A stretch of DNA of 64,000 nucleotides from Planctomycetota bacterium (GTDB taxonomy: Bacteria > Planctomycetota > SZUA-567 > H5-PLA8): positions 2,532,279-2,596,278 of the forward strand of contig JAOSKN010000002.1 of NCBI GenBank assembly GCA_027493525.1, read 5' to 3'. The translations under genes and the position numbers were made by a program. The notes under the pieces were generated by a model. The model was not told where the DNA came from. It did no database searches and saw nothing but the letters and a program-made list of their open reading frames with translations. Shown piece by piece: positions 1 to 64,000 of this stretch (the first letter of the stretch is position 1; each line of letters opens with the position of its first letter).

Positions 1-699
1 TTCGCCGACGAAGGCTGGCTCGATTTCATCGGCTACCAGAGCGGGCACGGCGACCGCCCCGAGCAGTTGCGCTGGCACGTGATGGGCCCCGCCGCGCAGG
101 CCGGCCTGGAGTCCCCGCGCCGCCCGATCCTCAACCTCGAGCCCAACTACGAGGGCCACCGCGCCTCCGGCGGCGCGCGCCGCTTCGGGGAGTACGAGGT
201 CCGCCGCGCGGCCTGGTGGAGCTGTCTGCTCGCGCCGGCCGCCGGCGTCAGCTACGGTTGCAACGAGGTCTGGAACTGGGGCGCGCGGCGCGAGCAGGCC
301 GCGGGGCACGCCGAACTGGGCGAGATCGAGCCCTGGCACACGATGCTCGAGAGTCCGGGCCTGCGCGCGATGCGGCTGCTCAAGAAGTTCTTCGAGGCCA
401 TGCCCTGGTGGCGCTTGAAGCCCGCGCCGCACCTGCTCTTCAATCAGCCGGGGCGAGAGGATCCCGCCGCCTTCGTCGCCGCCGCCGCGACCCCCGAAGG
501 CGACGCGGCCGTCCTTTATTGCCCGCGAGGCGGCAAGCACCTGCTCCGAGCTGATAACCTCAAGCGCCCGGCCGCCGCCATGTGGTTTGATCCGCGCAAA
601 GGGAAATTTCAGGCCGGCGGCGCCTGCAAGAGCCGCGAGTTCGAGGTCCAGGCCCCCGATGCGCAGGATTGGGTCTGCCTGCTAGGCAAACGTGGCTGA
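1..699 (+). CDS. DUF4038 apiosidase-like glycoside hydrolase, C-terminal part (5' end outside window)
   Basis: The reading frame is open from base 1 to a TGA at 697-699, so the N-terminus lies outside the window. The visible start (FADEGWLDFIGYQSGHG) and the later PILNLEPNYEGH stretch resemble the (beta/alpha)8 barrel of DUF4038 / GH140-like apiosidases. The last ~80 residues, ending in a tryptophan-rich strand (DAQDWVCLL), resemble the small beta domain annotated in this family as a putative collagen-binding domain. Such proteins are usually secreted and act on plant-type polysaccharides; the signal peptide cannot be seen here. Family assignment is by recognition of motifs; the substrate is not determined. 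Confidence 0.72.
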   Translation, partial: FADEGWLDFIGYQSGHGDRPEQLRWHVMGPAAQAGLESPRRPILNLEPNYEGHRASGGARRFGEYEVRRAAWWSCLLAPAAGVSYGCNEVWNWGARREQAAGHAELGEIEPWHTMLESPGLRAMRLLKKFFEAMPWWRLKPAPHLLFNQPGREDPAAFVAAAATPEGDAAVLYCPRGGKHLLRADNLKRPAAAMWFDPRKGKFQAGGACKSREFEVQAPDAQDWVCLLGKRG

Positions 700-700
700 A

Positions 701-734
701 TCTGATTGCGGATTGCGAAATGCGGAATGATCGG
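701..734. repeat. Heptad tract (GATTGCG type)
   Basis: Short tract with 7-bp period between the glycosidase stop and the next gene: GATTGCG twice, then AAATGCG, then GAATGAT. The ATG of the following gene (720) lies inside the tract. It belongs to the window-wide heptad family. Confidence 0.6.
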
Positions 735-3611
735 AACTTGGCGGCGGCTTGTGCGCGCCTATTCGGCGCGGTGCTGGCCGTGTGGCTCCTGTGCCCGTCC
801 CTCCTCCTCGCGCTCGACGCCGAACAGGATCCCTTCAAGCCCAAGCCCGAGGACCTGAAGGTTGAAGTCGTCGCGCCCAAGAAGGTGCTCGCCTACGACG
901 CGGCGGCCGCGGTGACGCTGCGCCTGAACAACGTGAGCCGGCGCGCGTTCTCCATCGATCGCGCTCAGATATACCTGTACATGAGCCTCGAATTCGCCTG
1001 GCCGGGGCGCACGGTTGCAGGCGCGCAGGACGCCAAGCGCTTCCTCAAATCCACGCCCTTCGAGAAGGAGGACGCCGAGCGGCTCGCCAAACTCGAACCC
1101 GGCGCGGCGCTGGAATTGCCCCTCGAGCTGGCCTCCATCGCGCGCGAGGCCGTAGGCGAGGTCGAGGTCAAGCTCTCGCTCAGCCATCGCCGCGCCGCGT
1201 ATTGGGGCGATGCGGTCGTCTGGGAAGGCCGGTCTCCAAGGCTCTCCTGCAAGGTCGAATACGAAACCCCCAAGCTGCTGACTCTGATGCGCCCCGCCGA
1301 AGCGCCCAAGCCCGGCGAGGTCAAACGCGCCGTGCTGGAAATCCTCGACGGCCCCGAACGCTCGGCCGAGTGGCTGAGCCTCGCCTTCCGCGGGACCGCG
1401 CCGATCTCCGCCGACCCGCTGGTGGAACTTTTCGAGGCGGGTCGCGACGACGCGCTCGAACCGCTGCGCGGCATCCTGGCCACGTCGATCCTGACTTCCG
1501 AGCATAAGAAGGAGGTACAGGCGCGCTTCTCCGCGGCCCTGGCCCGACGCACGGCCGGCGCCGGCCCCTGGCGCGACGGGATGCTGTCCGCATACCTGCG
1601 CATCGCGGCCGAGCGACCCGCGCCGGCCCAACTGCTGCGCTGGTTCGGCGGCGCCGGCCCCGAAGACCGCGTGGCGCTGCTGGGCGAACTGCTCAAGGAC
1701 CACCCCGAGGCGCAGGCGACAGCCGACGCCTGCCTGGCCGCCTGGGACGAAGCGCCGCTCCGCCCGCGGGTCCTCGCGCTGCTTACCGGCTCGCAGGCGC
1801 CCGCATCCGTCGCGCGCCTGATCTTTCTGCAGCGCCAAGGCGTGGACTTGGCCGTCGGCGTCGCCCGCCGCGCGGACCCGCTCGATGCGGAACTTCAGGA
1901 CGCGTTCGCCGCGCTCGAGGCGCCCCGCCTTGTGGAGGTGCTGCGCGCTTTGCTCGGCCTCGGCCCCAAGCGCGCCGTGGGCCCGTCGCAGCGCGCCTTC
2001 GCCGCGCGCGTGGCCCGCGCAAGCGCATCGGCGGACGTGCGCCGCGCGGCGGTTCTCGCCGCCGGCCTGCCGCCCGAACCCGACGCCGCACTGCTCGCGG
2101 AGCGGGCCGAAAAGGACGCCGACGCGGTTGTCCGCGGTTTCGCGCGCGCGCTTCTGGCGCTGAGCCGGGGCGACGCGCTGCCCCCGCCGCGCATCCGTGC
2201 CATCGTCGAAGCCCGTTGGCCGGAATTCCCCGCGCTGCCGGACGCGAACGCGGCGCTCGCCCAGGCCGAGAACGCTCGCGAACGGCCCGGCGCCGAACTG
2301 CTCGCCGTCGCCTACGCGACCGGCGCCGAGCACCTTCCGCGCCTGCGCAAGCTTCTCGCGCATGCCCAGCCGGACCTCGCCAGCGCCGCCGTCGAGGCCG
2401 CCGGGCGCCTGCGCGACGCCGAGAGCGAGCCCGCGCTCCTGGACCTGCTGCGCCGGCCGCGCGAAGGCGTCTCCCCGGAGGCCGTTCAGCGCGCGCTGCT
2501 GCGGATCGGCGGCCGCGAAGGCCTTGCGGCCCTGCAAGCCGCGCCCAAGCCGCTTGCGAGCGGCCTCAGCCGCGCCCTCGCGGGGCTGACTCGGGAAGGC
2601 GCTCGCTGCGACAGCGAGCTGCCGTGGCTCGATGGGCGTTTCCTTCCCGCGTGGGGCGTTGAACTGTGCGCCTACGGAGTGGGCCGCACCGAGATCGTCC
2701 CCGCCGACCTGGGGCAGCCGTTCATCCTGCTGGTGCACGCCCGGAAGGCCGACGGCGCGGCCGAATGGCATGCGCAACTGCCGGGCCGGCCGCAGCACGC
2801 CTTCGGTCCGTTCCACGCGCTGAAGACGGGCGAGCCGGAGGAGCATTACCTTTCCCTCGACGAGGAACTCGACGCGGGCCGCTACGAAGTCGGCTTCGAG
2901 GCGCTGGCGCTTTTTGCCGGGCGCTGGGATGAGCCCTCCTTCACCTGGGCCGGCCGCGAAGGCAAGGCCCCGGTCTTCGTGCCCGGCTTCGGGCTCGCGC
3001 GGCTGAAGGCCGGGCCGCTGGACTTCGAGGTCAAGCACCGTAACCCGCCGGCCGGCGCGCGGCCCAGGGTCTGGGGGACGCCCGGGCGCGTGCGCATGGA
3101 ATTGGCGCTGCGGATGGGCGCCGCGGAGGCCGCGGAGTACTTCCTGGCCCCGCTCAAGGAACTGAACCTGCGCTTCGGGCGCGACGAGGAGGGCCGCCTG
3201 CGGGGGTGGCGCACCGGCATGCCTCAGGGGCCGCATTACGGCAGCCAGAGCGCGGTGGGACCGATACTTGAGCTGGCGCGCGCGGGCCGGCCCGAAGCCG
3301 TCGCGTTCGCCTTGCGCGCGCGCGAATCCGAGGATCCCTACACGGCTTGGCACGGCACGGCCGCGCTGCGCCTGTTCCAGCTTCGTACTCAGGCCGAGGG
3401 CGGGCGCGAGGCCGCCGCCGCGTGGCTCGCCGAGCTGTACGCGCAGCCCGAGGATTTCTTCGTGGGCTACCAGCGTCTCGTGCCGGAACTCTGCGCACTG
3501 GCCGGCCCCGAGCGGGTCAAGGAAGTCGCCGCCAAAGCCGCCCGCGACGCCGCGCAGCCGTGGATGCGGCTGGAAGCGCGAGGCCTGGCTGAAGGGAAGG
3601 GGGATCGATAA
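720..3611 (+). CDS. Large secreted alpha-solenoid (HEAT-like) protein
   Basis: The ATG at 720 gives 963 residues beginning with a clear signal peptide (MRNDRNLAAACARLFG followed by an AVLAVWLLCPSLLLA core). An upstream in-frame start at 669 would overlap the previous gene and hide the signal peptide, so 720 is preferred. Residues ~30-170 look like an Ig-like beta domain. Residues ~190-620 are Ala/Leu/Arg-rich helical pairs typical of HEAT/armadillo solenoids. Residues ~630-800 are beta-rich, and the C-terminal ~130 residues are helical again. No catalytic motif is recognised. A periplasmic or surface scaffold role is an inference. Confidence 0.7.
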   Translation: MRNDRNLAAACARLFGAVLAVWLLCPSLLLALDAEQDPFKPKPEDLKVEVVAPKKVLAYDAAAAVTLRLNNVSRRAFSIDRAQIYLYMSLEFAWPGRTVAGAQDAKRFLKSTPFEKEDAERLAKLEPGAALELPLELASIAREAVGEVEVKLSLSHRRAAYWGDAVVWEGRSPRLSCKVEYETPKLLTLMRPAEAPKPGEVKRAVLEILDGPERSAEWLSLAFRGTAPISADPLVELFEAGRDDALEPLRGILATSILTSEHKKEVQARFSAALARRTAGAGPWRDGMLSAYLRIAAERPAPAQLLRWFGGAGPEDRVALLGELLKDHPEAQATADACLAAWDEAPLRPRVLALLTGSQAPASVARLIFLQRQGVDLAVGVARRADPLDAELQDAFAALEAPRLVEVLRALLGLGPKRAVGPSQRAFAARVARASASADVRRAAVLAAGLPPEPDAALLAERAEKDADAVVRGFARALLALSRGDALPPPRIRAIVEARWPEFPALPDANAALAQAENARERPGAELLAVAYATGAEHLPRLRKLLAHAQPDLASAAVEAAGRLRDAESEPALLDLLRRPREGVSPEAVQRALLRIGGREGLAALQAAPKPLASGLSRALAGLTREGARCDSELPWLDGRFLPAWGVELCAYGVGRTEIVPADLGQPFILLVHARKADGAAEWHAQLPGRPQHAFGPFHALKTGEPEEHYLSLDEELDAGRYEVGFEALALFAGRWDEPSFTWAGREGKAPVFVPGFGLARLKAGPLDFEVKHRNPPAGARPRVWGTPGRVRMELALRMGAAEAAEYFLAPLKELNLRFGRDEEGRLRGWRTGMPQGPHYGSQSAVGPILELARAGRPEAVAFALRARESEDPYTAWHGTAALRLFQLRTQAEGGREAAAAWLAELYAQPEDFFVGYQRLVPELCALAGPERVKEVAAKAARDAAQPWMRLEARGLAEGKGDR

Positions 3612-3656
3612 ACGGCACAGCGGTCGTACTTAATTCAGTTGCCTTCGCCTTGAGTG

Positions 3657-3914
3657 GTTTCCCCTCCTCACCGAGGAGGGGCAGGGGTGGTGACTGAAAA
3701 TATCCGCGCGAAGCGCGATCCAATTCCCGAATGAAACTTGGGTAAGCCGCTTAGTACCGCGCCGAGGAAGTAACTGGCCCAATGCGCCGGGCATTTTGTT
3801 CCGGATCGAGGCGCGCCGAGGGAGCATATCGGGACGAAGATCTGTGACCGAGGCGCAACGAAGAGCCGGGGCAAAAGGCCCCAGCAGTGGGTCAGGAACT
3901 TCTGCGGCGCGGTA
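3657..3914 (+). repeat. Dispersed ~255-bp repeat, copy 1, containing a 160-bp inverted-repeat element
   Basis: This stretch matches, in inverted orientation, 58204-58455. Its left part has a hairpin around CCCCTCC-tcaccga-GGAGGGG and a GCGCGAAGCGCGATCC block. Its right part, 3755-3914, begins TACCGCGCCG and ends CGGCGCGGTA, with ~27-bp imperfect terminal inverted repeats and a CTTAG on each side (3750-3754, 3915-3919). This looks like a non-autonomous mobile element or long REP-like unit. It fills most of the 3612-3974 gap; the remainder shows nothing recognisable. Confidence 0.65.
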
Positions 3915-3974
3915 CTTAGTGACCGGTTGGCGCGGGGGTCGCCGTTCATGGCCCGCCGATGCTGCTTGCCTTCC

Positions 3975-5249
3975 TCAATCCCCGCTCTGCGGCGAACCGG
4001 GGCCGCCGGTCTGGAAGGTGTTGAGTTCAAAGAGCAGGAAGCTGCCGTCGTTTCCGACGTCCTGGCCGTTGCCGAGCAGAGTATTGAGACGCGCGGTGGT
4101 ATTGGTCGCGCCGTTGTCGAGCCCGTCGGCGCCACAGAGCGAGGCGCGGCAGCGCTCGATGCGGTTGTCGAGCCCCGCCTCCAGGTCGAATCCGTCCCGG
4201 AGCGAGCGCGCGACCGTGCAGCTCCGAATCGTGTTGGCGTTGCCGTTGAGGCGAATGCCGTCGTTGGGCACGTCCAGGATGGAGTTCTCCGCGATGAAAT
4301 TCCCGTCGCCGTTGACCTGGACGGTGGCCTGGAGCGGTCCGCCGCTGCGCGCGATCCGGTTCCTGCCTACGACGGCCCCGCTGACGTTCAGCGCCATCGC
4401 CGGGCCGGCCATATCGCGCAGGATGTTGCCCACGATCTGCCCGCCGCCGCTGGGCGAAGCCTGATTGACCAGAATGGTGGCGGCGGCGCTGAGGCCCCTG
4501 ACGATCGCGTTGGAGTTGATCCTGTAATCGTCGCCCGCGACCGCGATGGCCGAGGAGCCGGCCAGGGCCTGCATGCGGTTTCGCTCGACGATGGCGCGGT
4601 TGCCGTTCATCTGGATCGCCATGCCCGCGCAGACATTGATGCGGCAGGCGACGACGCAGGCATCGTCGCCGACGCAAACAAAGCCGCCGTTCAGGCCCAG
4701 GCCGAAAGCCGAGTTGGCGACCACGACGCTGCGATTGCCGGTCACGATGATGCCGCCGCTCCCGACGTTGAAGCGGTTGCTGGTCACCCAGGCGTCGTCG
4801 CCGCTCAAGGTCGCGAAGGCCCCGCCGATGACGTTGTTGAAGCGGCTGAACCGCAAGGCGGGCCGCGCGCCGACGAGCGTGACCGCGGCCACGGTGTTCT
4901 CGAAGCGGCAGGCGGTCACCAGCGCGTCGTTCCCGACGATCGTGAGCTGCTGGACGCCGTTGCGGAAGACGATCCCGCTTACCCTCGCGCCGTCGCCCAC
5001 GATGGTGAGGATCGTCGCGCCCGCGCCGCCGTCGACGATCGAGCCTGCCCCGGCGAAGCGAATGCCGGCTATGGCCACAAGGCCGCTCTCGTTGTAGGTC
5101 CCAGGGGCCAGAAGGACCGTATCGCCCTGGACGGCCGCCAGCAGCGCGGCCTGGATCGTCGGGAACTGCTGGGGCACGCGCCGAACCGCGGCCTGGAGGT
5201 CCAGGGCTGGCAGGAGCACAGCGATCCACAGCAGCCGGCGCCAATTCAT
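3975..5249 (-). CDS. Secreted right-handed beta-helix protein (NosD/PbH1-like)
   Basis: 424 residues from an ATG preceded by AAGGAGAG. A longer in-frame extension has no support. The signal peptide is MNWRRLLWIAVLLPALDLQA. The mature start (VRRVPQQFPTIQAALLAAVQGDTV) is the classic entry to a PbH1/DUF1565 parallel beta-helix. It is followed by about 15 repeats of ~22 residues rich in V/I-G-N-D/N-A (GDDAWVTSNRFNV, GNRAIVERNRMQA and similar) and a C-terminal Asn-rich coil. Such helices bind or cleave polysaccharide, or are purely structural; no lyase catalytic set is evident. It is a monocistronic minus-strand gene divergent from the LarA-family gene. Confidence 0.75.
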   Translation of the reverse strand: MNWRRLLWIAVLLPALDLQAAVRRVPQQFPTIQAALLAAVQGDTVLLAPGTYNESGLVAIAGIRFAGAGSIVDGGAGATILTIVGDGARVSGIVFRNGVQQLTIVGNDALVTACRFENTVAAVTLVGARPALRFSRFNNVIGGAFATLSGDDAWVTSNRFNVGSGGIIVTGNRSVVVANSAFGLGLNGGFVCVGDDACVVACRINVCAGMAIQMNGNRAIVERNRMQALAGSSAIAVAGDDYRINSNAIVRGLSAAATILVNQASPSGGGQIVGNILRDMAGPAMALNVSGAVVGRNRIARSGGPLQATVQVNGDGNFIAENSILDVPNDGIRLNGNANTIRSCTVARSLRDGFDLEAGLDNRIERCRASLCGADGLDNGATNTTARLNTLLGNGQDVGNDGSFLLFELNTFQTGGPGSPQSGD

Positions 5250-5360
5250 ATTCGCTCTCCTTGATGAATATCGGGTAAAGAGCCTATCATGGGCCATGGC
5301 GCGGATCGTGCAAGGGCAGACGAACTGGACCCTGGCCTTGATTCGGGGATGCTGGGACGC

Positions 5361-6677
5361 ATGAGCGGAAATGCGGTTCGCATGCGCTTCGGGCGCGAAG
5401 GCTTCACGTTGCGCGCGCCCGCGCGCGCCGAAGTGCTGGAGGCCTCGCCGATCCCCGCGCTCTCCGACCCGCGCGCGGCGGTGCGCGAGGCCCTCGAGCG
5501 CCCGCTGGGCGCGCCGCCGTTCCGCCAGATCGTCCGCGGCAAGCGCCCGCGCCGCGTCGCAATCACGATCAGCGACTTCACGCGCCCGGTGCCCAACGAA
5601 CTGCTTGTCGGCGCGCTCCTCGACGCCCTGAACGCCGAAGGCGTCGCCGACGCGCAGGCCACGGTCCTGATCGCCACCGGGATGCACAGGCCTTCAACGC
5701 CCAGGGAACGCGAGGAGATGCTCGGCGCGGTCCTGAAGCGCTGCGCCGTCGTCGATCACGTGGCCTCGGACGCCTCGTCGCTCGTGAAGGTCAGCGACGA
5801 CCCGCCGGTGAGCGTGAATCGGCTGTTCCTCGAGGCCGATCTGAAAGTCGTGACGGGCCTGATCGAACCGCACTTCATGGCCGGGTACAGCGGCGGGCGG
5901 AAGGGCATCTGCCCGGGCTTGGTGGACCTCGCCACCGTCCAGCGCTTTCACGGCTACAGGATCATGGGCGACCCGCGCGCGGAGAATGGGATTCTGGAGG
6001 GGAATCCGTGCCACGCCGAGTCGCTCCGCGTCGCGCGGCTCGTCGGCTGCGACTTCCTGCTCAACGCGGCCATCGCGCACGACCGCCGCCCGGCGGGGAT
6101 CTGGGGCGGCGGGATGGAGGCCGCGCACGCGGCCGGCTGCGCGCAGGTCGGCGCCTGGAACGGCGTGCGCCTGGACGGCCTCTACGACCTGGTCGTCACC
6201 AACGGCGGCGGCTACCCGCTCGACGCGACCTATTACCAGACGGTGAAGGGCATGTGCGCGGCGCTTCCGGCCCTTCGCGAGCGTTCCACGCTCCTCAGCG
6301 CCAGCGGCTGCGGCGAGGGCGTCGGCAGCCCGGAATTCACCGCCACCATGGCCCGCTGGGGGCGCGACTGGCGCGGCTTCCTGAAGCATATCGAAGGCAG
6401 CGGCGTCACCGTGAAGGACCAGTGGCAGTTCCAGATGCAGACGCGCGTGCTGGAGCGGATCGGCGTCGAGCGCCTGCTGCTCGCGACCGACGGGCTGCCG
6501 CCGGAGACCCAGGCCGGCCTCGGCGTGACGCCCCTGCCTGGCGCGGGGCCGGCGCCCGAGCGCGTCCAGCGCTTCCTCGACGAGTTCTCCGCGCGCCGCC
6601 CGGACGCGCGCATCGCCCTGATTCCGGAAGGCCCCTACGCGATGCTCGTCGCGCCGGAGGCGGTGGCGGCGGATTGA
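5361..6677 (+). CDS. LarA-family (DUF2088) nickel-pincer-type racemase/epimerase
   Basis: 438 residues from the ATG at 5361 (MSGNAVRMRFG); earlier in-frame starts add an unlikely leader. Family motifs are present in order: SDFTRPVP, IATGMHRPST (catalytic His region), EPHFMAGYSGGRK (His and Lys that hold the cofactor/substrate) and NGGGYPLDATYYQTVKGM. LarA proteins interconvert 2-hydroxy-acid stereoisomers using a nickel pincer nucleotide made by LarB/C/E, none of which is in the window. Substrate cannot be told; many homologues in sugar-degrading bacteria act on acids other than lactate. The stop codon lies inside a heptad tract. Confidence 0.8.
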   Translation: MSGNAVRMRFGREGFTLRAPARAEVLEASPIPALSDPRAAVREALERPLGAPPFRQIVRGKRPRRVAITISDFTRPVPNELLVGALLDALNAEGVADAQATVLIATGMHRPSTPREREEMLGAVLKRCAVVDHVASDASSLVKVSDDPPVSVNRLFLEADLKVVTGLIEPHFMAGYSGGRKGICPGLVDLATVQRFHGYRIMGDPRAENGILEGNPCHAESLRVARLVGCDFLLNAAIAHDRRPAGIWGGGMEAAHAAGCAQVGAWNGVRLDGLYDLVVTNGGGYPLDATYYQTVKGMCAALPALRERSTLLSASGCGEGVGSPEFTATMARWGRDWRGFLKHIEGSGVTVKDQWQFQMQTRVLERIGVERLLLATDGLPPETQAGLGVTPLPGAGPAPERVQRFLDEFSARRPDARIALIPEGPYAMLVAPEAVAAD

Positions 6678-6712
6678 CGATTTGCGATCGAAGATTGACG
6701 ATTAAATGCCAA
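6671..6712. repeat. Heptad tract (CGATTGA type)
   Basis: Six 7-bp units, among them GGATTGA, CGATTTG, AGATTGA and CGATTAA, overlap the stop codon of the LarA-family gene and run into the convergent intergenic gap. The unit drifts but the period stays at 7. Confidence 0.65.
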
Positions 6713-6830
6713 ACTCGACGAGATTTCCGCGCTATTTCGCGAAGTTGGCGCAACGCAATCTGCAATCGTAAAGCGCCCATTCGCGGCATCGTTGGAGTGT
6801 GTGCTCCGAAGCGGATTTTCGTCTCGCGCC

Positions 6831-7700
6831 TCATTCCAGCGTCTCCAGCCGCTCCGGCACCTGCTCCAGCGTGACGGTTTGAATCTCCGCCCACTTCCAG
6901 TCCTTGTCGGCGGGGCCGCCTTCGGCGGCGAAACGGTGCTTCCACTTGTTCTTGAATTTCAGGCCGTTCTTCACGGTTAAATAGGGGTAGTTCAGCGCGC
7001 CGGTGCGGCCGGTGGTGACGTTCTCGAAGTGGTACATCTCGACGGAGGGCTCGTAGAGGCAAGTGTAGCCGGCCTCGCGGATGCGGTAGCAATAGTCGAT
7101 GTCCTCGAACTGGACCGGCGAGAAGCGTTCGTCAAGCGGGCCGATCTCGCGCGCGACGCCGGCGCGGAGCATCCAGCAGGCGCTGATCAGGGTCTGGCAG
7201 GCGCGCGGCGCGTTGAACTCGGGGGCCGTGCGCGGCTGCCCGCGCCCGCGGAAGATCACCTGCCCGCCGGTGGTGACCGCGCCGCCGGCGCACTGGATGT
7301 CGTGCGGAGGGAGGGGGTAGACGAGCTTGGGGCTGACGACGCCGGCTTTGGGGTCGCGCTTCAGGACCTCGCGCAGCCGTTCGAGCCAGCTTTTCGTGCG
7401 CACCACCGCGTCGTTGTCCAGGAAGACCCACCAGTCTCCGTTCAGGCGCTTCATCCCTTCGTTGCGCCCGACGATCGCGCCCTGGTTCGCGCCCAAGTCG
7501 AGAACCTCGACGCCGATCCGCTCGCCCGCCGCGCGCGCGCGGAAGGCTTCGAAGACCTCTGGCGTCTCGTCGGTCGAGCCGTTGTTCACCAGCACCGCCT
7601 GGAACGGGCGGAGGCTGGAAAGCAAGAGCGCGTCCAGGGTGCGGCGTGTGTAGGCGGCCTTGTTGTGGGCCAGGATCAGGATGGAGACGGCATCGGCCAT
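6831..7700 (-). CDS. GT2-family glycosyltransferase
   Basis: 289 residues, ATG at 7698-7700. GT-A fold motifs: N-terminal VSILILAHNKAAYTRRTLDAL, the nucleotide-binding NNGSTDET, the metal-binding WVFLDNDAVV (DxD-like), and the acceptor-side FEDIDYCYRIREAGY. No transmembrane segment is seen, so it is probably a cytoplasmic or peripheral enzyme adding a sugar to a glycan or lipid-linked acceptor. It faces the LarA-family gene convergently and is divergent from the GTPase gene, so it is likely transcribed alone. Donor and acceptor are unknown. Confidence 0.85.
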   Translation of the reverse strand: MADAVSILILAHNKAAYTRRTLDALLLSSLRPFQAVLVNNGSTDETPEVFEAFRARAAGERIGVEVLDLGANQGAIVGRNEGMKRLNGDWWVFLDNDAVVRTKSWLERLREVLKRDPKAGVVSPKLVYPLPPHDIQCAGGAVTTGGQVIFRGRGQPRTAPEFNAPRACQTLISACWMLRAGVAREIGPLDERFSPVQFEDIDYCYRIREAGYTCLYEPSVEMYHFENVTTGRTGALNYPYLTVKNGLKFKNKWKHRFAAEGGPADKDWKWAEIQTVTLEQVPERLETLE

Positions 7701-7809
7701 GGGCTACGTTGTGCCCGCTGTGAGGCCTCGATGCAACCGCAAGAGAGCGCCGCCCATGCGCGCGGTCCGCGCTGTCGCCGCGCGCAGGCCGTGGTAGCTT
7801 GGCCCGCGG

Positions 7810-9198
7810 ATGGCAGATCTTGACCCGAAGCTTGCCGCCGCTCATGCGCTGCTTGCCGAAGCCCGTTCGCTGCGGCGCGAACCGCGCGACCTGCGCCCGC
7901 TGGCGGAATGGACCGTCCTCGTCGCCGGCCTGCGCAGCGTCGGCAAGAGCAGCCTCGTCTGTACGCTCTGGGGGGACCCCGAACTGCTCCCCACGGCCGT
8001 CCGCGACTGCACGCAGACCAACACGCTGGTGAGGGCGCCCGCCGCCAACGAGGCCGACCGTGCGATCTGGGTCGAACACCTCGCGCGCGAACAGGCCCTG
8101 AACTTCGCGTTGCGCGACCTTTCCTGCGTGCGGCTCGACGAGAAGCTGCGGCAGGCCGAAGGCCCCATGGGGCCTCGGTTGGACGACCTGCCGCCCGAGC
8201 CGCGCATGCGCGAGACCATGGCCGGCATCCGCCGGCTCTTCCAGGTCCGCCCCGACGAGGCCGTCCTGAACGATCACCTCAACGACGAACTGGACAAACT
8301 CGACCAGTTTCTCGCCTTCCTGGATTCGCCCGCCTTCCGCCCGGGCGCGCGGGTGGAAACCGGCTGGGACCGGCGCCGCCTGCACCTGATGGGCAACCTC
8401 CAGCCCGACGGGCGGCGTCTCGACGTCGGCCAGCTCCTGGCCTACCGGCACGTGGAACTGGTCCGGGCTACGGATCGCTTCGGCGCAACTCCGCCGCGCC
8501 TGATCGACACGCCGTGGATCCCGGCATTCCACAACGCGCGCCGCGCCGATCTGATCCTCGACCGCGCGCGCGAAGCCGACGTGCTCATGCTCGTCGCGCT
8601 GCCGGGCAAGTTCGAGCTGGAGCCGTGGCTTGAGACGCTCCTGAAAGAACGCCCCGAACTGGCCGCGCGCGCCGTCGTGGTCTTCAACCAGATCGACACG
8701 CTGGACACCTCGGCGCTCTTCTCGCGCGAAGGCTTCGCGCAGGAGTTCGTCGAGATCGGCGAACGGCTGGCCAGGCAAGGCTTCGAACCGGCGAGCTTCC
8801 ACTTCTGCTGCGCGAGGCTGCCGTTCCTGGAAACCGGCGCGAAGGATGCCTTCCTGAAGGAGCGCGTCGCGAAGCTGCAGGCGATCCTGAAATCGCTGGC
8901 GAAGCTGGCCGACGACCGCGCGCGCGGCCCGTTCAAAGCCAAGCTGCTGGAGGCCTGCGATCCGCGGGGCGAGGCGGGGCTCGCGGCGCTCCGCGCGGAG
9001 TTGCTCAAGCAAGGCGACGCCGCCCGCCGCGCGCGCGCGCGCGAGGCCCTGAACGAGTTGGCCTGGCTGACGGACGAGGACTTCACGGGGCCGGCGGAAC
9101 GCACCGGCGAATTGCGCCGCCAAGCTCGTGAACTGGCCGAAGCGCTTAAACCCGAGCGGAATGCGCCAGGCGGCGTGCGTTCGCCTTGGGACGAGTAG
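7810..9198 (+). CDS. Dynamin-like P-loop GTPase
   Basis: 462 residues. GTPase motifs: G1 GLRSVGKSS (~residues 39-47), a Thr-rich switch I (CTQTNTLV), G3 LIDTPWI and G4 FNQID. The long insertion between switch I and G3 and the largely helical C-terminal third are like bacterial dynamin-family proteins, though no membrane-insertion segment is obvious. Bacterial dynamins remodel or guard membranes; that role here is inferred. It is followed by a strong bidirectional terminator. Confidence 0.7.
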   Translation: MADLDPKLAAAHALLAEARSLRREPRDLRPLAEWTVLVAGLRSVGKSSLVCTLWGDPELLPTAVRDCTQTNTLVRAPAANEADRAIWVEHLAREQALNFALRDLSCVRLDEKLRQAEGPMGPRLDDLPPEPRMRETMAGIRRLFQVRPDEAVLNDHLNDELDKLDQFLAFLDSPAFRPGARVETGWDRRRLHLMGNLQPDGRRLDVGQLLAYRHVELVRATDRFGATPPRLIDTPWIPAFHNARRADLILDRAREADVLMLVALPGKFELEPWLETLLKERPELAARAVVVFNQIDTLDTSALFSREGFAQEFVEIGERLARQGFEPASFHFCCARLPFLETGAKDAFLKERVAKLQAILKSLAKLADDRARGPFKAKLLEACDPRGEAGLAALRAELLKQGDAARRARAREALNELAWLTDEDFTGPAERTGELRRQARELAEALKPERNAPGGVRSPWDE

Positions 9199-9373
9199 AT
9201 CTCCAGTGTTGCCGGCTCATCCGGTGCGACTTTTGGAGCCGCATTTCTTCAGGGCTTCTTGTCGTGCTGCGCGCGGCCCGGCCCGGTGGGCCGGGACACC
9301 CGATTCGGTGGGCTGGGCTACCCCATACAGCCGGGCGCTTTTCGACGTTTGAAGACGGAGCCGAGAAAGAAAA

Positions 9374-9403
9374 AAAGGGCGGCCTTTTCAGGCCGCCCTT
9401 TTT
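9374..9403. terminator. Bidirectional intrinsic terminator
   Basis: A perfect stem AAAGGGCGGCC / GGCCGCCCTTT around TTTTCA, with A-run on the left and T-run on the right. It can terminate both the GTPase gene (+) and the gene at 9442-10065 (-), which converge here. Confidence 0.85.
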
Positions 9404-9406
9404 ATG

Positions 9407-9441
9407 TTCCTCAGTCCTCAGTCCTCAGGTCGCAGTCCCGC
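9407..9441. repeat. Heptad tract (GTCCTCA type)
   Basis: Five 7-bp units: TTCCTCA, GTCCTCA twice, GGTCGCA, GTCCCGC. The tract runs from the terminator to the exact 3' end of the minus-strand gene. Confidence 0.65.
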
Positions 9442-10065
9442 TTACCAGAGCGAGCCGGCGGAGCCGCCCTTTTCGTTCCAGTTCTTGGCGTCCAGGCAGA
9501 AGCGGGCGAAGCGTTCGGCGCGGCGGAGCATCTTGAGGTCTTCCAGGCGCTGCTGGCCCCACCGGTAGTCCGGAGCGTAGAAGAACCACTTGCCCAGCTC
9601 GGTGTAGAGGTCCATCGGAGTCTTGCGGCCGAGGTAGACGATGCCGTTGTTCAGGTCGATGCGGGCCACCGCGGTCATGCCGCCTTCGGAGCGGGGGAGG
9701 CCGGTGGCGGCGGCGACGCCGGAGGGATCGTAGAAGATCTCGACGGCGCCGGGGACGTTGGCGCGGTGGACCTCGAGCTTCTCCTTGGCGGCGAAGGCGT
9801 GGGCGGCCTGGGCGGCGTTGCGGAAGTGCCAGGCCAGCAGGTCGCGGCGTTCGCTCTCGATTTCGGGCGTGGAGTTGACGACCAGTTCGCTGGGCAAGCT
9901 GACCAGGGCCTGCTTGGCCTGGATCGAGCCGTCGCCCTGGGTGTAGAGGGGGATGCGGTAGCTGTGGCGTTCGCGGTTTCCGCCGTTGACGGTGGAGGTC
10001 TGGAGCAGCATGCCAGTGGCGGCGAGTACGAAGCCCAGAGCCAGCGTTTTGATCGTGCGTTCCAT
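9442..10065 (-). CDS. Secreted protein of unknown function
   Basis: 207 residues from an ATG with an AAGGAGC ribosome site 6-7 nt upstream; a longer in-frame start is not supported. N-terminal signal peptide (MERTIKTLALGFVLAATGMLL). The mature part is mixed alpha/beta with an Ala-rich helix (~residues 65-85) and an aromatic segment TELGKWFFYAPDYRW (~150-165) that may be a structural core. No HExxH, Cys pair or other catalytic signature is seen. I do not recognise the family. Confidence 0.65.
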   Translation of the reverse strand: MERTIKTLALGFVLAATGMLLQTSTVNGGNRERHSYRIPLYTQGDGSIQAKQALVSLPSELVVNSTPEIESERRDLLAWHFRNAAQAAHAFAAKEKLEVHRANVPGAVEIFYDPSGVAAATGLPRSEGGMTAVARIDLNNGIVYLGRKTPMDLYTELGKWFFYAPDYRWGQQRLEDLKMLRRAERFARFCLDAKNWNEKGGSAGSLW

Positions 10066-10125
10066 GGTAAGCTCCTTTGCGCCTGCGTTCCGATAGGCAC
10101 TAAAGAACATCGCGTGCCAAAGAGG

Positions 10126-10181
10126 TTTTGCGTTTTACGGATCTCGTAATGCGTTATATATTAAATAGATGCGTGAATATG
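10126..10181. repeat. Probable degenerate heptad tract
   Basis: TTTTGCG, TTTTACG, GATCTCG and TAATGCG follow one another at 7-bp spacing, and the spacing remains plausible through an AT-rich stretch. TTTTACG is also a unit of the tract at 14824. Weaker than the others. Confidence 0.4.
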
Positions 10182-10280
10182 AGGCGCTCGGCCTGCCGTC
10201 CGAACCTTCGGACGCTTGCAAGGCCGGTCTTCGGCATTACGGAATTCCGGATGGGTGAAACAGAAGGGTTTGCGGCGGGT

Positions 10281-10710
10281 TTACACCTTCCAGGTGATGT
10301 GCGAGTCCTTCACCGAGGCGCAGAGCGGGCCGCCTTGGGCGTCGGTGCAGGTCACGACGGCTTCAATGGGCTTGCCCGATGCCGCGGCCTTGCGCAGCGC
10401 GGCGGGCTTGAGGTGGCTCAACCGGACCTTCGCGCGCCTGAACATGTCGAAGGTGCGCCCTTTCATCACGCCCCACGAAAGGTAGATGAACGGCTCCTCG
10501 GGCTTGCCCTGGATGAACGGGGGAGCGCAGGCGCACGCGGCCGGCCCTTTCTTCCACGCTTAGCGGCACTTCGTAGGTCACTTGGCGCTTGTCGGCGGGG
10601 ACGAACTCGACGACCTCTTTGCCCTTCTGGATGCCCAGATGCACCGGCGCGCGCCCTTCGAACTCGATCCCCGGCAGCTTGCGGCAGACCAGTTTGAGCG
10701 TGACGTCCAT
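10281..10710 (-). pseudogene. DUF5990-family protein, frameshifted
   Basis: The frame from ATG 10710 encodes MDVTLKLVCRKLPGIEFEG through HLGIQKGKEVVEFVPADKR. Near 10545-10560 the continuing homology (PFIQGKPEEPFIYLSWG, then MFRRAKVRL and the C-terminal DAQGGPLCASVKDSHITW) moves to the +1 frame. Removing one base gives a normal ~142-aa DUF5990 protein. The function of this small family is unknown. The break may be a sequencing indel or real decay. A rhodanese gene ends 29 nt upstream in the same direction, so the two may be co-transcribed. Confidence 0.7.
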
Positions 10711-10739
10711 GGTGGGCTTCCTTTCAGGGCTAACGGGGA

Positions 10740-11183
10740 TCAGCTTCCCGCGGCCTTGCGCAGCGCTTCGTAGCTCTTCGCCTCGCTGACGTCGGTCTCG
10801 ACCGGGAGGCCCTGCGCGGCCCAGCCGGCTACGAGGACCTGCCCGAAGGGGGTCGTCTTCCCCGCGAAGCCGCCGGCGACGTTCCAGAGCTGCTTGTAGC
10901 CGTGCTGGGCCATGACCTGGCAGGCCATCGCCGAGCGGCCGCCGCTGCGGCAGCCGAAGACGAGCTTGGCGCCGGCCGCGAAGTGCGCCTGGACCACGCG
11001 GACGAACTCGGGGTTCGGCTCCATCTGGCCGGTCGCGGGGTTGCGCATCAGGATGGGGATGTTCTTCGCGCCGGCGGGGTGTCCTTCCGCGAATTCCTCG
11101 ACGGTGCGCACGTCCACGTAGACGTGGCCATCGCCGCGCGAGAGCAGGTCGTGAGCCGCTTGAGGGCCGATTTCTTCGTACAT
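10740..11183 (-). CDS. Single-domain rhodanese-like sulfurtransferase
   Basis: 147 residues from the second ATG (11183), which has GGAG at good spacing; the ATG two codons earlier has none. Rhodanese motifs: VYVDVRTVEEFAEGHPAGAKNIP, and the active loop FGCRSGGRSAMA with catalytic Cys. The loop insert with RNPATGQMEPNPEF resembles thiosulfate sulfurtransferases of the GlpE/PspE type. Cytoplasmic, since no signal peptide is present. It presumably moves sulfane sulfur, partner unknown. Confidence 0.85.
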   Translation of the reverse strand: MYEEIGPQAAHDLLSRGDGHVYVDVRTVEEFAEGHPAGAKNIPILMRNPATGQMEPNPEFVRVVQAHFAAGAKLVFGCRSGGRSAMACQVMAQHGYKQLWNVAGGFAGKTTPFGQVLVAGWAAQGLPVETDVSEAKSYEALRKAAGS

Positions 11184-11336
11184 GGGCATCTCCGCATGGC
11201 GAGTAGAACATCAGGATACGGCATGAGGCATCGTTCAAAAAAGTGAAGAATGCTCCGCTCGTGGAATTCGAGCGCCGCGAGCGCTCCAAGGTGTATTCAA
11301 GACGTTTACGGGACATGGGCAAGCGGAGCGGCACGC

Positions 11337-13604
11337 ATGAGAGCATGGGGCGCATTGGCCGCGATCGCGGCGCTGGCGGGCGGCGTGGCGGCGGAGGACG
11401 AGGCGGTCACGACTTGGGAACCGGTGGGACTCGGCGGCGGCGGGGCGATGTACGCGCCGGCGTCCAGCCCGCACGATCCGAAGCTGCTCTTCGTCTCCTG
11501 CGACATGGGCGGCTTCTATCGCAGCACCGACGGCGGCGCGTCCTGGCGCATGCTCGACTTCCGCCAGACGCGGGGCTCCACGACTTGCAAGCCGGTCTTT
11601 CATCCCCAAGCTCCCGATACGGTTTACTTCAAGGGACAGATAAGCAAGGACCGCGGGCTGACCTGGGCGCCGATCGGGGAAAAGCCGCCCTTCCGCGACG
11701 TGAACCTGATGGTGCTGGACGCCGACGGCGGGAAGACGATGCTGCTCGGCGCGTCGCAGGGGCTCTTCGTCTCGACCAATGGCGGCGTAACCTGGGCGCG
11801 GGTCTTCTCGGTCGAAGGGTATGTCGTCGGGGCATGGGTGGACAGCGCCTGCGTCTTCGCCGCCACGGATCGGGGCGTGTACCGTTCGGACGACGGCGGC
11901 AAGACCTTCAGTGCAAAAAACGTGGGGCTGCCCGCGAAGGATCTGCGCTGCTTCGCCGCCGGGCGGAGCGCCGCGGGCGGGAAACTGCTGCTCTACGCGA
12001 CGCTTCCGGGCCTGAAGGCGGACGACGGCTACCGGGGCGGCGTGTACCGTTCGGACGACCTGGGCGAGTTCTGGGCGCCCGTGCCCGGCGAGGGCTTAAA
12101 CAAGGGCCTGCGGAAGATCGACGAGTACGGCGAGCGGGAGATCGCGCAGTACACGCTCCTGGGCGTAGCCGCGAACGCCGCGGAAACCGTCTACGTCACC
12201 TGCCGCGGCACCGGCTACCATCCGCCGAACCACAGCACGGTGTATCGTTCCGACGATGCCGGCAAGACCTGGCGCTTCGTCTTCAACCGCGATCAGCGCT
12301 TCAGGGAATTGAATGTCGAAAACGGCTGGATTCCCTTTTCGCTGACCTGGATCTGGGGCGGGTTCCACACGATCAACGGCTTCGCGATCAATTCCGCGCA
12401 CCCCGACGTGGCGCTCTGGACCGATACCGGCGAACTGCTCCAGACGACCGATGGCGGCAAGACGTGGCAGGCGTGCTACACGAAGCGCGTCCCGGGGCAG
12501 GCCAAGCCCGAACCGGAGCCCGGGAAGACGCCGGGGCTCTGGGAGTCGGCGGGCCTGGAAGTCACCAGCACCTGGAATTACCGGATCGACCCGTTTGACT
12601 CGCGGCACCACGTCATCTGCTACACGGATGTCTGCATCGCGCACTCCCGCGACGGCGGGAAGAGCTGGACCAACAGCTCCAAGCAGGCCGGAGCGCCGTG
12701 GTCCAACACCACCTACGACCTGATCTTCGATCCCGCGAAGCGGGACAAGCTCTGGGCGGCGATGTCCAACGTCCACGACATCCCGCACTGGACCTACATT
12801 CACGACGAGGCGCGGGGCAAGGGCGGGGTCGCCGTCAGCCAGGATGGCGGGAAGAGCTGGACGAAGTCCAACGCGGGGCTTCCCGAGGCCCCCGTCCCGG
12901 CGCTGGCGCTGGATCCCAAAAGCCCGCCCGAGAGCCGCACGCTCTACGCGGCCGTCTACGACCACGGCATCTACAAGTCGACCGACGGCGGCGCGACATG
13001 GCTGGGGTGCTCCAACGGGATCGACCTGAAGCGAAATCCGCACACTTGGCTGGTGCGGCTCCACGAGGACGGGACGCTTTTCTGCGGCGTGACGGCGCGG
13101 CGCGTGGGCGGGCGCGAGAGCCGCGAGTTTCCGGAGCCCGGCGCGGTCTACCGTTCGTCCGACGGCGGCGCAAACTGGGAGGAGATCACGAGGTCCCAGC
13201 CCCTGTACTGGCCCAACGAATTCGCCGTGGACCCGCGCGACAGCAAGGTGCTCTATCTTGCCGCGGCGACCGTGCCCAAGCGCAACGAGGGGGGCCTTTA
13301 CAAGACCGTCGACGGCGGCGCGAGCTGGGCGCGGCTGCTCAAGGACGAGGACTTCGCCGGCAAAGGCGGCCCGTCGTACGTGCAGGGCATGTTTGTCACG
13401 CTCGATCCCAAGGATCCGGAGCGCGTTTACCTGGGGACGGACTCGCACGGCCTGTGGGTGAGCCACGACGCGGGGAAGAGCTGGAAGCAGGTCGAGGGCC
13501 TGCCGTTCGGGAACATCCATCGCGTGACCTTCGATCCCGCCGACCACGAGACGGTGTACGTCACGACCTTCGGAGGCGGGGTGTGGAAGGGGAAGATGCC
13601 GTGA
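11337..13604 (+). CDS. Secreted Asp-box (BNR/GH74-like) beta-propeller protein
   Basis: 755 residues from ATG 11337, giving a signal peptide (MRAWGALAAIAALAGGVAA). Eleven Asp-box motifs (S/T-x-D/N-x-G-x-x-W) are visible, for example YRSTDGGASW, YRSDDAGKTW, YKSTDGGATW and WVSHDAGKSW. They are spread evenly over the whole length, as expected for two seven-bladed propellers. This is the architecture of GH74 xyloglucanases and of sortilin/VPS10-like proteins. Catalytic Asp pairs cannot be assigned with confidence, so enzyme versus binding protein is open. The secreted location fits the nearby glycosidase and beta-helix genes. Confidence 0.8.
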   Translation: MRAWGALAAIAALAGGVAAEDEAVTTWEPVGLGGGGAMYAPASSPHDPKLLFVSCDMGGFYRSTDGGASWRMLDFRQTRGSTTCKPVFHPQAPDTVYFKGQISKDRGLTWAPIGEKPPFRDVNLMVLDADGGKTMLLGASQGLFVSTNGGVTWARVFSVEGYVVGAWVDSACVFAATDRGVYRSDDGGKTFSAKNVGLPAKDLRCFAAGRSAAGGKLLLYATLPGLKADDGYRGGVYRSDDLGEFWAPVPGEGLNKGLRKIDEYGEREIAQYTLLGVAANAAETVYVTCRGTGYHPPNHSTVYRSDDAGKTWRFVFNRDQRFRELNVENGWIPFSLTWIWGGFHTINGFAINSAHPDVALWTDTGELLQTTDGGKTWQACYTKRVPGQAKPEPEPGKTPGLWESAGLEVTSTWNYRIDPFDSRHHVICYTDVCIAHSRDGGKSWTNSSKQAGAPWSNTTYDLIFDPAKRDKLWAAMSNVHDIPHWTYIHDEARGKGGVAVSQDGGKSWTKSNAGLPEAPVPALALDPKSPPESRTLYAAVYDHGIYKSTDGGATWLGCSNGIDLKRNPHTWLVRLHEDGTLFCGVTARRVGGRESREFPEPGAVYRSSDGGANWEEITRSQPLYWPNEFAVDPRDSKVLYLAAATVPKRNEGGLYKTVDGGASWARLLKDEDFAGKGGPSYVQGMFVTLDPKDPERVYLGTDSHGLWVSHDAGKSWKQVEGLPFGNIHRVTFDPADHETVYVTTFGGGVWKGKMP

Positions 13605-13718
13605 CGAAAAAGTGTAAAACGTGAGATCGGCACTTCTGCGCGCGCTGCAGAGCCGTTCTCGCGTTTCACGGGTTGCGTTATTGGGACGCTCCGCTTCCCC
13701 TGTGATAGTCTTTCTCCC

Positions 13719-14803
13719 ATGACCACTGTTTCTCCGGCAAAGCCCGCCTGGGATTTCACGCTGCTCCTCGAACGCCTGTTCTGGGGGACGGTCTCGATCG
13801 TCTTCGCCGTACCGCTGTTCTTGCTCGTCGATGCCCTGGGGTTGGGTGGTTCTACTGAGGAGGCGGCTTTGGCGTGCTTCCTGGTGCTGGCGTGGACGGG
13901 GGCGGACGCGCTTTGCCGGCGGTCCTGGAAAGCGCTGGCTCTGGCGCTGCCGGTGGGTTGGGCGGTGCTGATCCTGAGTTCGTCCTTCCGGATGTACCGA
14001 GGCTGGGAACTGCTGGCGCCGGCGCTGGGGTCGGCCCTTGGCTTGGGGGTGGTCGTCTGGCGGTTGGATGGCTCGAAGTTTTTTGGTGCGGCGGTGGCGC
14101 TCCTGTCCGGGTTGTACACCCTGGACGTCTACGCGCTCGTGCGGCATTTCGCTCTAGGCAACGACGTGTTCTTCATGGCGGCCGGCGGCGTGATGCACGG
14201 CGCGGCGGGCGCGGTCTTGATGGTTTACTGCCGCTTGCTGGGCAAGACTTCGTCGCGCCGCATCCGCTTCAGCCTCGGCGCGGCGGTGCTTTTCGTTTTT
14301 CTGCTGGCGGGGGAGGTGGCGGGGTTCTTCGCGCTGGGGTACGGCGACGTATTCCTGCCGTTCGACGAGGCGCGGTTCAAGGCGCAGGGGAACAGGCAAA
14401 GGCGGCGCTGGCGGCCGGAAAACACTGGTCGGAGACCGATGAGGCCGTTTGGCGCCTGGCATACTTGGCATGTCGTCAGGGCCGAAGCTATGAAGACTTG
14501 ATTCCATTCCTTGGTAAACCTGCGGAAGGCTTAGATGAAATGGGTTATATCTATTGGACCTTTGATTCTGGAGAGAGTGTGCTTGGAATAGCGGCACTGG
14601 TTGAAAACAACGAATTTATCTTTGGCTTGAAGTCCAAGGGAAGAATCAACGCCATCTGTTATCGCGATGACATTCGCAAACGCGCCGCCGGCCTCCTGAT
14701 GCTCGTCATCCTCGCCGGCCTGACCATCAACTACCTCCTCGTCTGGCTCCTCGAACGCTGGCGCATCCGCAAAGCCCCACTTCAAGCCGTCCCGCAACCC
14801 TGA
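13719..14803 (+). pseudogene. Polytopic membrane protein of unknown function, frameshifted
   Basis: The frame from ATG 13719 encodes about seven hydrophobic helices ending in VFLLAGEVAGFFALGYGDVFLPFDEARFKAQG. At a GGGG run (14387-14390) coding-like sequence moves to another frame (EQAKAALAAGKHWSETDEAVW) and ends with a further membrane helix (LLMLVILAGLTINYLLVWLL). One added G restores a continuous 361-aa protein. The original frame ends at 14501 with an unlike Arg-rich tail. No known family is recognised. The homopolymer position favours a sequencing deletion, but slippage or real decay is possible. Confidence 0.6.
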
Positions 14804-14823
14804 ATATCCGCCTCCTATGCCGG

Positions 14824-14851
14824 TTTCACGTTTCACGTTTTACGTTTTAGC
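14824..14851. repeat. Heptad tract (TTTCACG type)
   Basis: Four units, TTTCACG twice, TTTTACG, TTTTAGC, in the gap before the fusion oxidoreductase gene. Confidence 0.6.
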
Positions 14852-14939
14852 TCCGTCCGCTTGAATCTCCCGCCCACCCTCATAGCCTTCCCACTCAACA
14901 TGCGCTTCGAGACGAAGCCGTAACGGGGAGAGCACTTCC

Positions 14940-16934
14940 ATGAGCGACAAACTGGCGTGGGGCATCTTGAGCACCGGGCGGATCTCGGGCACCTTCGCCG
15001 AGGGCGTGCAGAAGTCGGCGAGAGGCAAGCTCGTCGCCGTCGGCAGCCGCTCCCAGGAATCCGCCCACGCCTTCGGCGAGAAGTGGGGCATCCCCAATCG
15101 CCACGGCAGCTACGAGGCGCTCCTGGCCGACCCGGCCGTCCAGGCCGTCTACATCTCCACGCCGCATCCGCTGCACGCCGAATGGGCCGTCAAGGCCGCC
15201 GAGGCCGGCAAGCACATCCTCTGCGAGAAACCCATGACGCTGAACTACTGGGAGGCGCTGGGCGTGATCGAGGCCGCCGAGGTCAACGGCGTCTTCTTCA
15301 TGGAAGCCTTCATGTACCGCTGCAGCCCGCAGACGAAGAAGCTGGTGGAGCTGATCAAGAGCGGCGCGATCGGGCGCGTGCGGACGATCGTCGCCTCGTT
15401 CGGCTTCAACGCGGGCTTCAACCCCAACAGCCGGCTCTACGCGAACGAACTCGGCGGCGGCGGGATCATGGACGTGGGCTGCTATCCGACGAGCATGGCG
15501 CGGCTCCTGGCCGGCGCGGCATTGGACAAGGACTTCGCCGACCCCATCGACTTCAAGGCCGTCGGGCATCTCGGCCAGACCGGCGTGGACGAATGGACCG
15601 CGGCGGTCGCGCGCTTCGAGGGGGACATCGTCGCGCAGCTTTCCACCGGCGTCGCGGTGAACCTCGAGAACGCCGTGCGCGTCTACGGCAGCGACGGGAA
15701 CCTCCACGTCCCCAACCCCTGGATGCCCGGCCGCGACGGCTCGGCGACGAAGATCGTCGTCCAGCGCAAGGGTGCCAAGGCCCCCGAAGAGATCGTGATC
15801 GAGTACGAGCGACCGCTCTACGCGATCGAGGCCGACACGGTCGCCGAACACGTCGCGAAGAAGCAGGCGCCGAGCCCCGCGATGAACTGGGCCGACTCGC
15901 TCGGCAACATGCAGGCGCTCGACCGCTGGCGCGCCGAGGTCGGCGTGGCCTACAAGGCCGAGAGCGCCGAGCACGTCCAGGTGCTGCGCGGCGGGCCGCT
16001 GCGCGCGCGCGAGGGCGCGCCGATCCCGCGCGGGCGGCTTCCCGGCCTGGACAAGCCCGTCGCGAGGCTGGTCATGGGCGTGGACAACCAGCGCAGCATC
16101 CCGCACTGCGCGGCGATGTTCGACGACTACTTCGAGAAGGGCGGGAACACCTTCGATACCGGCTACATCTACGGCGGCGGGAACAGCGAGAAGCTCCTGG
16201 GGCAGTGGGTCAAGCGGCGCGGCGTGCGCGAGCAGGTCGTGATCCTGGACAAGGGCGGACACACGCCGCACTGCAACCCCGCCGCCACGCGCAAGCAGCT
16301 CGCCGAGAGCCTCGAACGCCTGCAGATGGACCGGATCGACATCTACATGCTGCACCGCGACAACCCGGAGATTCCCGCCGGCGAGTTCGTGGACATGATG
16401 GCGGAGTTCGTCGCGGCGGGGAAAGTCACGGTCTGGGGCGTGAGCAACTGGTCCCTGGAGCGCGTGAAGGAGGCGCAGGCGTACGCGCGGGCCAAGGGCG
16501 CGCCGGGCATCGCGGCGCTGAGCAACAACTTCTCGCTGGCGCGGATGGTCAACCCGGTCTGGGGCGGCTGTGTGGCGGCGAGCACGCCGGGGTTCCGCGC
16601 GTGGCTGGCCGAGTCGCAGATGGCGGTGATGCCCTGGTCGAGCCAGGCGCGCGGGTTCTTCGTGCGCGGCGCGCCGTACTTCCAGGGCGATCCGGAGCTG
16701 GTGCGGAGCTGGTACGCGCCGGACAACTTCGAGCGGCTCGCGCGCGTGGAGAAGTTCGCCAAGGAGCGGAAGGTGCTCCCGATCAACGTGGCGCTGGCCT
16801 ACGTGCTCTGCCAGCCCTTCCCGACCTTCCCGCTGGTCGGCCCGCGAGTGCCGAGCGAACTGCGCACGAGCCTGCCGGGGCTCGACCTGAAGCTGACGCC
16901 GGCGGAGTTGAAGTGGCTGAACCTGGAGGAGTAG
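14940..16934 (+). CDS. Gfo/Idh/MocA dehydrogenase fused to aldo/keto reductase
   Basis: 664 residues, RBS GGGGAGAG. Residues 1-~330 are a Gfo/Idh/MocA oxidoreductase: Rossmann start WGILSTGRISGTFAEG, signature CEKPMTLNY, and dimerisation domain with GGGGIMDVGCYP. Residues ~360-664 are an aldo/keto reductase: DTGYIYGGGNSEKLLG (catalytic Asp/Tyr), ILDKGG (Lys), YMLHRDNP (His) and VWGVSNWSLERV. Both halves look complete and in one frame. Both domain types use NAD(P)H, so the fusion may carry out consecutive redox steps on a sugar or cyclitol. Substrate unknown. Transketolase follows 174 nt downstream. Confidence 0.85.
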   Translation: MSDKLAWGILSTGRISGTFAEGVQKSARGKLVAVGSRSQESAHAFGEKWGIPNRHGSYEALLADPAVQAVYISTPHPLHAEWAVKAAEAGKHILCEKPMTLNYWEALGVIEAAEVNGVFFMEAFMYRCSPQTKKLVELIKSGAIGRVRTIVASFGFNAGFNPNSRLYANELGGGGIMDVGCYPTSMARLLAGAALDKDFADPIDFKAVGHLGQTGVDEWTAAVARFEGDIVAQLSTGVAVNLENAVRVYGSDGNLHVPNPWMPGRDGSATKIVVQRKGAKAPEEIVIEYERPLYAIEADTVAEHVAKKQAPSPAMNWADSLGNMQALDRWRAEVGVAYKAESAEHVQVLRGGPLRAREGAPIPRGRLPGLDKPVARLVMGVDNQRSIPHCAAMFDDYFEKGGNTFDTGYIYGGGNSEKLLGQWVKRRGVREQVVILDKGGHTPHCNPAATRKQLAESLERLQMDRIDIYMLHRDNPEIPAGEFVDMMAEFVAAGKVTVWGVSNWSLERVKEAQAYARAKGAPGIAALSNNFSLARMVNPVWGGCVAASTPGFRAWLAESQMAVMPWSSQARGFFVRGAPYFQGDPELVRSWYAPDNFERLARVEKFAKERKVLPINVALAYVLCQPFPTFPLVGPRVPSELRTSLPGLDLKLTPAELKWLNLEE

Positions 16935-17108
16935 GGGGAGCGACGGCATCTTGCCGGCAGGATCGCCGCCAGCTTGGCGGCATATGGATAAGCCGATGCT
17001 AAAATTGCCGCGTGCGGCCTTATCTGCCGCCCCGCGCTTGCCAGCCCCTATTGCCTTGATAAGGTGTCGCCATTCCGTTCTCCAGGCCTCGCTTTCAGGA
17101 GCCCCGCC

Positions 17109-19142
17109 ATGCCCGCGACCGGCGCCGACCTCGATCTCCTCTGCATCAACACCATCCGCTGTCTGGCCATGGACGCCGTCCAGAAGGCCAACAGCGGCCA
17201 CCCAGGCATGCCCATGGGCTGCGCGCCCATGGCCTACGTGCTCTGGAAGAACCACCTCAAGCACAACCCGGCCAACCCCGAGTGGGCGGACCGCGACCGC
17301 TTCATCCTCTCGCCCGGCCACGGCTGCATGCTGCTTTACGCGCTGCTGCACCTGCACGGTTACGACCTCGCGTTGGAGGACCTGAAGCAGTTCCGGCAGT
17401 GGGGCAGCAAGACGCCGGGGCACAGCGAGTACGGGCACACGGCGGGGGTCGAGACCACCACCGGGCCGCTGGGGCAGGGGCTGGCCAACGGCGTGGGCAT
17501 GGCCATCGCGCGGAAGTACCTCGCCGCGTACTTCAACAAGCCTGGGCACGAGATCGTCGATTACTGGATTACCGGCATCGTCAGCGACGGCGACCTGATG
17601 GAAGGCGTCACCGCCGAGGCCTCGAGCATGGCCGGGCACCTGAAGCTCGACAACATCGTCTACCTCTACGACGACAATCACATTTCCATCGAGGGGCACA
17701 CGACGGTCGCCTTCACCGAAGACCGCATGAAGCGCTACGAAGCCTACGGCTGGCACACGCAGATCGTCGCCGACGGGAACGACCTCGACGCGATTGAAGC
17801 GGCCATCGCGAAGGCCAAGACGGTGAAGGACAAGCCGCACATCATCGCCGTGCGGACCGTGATCGGGTACGGCTCGCCGAACAAGGCCGACAGCCACGAC
17901 GCGCACGGCGCGCCGCTGGGGCCCGATGAGGTGAAACTGACCAAGCAGGCTTACGGCTGGGATCCGGAGCAGTCCTTCCACGTGCCCGAGGAGGCGCTGG
18001 CCGAGTTCCGCAAGTCCGTCGCCAAGGGCAAGCAGGCCGAGGCCGCCTGGAAGACGAAATTCGAAGCGTACCGCAAGGCGCACCCCGAGCTGGCGCGGGA
18101 ATTCGAGGACTGGCAGGCCGGGAAGCTGCCGGCGGGCTGGGACGCGGGCCTGCCGACTTATCCGCCGGGAAAGGACGTGCCCACGCGCAAGGCTCAGGGC
18201 GATACGCTCGCCGCCGTCGGGCCGAAGCTGCCGATGCTGTTGGGCGGTTCGGCCGACCTCGCGCCCTCGACCAATACCATCGTCAAGACCTCGGGGCACT
18301 TCCAGCACCCCGCCAACAAAGGCGACGAAGGGAACTACGCCGGGCGGAACCTGCACTTCGGCGTGCGCGAGCACGGAATGGGCGCGGCGCTGAACGGGAT
18401 CGCGCTAAGCCGAATGCTGATCCCCTACGGCGCGACGTTCCTGATCTTCAGCGACTACTGCAAGCCCGCGATCCGGCTCAGCGCGTTCATGGGCGTCCAG
18501 TCGATCTGGGTCTTCACGCACGATTCGATCGGCCTGGGCGAGGACGGCCCGACGCACCAGCCCGTCGAGCAGCTCGCGCAGTTGCGCGCCACGGTGGGGC
18601 TTGTCACCTTCCGCCCCAGCGACGCCAACGAAGTCCCGCTGGCCTGGAAGGCGGCCATCGAACGGCGCGACGGCCCGACGGCGATCGTCACCACGCGCCA
18701 AAACCTGCCCGTCTTCGACCGCTCGAAGCTCGGGCCCGCCGCGGGCCTGCTGAAGGGCGGCTACATCCTGAAGGAAGCGGACGGCGGCAAGCCCGACGCG
18801 ATCCTGATCGGCACGGGCAGCGAGGTCCAGTACGCGCTGGGCGCCGCCGAGTTGCTGGCCGAGGCCGGCGTCAAGGCGCGCGTCGTCGCGATGCCTTCGA
18901 CGGAACTCTTCGACAAGCAGCCGGAGGCGTACCGCGAGCAGGTCCTGCCGGCGGCGGTCCGCGCGCGCGTGGCCGTGGAGGCCGCGCACCCGCAGTCCTG
19001 GCACAAGTACGTCGGGCTGGACGGGGCGGTGGTGGGCATGGAGCGCTACGGCGCGAGCGCGCCGTACCAGACCGTGTACGAAAAGCTTGGGTTCACGGCC
19101 CGCAACGTGGCCGACACGGCAATGCGGCTCCTGAAACAATAA
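17109..19142 (+). CDS. tkt: Transketolase
   Basis: 677 residues from ATG 17109 with AGGAG seven nt upstream; an in-frame start 45 nt earlier lacks an RBS. Full-length family features: [12 protein letters not shown], the TPP-binding GDGDLMEGV-type segment (here [18 protein letters not shown]), the loop [21 protein letters not shown], the glutamate region [13 protein letters not shown], and the substrate-binding [18 protein letters not shown]. It transfers two-carbon ketol units in the non-oxidative pentose phosphate pathway, in the cytoplasm. Its place next to the sugar oxidoreductase fusion fits a carbohydrate-processing group. Confidence 0.97.
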
Positions 19143-19263
19143 CGCGCACCTGTGACTTCTGAATTGGTCTGGGGCGAAATCTGGCCTACGCTTCGGGGAT
19201 TCCAGGTAGGCAGGCCGCGGCGTCCGGTATAGGCTGAACACGGAAGGAACGCTCGGGGGCGGC

Positions 19264-20446
19264 ATGGCCAATCCGATCAAGAACCTGCGCATCACGCTGT
19301 GGGGCGTGCAGGGTTCCTGCCCGTACTTTCCCGCGCCGCACGAAGTGGCCGAATTCACCCGTATGTGCGCGGTCCACACGCTGACCAAGGCCTTCGAAGA
19401 CCTCGCCGCCAAGATGAAAGAGGGCAAGGCCAGCTTCGAGTCCTGGCTCGGCGGGCCGCCCTCGAAGGCGACGATTGAGGAGTACCAGCGCAAGATCGGC
19501 CTGCCGGACCTCCCCCGTGTACGGCGGCGACACGACCTGCATCGAGGTCGAGGACGGCGACGGGAACATCCTGATCTTCGACGGCGGCTCGGGAATCCGG
19601 AACTGCGCGCTGAACATCGTCAATTCGAAGTGGGCCGAGAAGCACGAGCGCGTGCTGCACATCTTCGGCTCGCACGAGCACCTCGACCATCGCAGCGGCT
19701 TGCCGTTCTCCTGCTTCTGCTTCGTGCAGCCGGACGTCTTCCAGGTCAAGATCTTCGGGCACGAATCGTTCCTCTCGTCGCTGGACGAGCGCTTCGGGCT
19801 TTTTTCGCGCGCCTCGGCGGGGATCAAATACCGCGATACGCCGGTCAACTACCAGATCATGGCGGCGAAGTTCGAGGGGTATGAGCTGCGCGAGATGGAA
19901 TCGGACGGCACGATGTCGCCGCACGGCCCCTGGGGCGTCCTGCCGATCCGCGAGCCGATCGCGGTCGGCCGGACGACCGTGCGCGCCTTCGAGGTCTACC
20001 ACGGGAACACGCCCTGCCTGGGATATGTCGTCGAGCGCGGCGGGGCCAAGTTCGTCTTCTGCACCGACCATGAACTGCGGCACGGCAGCGATCGCGAACA
20101 TCCGAACCAGATTCGCAGCGAGGCCGCCGAGGCGCGCCTGCGCCGGGAACTCCAGCGCGCCGACATGGCCTACATGGACGGGCAGTACTTCATGGCCGAG
20201 TACATGGGCATCAAGCCGATCGGCCACGCCTCCGCGGCGCCGCGCGTGGACTGGGGGCATTCGTGCGTCGAGGACGTCGTCGCGCGCGCCCAGCAATGCA
20301 AGGTCAAGCGCACCTTCATCGGCCACCACGACCCGGACCGCGAATGGCCCGAGCAGATGAAGACCGACGAGGAACTGGCCAAGCTCTGCGCGGGCAAGGA
20401 GTACAAGATCGAGCTGGCCAAGGGCAGCACGGTCGTGGATATCTGA
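19264..20446 (+). pseudogene. Metallo-beta-lactamase-fold hydrolase (PhnP-like), frameshifted
   Basis: The frame from ATG 19264 encodes MANPIKNLRITLWGVQGSCP through IGLPDLP. At a CCCCC run (19512-19516) the homology continues one frame over as PVYGGDTTCIEVEDGDG. Deleting one C gives a 393-aa protein. Metal-site motifs are intact after the shift: GSHEHLDHRSG (HxHxDH), CTDHE, and GHHDPD. The LRITLWGVQGS start and GGDTTCIEV are typical of MBL-fold proteins of the phosphoribosyl cyclic phosphodiesterase / RNase Z group. Substrate unknown. The 23-nt gap to the next gene suggests an operon. Confidence 0.75.
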
Positions 20447-20469
20447 TTCTTCGGTCCGCGGCCGCGCGC

Positions 20470-21300
20470 TTGAGCCGCCGCAAGGATCCCCGCTTGCCCC
20501 TCCGCGTCCGCCTTCGCGATGTCCGCGCGTTTCTCGACGGGTTCGAGCGCCGCTACGACCTCGCCGCGCTGAGCGGGGAAGACCGCGCGGGGCTGGAGCA
20601 CTGGCGCCGCCACGAGGCCCCGCGCTGGACCGAATCGCTTAACCTCGTCCTGCGCGGCGCGCCCCGGCGCGTGCTGAATCTCGGCACCTACTACGGCTTT
20701 CTCGACCTGTACCTGAAGGACGAACTCGGGCTGGACGTGCTCGGCGTGGATCATCCCGAGGTCGCACCGCGGCTGGAGCCCTACTGGCGCGCCAACGGGC
20801 TCCAGGTGCTGCTTTGCGACCTGGCCCGCGAGGCGCTGCTGGTCGAGGCCGCTTCGTTCGACGCGGTGCTGGCGTGCGAGATCGTCGAGCACGTTCGCGC
20901 GCGCCCGCGCACCGTCTTTGCCCGCGCCCGGGAGGCGCTGAAGCCCGGCGGCGCGCTCGTCGCCACCACGCCCAACGTCGCGCGGCTCAGCAACGTCCTG
21001 CACCTGCTGGAGGGGAAGAACATCCAGCTTCCGCTGCGGGACGTGCCGGAGGGCTCGAGCGCGCACGCGACCGACCACTGGCACCATATCCGCGAGTACA
21101 CGCCCGCGGAACTGGCCGAGGAGGCGCGCGCGGCGGGCTTCGCGGACGTCGAACGGATCATGAGCGCCTGCTGGGACCGCCCGGGCGCGGCCGGCGAGCG
21201 CAGCCTCGCCCGCGAGGTCCTGAAGGGCCTCTGGTTTCCCTGCACGTTCGTCTTCCGCCGCTGGCGCTCCTGCATCATGCTGCGCGCGCGGAACCCCTGA
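20470..21300 (+). CDS. Class I SAM-dependent methyltransferase
   Basis: About 276 residues. Coding-like sequence begins around 20470, where a TTG could start it; no ATG or good RBS is nearby, so the start is uncertain. SAM-binding fold: RRVLNLGTYYGFLDLYL (motif I with Gly-x-Tyr-Tyr-Gly), VLGVDHPE (motif II acid), FDAVLACEIVEHV (motif III) and LKPGGALVATTPN (motif post-III). The C-terminal part is basic and helical with a Trp-rich end. This resembles small-molecule or lipid methyltransferases; substrate unknown. It follows the MBL-fold gene closely. Confidence 0.75.
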   Translation: MSRRKDPRLPLRVRLRDVRAFLDGFERRYDLAALSGEDRAGLEHWRRHEAPRWTESLNLVLRGAPRRVLNLGTYYGFLDLYLKDELGLDVLGVDHPEVAPRLEPYWRANGLQVLLCDLAREALLVEAASFDAVLACEIVEHVRARPRTVFARAREALKPGGALVATTPNVARLSNVLHLLEGKNIQLPLRDVPEGSSAHATDHWHHIREYTPAELAEEARAAGFADVERIMSACWDRPGAAGERSLAREVLKGLWFPCTFVFRRWRSCIMLRARNP

Positions 21301-21398
21301 GTGCCGCGCCGCCGGGTCTTCGTTTGCCATTTTCGGCCCGCGTCTTACGTTGCAGCTTTCCACGTGAACGCCTTTCGCCACCCAGGTGAGGAACCTCC

Positions 21399-22511
21399 AT
21401 GTCCGAGCGCAAGACCAAGGTGGGCGTCGTCGGCTGCGGCGCGATCAGCCGCCAGTATTTCACCGTGATGAAGACGATGAAGATCCTCGAAGTCGCCGCC
21501 TGCGCGGACCTCTTCGAGGACGCGGCGCGCAAGCGCGCCGAGGAGTTCGAGATCCCCAGGGCCTGCCCGGTCAAGGACCTGCTCGCCGATCCCGAGATCG
21601 AGATCGTCGTCAACCTGACCATTCCCGGCGTCCACGCCGAAGTGGACCTGCAGATCCTCGAGGCCGGCAAGCATCCGCACAGCGAGAAGCCCCTCGCGGT
21701 CGACCGCGCCAGCGGCAAAAAGGTCCTCGACCTCGCGAAGGCCAAGGGCCTGCGGGTGGGCTGCGCGCCGGACACTTTCCTGGGCGGCGGGCACCAGACC
21801 GCGCGGCGGCTGATCGACGAGGGCGTCATCGGCGAGCCCGTCGCGGCCACGGCGTTCATGCAGGGGCACGGCCACGAGAGCTGGCATCCCAACCCCGAGT
21901 TCTACTACAAGCCCGGCGGCGGGCCGATGTTCGACATGGGCCCGTACTACCTCACCGCGCTGGTCAACATGATCGGGCCGGTGCGGGCCATTACCGGCGT
22001 CACGCGCATCACCTTCAAGGAACGCAAGATCACTAGCCAGCCCAAGGCCGGGCAGCTCATCCAGGTCGAAGTCCCCACGCACGTGGCCGGGCTGCTCGAA
22101 TTCCACAACGGCGCGGTCGGGACGATCGTACAGAGCTTCGACGTGTGGGGGCATCACCTGCCGTGCCTGGAAGTTCACGGCACCGAGGGCAGCATGCAGG
22201 CGCCGGACCCCAACGGCTTCGGCGGGAAGGTCTTCCTGCGCCTGCCGGGCAAATTCGAAGGCTGGGTCGAGGCCTCGAGCAAGCACCGCTACAACGAGGC
22301 CGGGCGCGGCCTGGGCGTCGCCGACATGGCCTACGCTCTCCGTTCGGGCCGGCCGCACCGCGTCAGCGGCGAGCTGGCCTTCCATGTCCTCGACATGATG
22401 CAGGCCTTTCACGAATCCAGCGACGCGGGGAAAAAGGTGGTCCTCGAGAGCCGCTGCGAGCGCCCCGCGCCGCTGCCGGTTGGCTTGCAGGAAGGAATCT
22501 TGGATCCTTGA
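21399..22511 (+). CDS. Gfo/Idh/MocA-family oxidoreductase
   Basis: 370 residues, ATG preceded by GAGGAACC. N-terminal Rossmann motif [14 protein letters not shown], signature [14 protein letters not shown], then the alpha/beta dimerisation domain with [21 protein letters not shown]. These NAD(P)-dependent enzymes oxidise or reduce sugars, cyclitols and related compounds. It is the second of three such proteins in the window (others at 14940-16934 and 53297-54421). They are divergent from each other and are not tandem duplicates. Substrate unknown. Confidence 0.88.
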
Positions 22512-22518
22512 CAAGGGA

Positions 22519-22581
22519 GTGAAAGGTGACCAGTGAACGGTAAGGGCATCTGGAAACAGGTTGCTGGAAACTGGAAACTCG
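22519..22581. repeat. Heptad tract (AAACTGG/GTGAACG types)
   Basis: Nine consecutive 7-bp units fill the convergent gap between two genes almost exactly. They open with GTGAAAG, GTGACCA and GTGAACG and pass to CTGG-ending units such as CATCTGG, TTGCTGG and AAACTGG, closing with AAACTCG. Confidence 0.7.
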
Positions 22582-22582
22582 C

Positions 22583-23839
22583 TCACGCGCGCGGCCGGAC
22601 GCGGCTGAAGACGACTTTCAGGTAGCGGCCTTCGGGCATGTGGATCGACCACGGGTGGTCGGGCGAAGCTCCGCCGACGTGAAAGACTTGCAGGTCTTTA
22701 TTCGCCTCGGCGGCGGCTTCGCGGAGCACGCCGAGCAGGTCTTCTTCGCCGACCAATCCCGTGCACGAGCAGCTCACCAGCACGCCGCCGTCCTCGAGGC
22801 ACTGCATCCCCAGCCGGTTCATGTCCTGGTAGGCTTCCAGCGCCTTGGGGCGTTCCTCGCGGGTCACGGCGAGCTTGGGCGGATCGAGCACGACGCGGGC
22901 GAACTTGCGGCGCGCGGCGCGGTGGTCGCGCAGCACGTCGAAAACGTTGGCGTGGCGGGCGCGGACCTTTCCTTCGACGCCGTTGAGCTTCAGGTTCTCC
23001 TCGGCGACGGCGACGGCGTTCTCGTCGAGGTCCACGGCCTCGACCTGCTTCGCGCCGGCGAGCGCCGCCTGCACGGCGAAGCCGCCGGAGTAGCAGCAGC
23101 CGTCGAAAAGTTCGGCGCCGCGGCAGAGTTCGGCCAGCCGCGCGCGGTGCTCGCGCTGGTCGGCGAAGAAACCCGTCTTGTGCCCGCGGCGCAGGTCCAC
23201 GTGGAAGCGCGCGGGGCCTTCGCGGACGATCAGCTTGCGCGGGGCGTCCTCGTCGGCGTCCAATTCGATGGGCATGCCTTCCAGCTTCGCGCTGCGCCGG
23301 TCCACGCGCACGACCAGCCGCGCCTCGGGGAAGTGCGCGCGCAGGCTGTCCTTTAGCCATGCCAGGTGCCGGAACATGCCGGCGCTGAAGAGTTCCACCA
23401 CCAGCGCCTCGCCCAGGCGGTCCACCACGAGCCCGGAAAGCCCGTCGCCGTCGCTGTGGACGACCCGGTAGGCGTCGGTCTTCTCGGGGAGCCTCAGGAC
23501 CGCGTGCCGGAACGCCACCGCCGCGCCGAGCCGCTCGGCGAACCAGGCCGCATCGGGCGTGACGCGCGGGTCCTCGGTAAGCAGGCGCACGCCGATCTCG
23601 CTGTTCGCGTTGTAGAATCCGCAGCCTACGCGATGGCCATCGCGGCTGACGAGTTCGACCAGCGAACCCGGCGGGAGGTCGTGGCGCTCCTGAAGCATGC
23701 GCCGGTAGACCCACGGATGCCGCCCGCCGCGCCGCGAACGCATCTCGACGACGGGCAGCTTCTCGCCGCGCGCGGGCAGCCGCGCGTCGCGTTCGTCGCG
23801 CAGCTCTCGGTGGAGGCGCTTTTCGGATCGTTTGCTCAT
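22583..23839 (-). CDS. rlmI: 23S rRNA (cytosine-C5)-methyltransferase RlmI-like
   Basis: 418 residues from ATG 23839 (MSKRSEKRLHRELRDERDAR). N-terminal PUA domain (RRGGRHPWVYRRML), a central domain, then a SAM methyltransferase with FDGCCYSGGFAVQAALAGA (motif I), VEAVDLDENAV (motif II), the VVLDPPKLA loop (motif IV) and SCSCTG (catalytic Cys, motif VI). This is the RlmI/YccW architecture that methylates C1962 of E. coli 23S rRNA. The only alternative is a paralogous m5C rRNA methyltransferase of the same fold. Confidence 0.87.
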   Translation of the reverse strand: MSKRSEKRLHRELRDERDARLPARGEKLPVVEMRSRRGGRHPWVYRRMLQERHDLPPGSLVELVSRDGHRVGCGFYNANSEIGVRLLTEDPRVTPDAAWFAERLGAAVAFRHAVLRLPEKTDAYRVVHSDGDGLSGLVVDRLGEALVVELFSAGMFRHLAWLKDSLRAHFPEARLVVRVDRRSAKLEGMPIELDADEDAPRKLIVREGPARFHVDLRRGHKTGFFADQREHRARLAELCRGAELFDGCCYSGGFAVQAALAGAKQVEAVDLDENAVAVAEENLKLNGVEGKVRARHANVFDVLRDHRAARRKFARVVLDPPKLAVTREERPKALEAYQDMNRLGMQCLEDGGVLVSCSCTGLVGEEDLLGVLREAAAEANKDLQVFHVGGASPDHPWSIHMPEGRYLKVVFSRVRPRA

Positions 23840-23844
23840 AAGAA

Positions 23845-23935
23845 GGGAACCGGGACCCGGCATCCGGAAACCGGGAAAGAAGCCAAAAGAGTTCAGGTGT
23901 GGAAATCTCGGAGTCCGGAGTCCGGTTCCCTGCCC
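23845..23935. repeat. Heptad tract (CCGGAGT/GGGAACC types)
   Basis: Thirteen consecutive units (91 bp) span the whole gap from the 5' end of rlmI to the 3' end of the isomerase gene. GGGAACC and GGGACCC at the left drift through AAGAGTT to CCGGAGT and CCGGTTC at the right. Confidence 0.75.
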
Positions 23936-23938
23936 CCG

Positions 23939-24835
23939 TTAGTCTGGGATCTTCACGAACGGCCCGCCGCGGCACTCCTTCAGGTAATTCAGGCCGCGCA
24001 CCTGGCCGGTCATCTCCAGGTCGCCGCGGTAGACCGGATCGTGCCAGCCTTCGATGTCGATGGCGCCCTTGAACCCGCCCATGCGCAGGAGCGTGATCAC
24101 GTCCGTCCAGTTCGTGTCGCCGAAGCCCGGCGTGCGATGGTAGACGTAGGGTTTGCCGCCGCGGATGCCGGAGGTCTTGACCACGTCCCAGAGCACCGTC
24201 GCGTCCTTGCCGTGCACGTGGAAGACCTTGTGGACCCACTTGCGCAACTGGGGCAGTGGATCGATCAGGCTGTTCATCTGGTGGCAGGGTTCCCATTCCA
24301 GGCCGATGTTCTCGGCGGGCAGCTCGTTGAACATCAGCTCCCACGCCGCCGGAGCGTGGGCGATGTTCCAGTCGCCGTACTCCCACGTCCCGCCCATGTC
24401 GCAGTTCTCGAAGGCCAGCCGCACGCCCTTGTCGGCGGCGCGCCTGGCCAGCGGGCCGAAGACCTTCTTGTACGTCTTCATCGACTCGGGGATCGGCTTG
24501 TTGACGATCCGCCCGGCGAAGCCGCAGACGATGTCGCAGCCGAAGAGGTGCGCGCTGTCGATCAGCTTCGTCCAGCCTTGCGCGTTGACCTTGTCTTCGA
24601 GCGGGTTGCCGTAGATGCCGATGCTGCTGATCACGGCCCCGGTTCCGCTCTCCTTCAGGAAGCCCGTGACTTCGCGCGCGATCTTCTTCACGTCCACGTC
24701 GCCGATATGCTTCCAGAACGTCAGCTCGAAGCTCTCGAAGCCGTGGGGAAGGATCTGGCGCAGGTACGCGGCGCCTTTGGCGGCCGGCGCCAGCGTCCCG
24801 ATGCGGATGTCCTGGTGGTTCTCGTGGCCCTTCAT
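23939..24835 (-). CDS. Sugar phosphate isomerase/epimerase-type TIM barrel protein
   Basis: 298 residues, RBS AGGAGCG. Xylose-isomerase-like TIM barrel with the usual metal-ligand set: VRLAFENCDMGG (Glu), GLEWEPCHQMN (acidic plus His), KVFHVHGKDA (His), and IDIEGWHDPVYRG (Glu). No signal peptide. Members epimerise or isomerise keto-sugars and often sit beside Gfo/Idh/MocA dehydrogenases, as here. Exact substrate unknown. It reads in the same direction as rlmI, separated by a heptad tract. Confidence 0.85.
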   Translation of the reverse strand: MKGHENHQDIRIGTLAPAAKGAAYLRQILPHGFESFELTFWKHIGDVDVKKIAREVTGFLKESGTGAVISSIGIYGNPLEDKVNAQGWTKLIDSAHLFGCDIVCGFAGRIVNKPIPESMKTYKKVFGPLARRAADKGVRLAFENCDMGGTWEYGDWNIAHAPAAWELMFNELPAENIGLEWEPCHQMNSLIDPLPQLRKWVHKVFHVHGKDATVLWDVVKTSGIRGGKPYVYHRTPGFGDTNWTDVITLLRMGGFKGAIDIEGWHDPVYRGDLEMTGQVRGLNYLKECRGGPFVKIPD

Positions 24836-24922
24836 GCACGCGCTCCTGTCCTGCGGGGTTGAACGGAAGGCGAAAGCTTAGCGTGCGCGCGCGGCATTGC
24901 CATGCGTGAACGGGAGGCACTA

Positions 24923-25044
24923 TTCACCGCCGAGAAGGCAGCGAGCGCGGAGCAAAGGGGAGCTTTCCACAACTAAACCAAAGCCCCGCCCGAGTAGTTT
25001 TTCTTGACGCAGATCTCCGCGTCCTCCGCGCTCTCTGTGGTGAA
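24923..25044. repeat. Short inverted-repeat element (TTCACC...GGTGAA ends)
   Basis: The gap between the isomerase and permease genes has ends TTCACCGCCGAG (24923) and CTCTCTGTGGTGAA (ending 25044). The inner side of each arm carries GCGAGCGCGGAG or CTCCGCGTCCTCCGCG, giving ~30-nt imperfect inverted arms. A similar CGCAGAGCACGCGGAG block occurs near 58130. Likely a dispersed repeat. Confidence 0.4.
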
Positions 25045-25055
25045 AAGGCCGTTAG

Positions 25056-25967
25056 TTAGCCATGCGCTGGGCTCAGGAACAGCAGCGCCGTGCCGCCGAC
25101 GGCCAACATCGCGCCGGCGAAGGCGCGGAGCGAGACCTTTTCTTTATGCAGCAGGACCGTGCAGGGAATGATCAGGACCGGCACCAGGGCCATGATCGTC
25201 GAGGCGATGCCCGTGGCGGTGTGCTGGACCGCGAGCAGCGAGAGGCCCACGCCCAGGAAGGGCCCGAAGAAGGAGCCGCCGAGGCTGTAGAGCATCCCGC
25301 GCCCGTCGGAGAGCGACTCCCAGACGCGCGGCCACCAGCCGATGCAGAGGAACAGCACCGCGAATCCGGCGATGCCCGCGACCACGCGGATCTGCGTCGC
25401 GGCGAACGGGTCGTACTCGCCCATCCCGAACTTGCCCAGCACCAGCCCCAGCGCCTGGCCCACCGCGCCGCCGAAGGCCAGCGCGATCCCCTGAAAGCGC
25501 CTCAGCGAGGACTGTTCGCCTGCTTCGGGCTGCCGCTCCAGGACCACCCACGCCACCCCGGACAGGGTCAACGCCATCCCGAGCCAGTCCTGCGCGCGTA
25601 GCGTCTCGCCGAGCAGCAGCCAGCCGCATAGCGCGGCCAGGGGCGGCCAGAGCGACATCACCAGCATGGAGAGGCGCGGGCCGACCAGCAGGTACGAACG
25701 GAAGAGGCACAGATCGCCCAGCGTGAAGCCGATGAAGCCGCTCAGCGCGAGCCAGCCCCAGGCCTCGGGTGTCGCATCGCCCGGGACCGCGTAGCCGCGC
25801 GTGAGCCAGCCGTAGAGCGCCAGGAAAGCAAAGGCCATGAAGAGCCGGACCTGGTTCAGGGTCAGGCTGCCGATGCGGTGCGCCGCGGCCGAGAAGAAGA
25901 GCGCGCTGCCGGTCCAGCAGACGGCCGTGCCGAGCGCGGCGAATTCGCCGGTAAAGGTGTGCGGCAT
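25056..25967 (-). CDS. EamA/DMT-family permease
   Basis: 303 residues, ten predicted membrane helices in two five-helix EamA repeats (first ending near GVAWVVLERQ, second beginning near FQGIALAFGGAVGQALG). Loops contain the usual short basic turns, and the C-terminus ends in a helix LLFLSPAHG. Members of the drug/metabolite transporter superfamily export or import small metabolites across the inner membrane. There is no clear Shine-Dalgarno sequence. It lies 93 nt downstream of murE, reading the same way, and could be read-through from the cell-wall cluster. Confidence 0.88.
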   Translation of the reverse strand: MPHTFTGEFAALGTAVCWTGSALFFSAAAHRIGSLTLNQVRLFMAFAFLALYGWLTRGYAVPGDATPEAWGWLALSGFIGFTLGDLCLFRSYLLVGPRLSMLVMSLWPPLAALCGWLLLGETLRAQDWLGMALTLSGVAWVVLERQPEAGEQSSLRRFQGIALAFGGAVGQALGLVLGKFGMGEYDPFAATQIRVVAGIAGFAVLFLCIGWWPRVWESLSDGRGMLYSLGGSFFGPFLGVGLSLLAVQHTATGIASTIMALVPVLIIPCTVLLHKEKVSLRAFAGAMLAVGGTALLFLSPAHG

Positions 25968-26060
25968 GGAGGCAGGAGGTCTAGCGCACTTCCCAGGGAG
26001 TGCAACGGCATTCGATCGGGCGCGACCCGGCCGGACGCCGGGCCGCGCCGCGTTCGCGGT

Positions 26061-27572
26061 TCAGATCGATTTCTGCGTCCCGAAGCGCCGCTCCAGTGCG
26101 GCCTTCGCCTGCACGCGGTCGTCGAAGGGGCGCTTCTCGGTCCCGACGATCTGGTAGTCCTCGTGCCCCTTTCCGGCGATGAGCACCACGTCGCCGGGGC
26201 GGGCCTCGCCGATGGCTTGGTCGATGGCCCGCGCGCGGTCGGGCTCGACGATGAATTTCCCGTGCCGGCGGATGCCCGCGCCGACCTCGGCGATGATCGC
26301 GTGCGGATCCTCGGTGCGCGGGTTGTCGCTGGTGACGACGCCCAGGTCGGCCAGTTCGTCCACGGCGCGCCCCATCTTGGGGCGCTTGGTCCTGTCGCGG
26401 TCGCCGCCGCAGCCGAAGACCACGAGCAGGCGCGAGGGGCCGACCGCGCGCAGGGCCTGCATCACGCGGCGCAGCGCGTCGTCGGTGTGCGCGTAATCCA
26501 CCAGCACGCGGAAGGGCGCGATCCCGTCGCCCACGGCTTGCAGGCGACCGGGCACCCCCGCGAAGCGCTCCAGCGCCGTCATCGCCGCGTCCATGTTGAA
26601 GGTCCGCGTCATATCGCTGCCCAGGACCATCGACGCGCCCAGCGCGGCCAGCGCGTTCTGGATGTTGTGCGCGCCGACGAGACCCCAGCGCAGCACGCGC
26701 TTGCCCCAGGGCGATTCGACCAGGAAGGTGGTCCCCTGGATGTCCATGCGTTTGATCGTCCCACGCAGCTCGGCCTCGCGCCGGTTCTCCATCGTGAAGC
26801 CCAGCACGGTCGCGTGCGTCCGCGCGGCGTACCAGCGCCCGGCCTCGTCATCGAGATTGAGCACCGCATGGGCCGAAGGCGCCAGCGCCTCGAAGAGCAG
26901 CCCCTTGGCGTCGCGGTACTGTTCCATGGTGCGGTGAAAATCCAGATGGTCCTGGGTCAGGTTGGTGAAGACGCCCGCGGCGAACTGGAGTCCCTCCACG
27001 CGCCGCTGCACCAAGCCGTGGCTGGAGACCTCCATGATCGCGGCCCGGCAGCCGTGCTCCGCCATCCGGCGCAGGTAGTCGCAGACGTCGGGGGCTTCGG
27101 GCGTGGTCAGCGGCGCCTCGAGCACGCCCGCCGGGTCGCCCACGTCGTACTCGATGGTGCCCAGGAGCCCGCAGGGCGTGCGCGTGGCATTGAGCAGGTG
27201 CCGGACGAGGTACGCGGAGGTGGACTTCCCGTTGGTGCCCGTCACGGCGCCGAGCTTGAGCCGGCGGTCGGGGATCTCGTGGAAGCGCCGCGCCAGATGC
27301 GCCAGCGCCGCGCGGGCGTGCGGCACGACGATCTGCGGCAGCCCGGTCAGCGGGTCGTCCCGCTCGGTCAGGATCGCCGCCGCGCCGCGTTCCCAGGCGT
27401 CCTTCGCGTAGACCGCCCCGTCGTTGCGCGCGCCGGGGAGCGCGGCGAAGAGGTGCCCCTGCCGCACGCGGCGCGAGTCGATGCTCAGGCCGGTGATCTC
27501 CGTCGCCGGGTCGAGCCGCGGCACGAACTTCGGGGCGGGGGACAGGTCTTCCAGCAAGCGCGCCAGTTGCAT
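26061..27572 (-). CDS. murE: UDP-N-acetylmuramoyl-tripeptide synthetase MurE (meso-diaminopimelate type)
   Basis: 503 residues from ATG 27572 with GGAGAAA upstream; the longer frame only translates the upstream repeat. Mur ligase order: N-terminal domain with LSIDSRRVRQGHLFAALPG, ATP loop VTGTNGKSTSAYLV, TTPEAPDV, EVSSHGL, and C-terminal GCGGDRDRTKRPKMG. The amino-acid specificity motif is DNPRTEDP, the DNPR form found in meso-diaminopimelate-adding enzymes. Cytoplasmic step of peptidoglycan synthesis. It is the last gene of the mraZ-rsmH-ftsL-ftsI-murE run. Confidence 0.97.
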   Translation of the reverse strand: MQLARLLEDLSPAPKFVPRLDPATEITGLSIDSRRVRQGHLFAALPGARNDGAVYAKDAWERGAAAILTERDDPLTGLPQIVVPHARAALAHLARRFHEIPDRRLKLGAVTGTNGKSTSAYLVRHLLNATRTPCGLLGTIEYDVGDPAGVLEAPLTTPEAPDVCDYLRRMAEHGCRAAIMEVSSHGLVQRRVEGLQFAAGVFTNLTQDHLDFHRTMEQYRDAKGLLFEALAPSAHAVLNLDDEAGRWYAARTHATVLGFTMENRREAELRGTIKRMDIQGTTFLVESPWGKRVLRWGLVGAHNIQNALAALGASMVLGSDMTRTFNMDAAMTALERFAGVPGRLQAVGDGIAPFRVLVDYAHTDDALRRVMQALRAVGPSRLLVVFGCGGDRDRTKRPKMGRAVDELADLGVVTSDNPRTEDPHAIIAEVGAGIRRHGKFIVEPDRARAIDQAIGEARPGDVVLIAGKGHEDYQIVGTEKRPFDDRVQAKAALERRFGTQKSI

Positions 27573-27604
27573 GGTCTTTCTCCGTTTCTCCTGACCGAGG
27601 ACAC

Positions 27605-27667
27605 CCGTCCTCAAGTCGCTAATCTCGGAACTCGGAACTCGGAACTCGGAACTCGGAACTACCATCT
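27605..27667. repeat. Heptad tract (CGGAACT type)
   Basis: Five perfect CGGAACT units (27626-27660) with degenerate units on the left (TCAAGTC, AATCTCG). The tract sits in the ftsI-murE gap and overlaps the last bases of ftsI by two. Confidence 0.8.
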
Positions 27668-29522
27668 ACCCACCATGCCGGCGGGCCTTGAATTCCTTTT
27701 CGGCCAATTCCTGTTCGCGCTCGGGTCGCGGCGGCACGCCCAGGGCCTTCAGGCCGCGCCGCAGCACCTCCTTGACCGGGGGCGCGGCGACGGTGCCGCC
27801 GTAGTAGCCGAGCTTCTTGTCGGGCTCGTTGACCGCGATCAGGCAGACCAGGCGCGGGTTTTCGACGGGGCCGAAGCCGCAGAAGCTGGCGATGTAGCGC
27901 TCGTGGCTGTAGCCGCCGGGTCCGGGAATCTGCGCCGTGCCGGTCTTGCCGCCGAGCTCGTACTCGGGACACCAGGCGGAGCGCGCGGTCCCCGTGAGCA
28001 CCGTCTCGTGCAGGATCTCGCGCATGTCCAGGCTGGTTCGCTCGGAGAGCACCCGGCGCACGGGCTCGGTGCGCAGTTCGAAAAGCGTCTCGCCGCGCGG
28101 GTTAACGATCCGCTGCACCACCTGCGGGCGCAGCAGCATCCCGCCGTTGACCATCGCGGCGTAGGCGCTGGCGAGCTGGATCGGCGTGACGGCGATCTCC
28201 TGGCCCATGGGCACCGAGAGCAGGCTGTCCTTCGTCCACTTGGCGCGCGGGCGGACGATGCCGCGCCCTTCCCCCGTCAGGTCGATGCGGGTCTTCTCGC
28301 CGAACCCGAAATGCGCCACGGCGTCGTAGACGCCGTCGATGCCCAGCAGCAGGCCCAGCTTGGCCGCCCCGATGTTGCTCGACTTGGTGATGATCTGTTC
28401 CAGGCTGAGCGTGCCGTAGGCGTGGGCGTCGTGGAGCGTGCGGTAACCGACCTTCCACGCGCCGTTCTGGCAGAAGAACGCGGTCCCGCGCGAGGCCAAC
28501 TTCAGTTCCAGCACCTGCGCCGCGATGAAGGTCTTGAAGGTGCTGCCCGGCTCGAAGCAGTCCGTCAGCACGCGGTTGCGGCGGTCGCCGTCCTTGGCCG
28601 CGCCCGGCCGGTTCGGGTCGTAGGTGGGGCGGCAGGCCAGCGCGACCAGCGCGCCGGTGCGGACGTCGAGGACCACGCCGATGCACGACTTGGGATGGTA
28701 AGTCATCGTCACGAGGTCCAGCTCGTCCTCGAGCACGTGCTGGATGCCCGGATGCAGGGTCAGTTCGACTTCCATTCCGGGGCGCGGGGCCTGGGCCTCG
28801 GGCGTGTAGGCGTGCTCCCCGCCGCGGGAGAGCGCGCGCCGCGCCGCGTCGCGCTCGTAGGCGCGGAACCCGGGGATCCCGCGCAGCAGGCCGTCGAGCG
28901 CCAGTTCGACGCCTTCCTTGCCGCCGTCCACGCCGGACCAGCCCAGGACGTGCGCGCACTCCGTGCCCAGCGGGTAGCGGCGGCGGAAGTCCTCCTCGAA
29001 GCCGAGCCCGCGCAGCCCGAGCGCCTGGATTTTTTCGGCCAGGTCGGGCTCCAGGTTCCGGGCGAGGTACACCACCCGCCGGTCCGGGCGGTCCATGCGC
29101 CGGGCGAGGCTTTCCGCGTCGGCTTCCAGGAGCGGGGCGAGCTGGGCGGCGGCCGCGGGCGCATCCTTCAGGATCTTCAGGTCGGCGAAGAGGATCTTGC
29201 GCGACTCGCAGAACACGAGCGTCTCGCCGCCGGCGCCTTTGATCGTCCCACGCGGGGCCGGGAGGCGTTCGGTCGCCGTCCGTTGCCGCTTCGCCTTGGC
29301 GGCCCAGGCCTCATGCTCCAGCACCTGGATCACGTACAGCCGGACCCCCAGCGCGGCGAAGAGCAGGCACAGGGGGACGAAGACCGCGCACTGGCGAAGC
29401 TTCACGGCGCGGTCCACCCCGCCCAGCGGGCCCCAGGCCGCCGAATGGCACGCGCCGGACGCGGCGCGAAGCACCGCGGTGCTCGCGGAGGGCAAGGGCG
29501 TGGCGGCATCCTGCTGGTCCAT
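27666..29522 (-). CDS. ftsI: Division-specific transpeptidase FtsI / PBP2-class penicillin-binding protein
   Basis: 618 residues. A ~40-residue cytoplasmic tail precedes one membrane helix (CAVFVPLCLLFAALGVRLYVIQVL). Next comes the class B PBP dimerisation domain (ERLPAPRGTIKGAGG), and then the transpeptidase domain with EPGSTFKTF (SxxK), KSSNIG (SxN) and GGKTGTAQ (KTG). All catalytic residues are present. It cross-links septal peptidoglycan in the periplasm. Position after ftsL and before murE supports the division role. No PASTA domain. Confidence 0.95.
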   Translation of the reverse strand: MDQQDAATPLPSASTAVLRAASGACHSAAWGPLGGVDRAVKLRQCAVFVPLCLLFAALGVRLYVIQVLEHEAWAAKAKRQRTATERLPAPRGTIKGAGGETLVFCESRKILFADLKILKDAPAAAAQLAPLLEADAESLARRMDRPDRRVVYLARNLEPDLAEKIQALGLRGLGFEEDFRRRYPLGTECAHVLGWSGVDGGKEGVELALDGLLRGIPGFRAYERDAARRALSRGGEHAYTPEAQAPRPGMEVELTLHPGIQHVLEDELDLVTMTYHPKSCIGVVLDVRTGALVALACRPTYDPNRPGAAKDGDRRNRVLTDCFEPGSTFKTFIAAQVLELKLASRGTAFFCQNGAWKVGYRTLHDAHAYGTLSLEQIITKSSNIGAAKLGLLLGIDGVYDAVAHFGFGEKTRIDLTGEGRGIVRPRAKWTKDSLLSVPMGQEIAVTPIQLASAYAAMVNGGMLLRPQVVQRIVNPRGETLFELRTEPVRRVLSERTSLDMREILHETVLTGTARSAWCPEYELGGKTGTAQIPGPGGYSHERYIASFCGFGPVENPRLVCLIAVNEPDKKLGYYGGTVAAPPVKEVLRRGLKALGVPPRPEREQELAEKEFKARRHGG

Positions 29523-29555
29523 GCGCGCGTCCAGACTGGGTAGGCCCCGCGGCGC

Positions 29556-29837
29556 TCAGCGCCCGGCCGGCGCGGCGCGGGGGGCGTACGCCTCCAGGTC
29601 GGAGGTCGGTTTCACGGCCAGGCCCAACTGCCCGGCCCGTTCCATGACTTGATCGGGGGTTTGCAGGGCCAGCAGGCGCGTCCGCTCCTCGCGGATGGCC
29701 TTGCGGACCCGGCGCAGGTTCGCTTCCATTTCAGCCACGCGGTAGCCGAGTTCGGTCTGGCGCTGGCTGTCGCGGACGGTCAGCAGGCCCGCGCAGGCCA
29801 GTGCGCCCACGACCAGCAGATGCCTTCCGCTCACCAT
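29556..29837 (-). CDS. ftsL: FtsL-like division protein
   Basis: 93 residues: short N-terminus, one hydrophobic helix (LLVVGALACAGLLTV), then a charged coiled-coil (TELGYRVAEMEANLRRVRKAI) and a tail with the LGL-x-x-P element seen after FtsL coiled coils (QLGLAVKPT). Size, topology and position between rsmH and ftsI are those of FtsL, which joins FtsB and FtsQ to activate FtsWI. Sequence conservation in this family is weak, so the call rests mainly on topology and context. Confidence 0.85.
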   Translation of the reverse strand: MVSGRHLLVVGALACAGLLTVRDSQRQTELGYRVAEMEANLRRVRKAIREERTRLLALQTPDQVMERAGQLGLAVKPTSDLEAYAPRAAPAGR

Positions 29838-29856
29838 GCTCGGAACCTCGCCGCGT

Positions 29857-30792
29857 TCAGGCCTCGTCCCGGCGCCGCAGCGCCCTCAGCTTCGCGCTCC
29901 GGCTGCGGGGATTGGCCTGGCTTTCGTCCGCTTCCGGCCGGACGACGGATTTCGTCAGTACCTGGAATCGTCCAGTTCCCTTGGCGCGCTTAAAGGCTTG
30001 TTTGACAAGACGATCCTCGCCGGAATGGAAGGCGATCGCGCAGAGCGTCCCGCCGGGCGCCAGGGTCTCGGGGGCGGCCTCCAGGAAGGCCTCCAAAGCC
30101 CCTAATTCGTCGTTCACGGCCATGCGCAGGGCCTGGAAGGTCCGGGTCGCGGGGTGGATGCGCTGGTGGCCCCGGACCTTGAGCGCGCGCCGCACGAGCC
30201 GCTCCAGGTCGCCCGTCGTCCGGACCGGCTCGTTGCGCCGGCGGGCCTCGACGAGCCAGCGCGCGAGCTTCCGCGACTGCCGTTCCCCGCCCAGGTGGAA
30301 GAGCGCGTCCGCCAGCTCGGCCTCGCCAGCCTCGGCGAGGTACTCGGCCGCCGAGCGGGGCAGGGTGGGGTCCAGGCGCAGGTCCAGCGGGGCGTCGTGG
30401 CGGAAGCTGAAGCCGCGCCCGGGATCGTCGAGCTGCATCGAGGAGACGCCCAGGTCGGCGAGAATCCCGCGCGGCGCGGCCGCCGGCGCCAGCCCGGCCA
30501 GCACGGCGGGCAACTCGCGAAAATTCGCCTGCCGCAGCTCCAGGGTCACGTTCTTGGCCTGGGCGCGGGGCTCCAGCCGCGCGCGCGCCAGCTCCAGCGC
30601 GGTGGGATCGACGTCGAGTCCCAGCAGCCGCCCGCCGGGGCCGAGGGCTTCCAGCATCAGCGCCGCGTGCCCGCCGGCGCCCAGCGTGGCGTCCACGGCC
30701 AGGTCGCCCGGGCGCAGGCGCAGCAGCTCAAGCGTCTCGCGGGGCAGGACGGAGACGTGCGGCGGAAGATCGGGGGACGGTTCGGAACTCAT
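29857..30792 (-). CDS. rsmH: 16S rRNA (cytosine-N4)-methyltransferase RsmH (MraW)
   Basis: 311 residues from ATG 30792. RsmH motifs in order: HVSVLPRETLELL, VDATLGAGGHAALML (SAM), GLDVDPTAL, ILADLGVSSMQLDDPGRGFSFRHDAPLDLRLD, and C-terminal RTFQALRMAVNDELGALE with CAIAFHSGEDRLVKQAFK. It methylates N4 of C1402 in 16S rRNA. It overlaps no neighbour. The messenger leader has a hairpin that covers the ribosome-binding site. Confidence 0.97.
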   Translation of the reverse strand: MSSEPSPDLPPHVSVLPRETLELLRLRPGDLAVDATLGAGGHAALMLEALGPGGRLLGLDVDPTALELARARLEPRAQAKNVTLELRQANFRELPAVLAGLAPAAAPRGILADLGVSSMQLDDPGRGFSFRHDAPLDLRLDPTLPRSAAEYLAEAGEAELADALFHLGGERQSRKLARWLVEARRRNEPVRTTGDLERLVRRALKVRGHQRIHPATRTFQALRMAVNDELGALEAFLEAAPETLAPGGTLCAIAFHSGEDRLVKQAFKRAKGTGRFQVLTKSVVRPEADESQANPRSRSAKLRALRRRDEA

Positions 30793-30798
30793 GGCGCG

Positions 30799-30822
30799 GC
30801 CCTCTCCCATCCGGGAGAGGGC
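30799..30822 (-). promoter_or_regulatory. Hairpin covering the rsmH ribosome-binding site
   Basis: On the mRNA strand a perfect 10-bp stem (GCCCTCTCCC / GGGAGAGGGC) with a 4-nt loop ends 6 nt before the rsmH start codon. The only purine-rich Shine-Dalgarno candidate, GGGAGAGGG, is the 3' arm. The stem could limit rsmH translation or act as a weak processing or attenuation site. Confidence 0.5.
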
Positions 30823-30848
30823 GGGGGAAGGACGGCAGCCGGCAACGG

Positions 30849-31103
30849 CTAAACGCCGGCGACGGCGGCGCGGCCGGCGCTGGCGGCGCGGAGGCCGCCG
30901 CGCGGGCGCACGCCCGAAATGCGCAGCAGGCTCTGCATGTAGGGCGAGAGTTCCACCGAGCCATAGGCCTGCCCGAGGCTGCGCACTTCGTCGCAGCGGC
31001 GGACGAGCAGTTCGGCGTCGGCGCGCAGGTCCTCGGGCAGCGGCGCGTCCGCGCCACGCGTCTCGAGGTGCCCGCGGATCCGATCGATGCTGGACGTACC
31101 CAT
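30849..31103 (-). CDS. Small protein of unknown function between mraZ and rsmH
   Basis: 84 residues from ATG 31103 with GAGGGGAAG upstream; the longer in-frame extension would overlap mraZ. N-terminal half acidic and helical (DRIRGHLETRG, LPEDLRADAELLVRRCDEVRSL), then SVELSPYMQSLLRISGV and an Arg/Ala-rich tail. There is no membrane helix. I do not recognise a family. Its place inside the division cluster suggests a cell-wall or division accessory role, which is inference only. Confidence 0.6.
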   Translation of the reverse strand: MGTSSIDRIRGHLETRGADAPLPEDLRADAELLVRRCDEVRSLGQAYGSVELSPYMQSLLRISGVRPRGGLRAASAGRAAVAGV

Positions 31104-31141
31104 GACTTCCCCTCCATGCCGGCGCGGGGCGCCGGTCCAGG

Positions 31142-31660
31142 TTACAGGTTCAGGATGCCCGTGATCTTGGCGGCGCTGGCGGCGATCGTCTCGCGCTCCC
31201 GCGTCTCGTGGTCCCGGCGCGCCTCGGCCGGCCAGACTTCGATGCGGTTGAAGGCGCCGCAGAAGGCGACCTCCTCGCGCAGGCCCAACTGGTCCACCCA
31301 ATGCGGCGGCAGGACGATGCGCCCCTGCTTGTCCGGCTCGACCGGCTCGGCATGCCCGGAGAGGTGCGCGATCAGCGCCGCGCGCACTTCTTCCGTCAGG
31401 TCTTCGCGCCGGCGAATCCCGTCGAGGATCTGGTCCAACTGGGTCTGCGTGTACATCCGCAGGAAGCCTTCCTCGTTCCAGCGCACCAGCAGGATCTGGC
31501 CCTCGTCGGCTTCCAGGATGACTTTCATCAGGTGGCGCGGAATCGCGACCTGGTTCCGGCCCGAAACCTTATGGAAGGCCGTGCCGAAGAACGTCGCCCG
31601 GCGCGGGGCGCCGTTGGGGCGGTCGTTCGTGGGGACGGGGCCGGTTTCAGACACGTTCAT
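31142..31660 (-). CDS. mraZ: Transcriptional regulator MraZ
   Basis: 172 residues with two AbrB/SpoVT-like half domains: FFGTAFHKVSGRNQVAIPRHL near residue 25 and EPVEPDKQGRIVLPPHWVDQLGL near 108. Both repeats carry the DxxGR-type turn, the first as SGRNQV. MraZ binds upstream of the mra operon and represses it. It is the first gene of the division cluster here. I looked for spaced TGGG repeats upstream and did not find a convincing set. The N-terminus is ~20 residues longer than usual. Confidence 0.93.
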   Translation of the reverse strand: MNVSETGPVPTNDRPNGAPRRATFFGTAFHKVSGRNQVAIPRHLMKVILEADEGQILLVRWNEEGFLRMYTQTQLDQILDGIRRREDLTEEVRAALIAHLSGHAEPVEPDKQGRIVLPPHWVDQLGLREEVAFCGAFNRIEVWPAEARRDHETRERETIAASAAKITGILNL

Positions 31661-32050
31661 TCGCTCTCGTGCTATTAGCCTCTAATTTTCACTACTTTGG
31701 ACGCGAGGAAAGATACCTGTCACTGCAAAGCCCGTCAAGACTTTATCCTCTTGAAAGACAACGGGTTCTGGGTGCAGGCCTATTAGGCGTATATGGAAAC
31801 GGTATCGGGCACCATATCTGGTGCTTCTTGAGTCGCCTGAATTTTGAGGAGTTCACCTTCCATCGGCAGCTTGCACGTGTGCCTTGAGGAGAATTCTCGG
31901 CTCACGGGGCGGCCCGCCTCGGACGGGCACGGCTTCGTAGGTCCGGGTGAGCAGCATTTCGAGGGCAAGGTCTTGCATTCGCGGCGGGGCTATCTACGCT
32001 CTGCGTAAGAGTCCTCTTACGTTTTGCGTATGCGATCGAAGGATGCCGCC
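31661..32050. other. Gene-free, relatively AT-rich leader region of the division cluster
   Basis: 390 bp between divergent genes, with lower GC than the surroundings. It must hold the promoter of the mraZ-murE run. Imperfect inverted pairs are present (for example GGCACCATATCTGGTGC near 31808), but no promoter or operator can be assigned with confidence. No gene is seen. Confidence 0.5.
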
Positions 32051-32410
32051 ATGCTGCTCTTCAGAATTCCCAGGCCTTCCGTTTCCGAGTGGGATGCCAC
32101 GATCCGCAGCCCGCAACGGACCCCGCGGGGGACGCCGTTCGTGCTGGAGCTGACGTTGAAGGGCGGCCTCGCCGCGCACTTCGGCGCGCCGCCGCGGGAT
32201 GGAACCCCGGGCATCCGCCCCGTGCGGCTGAAACCCACCGGGCGGCGCGACCGGCTCCGTGCGGAGATTGGGCTCGAGGACGTGGAGGCGGGCCGCGCTT
32301 CGGATGCCGGCGGCGACCTTGTGCTTCCCGTGGACATGGACGCCGAGGGCCTCGAGGAACTGCTGCGCTGGCAGGATCGCGCGCGCGCGCTCACGCGCGG
32401 GCAGGGCTGA
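32051..32410 (+). CDS. Small protein of unknown function
   Basis: 119 residues from ATG 32051 (MLLFRIPRPSVSEWDATIRSPQ); a TTG start 27 nt earlier is also possible. It has short beta-like segments (LELTLKGGLAAHFG, RPVRLKPTGRRDRLRAEIGLE) and an acidic linker before a C-terminal helix. There is no signal peptide, metal site or known motif. It ends 6 nt before the convergent M28 peptidase gene. The reading frame is supported by codon pattern only. Confidence 0.45.
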   Translation: MLLFRIPRPSVSEWDATIRSPQRTPRGTPFVLELTLKGGLAAHFGAPPRDGTPGIRPVRLKPTGRRDRLRAEIGLEDVEAGRASDAGGDLVLPVDMDAEGLEELLRWQDRARALTRGQG

Positions 32411-32416
32411 ACCCAC

Positions 32417-33739
32417 TTACGCTTCCAGGTCGAAGAGTTCGCGCGCCATGCGCCGGATCGTGGCGCGCTGGGCGGGGAGCATGCCGCGCTCGAAGGGCAG
32501 CTTCGGCGCGCTGGCGGCGTCGTTGAGCAGCCCGGCGGCGGCGTTGGCGACGGTGCACAGCGCGGCGGGGCTGACGGTCTCCAGCGTGTCGTGCGGCCCG
32601 TGGTGCTGCCAGCGCCCGCCGGGGAAGTTGCTCCGCCCGAACCAGAGCGACGGCACCCCGAAGACCGTGAAGGGGAAATGGTCGGCAAAGGGCGTCACCG
32701 CGTGGCTGATCCGCGCCGGCGAGCCGCCCCGGAGCATGCCCTCCACGGCCCAGCGCTCGAAGCGCGGCGAGCCGGCCACCAGCATCTCGGAGTGCCCCAG
32801 CGACGACGCGAGCGAGTCGAAGTTGAGCATCAGCGCGTGCCGGCGCATCTCGGCGCGGTGCGCCTCCGCGTACCACTTGGAGCCCACGGAGAGCTGCTCC
32901 TCGGCGCCGAAGGCGATGAAGCGGATCGAGCGGCGGAAGGGTTTGCGCAGCGCCTGCTTCGCGAAGGCCTCGGCCAGCGCCAGGACCGTCACCGTTCCGC
33001 TGGCGTTGTCGTCGGCGCCGGGGTTGCCGAGCTGCGTATCGTAGTGGCAGCCCAGGGCGAGCAGCCCCGCGTTGGGGTCGCTGCCGGGCAGGTCGCCGAC
33101 CACGTTGTACGAGGTCGCGTCGGCCAGCTCGGACTTGATGCAGGCGCGCACGCGGTTGACGCCGCGCGTGCGCCAGTCGTACGCTTCCAGGTACGGCACG
33201 CCGGCCGTGGGCAGCGCGCCGAAGCGGCGTTTCCACTCGGGGATCATCCCGTCGGCCTTGGCCCACTCCACCGGGAAGCGGTCGTCCACCCACAGGACCA
33301 CGTCGGCGGCGCTCGCCACCAGGCGCCGGTAAAAGTCCGTGTCGCTCGAGAGCGGGCCGAAGGCCAGCAGGGCCTTGCCCTTCAGCGCGCCCCGGCGCAG
33401 CGCGGCCTTCTGTTCGGGGAACTCCATCCAGACCAGCTCGCGTTCGACCGGCCGCCCGGCAGGGCGGGTCGAAGGGCTGCCGACAAGGACCGAGGCGTCG
33501 ACCTTGCGCCAGCGCTTCCCGACGCGGACTTCCACCCGCGCCTCGGCCTCCACCAGCGTGCGGCAGGGGAATGCCTCCAGCCGCGATTCGGCCAGCCCCG
33601 CGCGCTGGAAGCGTTCGAGGATGTAGAGCGCGCTCTCGTATTCGTTCTTGCTTCCCGCGCGGCGTTCCCCGATGGTTTTGCAGAGCACCTTCCAGTGCGG
33701 TTTCACGTCCGAGGGGCGAATCCGGGGCACGCGGGCCAT
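32417..33739 (-). CDS. M28-family metallopeptidase (aminopeptidase-like)
   Basis: 440 residues from ATG 33739 with GAGGAGCC upstream; an earlier in-frame ATG adds an Arg-rich leader. Two-zinc M28 ligands are in order: GCHYDTQ (His), GADDNASGT (bridging Asp), FGAEEQ (catalytic Glu-Glu), LNFDSLA (Asp) and HHGPHDTLE (His). A protease-associated insert lies at ~100-200. No signal peptide is evident, which is less usual for the family. It probably removes N-terminal residues from peptides; a glutaminyl-cyclase-like role is less likely. Confidence 0.87.
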   Translation of the reverse strand: MARVPRIRPSDVKPHWKVLCKTIGERRAGSKNEYESALYILERFQRAGLAESRLEAFPCRTLVEAEARVEVRVGKRWRKVDASVLVGSPSTRPAGRPVERELVWMEFPEQKAALRRGALKGKALLAFGPLSSDTDFYRRLVASAADVVLWVDDRFPVEWAKADGMIPEWKRRFGALPTAGVPYLEAYDWRTRGVNRVRACIKSELADATSYNVVGDLPGSDPNAGLLALGCHYDTQLGNPGADDNASGTVTVLALAEAFAKQALRKPFRRSIRFIAFGAEEQLSVGSKWYAEAHRAEMRRHALMLNFDSLASSLGHSEMLVAGSPRFERWAVEGMLRGGSPARISHAVTPFADHFPFTVFGVPSLWFGRSNFPGGRWQHHGPHDTLETVSPAALCTVANAAAGLLNDAASAPKLPFERGMLPAQRATIRRMARELFDLEA

Positions 33740-33866
33740 GAAGGGCTCCTCGGGGCCGGTCCGTCGCGCGGAGCGCCTGCGGCGGGTCGGGGGCATGCGC
33801 GTTTGAGCTTCTACCGGAGTCTAACCGGATTATAAAGAAACCGAAAAGACGGAAAAGGAGCGTGAC

Positions 33867-34739
33867 ATGGCCCGGCATCCTCGTGCAAGCGCCAAGGCGA
33901 TCAAGTCCATCTACCTGATGACCGACCTCGAAGGCTGCGCCGGCGTCGACGACTGGGATCCGCGGCACCACGAGTACGTCAACACGGCGCGCTACATCTA
34001 CGAGCGCTCCGAGATGCAGCGGCTCCTGACCGGCGAGGTCAACGCCTGCGTCGAAGGCTGCCTGGACGCGGGCGTCGAGACGGTCATCGTCAACGACGCC
34101 CACGGCGCGGGGCGCACGATCCTGATCGAGGAACTCCATCCCCGCGCGCTCCTGGTGAAGGGCAAGCAGCGGCCCAGATGGTGGATCGGCCTCGAACGTT
34201 GCGACGCGATCTTCCACGTCGGGATGCACGCGATCTCCGACACGCCCGCCGGGACGCTCTGCCATACCATGAGCAAAGGCGTGAAGGATTACCGCATCAA
34301 CGGGCGGGCGGTCAGCGAGTTCGACCTGGCCATCCTCATCGCGGGGGAGCTCGGCCTTCCCGCGCCGTTCCTCTCCGGCGAGCGCAACGCCTGCCGGCAG
34401 GCGCGCCGCTTCGTGCCCGGGATCGTGACCGTGGAGACGAAGGAGGGGCTCTCCATCGAGAGCGCGATCCACCGCTCGCCCATCGCCGTCCGCGCCGAGA
34501 TCCGCGAACGCTCCGCGGCGGCCATCGAAAAAGCCCGCCAGGGCAAGGTCAAACCCGTGCGCGCGAAGAGCCCCTGTACCCTCGAGATCGAGATGCGCGA
34601 GCCGCACTACAAACCAGAGCAGGCCGCGCCATGGAAGACCTTCGTCAACTCGCGGACCATGCGCTGGCATGCGCCGGACATCATCACCCTCCTGAACTTC
34701 GCGTTTTACAATCAGTCCCCCCGCAAGGCCTGGCGCTGA
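33867..34739 (+). CDS. M55-family D-aminopeptidase (DppA-like)
   Basis: 290 residues, RBS AAAAGGAGC. Family motifs: YLMTDLEGCAGV (the Asp-x-Glu-Gly metal site), VIVNDAHGAGRTIL, IFHVGMHAIS (zinc His), and GELGLPAPFLSGERNA. DppA is a self-compartmentalising zinc enzyme that releases D-amino acids from short peptides. A role in recycling D-Ala-containing wall peptides is inferred. It is 290 aa against ~275 for B. subtilis DppA, with a basic N-terminal extension. Confidence 0.85.
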   Translation: MARHPRASAKAIKSIYLMTDLEGCAGVDDWDPRHHEYVNTARYIYERSEMQRLLTGEVNACVEGCLDAGVETVIVNDAHGAGRTILIEELHPRALLVKGKQRPRWWIGLERCDAIFHVGMHAISDTPAGTLCHTMSKGVKDYRINGRAVSEFDLAILIAGELGLPAPFLSGERNACRQARRFVPGIVTVETKEGLSIESAIHRSPIAVRAEIRERSAAAIEKARQGKVKPVRAKSPCTLEIEMREPHYKPEQAAPWKTFVNSRTMRWHAPDIITLLNFAFYNQSPRKAWR

Positions 34740-34915
34740 ATGGCGGCAAGTTCTTGCCCGTCAAGCGGATGAAGATGTGAGCGAAAACCGCGCAAGGTCG
34801 CCGGCCGAACTCCATTTACATGGTGTATGCGATATAGGTTGTCTATAACTCTCGGGTTGATTTAGGTGGGTGTTCGGTTTTGTTCTGTGGCAGGTCAAAC
34901 TCAAAGGAGCAGAGC

Positions 34916-35767
34916 ATGGCTAGGGTGTTAGATTTGAGGCGATCCCTGATTCTGGGCTTCCTGGCGGCGGTGGCATGCGCGACGAGCCAGGCCGGAGCGT
35001 ACCAGGCCGAGCAGGTCGCATACGATTGGCCCGCCGCGATGAAGGCCGTGGCGCAGAAGTTCAAGGGCACGCCTGGGGTCTACCTGCATCTGGGCGATTC
35101 GATCTCGTACGCCAATCCCTATTCGCAGTACGCGCGGAACGGGCAGGGACATAGCGCCGAGGAGAAGGCGTTCCTCAAGTGGTCGCATTGCAACGACCGG
35201 AACGACACCGACGGCTGGTTCCTCACCTCCAACGACGTCCAGAACGGGCGCAGCCACACGGCCGCGAGCGGCGTGCGCGCCGACGAGTACCTCCAGGGCG
35301 GCAAGCACGGCCTGCCGTCGCTGGCCGATATCGTCAAGAAGTACAACCCGCAGATGGCGCTGGTGATGCTCGGCACGAACGACCTCTCGGCGGGCCGCCC
35401 GGTGGCCGCGTACATCGCCGACATGGAGAAGCTCGTCGACGCGCTGCTGGCCAACGGGACGGTGCCGCTCCTCTCGACGCTCCCGCCGCACCTCAAGAAG
35501 ATGGAAGCCTGCGACCAGTACAACGCGGCCCTGAAGGCGCTGGCGGAGAAGAAGAAGCTGCCGCTGGTGGACCTCAACGCCGAGATGCGCGCGCGGGCCG
35601 GCGAGGCGTACACCAAGGGCTACATGGCCGACGACGGCGTGCACCTTAGCCCCGCCAGTTCCAACGGCCCCGCGAGCGAGGAGAACCTCAAGCAGTGCGG
35701 CTACCTCCTGCGCGGCTACCTCGCGGTGCAGAAGGGCATGGAAGTGAAGGCCAAGGTCCTCGACTAG
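34916..35767 (+). CDS. Secreted SGNH/GDSL-family hydrolase
   Basis: 283 residues from ATG 34916 with AAAGGAGC upstream, which gives a signal peptide (SLILGFLAAVACATSQAGA). SGNH blocks: LHLGDSISYANP (Ser nucleophile), MLGTNDLSAGRP (Asn) and DDGVHLSPASS (Asp/His). It likely deacetylates or hydrolyses esters on polysaccharides in the periplasm or outside the cell. Its TAG stop is shared with the left end of a TA-flanked inverted-repeat element. Confidence 0.88.
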   Translation: MARVLDLRRSLILGFLAAVACATSQAGAYQAEQVAYDWPAAMKAVAQKFKGTPGVYLHLGDSISYANPYSQYARNGQGHSAEEKAFLKWSHCNDRNDTDGWFLTSNDVQNGRSHTAASGVRADEYLQGGKHGLPSLADIVKKYNPQMALVMLGTNDLSAGRPVAAYIADMEKLVDALLANGTVPLLSTLPPHLKKMEACDQYNAALKALAEKKKLPLVDLNAEMRARAGEAYTKGYMADDGVHLSPASSNGPASEENLKQCGYLLRGYLAVQKGMEVKAKVLD

Positions 35768-35928
35768 TGCTCCTTGACTCTTGGTCTTGTGTGTTGCGGA
35801 GAGGAGTTTTGGCCGTGATCAAGGCGCGCGAAGAATCACCGTATCAAGAAGATACGCTGCTCGGAGCGCAACGCAGAGCACGGCCAAAAGAACCGACGCA
35901 ACACACAAGAATAAGAGGCAAGGGGCAC
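35767..35928. mobile_element. 162-bp MITE-like element with TA target duplication
   Basis: Ends GTGCTCCTTG and CAAGGGGCAC are inverted copies. The arms match for 28 of the first 32 bases and again over TTTTGGCCGTG, with a short central hairpin CGTATC-aagaa-GATACG. TA flanks both sides (35765-35766, 35929-35930), the target duplication of IS630/Tc1-mariner transposons. There is no coding capacity, so any movement would need a transposase elsewhere in the genome. The insertion leaves the upstream stop codon as TAG either way. Confidence 0.75.
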
Positions 35929-35956
35929 TAGAGCCGGTCCGGCGGGAACCCGCGTG

Positions 35957-37813
35957 ATGCGCCTGCTGCTGCTGTTGGCCTGCCTGCCGGGGGCGTTTGC
36001 CGCGCGCGCGGCGACGCTGGGCGTCGGCCCGGGCCAGCCCTACGCGCGTATCATGGACGCCTACAAGGCCGCCAAGGACGGGGACACCATCGCCGTTCTG
36101 CCGCTGCCCAACGGGCAGGCCTACAAGGCCGAGGAACTCCAGGTCAAGAAGGCCCGCCTGCGCTTCGTGGCGCTGCGCAAGCCGGGCGAGCCCCGCGTCA
36201 AGATCGACGGAAGCGGCGGCAACTACGAGGGCGTCGAACCGCACCCGCGCGCGATCTTTCAGTTCAACCCCGGAGCCGACGGCTGCCTGGTTGAAGGTTT
36301 TGAACTCTTCAAGGCCCACAACAGCACGGCCAACGGCGCGGGCGTGCGCGTTAATGAAGCCAGCCACGTCACGATCCGCGATTGCGAGATCCGCGATTGC
36401 GACATGGGCATGATGGCCAACGGCGACGTGCGCAAAGGGACGATGGCCAACCTGCGCGTCGAGTTCTGCGAAGTCCACCACAACGGCGACGACGGCAAGC
36501 CGGGACTCAACCACAACTTCTACCTGGGCGGCACCAGCGTCACGCTCCACGGCTGCGACGTCCATCACCCCACCACCGGGCACAACGTCAAGAGCCGCGC
36601 GCACCACACCCGCGTGGAGTTCTGCTTCGTCCACGACTCGCTGAACCGCGAATTCGATCTCGTCGACGGGCACCAGAACACCGAGGCGCCAAACAGCGAC
36701 GCGGTCCTGCTGGGGAACCTCGTGGTCAAGAGCCCGAACTGCGACAACGGCGGCACGATCCACTTCGGCCAGGACGTCGGGAGCCCTCACAACGGGCGGC
36801 TGTACCTGGTCCACAACACGATCGTGACGTACTCGCGCGCGCCGGTGGTGACCCTATCGGCGGCCGGCGCGAGCCTGAGCGTGCTGAACAATGTCGTCTG
36901 GCAGGCCGACACGACGGGCAAGGAACTGGTCCTGGCGGCGAGTTCGGGCGGCGGCAAGGTGGAGCGCTCCGAGGGCCGCAACAACTGGTTCGGCCCGCGC
37001 GCGCAACTGCCCGCGGCGGGCCTGGCGGCGGCGGGGAACTACCTCGCGCCGGGCGCCGAGCGCCCGCCCTTCGTCGATCCGGCCAAGTACGATTACCGGC
37101 TTGGCGCTTCCAACCCGCTGCTCGTGGACGTGGGGCTCGACCTGAAGGAGCTCGTCCTGCCGGGCGTGCCCGGCGGCCCGCCGGCCGAGGCGCTGGAACT
37201 GCGGCACTACATCCACCCGCTCCAGACCGAACCGCGCGCGATATCGGGCCACCCCGACTTGGGCGCCTACGAACTGGGCGCCGGGCAGGGGCAGGCCGTG
37301 GCGTCGGCTTCGCGGACCGCGGAGGCCCCGGCCCCCACGGCTCAGGCACGGGCTTCGAAGACCCCGGCCGCGTCCGAGGGGCCGCCCGTCGACGCCAAGG
37401 CCCAGGCGGCGCTGAGGCTGCGCTGGCGGGAGCGCTTGGTCGCGCGCGTGGCCCAGGGCGTCAAGGACGGCGCGCGCCCGCGCGCGTACCTGAGCCTCTT
37501 CGGAGACAAGGCCGAAGCGGTCAAGATCCAGGGCGCCGACCAAGAGGGCCTGCAACTCGCCTACAACGGCAACCAGATGGCCTGGACCTGGAAGCAGGTC
37601 CAGGACGCGGACCTCTTGGGACTGGCGCAGGTGTACTGCGAGCCCGAGCGCGCCCCCGACAACCTGCTCCTGGGGAGCTTCCTCTGGATGGCCGGACGCA
37701 ACGGCATCGCGGACGAGCACTTCGCCAAGGCGCGCTTGGGCGGGGCGGAGGGCGTTGAAGAGGTGCAGGAAGAACTGCGCGCGATCTTCCCCGCCGGCGC
37801 GCCGCATCCGTAG
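35957..37813 (+). CDS. Secreted beta-helix protein with C-terminal accessory domain
   Basis: 618 residues; ATG at 35957 directly follows an in-frame GTG. Signal peptide MRLLLLLACLPGAFAARA. The PbH1 right-handed beta-helix covers residues ~25-320 (YARIMDAYKAAKDGDTIAVLP at its entry, then coils such as SHVTIRDCEIRDCDMGM and VEFCEVHHNGDDG). Next come a strand-rich cap with HPDLGAYELG, a ~60-residue Ala/Pro/Thr linker, and a helical C-terminal domain of ~130 residues of unknown type. It probably binds or cleaves surface polysaccharide; no catalytic set is identified. Confidence 0.78.
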   Translation: MRLLLLLACLPGAFAARAATLGVGPGQPYARIMDAYKAAKDGDTIAVLPLPNGQAYKAEELQVKKARLRFVALRKPGEPRVKIDGSGGNYEGVEPHPRAIFQFNPGADGCLVEGFELFKAHNSTANGAGVRVNEASHVTIRDCEIRDCDMGMMANGDVRKGTMANLRVEFCEVHHNGDDGKPGLNHNFYLGGTSVTLHGCDVHHPTTGHNVKSRAHHTRVEFCFVHDSLNREFDLVDGHQNTEAPNSDAVLLGNLVVKSPNCDNGGTIHFGQDVGSPHNGRLYLVHNTIVTYSRAPVVTLSAAGASLSVLNNVVWQADTTGKELVLAASSGGGKVERSEGRNNWFGPRAQLPAAGLAAAGNYLAPGAERPPFVDPAKYDYRLGASNPLLVDVGLDLKELVLPGVPGGPPAEALELRHYIHPLQTEPRAISGHPDLGAYELGAGQGQAVASASRTAEAPAPTAQARASKTPAASEGPPVDAKAQAALRLRWRERLVARVAQGVKDGARPRAYLSLFGDKAEAVKIQGADQEGLQLAYNGNQMAWTWKQVQDADLLGLAQVYCEPERAPDNLLLGSFLWMAGRNGIADEHFAKARLGGAEGVEEVQEELRAIFPAGAPHP

Positions 37814-37895
37814 CCCCGCGTTCCCCACTGGCATTCCTCGATCCCCGGCCTAAACTAATGGGTCCAGGCATTCACGCCGGACGAGGACTCTGGAC

Positions 37896-39632
37896 ATGAA
37901 ACTTGAGTGGTTCCGCGATCACCAGAGCAAGCTCTGGTACATCGTCGCGCCCCTGGTGATCCTGAGCATGGTGCTCTTCACGCCCACCGGCAAAGAAGAC
38001 GGCGGCGGCGGCGTGACGGGCCCCACGGGCACGTTCGTGAGCATGGAAGGCAAGACGCATACCGTTTCGCCGACCGAACTCTTCACCATGCGCAGGCTCC
38101 TGACGCAATTCAGCCCGCCCCAGGCGGCGAATCAGGGGTACCTTTCGCGCGAGGCGCTGCACCACCGCATGAAGTGCCAGCTCGTGCGCGACATGGGCTT
38201 CGAGGTCGGCAAGAAGGAGCTGACCGAGTCGATCCGCAACCAGATCAAGGGCCGAACCGGCAAGGACGAGGTCACCCCGCAGCGCTACGAGACGATGCTG
38301 GGCCGCATGGAGATGAGCAAGGGCGAATTCGAGGATCTGGTGCTCGACTTCGAGCTGCTGGGCAAGTTCGACGACGTGATGCGCCTGGCCAGCATCTCCG
38401 ACGCCGACCTCTACGTCTTCTACTGCATGCAGAAGGAGAAAGTGAGGCTGCTCTACAAGCCCGTCCGCGCGACCGAATACCTGAGCCAGGTCGAGAAGCC
38501 CAGCGCCGAGGACCTGCAGGCCTACTACGAGAAGAACAAGGACCTGCCGGCCACGCGCAGCGGCTCGCTCTACACCGAAGCCCGGCTCTCCGCCGACGCG
38601 CTCTTCATCGGCTCCGAGGACATCGACAAGCTCATCGCGCCCGCCGACAAGGACCTCGAGGAGTATTACGAGAAGTACCGCACCCTGTTCTGGCCTGACG
38701 ACAAGGGCGGCTTCAAGCCTTTCGCGGACGTGAAGGACGACGTGGCCAAGCGTTACAAGAAGGACAAGCGCGGCAAGACCGCCGACGAGCAGTTCGAGAA
38801 GTGGGGCAAGGAACTCGCCGAGGAGATGGCCAAGCTGAAACCCGAGGCCGGCGAGTTCGACTGGGCGGGCTTCGCCAAGGCCCGCGGACTGACTTGGTGG
38901 CGGACCAAGCCCCTGACCCAGGCCGAGTACCGGGACGGCAAGGAAGAGGTGTCGGCGGAGAATTTCAAGGGCGCGGTGAACCTGTACCGCATGGCCGAGA
39001 AGGCCGCGGATGAGGAGGAAGAGAAGCTGCGCGCGGCGGAGCGCGACAAACTCCAGGCGCCGCGCCGGATCAATCACTTCACCGATAACGAGGGCTTCGT
39101 GGCCCTGCGCATCGCCTCGTTCGACCCCCAGCGCCTCAAGACGCTCGAAGAGGCGAAGGACCTGATCGAGAAGAACCTGATCGTGGACCGTGCCTGCGAC
39201 AAGGCCCGCGAAGCCGCCGAGGCGCTCAAGGAGAAGTGGGCCGCCGGCGAAGAGCTGCCCGACCCCAAGAACCTCGAAGACGAGATCTTCGACGAAGCGG
39301 GCACGAACCCGCTGTACCGCGCCTTCCGCGCCAAGCCCCAGCCGGCGGGGACGATCCTCGAGGTCGCCGACGACTTCGATCCCGACGAGGTGAAGAAGGA
39401 TCCCAAGACGCGGCTGCACTACTACCTGGTCGGCTACGCGGTCGAGCGGATCGTGCCGGCGTGGGAGGCCTTCGAGAAGGACTCCACCTTCAACCGCACG
39501 CAGCGGCGGATCGACTTGACGCCGTATTACCAGTACTATCAGCGCCAGTCGGCCCAGGAATACCTGATCAAGATCGGCAAGCCCCGCACCACCGGCCCGA
39601 AGGATCCGCCGCTCTACTCCCGGGGGTCCTGA
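37896..39632 (+). CDS. PpiD/SurA-like membrane-anchored periplasmic chaperone
   Basis: 578 residues. A short basic N-terminus precedes one membrane helix (LWYIVAPLVILSMVLFTP), followed by a periplasmic body rich in charged helices. The segment LSREALHHRMKCQLVRDMGFEVGKKELTESI with the following KGEFEDLVLDFELLGKF resembles the N-terminal chaperone domain of SurA/PpiD. The region HFTDNEGFVALRIASFDPQRLKTLEEAKDLI resembles the end of that family. A canonical parvulin isomerase domain is not obvious, so it may be chaperone-only. It stands 28 nt before the histidine kinase gene, probably one operon. Confidence 0.65.
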   Translation: MKLEWFRDHQSKLWYIVAPLVILSMVLFTPTGKEDGGGGVTGPTGTFVSMEGKTHTVSPTELFTMRRLLTQFSPPQAANQGYLSREALHHRMKCQLVRDMGFEVGKKELTESIRNQIKGRTGKDEVTPQRYETMLGRMEMSKGEFEDLVLDFELLGKFDDVMRLASISDADLYVFYCMQKEKVRLLYKPVRATEYLSQVEKPSAEDLQAYYEKNKDLPATRSGSLYTEARLSADALFIGSEDIDKLIAPADKDLEEYYEKYRTLFWPDDKGGFKPFADVKDDVAKRYKKDKRGKTADEQFEKWGKELAEEMAKLKPEAGEFDWAGFAKARGLTWWRTKPLTQAEYRDGKEEVSAENFKGAVNLYRMAEKAADEEEEKLRAAERDKLQAPRRINHFTDNEGFVALRIASFDPQRLKTLEEAKDLIEKNLIVDRACDKAREAAEALKEKWAAGEELPDPKNLEDEIFDEAGTNPLYRAFRAKPQPAGTILEVADDFDPDEVKKDPKTRLHYYLVGYAVERIVPAWEAFEKDSTFNRTQRRIDLTPYYQYYQRQSAQEYLIKIGKPRTTGPKDPPLYSRGS

Positions 39633-39743
39633 CGCCCGCGGGCCCTGACCGGAGCGCGTCGTGAGCGACCGTTACCAGCGCATCTTCGAGCACGCCGGCT
39701 GCGGCGTGCTCATGCTGGACCTCGAAGGCCGCATCCTCGATTT

Positions 39744-41216
39744 GTAACCGTTCAGTCCCCTATGAAGGCTCATTTTTTACGTCACGCCATCCGATACTGT
39801 ATGTGTGCGCGACCTTAAACCCAACCCGGCTTGTCCGAATTGCGCGGTGCTCCTGGCGCGGATCGAAGAATTGGAAGCCAAGCTGGAGCGGCTTTCCGAG
39901 CGCTTGAACCAGAATTCCTCGAACTCTTCCAAACCACCGTCGTCCGATGCGCCCTGGCAGAAGCCTCCAGCCGCCAAGAAGCCGAGCGGCCGCAAACCCG
40001 GCGGACAACCCGGACATCCGGGCCATCACCGTGTACGTTTGCCGCCCGAACGGGTCACGCACGTGGTCCATTACGTGCCGCACGTATGTGCGGAATGCCA
40101 AGCCCCCTTGTCTAAGCGGCCAGGGCCACACGATCCGCCTCCGACTTGGCATCAAGTCGCGGAGTTGCCGCCGCAGCCGGCCGAAATCACCGAATACCAG
40201 GGGCACGCACGCACCTGTCCGTGCTGCGGCTGCCGCACCCGCGCGGAGATTCCGCCGGAGATTCAAGCCCATGCGCTGGGTCCCAACCTGGCGGCGGCGT
40301 TGTCGTATCTGAGTGGGCGTGGCCACGCCAGCAAGCGCAACGTCCAGGAACTCGCCGAGACCGTCTTTGGGGTCCCGCTATCCCTGGGCACGGTGATCAA
40401 GCTCGAACACGAGATGAGCGGCGCGCTGGAAGGGCCTCACGCGCAGGCGCTGGCGGCCGTGCGTGGGGCGGCTTTCAAAAACGTGGATGAAACCGGCTGG
40501 GCGAAGGGTGGCAAGCTGTGTTGGCTGTGGGTGGCAGCCACGCGGAGCGTCGCAGCCTTTCAAATTCACGCCCACCGGGGTAAGGACGGCCTGAAGGCGT
40601 TGCTGGGGGCGTGTTGCGGCATCCTCGGCTCCGACCGCTGGGGCGCCTACGCGCACCTGCCGCCGCGGCAGCGGCAAATTTGCTGGGCGCACCTCAAGCG
40701 CGATTTTCAGAAGTTGATCGACCTGGGATCCGCGACACAACCGCTCGGCCGAGCGGGCCGCAAGACCGCCCGAGCGGTCTTTGCGGCCTGGAAGGATTTC
40801 AAAGACCGGCGTTGCGACCGTGCCGCGCTACACGTGCGGTTGCAACCGATACGCCTGCGTTTCCAGAGAACGCTCCGGCTCGGAAGCAGGGGCGCGGACC
40901 CCAAAACCAAGCGCTTTTGCAGACGCGTGCTGAAAGTCTACGACGCGCTGTGGACCTTCGCGGCCGTCGAAGGCATCGAACCGACCAACAACCACGCCGA
41001 ACGGATGTTGCGTCCGGCGGTGCTGTGGCGCAAAGGGAGCTTCGGCAATCACAGTACCGCAGGCTGCCGTTTCACCGAACGGATCTTGACCACCGTGCAG
41101 ACCTTGCGTTTGCAAAAGCGTCCCATCCTTGACTATCTGCGCAGGGCCTTGGCTGCTCACCGCACCGGCGCAAAGGCTCCGGCATTCCTTGCAGCGGTAG
41201 GGAACTGAACGGTTAC
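39744..41216 (+). mobile_element. IS66-family insertion sequence, complete, single-transposase type
   Basis: 1473 bp bounded by GTAACCGTTCAGTCCCCT and its inverted copy (one mismatch in 18), flanked by the 8-bp direct repeat CTCGATTT (39736-39743 and 41217-41224). The 8-bp duplication and GTAA ends are typical of IS66. Only one transposase gene is present, with no tnpA or tnpB helper genes, like the ISBst12 subgroup. The intact ends and identical target copies suggest a recent insertion. Confidence 0.95.
39805..41208 (+). CDS. IS66-family transposase (TnpC type)
   Basis: 467 residues from a GTG at 39805. N-terminal coiled coil (LLARIEELEAKLERLSERL) and the IS66 signature NSSNSSKPPSSD are followed by the linker GRKPGGQPGHPGHHR, a four-Cys zinc element (CAECQAPL / CPCCGCRT), and the catalytic DDE domain (NVDETGW, GSDRWGAY, EPTNNHAERMLRP). 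All catalytic acids are present and the frame is unbroken, so it should be active. It ends 8 nt inside the right terminus. Confidence 0.96.
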   Translation: MRDLKPNPACPNCAVLLARIEELEAKLERLSERLNQNSSNSSKPPSSDAPWQKPPAAKKPSGRKPGGQPGHPGHHRVRLPPERVTHVVHYVPHVCAECQAPLSKRPGPHDPPPTWHQVAELPPQPAEITEYQGHARTCPCCGCRTRAEIPPEIQAHALGPNLAAALSYLSGRGHASKRNVQELAETVFGVPLSLGTVIKLEHEMSGALEGPHAQALAAVRGAAFKNVDETGWAKGGKLCWLWVAATRSVAAFQIHAHRGKDGLKALLGACCGILGSDRWGAYAHLPPRQRQICWAHLKRDFQKLIDLGSATQPLGRAGRKTARAVFAAWKDFKDRRCDRAALHVRLQPIRLRFQRTLRLGSRGADPKTKRFCRRVLKVYDALWTFAAVEGIEPTNNHAERMLRPAVLWRKGSFGNHSTAGCRFTERILTTVQTLRLQKRPILDYLRRALAAHRTGAKAPAFLAAVGN

Positions 41217-43076
41217 CTCGATTTCAATCCCGCCGCCACGCGCCTGATCGGGCGCGTCCGCGGCTCGATGCTCCACGCCATGCTCGACGACCTGCTGCGC
41301 CTGCGCCTGCGGGGGGGGCTGCGCGAGAAGCTGCGCCTGCTGGAGCAGCTCGGGCACATGACCCTCGAGGCGCGGCTGGGGCGCGAGGGCGACGGGGCCG
41401 ACGTGATCCTCGACTGCTCGCTGGTGCCGTGGAAGGACGAGCCGTCGGTCATGGCGATCCTGCGCGAACTCTCCCCGCGCGAGCAGGGCGACCGGGAGCG
41501 CGAGTGGCTGCGCCACGCCGTCGCCGCGCAGCAGCGCGCCGGCCGGCGCTACGTCTACCGCGTGCGCCCCGACGGCGCGGCCGAGCCGCTGGCCGGCGAA
41601 GCGGCGCCCGCCGACTTCGCGGCGCTCTTCGCGCGCTCCGTGCTCCGCCCGCACCTGGAACGCGCGCTGGACGGCGAGCGCGTCCGGATTCCCGCCGAGT
41701 GGTTCCGCCCCGCCGGCGCCGAGGCCCCGGAACGGCTGCTGAGCATCGAGATGCTGCCCGTCGGCGAAGGCGGCGGGCGCGCCGAGGACGTGCTGGCCCT
41801 GGTCGAGGACATCACCGAGCGGCGGCTGGAGGAAGAGGCGGCGTTCCGGGACGAATTGCGCTCGGCCCTGGCGCTCTTTTCCGGCGCGCTGCTGGGCGAG
41901 TTCAACAACTTCCTGGGCGTGATCATGGCGCAGGCGTCGGCGCTGCGCCTTTCCACCGGCGGGCGGCTCGCGCCGCCGGCCGCCGGGGCGATCCTGGACG
42001 CGGCCGAAGAGGCCGCCGCGCTCCTGCGCCGCTGCGCCGAACTGGGCCTGCAAACCGAATCCCAGACGCGCCTGATCGACCTTAACGCGGCGGTGAAGGA
42101 GGCCGCGCGGCTCCTCAGCCATCTCCTTGCCGGCCGCGTGCGGGTGCAGCTCGAGCTGGCCGACGAACTGCCGCGCATCCGCGGGAACGAGGCGCTGCTG
42201 CGCGCGATGCTCCTGGCCCTGGGCCGGCTGGCGGAGCAGGCGATGCCGGCCGGGGGCACGCTGAGCCTGCGCACGGCGGCGCTGGAGCCCGCGGGGCCGG
42301 CCTCGCCTCCCGCCGCGGCGCTCACCGTCGGCGACACCGGCATGGGCATGGACCCGCTGGTCCGCGCCGAGGCGCTGAAGTCATTGCTGCCGGCGACCGG
42401 CTCGGGGCTGGGCGATCCGCTGGACCTGGCCATCGCGCGCGCGGTGATCCGGCGGCATCGCGGGCAGGTGGACCTCGAGAGCGCGCCCGGGCGCGGCACG
42501 GTCTGGAAGATCGTCCTGCCGGGCGAGGAAGCGCGCCCGAACCTGAGCGGGCCCGAACCGCACCGCCGCACGCCCGCCGACAGCGGCGAGGCCGTCCAGG
42601 CGCTGGCGCGGGTCGCCGGCGACGCGCGGCTGGGTTCGGGCGAGGCGCCGCTGGCCCCGGCCCACGTGCCGGTCCTGGAGCCGCCGGGCAGCGGCTGGAT
42701 CCTCGTGGTGGACGACGAGGAGAACTTCCGCGACTACGTCCGCGGCGTGCTGAACCAGAACGGCTTCGAGGTGGCGTGCGCCTGCGACGGGCGCGAGGCC
42801 TGCGAGATCTTCCAGGAAGACCCGGGCCGCTACGCGCTGGCGATCCTGGACGCGTACATGCCGCGCATGGGCGGGCTCGAGACGTACCTGCGCATGCAGG
42901 TGCTGCGGCCGGACCTGCCGGTGCTCTTCGTGAGCGGGTTCGTGCGCGGCCCCAGCCGGCACGCGCTGCTGGCGGGCTGCCCGGGGCAGGCGGAGGTGGT
43001 GCTCAAGCCCTTCGGCGAGGACCGCCTGCTGGAGGCGGTGCGGCGGCTGCTGAAGGGCGGGAAGGTCCGCGCCTGA

Positions 43077-43592
43077 TCAGCGTTTCGGGCCGAAGCGCTT
43101 GAGGAACTGGCGGTAGACCGGCGCGGGGACGTACTGCTTCACGACCTTGGGCCAGCCCTTCGGCCCGACCAGCCCCTTCACGAAACTCGAGGAGAGTTCC
43201 GCCAGCTCGCGCGGCGGGATCAGGAAGACCGTGGAGAGCCCCGGCGCCATGTCGCCGTTGATGTGCCGCATGGTCTTCTCGTACTCGAAGTCGTGGGCCG
43301 TGCGCACGCCCCGCAGGATGTAGGACGCGCCGATGGAGCGGGCGTAGTCGACCAGGAAGCGGCTCTCGAAGCGGTCGATGGACACGTTGCGGATGCGGGC
43401 GGTGCAGCGGCGCAGCGCGTCGAGCCGTTCGTCGAGCGTGAAGGTGTACTGCTTGCCCGGGTTGGTGCCGATGGCGACGACGAGGCGGTCGAAGAGGCGC
43501 GCGCCTTCTCGGATCATGAACATGTGGCCTTCGGTGACCGGGTCGAAGGAGCCGGCATAGACGGCGCGGCGGCGCGTGGAGTCGCGGGGCAT
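43077..43592 (-). CDS. coaD: Phosphopantetheine adenylyltransferase
   Basis: 171 residues from ATG 43592 (MPRDSTRRRAVYAGSFDP). CoaD motifs: AVYAGSFDPVTEGHMFMI (TxGH nucleotidyl-transfer motif), RGVRTAHDFEYE, and the C-terminal ELSSSFVKGLV in the place of ISSSxVR. It catalyses the fourth step of coenzyme A synthesis in the cytoplasm. Its stop codon abuts the stop of the convergent kinase gene with no gap. It is separated from the signalling cluster upstream by a terminator-like hairpin. Confidence 0.95.
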   Translation of the reverse strand: MPRDSTRRRAVYAGSFDPVTEGHMFMIREGARLFDRLVVAIGTNPGKQYTFTLDERLDALRRCTARIRNVSIDRFESRFLVDYARSIGASYILRGVRTAHDFEYEKTMRHINGDMAPGLSTVFLIPPRELAELSSSFVKGLVGPKGWPKVVKQYVPAPVYRQFLKRFGPKR

Positions 43593-43645
43593 GTCAGGAG
43601 TGTAGCGGCAGGCCGAGAGGGCCGCCAGCACGGCGCGGAAAGCAA

Positions 43646-43669
43646 GCGGCGGTCCCGAAGGACCGCCGC
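43646..43669 (-). terminator. Terminator-like hairpin after the partner-switching genes
   Basis: A perfect 10-bp GC stem (GCGGCGGTCC / GGACCGCCGC) carries a TTCG loop on the minus strand and is followed by TTGCTTT. It lies 33 nt past the end of the STAS gene, so it can end the 46.5-43.7 kb transcript before coaD. The T-tract is interrupted, so termination may be partial. Confidence 0.6.
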
Positions 43670-43701
43670 GCGCGCCTGGAACGGAAGCGCTTCGTTCCCG
43701 C

Positions 43702-44055
43702 CTAAAACGCGGCGAGGGCCTCTTTCTGGTTGTCGACGACCTGGAAGATCTGGGTGAGGCCCAGCAGGTCGAAGACTTCGCGGACGTTGCTGGTGGGGTT
43801 CATCAGGACGATGTTGCCGCTGTGCTCCTGGGCTTCGCTGAGCGCGCCGATGAAGACGCCTGCGCCGGCCGAGGAGATGTATTCGACCTTGGAGAGGTCC
43901 ACGACGAGCTTGTAATGGCTCTGGCCGAAGAGTTCGGAGATGGTCTCTTCGAGCTGCTCGAAGGTATGCGCGTCGAGGTAGCCGGAGACGCGGATAACGG
44001 TGACCTGGGGCTTATCCAGGGTTTCCGTTTCAATCGTGAATTCGTCTAACGACAT
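43702..44055 (-). CDS. STAS-domain anti-sigma factor antagonist (RsbV/SpoIIAA-like)
   Basis: 117 residues, a single STAS domain. The phospho-acceptor site is clear: VVDLSKVEYISSAGAGVFIGAL, with Ser in the ISSAGAG loop. Unphosphorylated STAS proteins of this kind bind an RsbW/SpoIIAB-like kinase and free its target. The kinase gene lies 3 nt upstream and a SpoIIE-type phosphatase gene before that, which completes the switch. No sigma factor gene is adjacent. Confidence 0.92.
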   Translation of the reverse strand: MSLDEFTIETETLDKPQVTVIRVSGYLDAHTFEQLEETISELFGQSHYKLVVDLSKVEYISSAGAGVFIGALSEAQEHSGNIVLMNPTSNVREVFDLLGLTQIFQVVDNQKEALAAF

Positions 44056-44058
44056 CGG

Positions 44059-44550
44059 TCAGCGACTCCTTTTGGCCTGACGCTTGAGCTTCCCGCTTTT
44101 AGCTTTGTCGGGCGAATTGTCAACGAACTTGACCAGCCGCAGTTCGTTGCGGGGCCCGGCCTCGAAGCGGTAGTCGACGACGTCCATGATCCTCCGGATC
44201 AGGAAGATGCCGAGGCCGCCGCGGCGGCCCTGGCGGACGTGCTCCTGGATGTCGACATCGGGCACGGAATTGGGGTCGAAGCGTTTTCCGGTATCGTGGA
44301 TGCGGACTTCGAACTGGGTCTCGGCGATGGCGAGCCGGATGCGGATGCGGCAGTCGGGGCCGAACTGCTGCCCGGAGTAGGCGTGCTCCATGACGTTGGC
44401 GACGGCCTCGTCGACGGCCAGGGCCACCAACTGCGCCTCCGCGGGCGGGAAGGGGCCGTCCCCGAGCAGTTCGAGGACCGCGTTGCGGACCTCGGACAGG
44501 TAGGCGGTGTCGTTGCCTACGGTCAGTTCGCGTTCGGCGACCTTGCCCAT
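44059..44550 (-). CDS. RsbW/SpoIIAB-like serine kinase (anti-sigma factor type)
   Basis: 163 residues, GHKL ATPase fold: N-box VDEAVANVMEHAY, G1 IHDTGKRFDP, G2 GGLGIFLIRRIMD. No membrane or sensor domain. It should phosphorylate the neighbouring STAS protein and sequester a partner, classically a sigma factor. The C-terminal ~20 residues are Lys/Arg-rich (KAKSGKLKRQAKRSR), unusual for RsbW, perhaps a contact site. It is 3 nt from the STAS gene and 8 nt from the phosphatase gene, so one operon. Confidence 0.92.
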   Translation of the reverse strand: MGKVAERELTVGNDTAYLSEVRNAVLELLGDGPFPPAEAQLVALAVDEAVANVMEHAYSGQQFGPDCRIRIRLAIAETQFEVRIHDTGKRFDPNSVPDVDIQEHVRQGRRGGLGIFLIRRIMDVVDYRFEAGPRNELRLVKFVDNSPDKAKSGKLKRQAKRSR

Positions 44551-44558
44551 GCTGCCCC

Positions 44559-46536
44559 TTAAGCGATGCGGAACGTCGTAACGGTGATGTCGTCGTGCTG
44601 CTCGGCGTCGCCCTTGTGCTTTTCGAGCGTCTGGACCAGCAGGCGCACGAACTCCTTACTGGAGAGTTCGGCGTATTGCCTGGAGAAGCGCACCAGATTT
44701 TCCTCGCCCCATTCCTCGCGCTGCGGGCTCATCGATTCGGGGATGCCGTCGGTGTACATCACGACGCGGTCCCCGGAGTAGAGCTTGATCTTCTTCTCGC
44801 GGATGGTCCGGTCGAAGATGGGGCCCTTGTCGAAGCCCAGCGCGATGCCGTTGGGGCGGAGCAGTTCGCAGTCTCCGGTCTGCTTGCGGAAGATGATCAT
44901 GGGATTGTGGCCGGCCGAAGCGAGGGTCATCTCCCGGGTGCGCACGTTCAGGACGGCGTACTGGCACGTCACGAACATACCGCGCTTGATCTCGCGCGCC
45001 ACGTGATAGTTGGTCTTGCTCATCACGTCGGCGGGAGAGAGGTTGAGGGGCGCCATCATGCGCAGGATCGTCCGCGTCCAGCTCATGGTGATGCTGCCGG
45101 GGATGCTCTTGCCCGAGACGTCGGCGATGACCATCGCCAGGTGCTCGCCGTCGACGGGGATGAAGTCGTAGTAGTCGCCGCCGACTTCCTTGGCGCAGTA
45201 GTAGCCGGTGAAGATGTCGTAGCCGGGGATGTTGGGGAGCTTCTGCGGCATCAACTGCGCGTGAATTTCCTTGGCCAGGTCCAGCTCGCTGTTCAGCCGC
45301 TCGACTTCGCGCTCCTGCTCGCGCGCCTCCTTGAGGCTGCGGGTCATGCGATTGAAGCGCCATGGCCAGCAGGCCGATCTCGTCGTTGGTCGCCGGGCGC
45401 GTCTCGTGCTCCAGGTCGCCGCGCGCGACGATGTCCATGTCCCGCACCAGCACGTTGATGGGGCTGGTCACGGCGCTGGCCAGGCCGAGGGAGAGCGCGA
45501 TGCCGGCGCCGACGAAGACCAGCCCGAAGAGCGCGATCTTGGTCATCAGGCTGTTGACCTCGCCGATCACCTGTTCCTCGGAGAGGATCAGGTTGGCGGT
45601 CGCGTAGAGCTTGTCGCCGGAGCCCTCGATCGCCGCGCGGAAGAAGAGCGCCTTCTGGCCGTTGTAACGCCCCTTCCAGATCACCACGTTGGGGTCGGCG
45701 CCGCCTTCGACCGGGACCTCCTGCTTGTTCTCGTCGGTCGGCACCGTGAAGGCCTCGGCGCTGCGCGCGACCAGGAGCCGCCCGATCGGATCCTTCACGG
45801 GCGAACTGGCGGCGGCGAAGATCGCGATGTCGAAGATGCGCGGGTCGCCCTCGACGATCTTCTTCAGCTCGGTCAGGTCCTGCTGGCCCTCGGGCGAGCG
45901 CTCGTAGGTCTCTTCCGCCGGCCGCGAGGTGTCGTTGCGGAACTGGTTGTAGCGCTCGTAGACGCGGCGCCCGAAGGCGCGCAGGGCCAGGACCTGCTGG
46001 TAGCCCGAGCGGAGCACGTCCTCGCGGAGCCGTTCCTGGAAGATGCGGATCACGACGAGCCCGAAGAGCGAGGAGATGAGGAAGATCAGGAGCGAGATGA
46101 AGAGGCTGAACTTGACGGCCAGGGAGAGCCCGCGGCGGTGCAGGCGCCCGATCTCGGCTCCCGGCTGGCGCGTCGCGGCGCCGCCGGAGCCGCGGGCCTG
46201 CATGGCGCGGCGGCGGCCGGAGGTGGCCGAACGCCGGCCGCTGGGGCTGCGCGCGGCGGCTTCGGAGCCCGGGACCTCGTCGAGGTTTTCGGGCGCCAGG
46301 ACCTCGGCGGTCTCTTCGCCGATGACCTCGACGACCTCGGGCTCTTCGTCCATCTCGGAGGCCAGCTCGGCCTCGATCGCTTCGGCGCTGTTGGGGTCGA
46401 AGTCCTCGGCGACCGGGAGGGGTTCGGCGGACGGTTCGCCCGCGGCCGCGCGAGCGCCCGCGGAGGGACGCCGGGCGGGAGCCTTGGCCCCGCGCGCAGG
46501 ACGAGTCGGACGACGTCGAATGGCCAAAGGCTTCAT
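44559..46536 (-). pseudogene. SpoIIE/RsbU-type PP2C phosphatase with membrane sensor and HAMP, frameshifted
   Basis: The first frame (from ATG 46536) has a ~135-residue disordered acidic N-terminus, a membrane helix (FSLFISLLIFLISSLFGLVVI), an extracytoplasmic sensor (~200 aa), a second helix, and a HAMP domain up to ATNDEIGLLAMA. Near 45358 the homology moves to another frame (FNRMTRSLKEAREQEREVERLN) and continues as a complete SpoIIE phosphatase: GGDYYDF, ADVSGKSIPG, SAGHNP and YTDGIPE. One base removed gives 658 aa. It should dephosphorylate the STAS protein in response to an envelope signal. The break may be a sequencing indel; without it, sensor and phosphatase would be separate. Confidence 0.83.
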
Positions 46537-46641
46537 CCCGCCTTACATGCTAAGCACCGCGCCGCGCGCAACGTCCCTATATGCGCCTGCCAGCCTGCTT
46601 AAGGCAAGCGCAGATTCGGGTTCCGCGAACCGCCGCGCCTC

Positions 46642-47916
46642 TTACGAGGCCGACCCCGCGGCCCGTTCCGCGGCGTGGGGCAGGGCGGCCAATTCGCGGG
46701 TCTCCACCAGCGCGTTGACCTCCAGGCCGGAGGCCATCATGACCCGGTTGCGCCCGCCGTCCTTGGCCCGGTACAGCGCCGCGTCGGCCAGCTTGATGAG
46801 TTCAAACTTGTTATCGGCATCGCCGGGGCAGCAGGCCGCCCCGAAACTCGCGGTGATTTTAAGCGGCGTGCCGTCGGTGGCCTCGACCTGCATCCGCTCC
46901 ACGGCGCGGCGCAGGCGCTCGGCCACGTCCCCGATGCGCACCCGGTCGATGGAGGCCAGGACGATCGCGAACTCCTCGCCCCCGTACCGCGCGACCATGT
47001 CGACGTTGCGGACCTGCCCGACCAGCACGCGGGCCATCTCCTGCAAGACGCGGTCCCCGGTCTGGTGCCCGTAGGTGTCGTTGAAGGATTTGAAGTGGTC
47101 GATGTCGAGCATCACCAGGCCGAAGCCCTGGCTCTGGTCGCGGCGCAGGCGCGCGATCTCCTGCTGCAGGCGGGCGTCGAAATGCCCGCGGGAGGCCACG
47201 CCGGTCAAATCGTCGATGATGCTGCGCCGGTAGAGCGATTCGTTGCGCAGGCAGATGGCCAGCATCTTGCCCAGGGCGTGGAGGAAATCGAGGTCCTGCG
47301 GGGCGTAGGCGCGGTTGGCCAGGCGCGGGCCCAGGAGCAGGAAGCCCTCCAGGACCGTCTCGGGCGATTCGATCTCCTGGATCAGCGGGACGGCCAATTC
47401 CATGCCCAGTTCCCGCAGCGCCATGGTCTCGGGGAGTTCCTGGATCTCCTTGGGCAGGTCGCCGAGCTGGAAGCAGTACCGGCGCGCCAGGCCCTCGGCG
47501 CAGATGTGCGAATGGACCGGGACGCGGAGCTTGACGTCGCGCAGCCCCTGCGCGGCCGAGCAGCAGAGCGCGTTGTCCTCGGCGTTCATCTGCCGCGCGA
47601 TCATGAGCCGCGGGGTGGTGAAGTGCCCCGAGACCGTCCGCAGCAGGTACGTCTGCATCGAGACCAGATCCAGGGAGCGCGCGCTGGTCTGCCCGACGAT
47701 CTCGAAGAGCGTCGAGAAGTCGTGCTCCTGCTTGCGCAGGAGCCGGCGGAGCATCTGGTTCTCTTCGAGGGGTTCGAGCTTCTCGCCGCCCAAGGCGTCG
47801 AGGAGCGCCGTGCCGGACGGGACCGGGCCGCGCGTCATGACGCGCCGCGCCGCGGGTTTGGCCGGCTGGAGGGAGGCATCCATCGGGACCGGGACGTTGG
47901 GGGCCGGGTCAGCCAA
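46642..47916 (-). CDS. GAF-GGDEF diguanylate cyclase
   Basis: 424 residues. Residues ~60-230 form a GAF-like sensor (LFEIVGQTSARSLDLVSMQTYLL through LLLGPRLANRAY). A C-terminal GGDEF domain carries IDDLTGVASRGHFDARL, LDIDHFKSFNDTYGH and RYGGEEF (active GGEEF form). An inhibitory RxxD (RNVD) sits five residues before it. It should make cyclic di-GMP with product inhibition. No EAL or PilZ gene is in the window. It is 105 nt upstream of the phosphatase gene on the same strand, so co-transcription is possible. Confidence 0.93.
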   Translation of the reverse strand: MADPAPNVPVPMDASLQPAKPAARRVMTRGPVPSGTALLDALGGEKLEPLEENQMLRRLLRKQEHDFSTLFEIVGQTSARSLDLVSMQTYLLRTVSGHFTTPRLMIARQMNAEDNALCCSAAQGLRDVKLRVPVHSHICAEGLARRYCFQLGDLPKEIQELPETMALRELGMELAVPLIQEIESPETVLEGFLLLGPRLANRAYAPQDLDFLHALGKMLAICLRNESLYRRSIIDDLTGVASRGHFDARLQQEIARLRRDQSQGFGLVMLDIDHFKSFNDTYGHQTGDRVLQEMARVLVGQVRNVDMVARYGGEEFAIVLASIDRVRIGDVAERLRRAVERMQVEATDGTPLKITASFGAACCPGDADNKFELIKLADAALYRAKDGGRNRVMMASGLEVNALVETRELAALPHAAERAAGSAS

Positions 47917-48287
47917 AAGGTTCGTGCCTTTCTATCCCCGTCAGAAGCAATCCTACACAAGGTGAGCCGGCCTCAAAAGGCCATGCGCCAAGTGCAACGG
48001 CGCTCGTGATTCCAACCCTGGTGGCGTGTTTCAAGTATAGGGAGCGTCCTTGGGATTCGCAAGACGTTCAGGCAAGTCCTGTCCCAATCTTTTGATGTTG
48101 GAACGCCACCAGCCTGGATTGGGAGCCTGGAGCGCCGATTCCCTTTCCAGTTAAAAGGTAATGCACAATGTTCTATAAGTCAATGTCCTGCCTACGTACT
48201 TTCCCTCAACCTCTATCCAATCATAACCTTAAAAGACTGGATGGGTCGGAACGGGGTCGGGGCATGTATCGATGAACAGGTGCAGGA
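47917..48287. other. Gene-free region with an inverted repeat
   Basis: 371 bp upstream of the diguanylate cyclase and downstream of rimO. A loose inverted pair is visible (CTGGTGGCGT near 48019 and ACGCCACCAG near 48104), and the stretch 48140-48245 is AT-rich. No gene, clear promoter or terminator is seen. Confidence 0.5.
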
Positions 48288-49736
48288 TTACTTCGCGGGC
48301 TCGGCCACCAAGTCGTACTCCAAGCTCTCGACGATGCGGGCCGGAATCCAGCTACCCGGCGGCTTGCGCGCCACGCCGCGGCCCTTGAGGTAGACGACGC
48401 CGTCCACTTCGAGCGCCTCGCGGCTGGTGCGGCCCACGGCCTTGACGCCGGCGGGGACGTCCTGCCCGGCGGGCGGCGGGCCGTCGAGCAGGACCTCGAC
48501 GCGCTCCCCGACGCGCCGGGCCATGCGCGCGCGGCTGACTTCGCGCTGCGCGAGCATCAGCGCCTCGCGGCGGCGGAGCTTTTCTTCGAGCGGGACGCGG
48601 TCGGGTTCGCGCGCGGCCGGCGTGAGCGGCTCGTTGGAATACAGGAAGACGCCGGCGTGGGTGAAGCGGCCTTGCTTGACGAAGTCCAGCAGTTCGAGGA
48701 AGTCGGCCTCGGTCTCGTCCGGGTAGCCGACGATGAAGGTGGTGCGGAGCGCCGCGCCGGGGAGCTTCCGTTCGATCAGGTCCAGGATCGCGAGGGTCTC
48801 GTCCTTCGTGACCATGCGCTTCATCGACTCGAGCAGCCGGTCGGCCACGTGCTGGAGGGGCATGTCGATGTACGGGCAGAAGCGCGGATCGGAGGCGAGC
48901 ACGTCCAGCATCTCGGCGGTGAGGAAGCGCGGGTAGGCGTACATCAGGCGGAACCAGCGCGGGCCTTCGACGGCTTTCAGCGCCTCGAGCAGGGCGGCCA
49001 GGCGGTACTCGCCGTAGAGGTCCTTGCCGTAGCTGGTGGTGTCCTGGGCGATGAGGCTGAGTTCCTGAACGCCGTCGCCGGCGAGGCGCCGGGCTTCCTC
49101 GACGAGTTCCTCGACCGGGCGGCTGACCTGGAGGCCGCGCATGCGGGGGATGCTGCAGAAGCGGCAGGGGTTGTTGCAGCCTTCGCTGATCTTGAGGAAC
49201 GCATGATGCCGCGGGCCGATGCGCAGGCGCGGGGCGACGAGGAAGTCGTTGTAGCTCTTGGGGACCTTCTTCTTCGCGGCGCTCTGAGCGGGCCCCTCGG
49301 CGTAGCTGCGGGCGGCTTCGGCGTAGCGCGCCGCGTCGCCGCCGGCTTCGACCAGTTCGCGGACGATCTTCGGCAGGTCCGGGTAGTCCTTGAAGCCCAG
49401 GCGCGCGTCGGCGTGCTGGAGGAAGCGGCCCAGTTCGCTCGCGTCGGCGGCGCGTTCGACGAGGCAGCCCAGGGCCACGACGGTTTTGAGGCGCCCGCCG
49501 GCCTTCAACTCGTGCAGCTCACGGAGCACCTCCGCGGTCTCGCGCCGGGCCTCGTCGATGAACCCGCAGGTGTTGACCAGGCAAACCTCGGCGATGCCGG
49601 GATCCTGCGCGATCAGAAAGCCGCTTTCGGCCAGCGCGCCGAGGATGCGTTCGCTGTCCACGAGGTTCTTGGCGCAGCCGAGGTTGACCAGGCTGACGAT
49701 GGGGGGCTCGGCGCCGGGGGTCTTGCGCTTGGGCAT
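48288..49736 (-). CDS. rimO: Ribosomal protein S12 methylthiotransferase RimO
   Basis: 482 residues from ATG 49736; the upstream in-frame part only translates heptad repeats. N-terminal UPF0004 domain (VSLVNLGCAKNLVDSERILG, EVCLVNTCGFIDEARRE, ALGCLVERA with three Fe-S cysteines). The radical-SAM cluster is EGCNNPCRFCSIPRMRG (CxxxCxxC). Then YPRFLTAEMLDVLA, HVADRLLESMKR and a C-terminal TRAM domain. It adds a methylthio group to Asp of ribosomal protein S12 (Asp88 in E. coli). Motifs favour RimO over MiaB (NLGCAKNLVDSE). Confidence 0.95.
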   Translation of the reverse strand: MPKRKTPGAEPPIVSLVNLGCAKNLVDSERILGALAESGFLIAQDPGIAEVCLVNTCGFIDEARRETAEVLRELHELKAGGRLKTVVALGCLVERAADASELGRFLQHADARLGFKDYPDLPKIVRELVEAGGDAARYAEAARSYAEGPAQSAAKKKVPKSYNDFLVAPRLRIGPRHHAFLKISEGCNNPCRFCSIPRMRGLQVSRPVEELVEEARRLAGDGVQELSLIAQDTTSYGKDLYGEYRLAALLEALKAVEGPRWFRLMYAYPRFLTAEMLDVLASDPRFCPYIDMPLQHVADRLLESMKRMVTKDETLAILDLIERKLPGAALRTTFIVGYPDETEADFLELLDFVKQGRFTHAGVFLYSNEPLTPAAREPDRVPLEEKLRRREALMLAQREVSRARMARRVGERVEVLLDGPPPAGQDVPAGVKAVGRTSREALEVDGVVYLKGRGVARKPPGSWIPARIVESLEYDLVAEPAK

Positions 49737-49781
49737 GCGGGAGAGGGTACTCCGGAGGGTTGCGGGAATCCAATGCGGCTG

Positions 49782-50206
49782 GGTTTTCGGTTGCCGGTTG
49801 TTGGTTGCTGGTGGTCGGTTGCGGAGGAGTTCCTTATTTTGTGCCGGGTTCGCATTGAGGGCTGTCTGCATGGGCCGTTAAAAAGATGCACGGTGGTGCG
49901 TGGGTGGCGGTTGCCGGTTGTCGGTTTTCGGTTGCCGGTTGTTGAGGAGCTTCTCCTTCCCATTCTTGCCTTCCGATCTCGCGGTTGTCCACGAGAGCTT
50001 AAAAAAGATGCACCGTGGTGCGCGACTCCGGGATCCGGGGGCCGGTATCCGGACTCCGGGGCAGGAAGCAAAGGGGCTCCGTTGGAGCGCTGTTCCCTGG
50101 GTCCTGAGTCCGGTTCTCGGCACCCTTCTTCCAGTCTACGAGAGCTTAAAAAAGATGCACCGTGGTGCGTGGGCGCCGGTTGCCTGTTTTCGGTTCTCGG
50201 TTGCCG
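49782..50206. repeat. Cluster of heptad tracts (GGTTGCC and CCGGACT types)
   Basis: Five tracts lie at 49782-49823, 49903-49944, 50024-50072, 50092-50126 and 50172-50206. Their units vary around GGTTGCC, GGTTTTC, GGTTGTT, and around GACTCCG, GGATCCG, GTATCCG. Three are immediately preceded by the AAAAGATGCAC hairpin motif, so the tract and hairpin behave as a composite repeat. Confidence 0.75.
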
Positions 50207-50213
50207 CGGAACT

Positions 50214-50410
50214 TTATCCGTTGCTTGCCACCACCTTCAGGTGGTGGATCGCGGTTCCCTTTTAGGTCTCTTTCCGCCGGCTTAAGCCGGCGGAAAGAGG
50301 ATCGATGGGCTTCGCACCACCGGCTGAAGCCGGTGGCAAGCAACGGATTGATGGCGGGCGGGACGCCCGCGGTACGGACGGCGTGCCGGCGAGACGCCGG
50401 CGCTACGAAC
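50214..50410. repeat. REP-like palindrome cluster
   Basis: Inverted blocks ATCCGTTGCTTGCCACC (50217) and GGTGGCAAGCAACGGAT (ending 50348) flank a hairpin CCACCACC-ttca-GGTGGTGG, a perfect 32-bp palindrome centred at 50283/50284 (core CCGGCTTAAGCCGG), and a hairpin CCACCGGCT-GAAGCCGGTGG. GGCGGGCGGGACGCCCGC (50353-50370) and GCCGGCGAGACGCCGGC follow; both recur in altered form near 50995-51036. These resemble REP elements mobilised by RAYT transposases. Confidence 0.7.
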
Positions 50411-50588
50411 CGGACTTCCTGCGCCTGCTTCGGCGCGCTTCGACCGCGGGACGCGAAGGCCGACGCGGAGCCGCCAACTCCGGCGCCGGGCTGCGCTCCT
50501 CCGAGGAGGACGGGGAGCCCCGGCCTCGCGGTTCAAGTGCCCGCGCGCGCGGTCGGGAGTTTGCGCGCGAGCCCGCGAGGTTGAAGAG

Positions 50589-50617
50589 AGTATCCCCCGC
50601 GCGGGGGCGGTTGTCAA
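50589..50617 (-). promoter_or_regulatory. Possible sigma70-type promoter inside the repeat island
   Basis: Minus strand: TTGACA (50617-50612), a 17-bp spacer that is itself a CCCCCGCGCGGGGG palindrome, then GATACT (50594-50589). Sequence just upstream is unusually AT-rich. Transcription would run left into a GC-rich stretch with nested hairpins and no gene. rimO starts ~850 bp further on. Confidence 0.35.
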
Positions 50618-50715
50618 TGATAATGTTTATAATATGGATCAAAAACAGTGTCTAAGACATGGGGTATGGCTGGGGGCTGGGGGCTGGGGTTGGGGTTGGG
50701 GTTGGGATTGAGCTT

Positions 50716-50920
50716 GGGCGGCACACCACTGCGTGGTGTGGCACCCCGACTCACGACGCGGCGGGGGGAGATCGGGCGCGGGCAAATGACGACCGGGAGC
50801 CGGTGACCGGCAACCGGCGGGCGGCACACCACGGCGTGGTGTGGCACCCCGACTCACGACGCGGTGAAGGGGAGGTGTCGCGCGGGCGACCGGGAACCGA
50901 CAACCGATAACCGGCAGGCG
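50716..50920. repeat. Tandem duplication of hairpin plus heptad tract
   Basis: A 46-bp block with hairpin CACACCAC-ngc-GTGGTGTG occurs at 50716-50761 and 50819-50864 with one mismatch. Each copy is followed by heptads of the AACCGGC family (GACCGGG, AACCGAC, AACCGAT), so the ~103-bp unit is repeated as a whole. Confidence 0.75.
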
Positions 50921-51159
50921 GCACGGGGCGGAGTACCGACCCGTGGCACGGCGGCGAGCAGGATGCTCTCGGTACGGGAGAACGAAGAGACGCGCGGGCG
51001 GGACGCCCACGCGAGCCGGCGAGGACGCCGGCGCTACGAAAGGCACGGGGCAGCTTCGCTGACCCGTGGCACGACGCACGCGGCTGCGCCGATCCGTGGC
51101 ACGCGGAGGCGGCGGCGTGGTAGGATGCGTTCGGCTTCCCAAACCCCGAGGAACCTGCC

Positions 51160-52185
51160 ATGCCCGCGACTGTCGAGCTGCCCGCCGCCACGCCCGCCGA
51201 GATGGGCTTCAGCGCATCGATCCTGGACGAGCGGCTCGGCCCGCTGCTGGGCGAGCACAAGACCGGCGCGGCGGCGCTGCTGGTGAAGGGCAGGCTGGTC
51301 TGGGAGCGCTACTGGGACGGGCACGGGCCGGCGACGAAGTTCGACGTGTACTCGATGGGCAAGGCTTACGCGGCGGCGGCCATCGGGCTGCTCGCCGACG
51401 ACGGGCTGCTCTCGCTGGACGACCCCGCCTGCAAGTTCCTGCCGGAGTGGAAGCGCGAAGGGAACCGCGAGATCCTGATCAAGCACCTGCTGACGATGAC
51501 CTCGGGGCTGAAACTGGAGTACGAGAAGTTCACCTCCGAGCCGGACCCGACGGCGGCGACGCTGGCGTGGCCGGTGGAGCACCGGCCCGGCACGGTCTGG
51601 TCCTACGAGCAGGCGACCGCGCACGCGCTCTGCCCGATCGTCGTGCGCGTCTCGGGCAAGCAGCCGATCGAACTCTTGCGCGAGCGCGTCCTGGGGCCGA
51701 TCGGGGCGGGGGCGGTGGAGTGGCTGCGCGCGGCCAACGGGGACTGCAAGACCTGGCGCAGCACGCTGACGAGCGCGCGCGACGTCTGCAAGTTCGGCTG
51801 GCTGCTGCTGAAGGACGGCCGCTGGGGCGAACGGCAACTGCTGAGCGCCGAGTTCTGCCGGAAGATGCGCACCCGCGACCCGCTGTTCCGGAACGTCGTC
51901 TGCGATCCGCGGCAGCAGGAGCTCAAGGCGCGCAATTACGGCTACCTGCAGTTCCTCAACGTGGACGGCATGTGGCCCGACGCGGACCCGCGCGTTTTCG
52001 CGCCGACCGGCGCGTACGCCAACCTGTGCCTGATCGATCCGGTCCGCGAGACGGTGCTGGCGCGGCTCGTCACGCCGGCCGACGTGGCCGATCACAAGCC
52101 GTACTCGAACAAGCTGGATAGCCTCAGCGGCGGGACGAACGAGATCTGGAAGGTGCTGCGGGAAGCAGTAGTTGGTGAACAGTGA
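51160..52185 (+). CDS. Serine hydrolase of the class C beta-lactamase / D-aminopeptidase family
   Basis: 341 residues, RBS GAGGAA. Catalytic SxxK is YSMGKAYAAAAIG (~residues 66-69), and the second motif is YEQ (WSYEQATAHAL) in place of YxN. The C-terminal part with TGAYANLCLIDP matches the family HxG-strand region loosely (TGA here). No signal peptide, so it is cytoplasmic or exported another way. Such proteins hydrolyse esters, amides or D-peptides; beta-lactam resistance should not be assumed. Its last codons run into a heptad tract (GAACAGT). Confidence 0.85.
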   Translation: MPATVELPAATPAEMGFSASILDERLGPLLGEHKTGAAALLVKGRLVWERYWDGHGPATKFDVYSMGKAYAAAAIGLLADDGLLSLDDPACKFLPEWKREGNREILIKHLLTMTSGLKLEYEKFTSEPDPTAATLAWPVEHRPGTVWSYEQATAHALCPIVVRVSGKQPIELLRERVLGPIGAGAVEWLRAANGDCKTWRSTLTSARDVCKFGWLLLKDGRWGERQLLSAEFCRKMRTRDPLFRNVVCDPRQQELKARNYGYLQFLNVDGMWPDADPRVFAPTGAYANLCLIDPVRETVLARLVTPADVADHKPYSNKLDSLSGGTNEIWKVLREAVVGEQ

Positions 52186-52379
52186 ACGGTGAACAGTAAC
52201 GGCGGAGGTTAGGAAATAAGAGTCAAGGGTCGAAAAATCAAAAAGACAAAAGTCAAAGGTCCAAAACTAAGAGAATCGAAAACTAAGCGTCATTGGTCAT
52301 TGGTCATTGGTCATTGGTCATTGGTCATTGGTCATTGGTCATTGGTCATTGGTCATTGGTCTACGGTCTACGGTCAACG
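52176..52379. repeat. Longest heptad tract (GTCATTG x10 core)
   Basis: A ~200-bp tract keeps 7-bp phase through GAACAGT/GAACGGT, an A-rich middle (CAAAAGT, CAAAGGT), ten perfect GTCATTG units (52289-52358), then GTCTACG twice and GTCAACG. It begins at the last codons of the hydrolase gene and stops 13 bp before the 3' end of convergent pyrE. Confidence 0.9.
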
Positions 52380-52392
52380 CTGCGGCGAGGGG

Positions 52393-53013
52393 TTAGAGGC
52401 CGCGCAATTCCTTCCAATGGGTTTTGGGGCGCAGGGCGGGCGAACCCTTGGCGCAGAGGGGGCAGGCTTTCGGGTCCCAGGAAGTGATGCTCAATTCGAG
52501 GAGCGATTTGATCGCGAAGCCGCCGAGTTCGGTCTGCCCGCTGCGGTTGACGAGGCAGAGGACCATGGGCAGGAGCTTGAGGGTCTCGCCGCCGGCCGCG
52601 CGGAGGCCCGCGATGGTCTTGAGCGTGCTGCCGCCGGTGGAGATGACGTCTTCGACGACCAGCACGGTTTCGCGGGGCTTGAGTTCGAAGCGTTTGAGCG
52701 CCATGCCGTCGCCGTCTTTTTCGGTGAAGCCTGCGCGGGTTTCGAGCCGCTCGGCGACGGCGTGGGCGAAGGCGATCGCGCCGAAGGCCGAGCCGATGAC
52801 CCAGTCGGCGCGCTCGTTCGGGAGCTTGCCCGCGAGGCCGCGCTCGTCGCGGAGGATGCGATTGAGCAGGTTCGGGCGCTGCGTGACGAAGGTGCAGTTG
52901 ACGAAGCCGTCGGAGTGGAGCCCGGAGGTGAGCTCGGCGTGGGGGCGGACGGGATCCCCGCCGTGGAGCCAGACGGCGCCGGCGCGCTTGAATTCGTCGA
53001 GCCAGTCCACCAT
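52393..53013 (-). CDS. pyrE: Orotate phosphoribosyltransferase
   Basis: 206 residues from ATG 53013 with AAGGAGG upstream. The PRPP-binding loop VLVVEDVISTGGST is clear (~residues 115-128), with the type I PRTase start AGAVWLHGGDP, HAELTSGLHSDGF and DWVIGSAFGAIAFAH. The C-terminal ~35 residues have two cysteines (KACPLCAKG) not typical of PyrE and may bind metal. It makes OMP from orotate and PRPP. The rest of the pyr pathway is not in the window. Confidence 0.88.
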   Translation of the reverse strand: MVDWLDEFKRAGAVWLHGGDPVRPHAELTSGLHSDGFVNCTFVTQRPNLLNRILRDERGLAGKLPNERADWVIGSAFGAIAFAHAVAERLETRAGFTEKDGDGMALKRFELKPRETVLVVEDVISTGGSTLKTIAGLRAAGGETLKLLPMVLCLVNRSGQTELGGFAIKSLLELSITSWDPKACPLCAKGSPALRPKTHWKELRGL

Positions 53014-53077
53014 GGCGCACCTCCTTGAGGGTTCGTTTTTAGCGGCGCGCGCGGCGTGGCGCAAGGGGAGCGGGAAG

Positions 53078-53222
53078 CTGTGATCTGTAATCTGTAATCT
53101 GTAATCTGTGAACTGTGATCCATAAATGGTGGCGGAGGTGTCAAAGAAATTAGAGCAAGTGCCGCCGTTACAGATTACAGATTACAGATTACAGATTACA
53201 GAATACAGATCACAGTTCACTT
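53078..53222. repeat. Pair of heptad tracts in inverted orientation (CTGTAAT / ATTACAG)
   Basis: 53078-53119 is CTGTGAT, CTGTAAT x3, CTGTGAA, CTGTGAT. 53168-53222 is ATTACAG x4, AATACAG, ATCACAG, TTCACTT. The right side is the reverse complement of the left, so ~42-nt arms can pair around a ~48-nt loop. The pair fills the divergent gap between pyrE and an oxidoreductase gene. Confidence 0.88.
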
Positions 53223-53296
53223 CTATAGACGCGCCTCGACCGCGGCGTTAGAGTACTCGGCCATTCATCCAGGCACGCAACGGGAGGCGCACTCAC

Positions 53297-54421
53297 GTGG
53301 CCAAGATCGGCATCGCGGTGATCGGGATCAGCGGGGTGGGGCGGACGCATCTGAATGCCGTGGCGAAGACGCCGGGCTTCGAGCTGCGCGGGGTTTGCGA
53401 CGTCAACGCGGCGGCGGGAGCGGCCTGCGCGAAAGAGCTTGACGTGAAGGCGTACACGGATCACCAGGCGATGTTCAAGGCCGATCCGAAGATCCGGGCG
53501 GTCTCGATCGCCACGCCGCACTGGTTCCACCCGCCCATCGCGGTGGACGCGGCGAAGGCCGGCGTGCACGTGCTGACGGAGAAGCCGATGGCGGTCACGG
53601 TGGCCGGCGCGGATCGGATGATCGCGGCGCACAAGAAGGCGAAGACGATCCTGGCCGTGGTGTACCAGCAGCGCTTCGTGCCGGCGAAGGCGAAGGCGCG
53701 GGACCTGGTGGCGAAGGGGAAGCTCGGCCGGATCAACCGCACGATGCTGATCGCCGGCGACTACCGGACCAACGCGTATTACGCCTCGGCCGGGTGGCGC
53801 GCGACGTGGCGCGGCGAAGGCGGCGGGGTGCTGCTCAACCAGGCCCCGCACGACCTGGACCTGTTCCAGTGGATCACGGGCCTGATGCCGGCGGAGGTCT
53901 TCGCCAAGACCGAGACGAAGATGCACCCGATCGAGGTCGAGGACTGCGCCAACGCGCTGCTGTGGTACAAGAACGGCGCGATCGGCTACCTGTATTCTTC
54001 GACCTGCGAGATTCCGCGGGAACAGCGCTTCGAGATCAGCGGGGACCTCGGCAAGCTGATCCTCGAGGGCGGGAGCCTCAAGTTCGCGCGGCTGAAACAG
54101 GACCTGCGCAAGTTCACGGCGACGACGAAGAAGGCCTGGAGCCAGCCGGACGTGGAATGGGAGGACGTGAAGCTCCCGGAGGCCGCAGGCGCGCAGGGGC
54201 ATGTGGCCGTCTACCACGACTTCCTGCGCGCGATCCGGACCGGCAAGCCGCCGGCGGTCACGGGCGAGGACGGGCGCAACAGCGTCGAGCTGGCCAACGC
54301 GATGATCCTCTCGAGTTTCACCGGGAAGCCGGTCAAGGTCCCGGTCAACCGCAAGGCGTACGAGGCGCTGATGCGGAAGCTGATCGCGCAGAGCAAGAAG
54401 AAGGCGGCGAAGAAGAAGTAG
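53297..54421 (+). CDS. Gfo/Idh/MocA-family oxidoreductase
   Basis: 374 residues from a GTG with a GGGAGG block upstream. Rossmann motif IGIAVIGISGVGRTHLNAV, TEKPMAVTVAGADRM signature, then GGGVLLNQAPHDLDLFQWI of the dimerisation domain. The C-terminus is a long Lys-rich tail (QSKKKAAKKK), perhaps for nucleic-acid or acidic-surface contact. Third member of the family in the window; substrate unknown. It starts a plus-strand run reaching to 58031. Confidence 0.87.
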   Translation: MAKIGIAVIGISGVGRTHLNAVAKTPGFELRGVCDVNAAAGAACAKELDVKAYTDHQAMFKADPKIRAVSIATPHWFHPPIAVDAAKAGVHVLTEKPMAVTVAGADRMIAAHKKAKTILAVVYQQRFVPAKAKARDLVAKGKLGRINRTMLIAGDYRTNAYYASAGWRATWRGEGGGVLLNQAPHDLDLFQWITGLMPAEVFAKTETKMHPIEVEDCANALLWYKNGAIGYLYSSTCEIPREQRFEISGDLGKLILEGGSLKFARLKQDLRKFTATTKKAWSQPDVEWEDVKLPEAAGAQGHVAVYHDFLRAIRTGKPPAVTGEDGRNSVELANAMILSSFTGKPVKVPVNRKAYEALMRKLIAQSKKKAAKKK

Positions 54422-54539
54422 CTCGACGAATGAACGGTCCCGACTGGCGCGAGGCGTGAGCGGACGATCCCCTCTTTATGCCCGCGCGCGCCGGGGTATA
54501 CTGATTGCGCAGGCATGGTGAATCAGGCGGGACGGGGCG

Positions 54540-55121
54540 ATGAGCGAGCAAGCCGCGCCGGTCGAGATCCGCGTCGAGGCGACGCCCAACCCGAACAGCC
54601 ACCGGTTCGCGATCAACCGGCGGCTGTTCGAGGGCCCTGGGCGGGATTTCGCGCACCCCGGCGCGGCGCTGGACGCGCCGCTGGCGCAGGAGCTGTTCCG
54701 CATGCCGGGCGTGCGGGGCGTCTTCGTCGGCCCCGAATTCGTCACGGTGACGATGCAGGAAGGGACGAGCTGGGGCAACGTGCGCGGGCTGATCAAGGAC
54801 CTGCTCGAGGAGTTCGTGAAGAGCGGTCGCGCGCCGTTCGACCCGGACGCGGCGCCTCCGCCGCGGCAGGGGCACGCCGCGGCGCCGGGTTCGAACCTGG
54901 AGCAGCAGATCGTGGAGGTGCTCGACCGGGAGATCCGGCCGGCGGTGGCGATGGACGGCGGGGACATCGTTTTCGCGGGCTTCGAGAAGGGGGTGGTGAA
55001 GCTGCAACTTAAAGGTTCCTGCCACGGCTGCCCGAGCAGCCTGATGACGCTGCGCATGGGGATCGAGAACCGGCTGAAGATGCAGTTCCCGGAAGTCGAA
55101 TCGGTGCAGGCGGTTTCGTAG
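54540..55121 (+). CDS. NfuA/Nfu-type Fe-S cluster carrier protein
   Basis: 193 residues, Nfu_N domain (residues ~8-95: IRVEATPNPNSHRFAINRRL, EGTSWGNVRGLIKDLLEEF), a Pro/Ala linker, and a NifU-like C-terminal domain (~115-193: LDREIRPAVAMDGGDIVFAGFE, LKGSCHGCPSSLMTLRMGIENRL) with the cluster-binding CxxC. It holds and delivers [4Fe-4S] clusters in the cytoplasm. RimO, whose gene lies ~5 kb away, is a likely type of client, but that link is inference. Confidence 0.92.
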   Translation: MSEQAAPVEIRVEATPNPNSHRFAINRRLFEGPGRDFAHPGAALDAPLAQELFRMPGVRGVFVGPEFVTVTMQEGTSWGNVRGLIKDLLEEFVKSGRAPFDPDAAPPPRQGHAAAPGSNLEQQIVEVLDREIRPAVAMDGGDIVFAGFEKGVVKLQLKGSCHGCPSSLMTLRMGIENRLKMQFPEVESVQAVS

Positions 55122-55184
55122 CCCGGAAGAAATGTCCGAAATCCCGCGCTGCACGCTACTACCATCTAAAACGGGAGATCGATT

Positions 55185-55598
55185 ATGCGCCGCCATAGGC
55201 GATATGCCGGAATACTCTGGATCCTGCCGGCCCTGCTTGGGATGGCGTTCGGGGTTCGCGGAGAAGACGCGCCCAAGGAGCAGAAGAAAACGGCCGAAGC
55301 GCGGCAAGGGTTCGAAGGGATACTCTATGGGTTCCCCAGAACGGGCAACGGCGACGCGACGTCCAGGCCGCTGAAGGACTTTGAGTTCGAGATCGTTCCA
55401 GGCGACCTGATGGACTACGACCAGCCCGAAGACGCGAAGGGCAGGATCGTCAAGACGGACAAGGACGGCCGATTCAAGGTGGAATTGGAGCCCGGTTCCT
55501 ACACGATCTTCGTGGAAGGCAAGCGGCGTGCGAACATTCACGTCAACAAGGGTGAATGGGAAAAGCGGACGCTGAACACGCGCGTGAGCGGATTCTGA
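55185..55598 (+). CDS. Small secreted protein with carboxypeptidase-regulatory-like fold
   Basis: 137 residues. Signal peptide (YAGILWILPALLGMAFGVRGE), a Lys/Glu-rich linker, then a beta-rich domain with DFEFEIVPGD, GRIVKTDKDGRFKVELEPGSYTIFVEG. The T-D-x-D-G-x-F-x-V-x-L-x-P-G-x-Y pattern is typical of CarboxypepD_reg/Cna-B-like beta sandwiches that act as binding or structural modules. RBS GGGAG lies 9 nt upstream. Ligand unknown. Confidence 0.72.
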   Translation: MRRHRRYAGILWILPALLGMAFGVRGEDAPKEQKKTAEARQGFEGILYGFPRTGNGDATSRPLKDFEFEIVPGDLMDYDQPEDAKGRIVKTDKDGRFKVELEPGSYTIFVEGKRRANIHVNKGEWEKRTLNTRVSGF

Positions 55599-55688
55599 CC
55601 TATGGGCGCGCGTGCGTATGCGCGGCCGGCCTCGACGGGGCGCGGTTTTCGCCTTTCCGCCGCCGCGCGCTCGCCCTAATCTTCCAGC

Positions 55689-56072
55689 ATGCCCTACTAC
55701 GACGTGACCATCGAGACGCACTTCTGCGCCGCGCACGCGCTGCGGGAATACAAGGGCGCGACGGAGCCCGTGCACGGGCATAACTTCAAGGTTTTCGTGA
55801 CGGTCACCGGGAAGCGCGTGGACCGGGCGGGAATGGCGATCGATTTTCTGGAGCTGAAGCCCGTCGTGGACGCGGAGGTCGGGCGGCTGCATTACGGGAA
55901 CCTGAACGCGGACGTGCCGGAGTTCGGGCCGGGGAAGCTGAGCCCGAGCGCGGAGAACATCGCGCGGGTGCTTTTCGGGCGGATCGGGAAGCGCCTGCCA
56001 AAAGGCGTGAAGATGTCGAGCGTGCAGGTGCACGAGTCGCCGGGCTGCTCGGCGACGTACCGCGAGCGCTGA
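55689..56072 (+). CDS. queD: 6-pyruvoyl-tetrahydropterin synthase / QueD family protein
   Basis: 127 residues. Zinc ligands H16 (HFCAAHAL) and H29/H31 (PVHGHNF) are present, with AIDFLELKPVVDAEV and the C-terminal HESPGCSATY acid. The catalytic Cys usually four residues before HGH is Thr25 here, next to Glu26, while Cys13 lies in the FCAAH strand. This leaves three options: QueD (preQ0 pathway), a PTPS-III-like enzyme of folate synthesis, or an altered enzyme. No queC/E/F genes are near to decide. Confidence 0.75.
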   Translation: MPYYDVTIETHFCAAHALREYKGATEPVHGHNFKVFVTVTGKRVDRAGMAIDFLELKPVVDAEVGRLHYGNLNADVPEFGPGKLSPSAENIARVLFGRIGKRLPKGVKMSSVQVHESPGCSATYRER

Positions 56073-56182
56073 GCAGGCGCGGGGATCATTTGCGCTTTGC
56101 TTTTCGAGGCGCCGCGATAGGACAGGACGGTTCGCGCACGCCGCGCGATGGAGTTTTCCACGGGGCCCGGGGAATCGAAGCC

Positions 56183-56920
56183 GTGTCAGAGCGCGTAAAG
56201 ATCATCGCCCTTCGCGGAGCCTCGCACGAGGCGCCGGAGAACACCGTCGCGGCGATCAAGGAAGCGGTGAAGGCCGGCGTGGACGTGGTGGCGCTGGACG
56301 TGCAGGGCTCGAAGGACGACGAGCCGGTCCTGATCGGGGACGCGCGGGTGGACCGCGTGACGAACGGGCAGGGCCGCGTGGCGCATCTGACGCTGAAGGA
56401 GTTGCAGCAGCTCGACGCGGGTTCGTGGTTCGACCCGAAGTTCGCGGGGACGAAGCTGGCCACGCTGGAGGAAGGCCTGAAGGCGCTGGGCAAGAAGACG
56501 CGCGCGATGCTGCTGCTGCCGCAGATGGACGCGGGCGGGAAGCTCGCGGCGAACGTGCTCGCGGCGCTGAAGACGCGGGGCGCGTCCGACGACCTGCTGG
56601 TTTTCACCGACTCGGGGACGCTGAAGGGGCTGCGCGAGAAGGCGCCCGGCGCGGGGTGCGTGCTGGCGCTCGACGAGAAGGTGGACGGCTGGATTCATCT
56701 CGAGAAGGCGCGGAGCCTGGGGCTGAAGACGATCCGCCCGCACGCGCGGCAGGTGAACGCGAAGCTGGTGCGCGACGCGCGGGCCCGCGAGCTGACGGTG
56801 TACGTGCACTTCGCGGACGAAGCGGACGACCTGCGCGAACTGGTGGAGTTGAAGGTGGACGGGATCGTGACGGGCCGCCCCGAGCGGCTGAAGGAGATCC
56901 TCGACGGCGCGAAGTCGTAG
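56183..56920 (+). CDS. Glycerophosphodiester phosphodiesterase-like protein lacking catalytic residues
   Basis: About 245 residues from a GTG at 56183; an earlier TTG adds an unlike leader. The fold pattern is GDPD: IIALRGASHEAPENTVAAI, VDVVALDVQGSKDDEPVLIGDARVDR, LTLKELQQLDAGSWF, ending VDGIVTGRPERLKE. The first catalytic His (HRG) is Leu (ALRG), the metal Glu is Ala (ALDVQ), the second His (HD) is Gly (IGD), and the E-x-K strand is LLLPQM. It is probably a non-catalytic member. It is followed after 37 nt by mcsB. Confidence 0.78.
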   Translation: MSERVKIIALRGASHEAPENTVAAIKEAVKAGVDVVALDVQGSKDDEPVLIGDARVDRVTNGQGRVAHLTLKELQQLDAGSWFDPKFAGTKLATLEEGLKALGKKTRAMLLLPQMDAGGKLAANVLAALKTRGASDDLLVFTDSGTLKGLREKAPGAGCVLALDEKVDGWIHLEKARSLGLKTIRPHARQVNAKLVRDARARELTVYVHFADEADDLRELVELKVDGIVTGRPERLKEILDGAKS

Positions 56921-56957
56921 CGCCCCGCCGGATCGCCCGCCGCGCAAGGAGACGCGC

Positions 56958-58031
56958 TTGGCCACCCCCGAGATGCTGCTCGAGGATCTGCTCAAAAGCC
57001 CCGGCGAGTGGCTGGGCGGGACCGGTCCGCACGCCGACATCGTAATCTCGAGCCGGGTCCGCTTCGCGCGGAACCTCGCCGGCCACCGCTTCATGTCCAA
57101 GATGGACGCCGACGAGCGGCAGGAGGTCGTGGACCGCGTCCGCGGCCGGATCGTCAAGGCGAAGGTGGTTCCCGCCGAGCGCGTGCTGCAGCTCCAGAGC
57201 GTCCCGCGCCTCGACCTGAAGCTGCTGGTCGAGCGGCACCTGATCAGCAAGGAGCAGGAGGAATCGCAGCACCCGCGCGCGGTGGCGATCGGCGAGGGCG
57301 AGGCCGTCGCGATCATGGTCAACGAAGAGGACCACATCCGCCTGCAGGTGCTCAAGAGCGGGATGCAGCTCCAGGAGACGCTGAAGACCGCCACGGAGAT
57401 CGACGGGAAGCTCGAGGGCGGGCTGGACTACGCTTTCTCGCCCGAGCTGGGCTACCTGACCGCCTGCCCGACCAACGTGGGCACGGGGCTGCGCGTCTCG
57501 GTGATGCTGCACCTGCCGGCGCTGGTGCTGACGCGGCACATCGAGAAAGTCTTCCAGGCGGTCAACAAGATCAACCTGGCGGTGCGCGGGCTGTACGGGG
57601 AAGGCACCGAGGCGAGCGGGCACTTCTACCAGATCTCCAATCAGGTCACGCTGGGCAAGAGCGAGGAGGAGGTGCTCGCCAACGTCGAGCAAGTGATCCC
57701 GACGATCGTGAACTACGAGAAGAAGGCGCGCGAGGAGCTGCTGAAGAAAGACCGCGTGCGGCTGGAAGACCGGGTTTGGCGCGCCCACGGGATGCTCTGC
57801 GCCGCGCGGGTGATGTCCTCGGACGAATCGATGATGCTGCTCAGCGCGGTGCGCATGGGCGTGCACCTGGGGCTGCTGCCGGACGTGAACCTGGCGACGG
57901 TGAACGAACTGTTCCTGTTCTCGCAGCCCGCGCACCTGCAGAAGCTCGCCCACAAACAGCTCGAACCGCTCCAGCGCGACGTGCGGCGCGCGGAGTTCAT
58001 CCGCGGGAAGCTGCAAGGCGGCTCGAAGTAG
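56958..58031 (+). CDS. mcsB: Protein-arginine kinase McsB
   Basis: 357 residues from a TTG with AAGGAG seven nt upstream; the ATG four codons later is the alternative. Guanido-kinase fold with ISSRVRFARNLAGHRF, the acidic NEEDHIRLQVL, EGGLDYAFSPELGYLTACPTNVGTGLR (reactive Cys loop) and RARVMSS-type C-terminus (CAARVMSSDESMML). It phosphorylates arginine in proteins and marks them for ClpCP in Firmicutes. The usual partners (mcsA, ctsR, clpC) are not adjacent, unlike the Bacillus operon. Confidence 0.94.
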   Translation: MATPEMLLEDLLKSPGEWLGGTGPHADIVISSRVRFARNLAGHRFMSKMDADERQEVVDRVRGRIVKAKVVPAERVLQLQSVPRLDLKLLVERHLISKEQEESQHPRAVAIGEGEAVAIMVNEEDHIRLQVLKSGMQLQETLKTATEIDGKLEGGLDYAFSPELGYLTACPTNVGTGLRVSVMLHLPALVLTRHIEKVFQAVNKINLAVRGLYGEGTEASGHFYQISNQVTLGKSEEEVLANVEQVIPTIVNYEKKAREELLKKDRVRLEDRVWRAHGMLCAARVMSSDESMMLLSAVRMGVHLGLLPDVNLATVNELFLFSQPAHLQKLAHKQLEPLQRDVRRAEFIRGKLQGGSK

Positions 58032-58203
58032 CGCGATTTCATCGAGCGCCGCACGGCAAGCGTTCAAGGCGGACAGGCCGCCCGCGTAGCGAGTTTCTAA
58101 CCCCCCTACAACCCGCATAAACCGCAGAGCACGCGGAGAACGCAGAGCAAACTTCAATTGAGTTCAAGACAGGATGGGCAGGAATCCGCTGTAAATACCC
58201 AAG

Positions 58204-58455
58204 TACCGCGCCGCGGAAGTTCCTGACCCACGGCGCAGGGTCTTTTGCCCCGGCTCTTCGTTGCGTCTCGGGCATAGATCTTCGTCCCGATATGCTCCCT
58301 CGACGCGCCTCGATCCGGGACAAAATACCCGGCGCATTGGGCCAGTTACTTCTGCGGCGTTAAGCGGTCTTGCGTAAGTCTATTCGGAATTTGGATCGCG
58401 CTTCGCGCGTATTTCTCGGTCACCACCCCTGCCCCTCCTCGGAGAGGTGGAGGAA
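58204..58455 (-). repeat. Dispersed ~255-bp repeat, copy 2 (inverted relative to 3657-3914)
   Basis: Starts TACCGCGCCGCGGAAG at 58204, then passes through the block complementary to the 3755-3914 element and the GGATCGCGCTTCGCGC block, and ends in CACCCCTGCCCCTCCTC. One terminal repeat has lost ~4 bases relative to copy 1. It lies in the 58032-58518 gap; the rest of that gap holds a CGCAGAGCACGCGGAG-type short repeat (~58120-58150) and nothing else recognised. Confidence 0.68.
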
Positions 58456-58518
58456 CAGCGCAGGGCTATGGCAAACAACACCTGTAAGACCGCTTTGCGT
58501 TGGAGAGCCAAAGGCTCC

Positions 58519-60705
58519 TTACGGTTTGCGCGTGCCCGATCCCTGCCGCGGCGGGAGGCGGTCCGGGGGTTGCTGCGTCCCGGTGCGGCCTTGTTCGGGG
58601 CCGGGCGGCGGCGGATGGCCCGGCGGGGGCGGGGGAGGCGGCGGCGGATACGGGAACTGGCCTTGGGGCGGTTGGGCGTTGGGATCCTGGGGCGGTTGAG
58701 GCGGTTGAGGCGGTGGAGGTTGCTGGGTCTGCGCCGTCGCGGGGGGCTCTTCCTTGGGCGCTTCGGGCTTGGGCTCGGGCTTGGGAGGCAGTAGCGCGAT
58801 CTGCTCCTCGGCCTGGGCGAGGCCGGCTTTAGCCTCTTCGATCTGGGGCGCATCGGGCCAGAGGGCGATGGCTTCTTCGAAGGCGATCTTGGCCTTCTCG
58901 GGCATGTTGCGCGCGAGGAAAGTCTGGCCGTCCTTGAACCGCCACTTGAAGTCGTTCTTGCGCTTGTACTGCTCGACGGCGCTGAGTCCGGCGAGGGAAT
59001 CCTTGGGCTCCTCGGCCACGGCCGCGGCTGGCGCCGGACCATCCTTGGCCGCCTCGACGGCGGCGGTCTTGGATTCCAGCGGGGCCGCGGCAGGCTCGGC
59101 AGGTTCGTCAGGTTCGGCGGGCGCGGGCTGAGCATTGGCGGGCGGAGGCGCGACAGGCGTTTCCGGACTGGCTGCCGCGACCGGCGGGGTGACGGGATCG
59201 GCCTCCACGCCATGGGAGTTCCACCACATCCAGCCCGCGCCGAGGATCAGCGCGAGGCCGCCGGCGAGGGCGACGAGGTTCATCGACCCCTGCCTCTGCG
59301 GCGGCGGGGTCATCCGGCGCGGCGCCGGCGGGATCGCGCGGGCCTGCGCGGGTGCGCGCGGCGCGGCGACCGGCGGCGGCGGCGGTGGCGGCACCGGCGT
59401 GAGCGCCGGCGGGGCGCTCGCAAGGGCCTGCGGCGAGGAGACGGCACCGGCTCCGGCGAGCAGCGTGGGGTGCGCGTGTCCGGGCTGCGAGGCGCGCGAG
59501 ACGGCCGTGCGCTTGGCCAGGCCGGCGAGGCCTTCGCGCAGGGCGTCGCGGAGGGCCGCGGCGTCGGCGAAGCGCTTGGAAGCGTCCTTGTTCAGGCAGC
59601 GTTCGATCAGGGCGAGCGTTCCCGGCGAGACGTCGGGTCGGAAATTCTTGAGCGGCGGGTGCGGCTGCTGGATGGTGGCGAGGACGGTCTGCATCGAAGT
59701 CGGCCCGCTGAAGGGGGCCTTGCCGGCGAGCATGGCGTAGAGGGTCGCGCCCATGCTGAAGACGTCGGCGGGCCGCCCGGCGGTCTTGGTGTCCATGCCC
59801 TGTTCGGGGGCCATGTAGCCGGGGGTGCCCATGCAGGCCTGGGTCCCGGTGAGGGTGCTGCCGTCGGAGTTCTCTCCGCTGGCCAAGCCGAGGTCGGCGA
59901 GCTTGGCGCGGCCGAAGTCGAGGGCGTCGGAGTCCCTGAAGCAGGGAATCATGATGTTGTCGGGCTTCACGTCGCGATGGATCACGCCTTCGGAGTGGGC
60001 GGCGGCGAGCCCTTCGGCGGCGGCAAGGCAGACCTCCAGGGCGACGGCTTCGGCCAGGCCCAACTGCCCCTCGTGGAGGCATGCCTTCAGGTGGCGCCCC
60101 GCGGACTTGCCGCGCACGAATTCCATCACGAGATAGCAGAGGCCGTTCTCTTCGTTGACGTCCATGACGCCGACGAGGTGCTGCGAACGGATGCGCGCGG
60201 CGAGCTTGGCCTCGCGGAAGAAGCGCTGGATCATGACCGGGTCGCGTTCGGCAAGGTGGAAAGGGAGGACCTTGACGGCGACCTCGGACTCGAGGCGCGG
60301 ATGAATGCCGTAATAGACCGCGCCCATGCCGCCCTGGCCCAGTTTGGCCAGCAGCGGGATGCCGCCGAGGGCCGGCACGGCGTTGCCCTCGTGGACGATG
60401 CGCGGCGCGTTGGCGACGAAGGCATCGCGCGAGAGGTCCTCGAGCGGGACCGTGAGCTTGACGGTGGTTTCGAGCGGCTTGGTGGCGCCGTCCGAAGAGA
60501 AGGCGCCGATCACGGTGGCTTCGGTGCCCTGGGTGGAACCGGCCTTGCTGCCGCGCGGCTGGGCGTGAACCACGGTGGGCTGCGTGCCCTGGGGCGCGTT
60601 GGTCACGGTGGATTTCTGCCCGTGATGCGCCGGCACGATGGACTCGCTGGGTTGCGTGGAGTCCTCAAAGGCCCGGCGTCTCGGGACGGTCGGTCCATCA
60701 CTCAT
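58519..60705 (-). CDS. Membrane Ser/Thr protein kinase, PknB-type catalytic domain, Pro-rich C-terminus
   Basis: 728 residues from ATG 60705 with GGAGAG upstream. Residues 1-115 are disordered with repeated Thr-Val elements (GPTVPRRR, QPTVVHA, TEATVIG) that look like possible phospho-Thr docking sites. Kinase domain ~118-385: KLGQGGMGAVYYG, AVKVL (K145), VIHRDVKPDN (HRD 243-245), ADLGLA (DLG), GTPGYMAPEQ. A Pro/Ala linker, one membrane helix (NLVALAGGLALILGAGWMWW), an Ala/Pro stretch, a TPR-like segment (FLARNMPEKAKIAFEEAIALWPDA) and a ~100-residue Pro/Gln tail follow. All catalytic residues are present. Confidence 0.92.
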   Translation of the reverse strand: MSDGPTVPRRRAFEDSTQPSESIVPAHHGQKSTVTNAPQGTQPTVVHAQPRGSKAGSTQGTEATVIGAFSSDGATKPLETTVKLTVPLEDLSRDAFVANAPRIVHEGNAVPALGGIPLLAKLGQGGMGAVYYGIHPRLESEVAVKVLPFHLAERDPVMIQRFFREAKLAARIRSQHLVGVMDVNEENGLCYLVMEFVRGKSAGRHLKACLHEGQLGLAEAVALEVCLAAAEGLAAAHSEGVIHRDVKPDNIMIPCFRDSDALDFGRAKLADLGLASGENSDGSTLTGTQACMGTPGYMAPEQGMDTKTAGRPADVFSMGATLYAMLAGKAPFSGPTSMQTVLATIQQPHPPLKNFRPDVSPGTLALIERCLNKDASKRFADAAALRDALREGLAGLAKRTAVSRASQPGHAHPTLLAGAGAVSSPQALASAPPALTPVPPPPPPPVAAPRAPAQARAIPPAPRRMTPPPQRQGSMNLVALAGGLALILGAGWMWWNSHGVEADPVTPPVAAASPETPVAPPPANAQPAPAEPDEPAEPAAAPLESKTAAVEAAKDGPAPAAAVAEEPKDSLAGLSAVEQYKRKNDFKWRFKDGQTFLARNMPEKAKIAFEEAIALWPDAPQIEEAKAGLAQAEEQIALLPPKPEPKPEAPKEEPPATAQTQQPPPPQPPQPPQDPNAQPPQGQFPYPPPPPPPPPGHPPPPGPEQGRTGTQQPPDRLPPRQGSGTRKP

Positions 60706-60744
60706 ATCCAGCTCTCCGCACGCCTCTTCCAGGTTAGACTGCAC

Positions 60745-60773
60745 ATTTTGGGGTCGTCGTGCAGAAAAGGCAA
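60745..60773 (-). promoter_or_regulatory. Possible promoter of the Ser/Thr kinase gene
   Basis: Minus strand TTGCCT, 17-bp spacer, CAAAAT, ~40 nt before the start codon. Two mismatches per hexamer. The 316-bp gap to the divergent cyclase gene shows nothing else clear. Confidence 0.35.
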
Positions 60774-61021
60774 CCTTAATGAATTGTCCGCGAGGATTTG
60801 GGCACAAAACTGGGGCAGGTTTAGAGGCTGCGCCTGTGCAGCCAAGTTCCTCCGCGCGGGTGTTGTCGAAGTTCGGGCCGGAATTGCTAGACGAAGAACA
60901 GGTGCAATGCGCGTGAATTCATGCTGCGCATGTGCTTCTTCCGCGACGGCGCGCTTCCGATGGGATCGGCCGGCAGGTCGTGATATACAGGCTTGGGAGT
61001 GCCCGCGGCCGGAATGGGACC

Positions 61022-61933
61022 ATGCCCAGCGTCAGCTACCAGCCCGACGGCGTCGAGGTGGACGTTCAGGACGGCGAGAGCCTGCTCGCCGCCGCGCGCC
61101 GGGCCGGCTTGCCGCACGCGCAAGTCTGCGGCGGGGCGGGACAGTGCTCGACCTGCCGCGTGCTGATCGAAGCCGGCCTGGAGCACTGTTCGGCGCGCGG
61201 GGCGCGGGAAGAGAAGGTCGCCAAGCGCCTGGGTTTCGGCCCCGCGATCCGGCTTGCCTGCCAGACCCGCGTCGCGGGCGCGGTCCGCGCGCGGAGGCTG
61301 GTGGTGGACGAGCGCGATACGGCGCTGGCCAACCTGCTGCAGCCGGAGCGCGCCATCGCGTCGATCGGCGTGCAGCGCGAGCTCGCGGTGTTCTTCTGCG
61401 ACATCCGGGATTTCACGACGCTCTCGGAAGGGCTCACGCCCTACGACGTGATCCACCTGCTCAACCGATTTTTCGAGCGCGTCGAGGAACTCGTGGCGCG
61501 GCATGGCGGGACCGTGAACAACCTGATGGGCGACGGGTTCATGGCGCTCTTCGGTTTCAGGGATCCGCGGCAGGCGTGCGCGCGGGCGGTGCGCTGCGGG
61601 CTCGAGCTGATCGCGGCGGCGGAGGACCTCTCGCCGTACGCCGAGCGGCTCTCCGGGAAGACGCTGCGGATCGGAGTGGGCATCCACTACGGGCCGGTGG
61701 TCCTGGGCGCGCTCGGCCCGCGCTCCCATACGCGCCTGGCGGCGATCGGCGACACGGTGAACATGGCCAGCCGGGTGGAGTCCCAGACGAAGGCCGCCGG
61801 CGCGAAGCTGCTGATCTCGGCGGCCTGCCGCGAACGGATCGCGGAGGGGCTGTCGCTGGGCCGCGAACTGCGGGTTGAGTTGAAAGGCAAGGCCGGCACG
61901 CACGCGCTCCATGAGGTGCTGGGGCTGGCGTGA
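61022..61933 (+). CDS. Ferredoxin-domain class III adenylate/guanylate cyclase
   Basis: 303 residues from ATG 61022. Residues 1-~95 are a [2Fe-2S] ferredoxin with C36, C42, C45 and C80 (QVCGGAGQCSTCRV, RLACQTRV). Residues ~115-300 are a class III cyclase: VFFCDIRDFTTLSE (metal D127), NNLMGDGFMALFG (D171), and IGDTVNMASRVESQ (Asn/Arg transition-state pair). No membrane segment. A redox-controlled cyclic nucleotide synthase is the natural reading; this fusion is known in other bacteria. ATP versus GTP use is not settled. Confidence 0.9.
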   Translation: MPSVSYQPDGVEVDVQDGESLLAAARRAGLPHAQVCGGAGQCSTCRVLIEAGLEHCSARGAREEKVAKRLGFGPAIRLACQTRVAGAVRARRLVVDERDTALANLLQPERAIASIGVQRELAVFFCDIRDFTTLSEGLTPYDVIHLLNRFFERVEELVARHGGTVNNLMGDGFMALFGFRDPRQACARAVRCGLELIAAAEDLSPYAERLSGKTLRIGVGIHYGPVVLGALGPRSHTRLAAIGDTVNMASRVESQTKAAGAKLLISAACRERIAEGLSLGRELRVELKGKAGTHALHEVLGLA

Positions 61934-61944
61934 CGCGCGCCGGC

Positions 61945-62520
61945 TCAGGCCCCGAAAGCGCGTTTGAAAGAATGTTCGAAGAGCAGTTCCCACTCGCGGC
62001 GCTGGAGCTCCAGGAGCGCCGCTTCGGTCTCGCCGCGGGGCTCGCGGGTGCAGCGGAGCACGAACTCGTCGGGATCCCATGCGGGTCCTTCGAGCAGGCC
62101 CTTCAGGTCGGCCTGGGGATGCTTGCGCGCGAGTTCGCGGGCGTCCTGGAGCAGTTCCGGGAAGATCGGGTGCGCGCCTACGCGCGCGAACCAGTACCGC
62201 GCGTTGCTCGCGTCGGGCTCGCGCCGGTGCAGGATCGCATGCCAGTAGCTTCCTTCGGGGGTGTTCACGGCCTGCGAGAGCGTGTGGCTCTGTTCGAAGC
62301 CTTCGAACAGGAGCCAGAGCCCCGCCAGCACGCAGCGGCCGTCGTCGGGCGAGCGCGCCGGCTTCCCGGCGAGCTTCGCTTCGTCGAGCCCCTGGATGGC
62401 CTCGAACGCGTCGGTGGCGGGCTCGCCCATCGGGAGCGTCGGCGGGCGCGCTTCCCGGCGCGCGCGCTCGAGGAGCGCTTGCACGCCGGGTCCGTAGGCC
62501 GTCGCAGGAAGCTCGCGCAT
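61945..62520 (-). CDS. Conserved-looking cytoplasmic protein of unknown function
   Basis: 191 residues from ATG 62520 with GGAGCC upstream; the longer frame only translates heptad repeats. It has helical segments with conserved-looking aromatic and acidic patches: GLWLLFEGFEQSHTLSQ, GSYWHAILHRREPDASNARYWFARVG, HPIFPELL. His, Glu and Asp in LHRREPD suggest a possible metal or phosphate site, but no family is recognised. It is convergent with the cyclase gene, 11 nt apart. Confidence 0.65.
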   Translation of the reverse strand: MRELPATAYGPGVQALLERARREARPPTLPMGEPATDAFEAIQGLDEAKLAGKPARSPDDGRCVLAGLWLLFEGFEQSHTLSQAVNTPEGSYWHAILHRREPDASNARYWFARVGAHPIFPELLQDARELARKHPQADLKGLLEGPAWDPDEFVLRCTREPRGETEAALLELQRREWELLFEHSFKRAFGA

Positions 62521-62544
62521 GTCGTGGCTCCATTCAATGCCGGT

Positions 62545-62662
62545 GATCAGTAAACAGTAAACAGTAAACAGTGAACAGTGAACAGAGACAGCAAACTGCA
62601 TGCATTCGACGTGTTGGGTCTTCAACCGTTCGCCGATTACAGATTACAGATTACAGATTACT
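62545..62662. repeat. Two heptad tracts (AAACAGT and GATTACA types)
   Basis: 62545-62593 is GATCAGT, AAACAGT x3, GAACAGT, GAACAGA. 62635-62662 is GATTACA x3, GATTACT. The second tract contains the stop codon (62651-62653) of the oxidase gene, so the last residues of that protein are coded by the repeat. Confidence 0.85.
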
Positions 62663-63809
62663 GGCCACGGCCTTCCTCGGCATCCAGGGGCCAATCTCCA
62701 CCGGGGGGGGCTCGCCGGCGACGAGCGCGGCGACGACTTCGCCGGAGATCGGGGCGAGCAGGATGCCGTTGCGGAAGTGCCCTGCGGCGACATAGAGCCC
62801 TTCCACATCAGGGACGGGGCCCAGGAGCGGATGCACGCCGCGGAGGCCCGGGCGGACGTCGGCCCAGCCCTGCGCGGGTTCGACATGCCTGAGGAAGGGC
62901 AGCAGTCGCCTGGCGAAATCGCGCAACTCGGCCTGTCCTTCGGGCGTCGTGACGGTCTCGAAGCCGACGCGCTCCATGGTGCTGCCGGCGAGGATCAGGC
63001 CGTCCGGGCGCGGCACGAGGTAATGCTCGCCCGTCGTCAGGAGCCGCGTGCAGCGCCCGGGTTCGACCTGGAAGCAGGCGATCTGCCCGCGGACCGGCTC
63101 GATCCTGCCCGCGCGCGGCACGCGCCGCGCGAGGTCCTCGAAGCGGCCCGTCCAGGCCCCGGCGCAGACCACGACGTGGCGCGCTGCGTAGCGCTTGCCG
63201 TCGGAATCCACGGCGCCGCGCGCGCGGTCGCCTTCGATCCAGAGTTCGGTGACGGCCACGCCTTCGCGGATCAGGGCGCCGCGTTGGCGGCACGAGGCGG
63301 CCAGCGCCCGCGCGAGGCGCGGATTGCGGACCTGGCCGTCGTCGGGGGAGGTGGACGGCCGCGGCGATGCGGCTCGCGTCGAGTTCGGGCTCCAGTTCGC
63401 GCGCCCGCTCGGACGAGAGGCGTTCGGCGCGGAGTCCGCGCGCGCGGCAGCCTTCGACCATGCGCTCCAGGTTGGCCAGCGCGGCCTCGCCGGCGTTTTC
63501 GGCCAGACAGAGTTCGAGCGCGCCGCAGCGGACGTAGCCGCCGTCGATGCCGGTCTCTTCGAGGAGCCTTGCGTGCCAACGGCGATGCAGCTCCAGGCTC
63601 GCCAGCGCGAGATCGTGGTAGTCGTGCTCTTCGGTGCGCGGCCAGGGGCGGCAGTTGAGCATGCCGGAGCCGGCCCAGGAGGCGCGCGAGCCGACGCGTT
63701 CGCGTTCGAGCACCGTCACGCGCAAGCCGCGGCGGAGCGCGGCCTCCGCGGCGCAGAGCCCCACCAGCCCGCCTCCGACGACCAGAAGGTCGGGAACGCC
63801 ATCGTTCAT
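62651..63809 (-). pseudogene. ThiO/DadA-like FAD-dependent oxidase, frameshifted
   Basis: From ATG 63809 the frame shows the FAD-binding LLVVGGGLVGLCAAEAAL, VLERERVGSRASWAGSGML and continues to RIAAAVHLP. At a GGGGG run (63344-63348; CCCCC on the coding strand) homology moves frame: DDGQVRNPRLARAL, then VVVCAGAWTGRFED, GQIACF and PDVEGLYVAAGHFRNGILLAP. Removing one base gives 385 aa, a normal size for glycine/D-amino-acid oxidases such as ThiO. It would supply dehydroglycine for thiazole synthesis or oxidise amines. No thi genes are visible. Confidence 0.82.
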
Positions 63810-63983
63810 GGGGTCACGCATACCGCAAAGCCGAGGCATGACAAGCCGTTCCGCGCGGGCCGGAGGCGCGCCCGGGGACGGGGGCGAGCGTGAAGGCAAG
63901 TCCGACTGGCAATGAACGGGCGACGCGCTATATAGAGGAGGTTCTTCCGCGAGCCTCGCCAGAGGCTTGTCCACCCTCGTGGC

Positions 63984-64000
63984 GGAGAGGTGGCAGAGTG
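63984..64000 (+). tRNA. tRNA-Ser, first 17 nt only (runs off the window)
   Basis: GGAGAGGTGGCAGAGTG at the right edge matches the acceptor stem, T8-G9 region and D-arm start of bacterial tRNA-Ser (GGAGAGGTG-x-C-x-GAGTGG). The anticodon lies outside the window, so the isoacceptor cannot be told. Confidence 0.7.

Follow-up and report, generated by a model that had tools for sequence, protein, structure and literature searches.

A heptad tract between two convergent genes

Within the window, i.e., the whole stretch of 64,000 nucleotides that was analysed, a serine hydrolase gene and a convergent pyrE gene enclose a tract of seven-base units, and a pair of arrays of the same kind lies on the other side of pyrE (Table 1). 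Three GAACRGT heptads are followed by an A-rich stretch, by ten exact copies of GTCATTG and finally by GTCTACG and GTCAACG units, a series that the original prediction had described and that was indeed found at these positions.

Table 1. Genes and heptad arrays at the locus (positions in the window)
Feature	Position	Strand	Remark
Serine hydrolase/beta-lactamase family gene	51160..52185	+	PF00144
GAACRGT heptads, three (GAACAGT, GAACGGT, GAACAGT)	52177..52197	+	Same phase as the GTCATTG block
A-rich stretch, weak period 7, stronger lag 15	52203..52288	+	Lag identity versus shuffles
GTCATTG, ten exact units	52289..52358	+	Read from the sequence
Derived units GTCTACG, GTCTACG, GTCAACG	52359..52379	+	GTCTACG twice at 52359-52372, GTCAACG at 52373-52379
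pyrE, orotate phosphoribosyltransferase, convergent neighbour	52393..53064	-	TIGR01367, 105 bits, under the curated cut-off
CTGTRAT array, inward from the start edge of pyrE	53078..53118	+	Same kind as the tract
ATTACAG array, inverted partner of CTGTRAT, inward from the Gfo/Idh start edge	53168..53220	+	
Gfo/Idh/MocA oxidoreductase gene, bordering the second array pair	53297..54421	+	

The phase was expected to be held over ~200 bp. This is true for the two ends of the tract, since the GAACRGT and GTCATTG blocks are offset by 112 bases (16 x 7), but not for the 86-bp middle, in which identity at lag 7 (48% versus 34% in shuffled sequence, p 0.004) is surpassed by identity at lag 15 (51%) and spacings of 7 and 8 bases are mixed. 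This A-rich middle is perhaps a decayed older array; the middle third does not demonstrably belong to the same array as both ends. Along the in-phase units, the similarity of neighbours that had been proposed as a check is evident, the summed Hamming distance between neighbours being 73 versus 137 after shuffling, with none of 5000 shuffles as low. The tract was also said to fill exactly the gap between the convergent genes, which is nearly the case: its left end lies inside the hydrolase stop codon (52183-52185), so that the last codons and the TGA of this gene come from the first heptad block, and its right end stops 13 bp short of pyrE.

The tract folds no better than shuffled sequences (z -0.75 and -0.20), a scan of it against Rfam returned no family, and no site resembling an intrinsic terminator, with its GC-rich hairpin and subsequent T run, was found there. 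Between the divergent pyrE and Gfo/Idh genes, the CTGTRAT and ATTACAG arms (53075-53222) are predicted to form one long hairpin (-81.5 kcal/mol, z -12.8). We also considered a conserved array at pyrE and rejected it, as relatives have different pyrE neighbours and lack a GTCATTG tract at this place; the different neighbours speak against a conserved role at the locus.

Heptad arrays in the genome and in other lineages

The assembly holding the window amounts to 7.46 Mb in six contigs, and our census of 2.04 Mb of it (27%) yielded 132 period-7 arrays. In 1.24 Mb of this genome, 75 imperfect arrays were found for period 7 and only 0-6 for each other period from 2 to 40, a specificity that excludes a chance repeat. 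Most of the 132 arrays (118) lie mainly outside predicted genes and 14 lie mainly inside, such as a CTCGGAA array of 5.3 units in a predicted coding region of the window (27624-27660). Convergent gaps are the richest, with 0.53 arrays per kb, followed by tandem (0.38) and divergent ones (0.18). Tandem gaps offering over 100 bp of free space number 52, and in 18 of them an array begins within 10 nt of the stop codon (2.5 expected). Among 1170 possible strand-symmetric word classes, three words, AACTCGG (21), AATCTGT (16) and AACAGTG (11), together make up 48 of the 132 arrays, and recurring words are mostly more AT-rich than the genome itself. When two arrays are adjacent, 13 of the 24 pairs are inverted and none is direct, one of the 13 being a marginal call between different words. 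With 14 cases among 115 arrays versus 1.8 expected, the motif AACGGC is enriched immediately inside arrays, and this for several words. Elsewhere in the window (62548-62661), CAGTAAA and GATTACA arrays lie close to each other near a minus-strand gene; a search of plasmids for a GATTACA-type peptide gave no match. Behind each of two further arrays (L183 near 9483 and L187 near 13909) stands a similar repeat, CCAAGTGTCAGCAACCCCTAGTCACTTG, which may represent a further dispersed element.

This abundance is not shared by close relatives. In the congener (G001), whose PyrE is 74% identical, 2 period-7 arrays were found in 400 kb and 3 in 800 kb. Four successive ACAGNNN units match 538 times in the genome under study and 0 times in the congener (1 for the reversed control), and two genomes from one other genus of the family differ in the same way (134 in G002 versus 1 in G006). 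The blooms are therefore specific to single species, and close relatives have hardly any arrays. A clean empty site illustrates such a gain: two genes overlapping by 4 bp in the congener are parted here by about five GTCAAAG units (C1:723236), and the insertion is pure array with nothing else gained. In the window, a ~1.4-kb gap (49787-50718) contains degenerate heptads and GC-rich repeats, the orthologous gap of the congener measuring 142 bp. Among nine genomes, no gene association emerged, as neither reverse transcriptase nor Ku nor Y1-transposase genes track the arrays. The Y1-transposase family, with 22 matches here, 10 of them of near-equal score, and 7 in the congener, probably includes a recently active IS200-like element. 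Further afield, of 119 genomes from the phylum, 4 contain three successive GTCATTG units, versus 1 for the reversed control, and such arrays are common in cyanobacteria. A vocabulary shared between phyla was rejected, as only 2 of 25 words of this genome recur in the cyanobacterial loci, which is about chance.

Array growth was approached through variation among units and isolates. In 12 of the 21 testable arrays of this genome, adjacent units resemble each other significantly more than after shuffling. On a conjugative-typed plasmid of Aeromonas salmonicida, a TGTCATC array abutting a stop codon counts 12, 12, 12, 12, 17, 19 and 21 units in seven isolates (L303-L309), the compared flanks being identical, and indels between Cyanothece strains mostly come in 7-nt steps (PMC4679880). 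Together, these three observations support expansion by whole units, from which we infer slippage as the mechanism. No proximal-to-distal age gradient that would betray a direction of growth was found along the arrays. As for the period itself, a 7-nt contact of the polymerase has been proposed by Mrazek, as reported in PMC4679880.

Polarity of the arrays relative to gene edges

The arrays also have a polarity, a property absent from the original prediction. On average, a word has its 5' end towards the closest gene edge and points into the gap, and the strand so oriented is the G-richer one. Polarity was scored per word, with one array per gap, by asking whether the word, read 5' to 3', points away from the gene edge closest to it. 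In the genome under study, inward:outward counts are 17:2 for AATCTGT, 11:2 for AACAGTG and 6:0 for AATGCGG; those of AACTCGG are 4:14, so that its complement is the inward form. Similarly, AATGACN gives 11:62 in cyanobacterial loci, which makes GTCATTN-type units inward; these loci were chosen for containing GTCATTG arrays, and arrays sharing a word may be related. The G-richer strand points inward in 56:15 arrays of this genome, the 44 arrays with equal G and C being left out of the count, and in 102:37 cyanobacterial arrays. Counted by word, the ratios become 23:4 (p 0.0003) and 31:15 (p 0.026), respectively, and the former would keep a p of 0.005 if all 14 left-out intragenic arrays were taken as violations. 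Where different words occupy the two ends of a gap, 9 of 11 gaps here have both words inward; the cyanobacterial loci have 40 such gaps, 20 with both words inward and 1 with both outward. Two annotated stretches of cyanobacterial plasmids contain four arrays, of which three (G>C) agree with the polarity and one (equal G and C) is neutral, and a small sample from other phyla gives 16:10, which is not significant.

Inward polarity is present at start edges as well as at stop edges, and sense transcription cannot therefore be its cause. Indeed, the orientation of words in tandem gaps shows no overall match with gene sense (p 0.58), because stop-side and start-side arrays are opposed, and an orientation driven by transcription was rejected. 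A base-composition bias at gene edges was discarded as well, since array-free gaps have no such strand skew. The gene calls behind these counts come from a simple codon-usage script and not from a standard annotation. An artefact of gene calling is nevertheless disfavoured: the stop-free words AACTCGG and AATGCGG are also polar, cyanobacterial GTCATTG is polar although the stop codon sits in its complement, and a start-side bias would go the opposite way. At the locus itself, the GTCATTG block is 13 bp from the pyrE stop versus 103 bp from the hydrolase stop and is a violation in the nearest-edge count. In our reading, the tract may be taken as one array anchored at the hydrolase stop, in which case GAACRGT and GTCATTG both have their G-richer strand inward.

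The polarity hypothesis was formed and tested on the same data, and we hold it unlikely that heptad arrays across bacterial phyla obey one law with the G-richer strand (in cyanobacteria also the G+T-rich one) inward from both sides. If true, such a law would suggest that the ends of intergenic DNA undergo a symmetric process not recognised so far, e.g., the addition of repeats to broken 3' ends, which would be a bacterial analogue of telomere healing. In the literature searched, an edge-polarity rule was found stated only for single repeat words. This rule is the part of the work most deserving follow-up, and it can be checked on any annotated genome.

Origin of the arrays and comparison with known systems

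The tract is of a known kind, an intergenic heptanucleotide repeat, and its expansion mechanism is ordinary. It probably represents an array seeded at a gene edge, expanded by slippage, edited by copied point mutations and multiplied in a lineage-specific bloom, with no conserved function here. Next to the stop codon of the hydrolase gene, a short seed would have been lengthened by slipped-strand or unequal duplication of whole units. Point mutations would then arise and be copied to neighbours, giving blocks of related units, while older blocks such as the A-rich middle may decay. Arrays would settle where selection permits, chiefly just past stop codons and between convergent genes, and the array at this locus probably has no function. 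The earlier view of the tract as a record of repeated copying with errors is well supported in the form of local whole-unit slippage; it leaves the shared words and the fixed edge polarity unaccounted for. Local slippage from random seeds is insufficient, since it predicts neither the recurring words nor their word-specific polarity, and slippage alone does not explain the polarity. New arrays would most likely start as copies of existing arrays, made in a fixed orientation, and such copying is the likely source of the recurring words.

A rival origin would be that arrays are scars of end extension, in which an intergenic break would be trimmed, heptads added to each 3' end, the ends rejoined and slippage left to act later. 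The extended strand would then point into the gap on both sides, a geometry like that of head-to-head telomere fusions. The equal polarity at stop and start edges, the lead of the G-richer strand in the word counts of both data sets, the array-free gaps devoid of skew and the frequent both-inward arrangement of different words are all consistent with this idea. Besides, bacterial reverse transcriptases making tandem-repeat DNA do exist. DRT10 shares with the arrays the bacterial synthesis of short tandem-repeat DNA but, according to the available part of its report (PMC12632851), it makes protein-primed cDNA on a ncRNA template with a variable repeat length (9 nt in one system), and chromosomal arrays are not described in that part. 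However, a Ku gene was found neither in this genome nor in eight relatives, reverse transcriptases do not follow the arrays over the nine genomes (one here, three in the congener), drifting units are ill-suited to a fixed RNA template, and the expected proximal-to-distal age gradient was not found. With respect to synteny breakpoints, arrays occupy 2 of 51 conserved versus 14 of 134 other adjacencies (p 0.24). On balance, we consider end extension doubtful.

A functional element of transcription or translation, such as a terminator, a Rho-loading site, an insulator or a 5'-leader regulator, appears improbable. In favour of such a role, incoming transcripts would bear the C-richer strand of the arrays, in the manner of Rho-loading sites, and the arrays hug stop codons and in one paired case (53075-53222) form a strong hairpin; in Beggiatoaceae, a role upstream of starts has been proposed for TAACTGA (PMC4679880). 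Yet the arrays are nearly absent in the congener, the tract folds like its shuffles and has no terminator-like site, and a word that is inward at both starts and stops would have opposite senses in 5' and 3' leaders.

A palindromic mobile element of MITE or REP type, with the heptad arrays as terminal inverted repeats, seems a shade less probable still. It would fit the excess of inverted over direct pairs, the hairpin beyond pyrE, the AACGGC motif just inside arrays and the 22 Y1-transposase matches, 10 of them with near-alike scores. However, an inverted partner within 150 bp accompanies 0 of 18 AACTCGG and 0 of 6 AATGCGG arrays although both words are polar, the spacers seen vary in length and look unrelated, and many gaps carry different words at their two ends. 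Moreover, the clean empty site gained an array only, and Y1 transposases are also present in heptad-poor relatives. The tract itself is not among the inverted array pairs, whereas other words do pair. Finally, tandem repeats are prone to mis-assembly and assembled unit counts can be wrong, but an assembly artefact or chance repeat is very improbable given the genome-wide specificity for period 7, the dependence of array placement on gene edges and the presence of comparable arrays in many genomes that were sequenced independently.

The edge-seeded, slippage-expanded repeat that we favour can be set against earlier reports of heptanucleotide repeats, which concern scattered bacteria and explain each word in its own way, as a translation signal or as a quadruplex. 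A polarity that many words share, in this genome as in cyanobacteria, and that agrees with two published data sets on single words would unite these cases in a single question of origin, namely how the arrays arise, why the unit measures seven bases and why one species has a bloom of them while its congener has none. The tract belongs with the long simple sequence repeats (LSSRs) of prokaryotes, having a 7-nt tandem unit far above chance placed between convergent genes. According to Mrazek 2007, as cited in PMC4679880 and PMC4692102, 7-nt repeats are the most abundant and a phylogenetically scattered class of LSSRs, for which expansion by polymerase slippage was proposed. The unit length is shared but the words differ, and the available text of these two papers describes no general gene-edge polarity. 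The STRR heptanucleotide repeats of heterocystous cyanobacteria are likewise tandem, 7-nt and intergenic; they were defined in cyanobacteria, and our words other than GTCATTG mostly differ from cyanobacterial ones.

TAACTGA repeats (MacGregor 2015, PMC4679880), known from Beggiatoaceae, cyanobacteria and Bacteroidetes, are also intergenic 7-nt arrays, but of another word than the GAACRGT, GTCATTG, GTCTACG and GTCAACG units of the tract, and they were interpreted as a translational signal. Their orientation is forward ahead of start codons and, at some places, reverse behind stop codons (TCAGTTA inward); strains differ by 7-nt indels, and relatives have shorter, repeat-free gaps. The sets of Beggiatoaceae, several Bacteroidetes and Cyanothece strains fit the inward rule, while the Microcystis sample was described as mixed. 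In Xanthomonas, the intergenic 7-nt arrays of GGGAATC (Rehm 2015, PMC4692102) are those of a single G-rich, quadruplex-forming word. The quadruplex heptamers GGGAATC and GGGGAYT have at least three G in a row per unit, whereas the GTCATTG array reaches no more than two. Prominent GGGAATC repeats are associated with different genes in two related species, and each genome holds 70-75 convergent inverted pairs. Almost always, the nearer ORF lies on the 5' side of the repeat (28 versus 160 nt), which is, for one word, the same inward polarity as described here.
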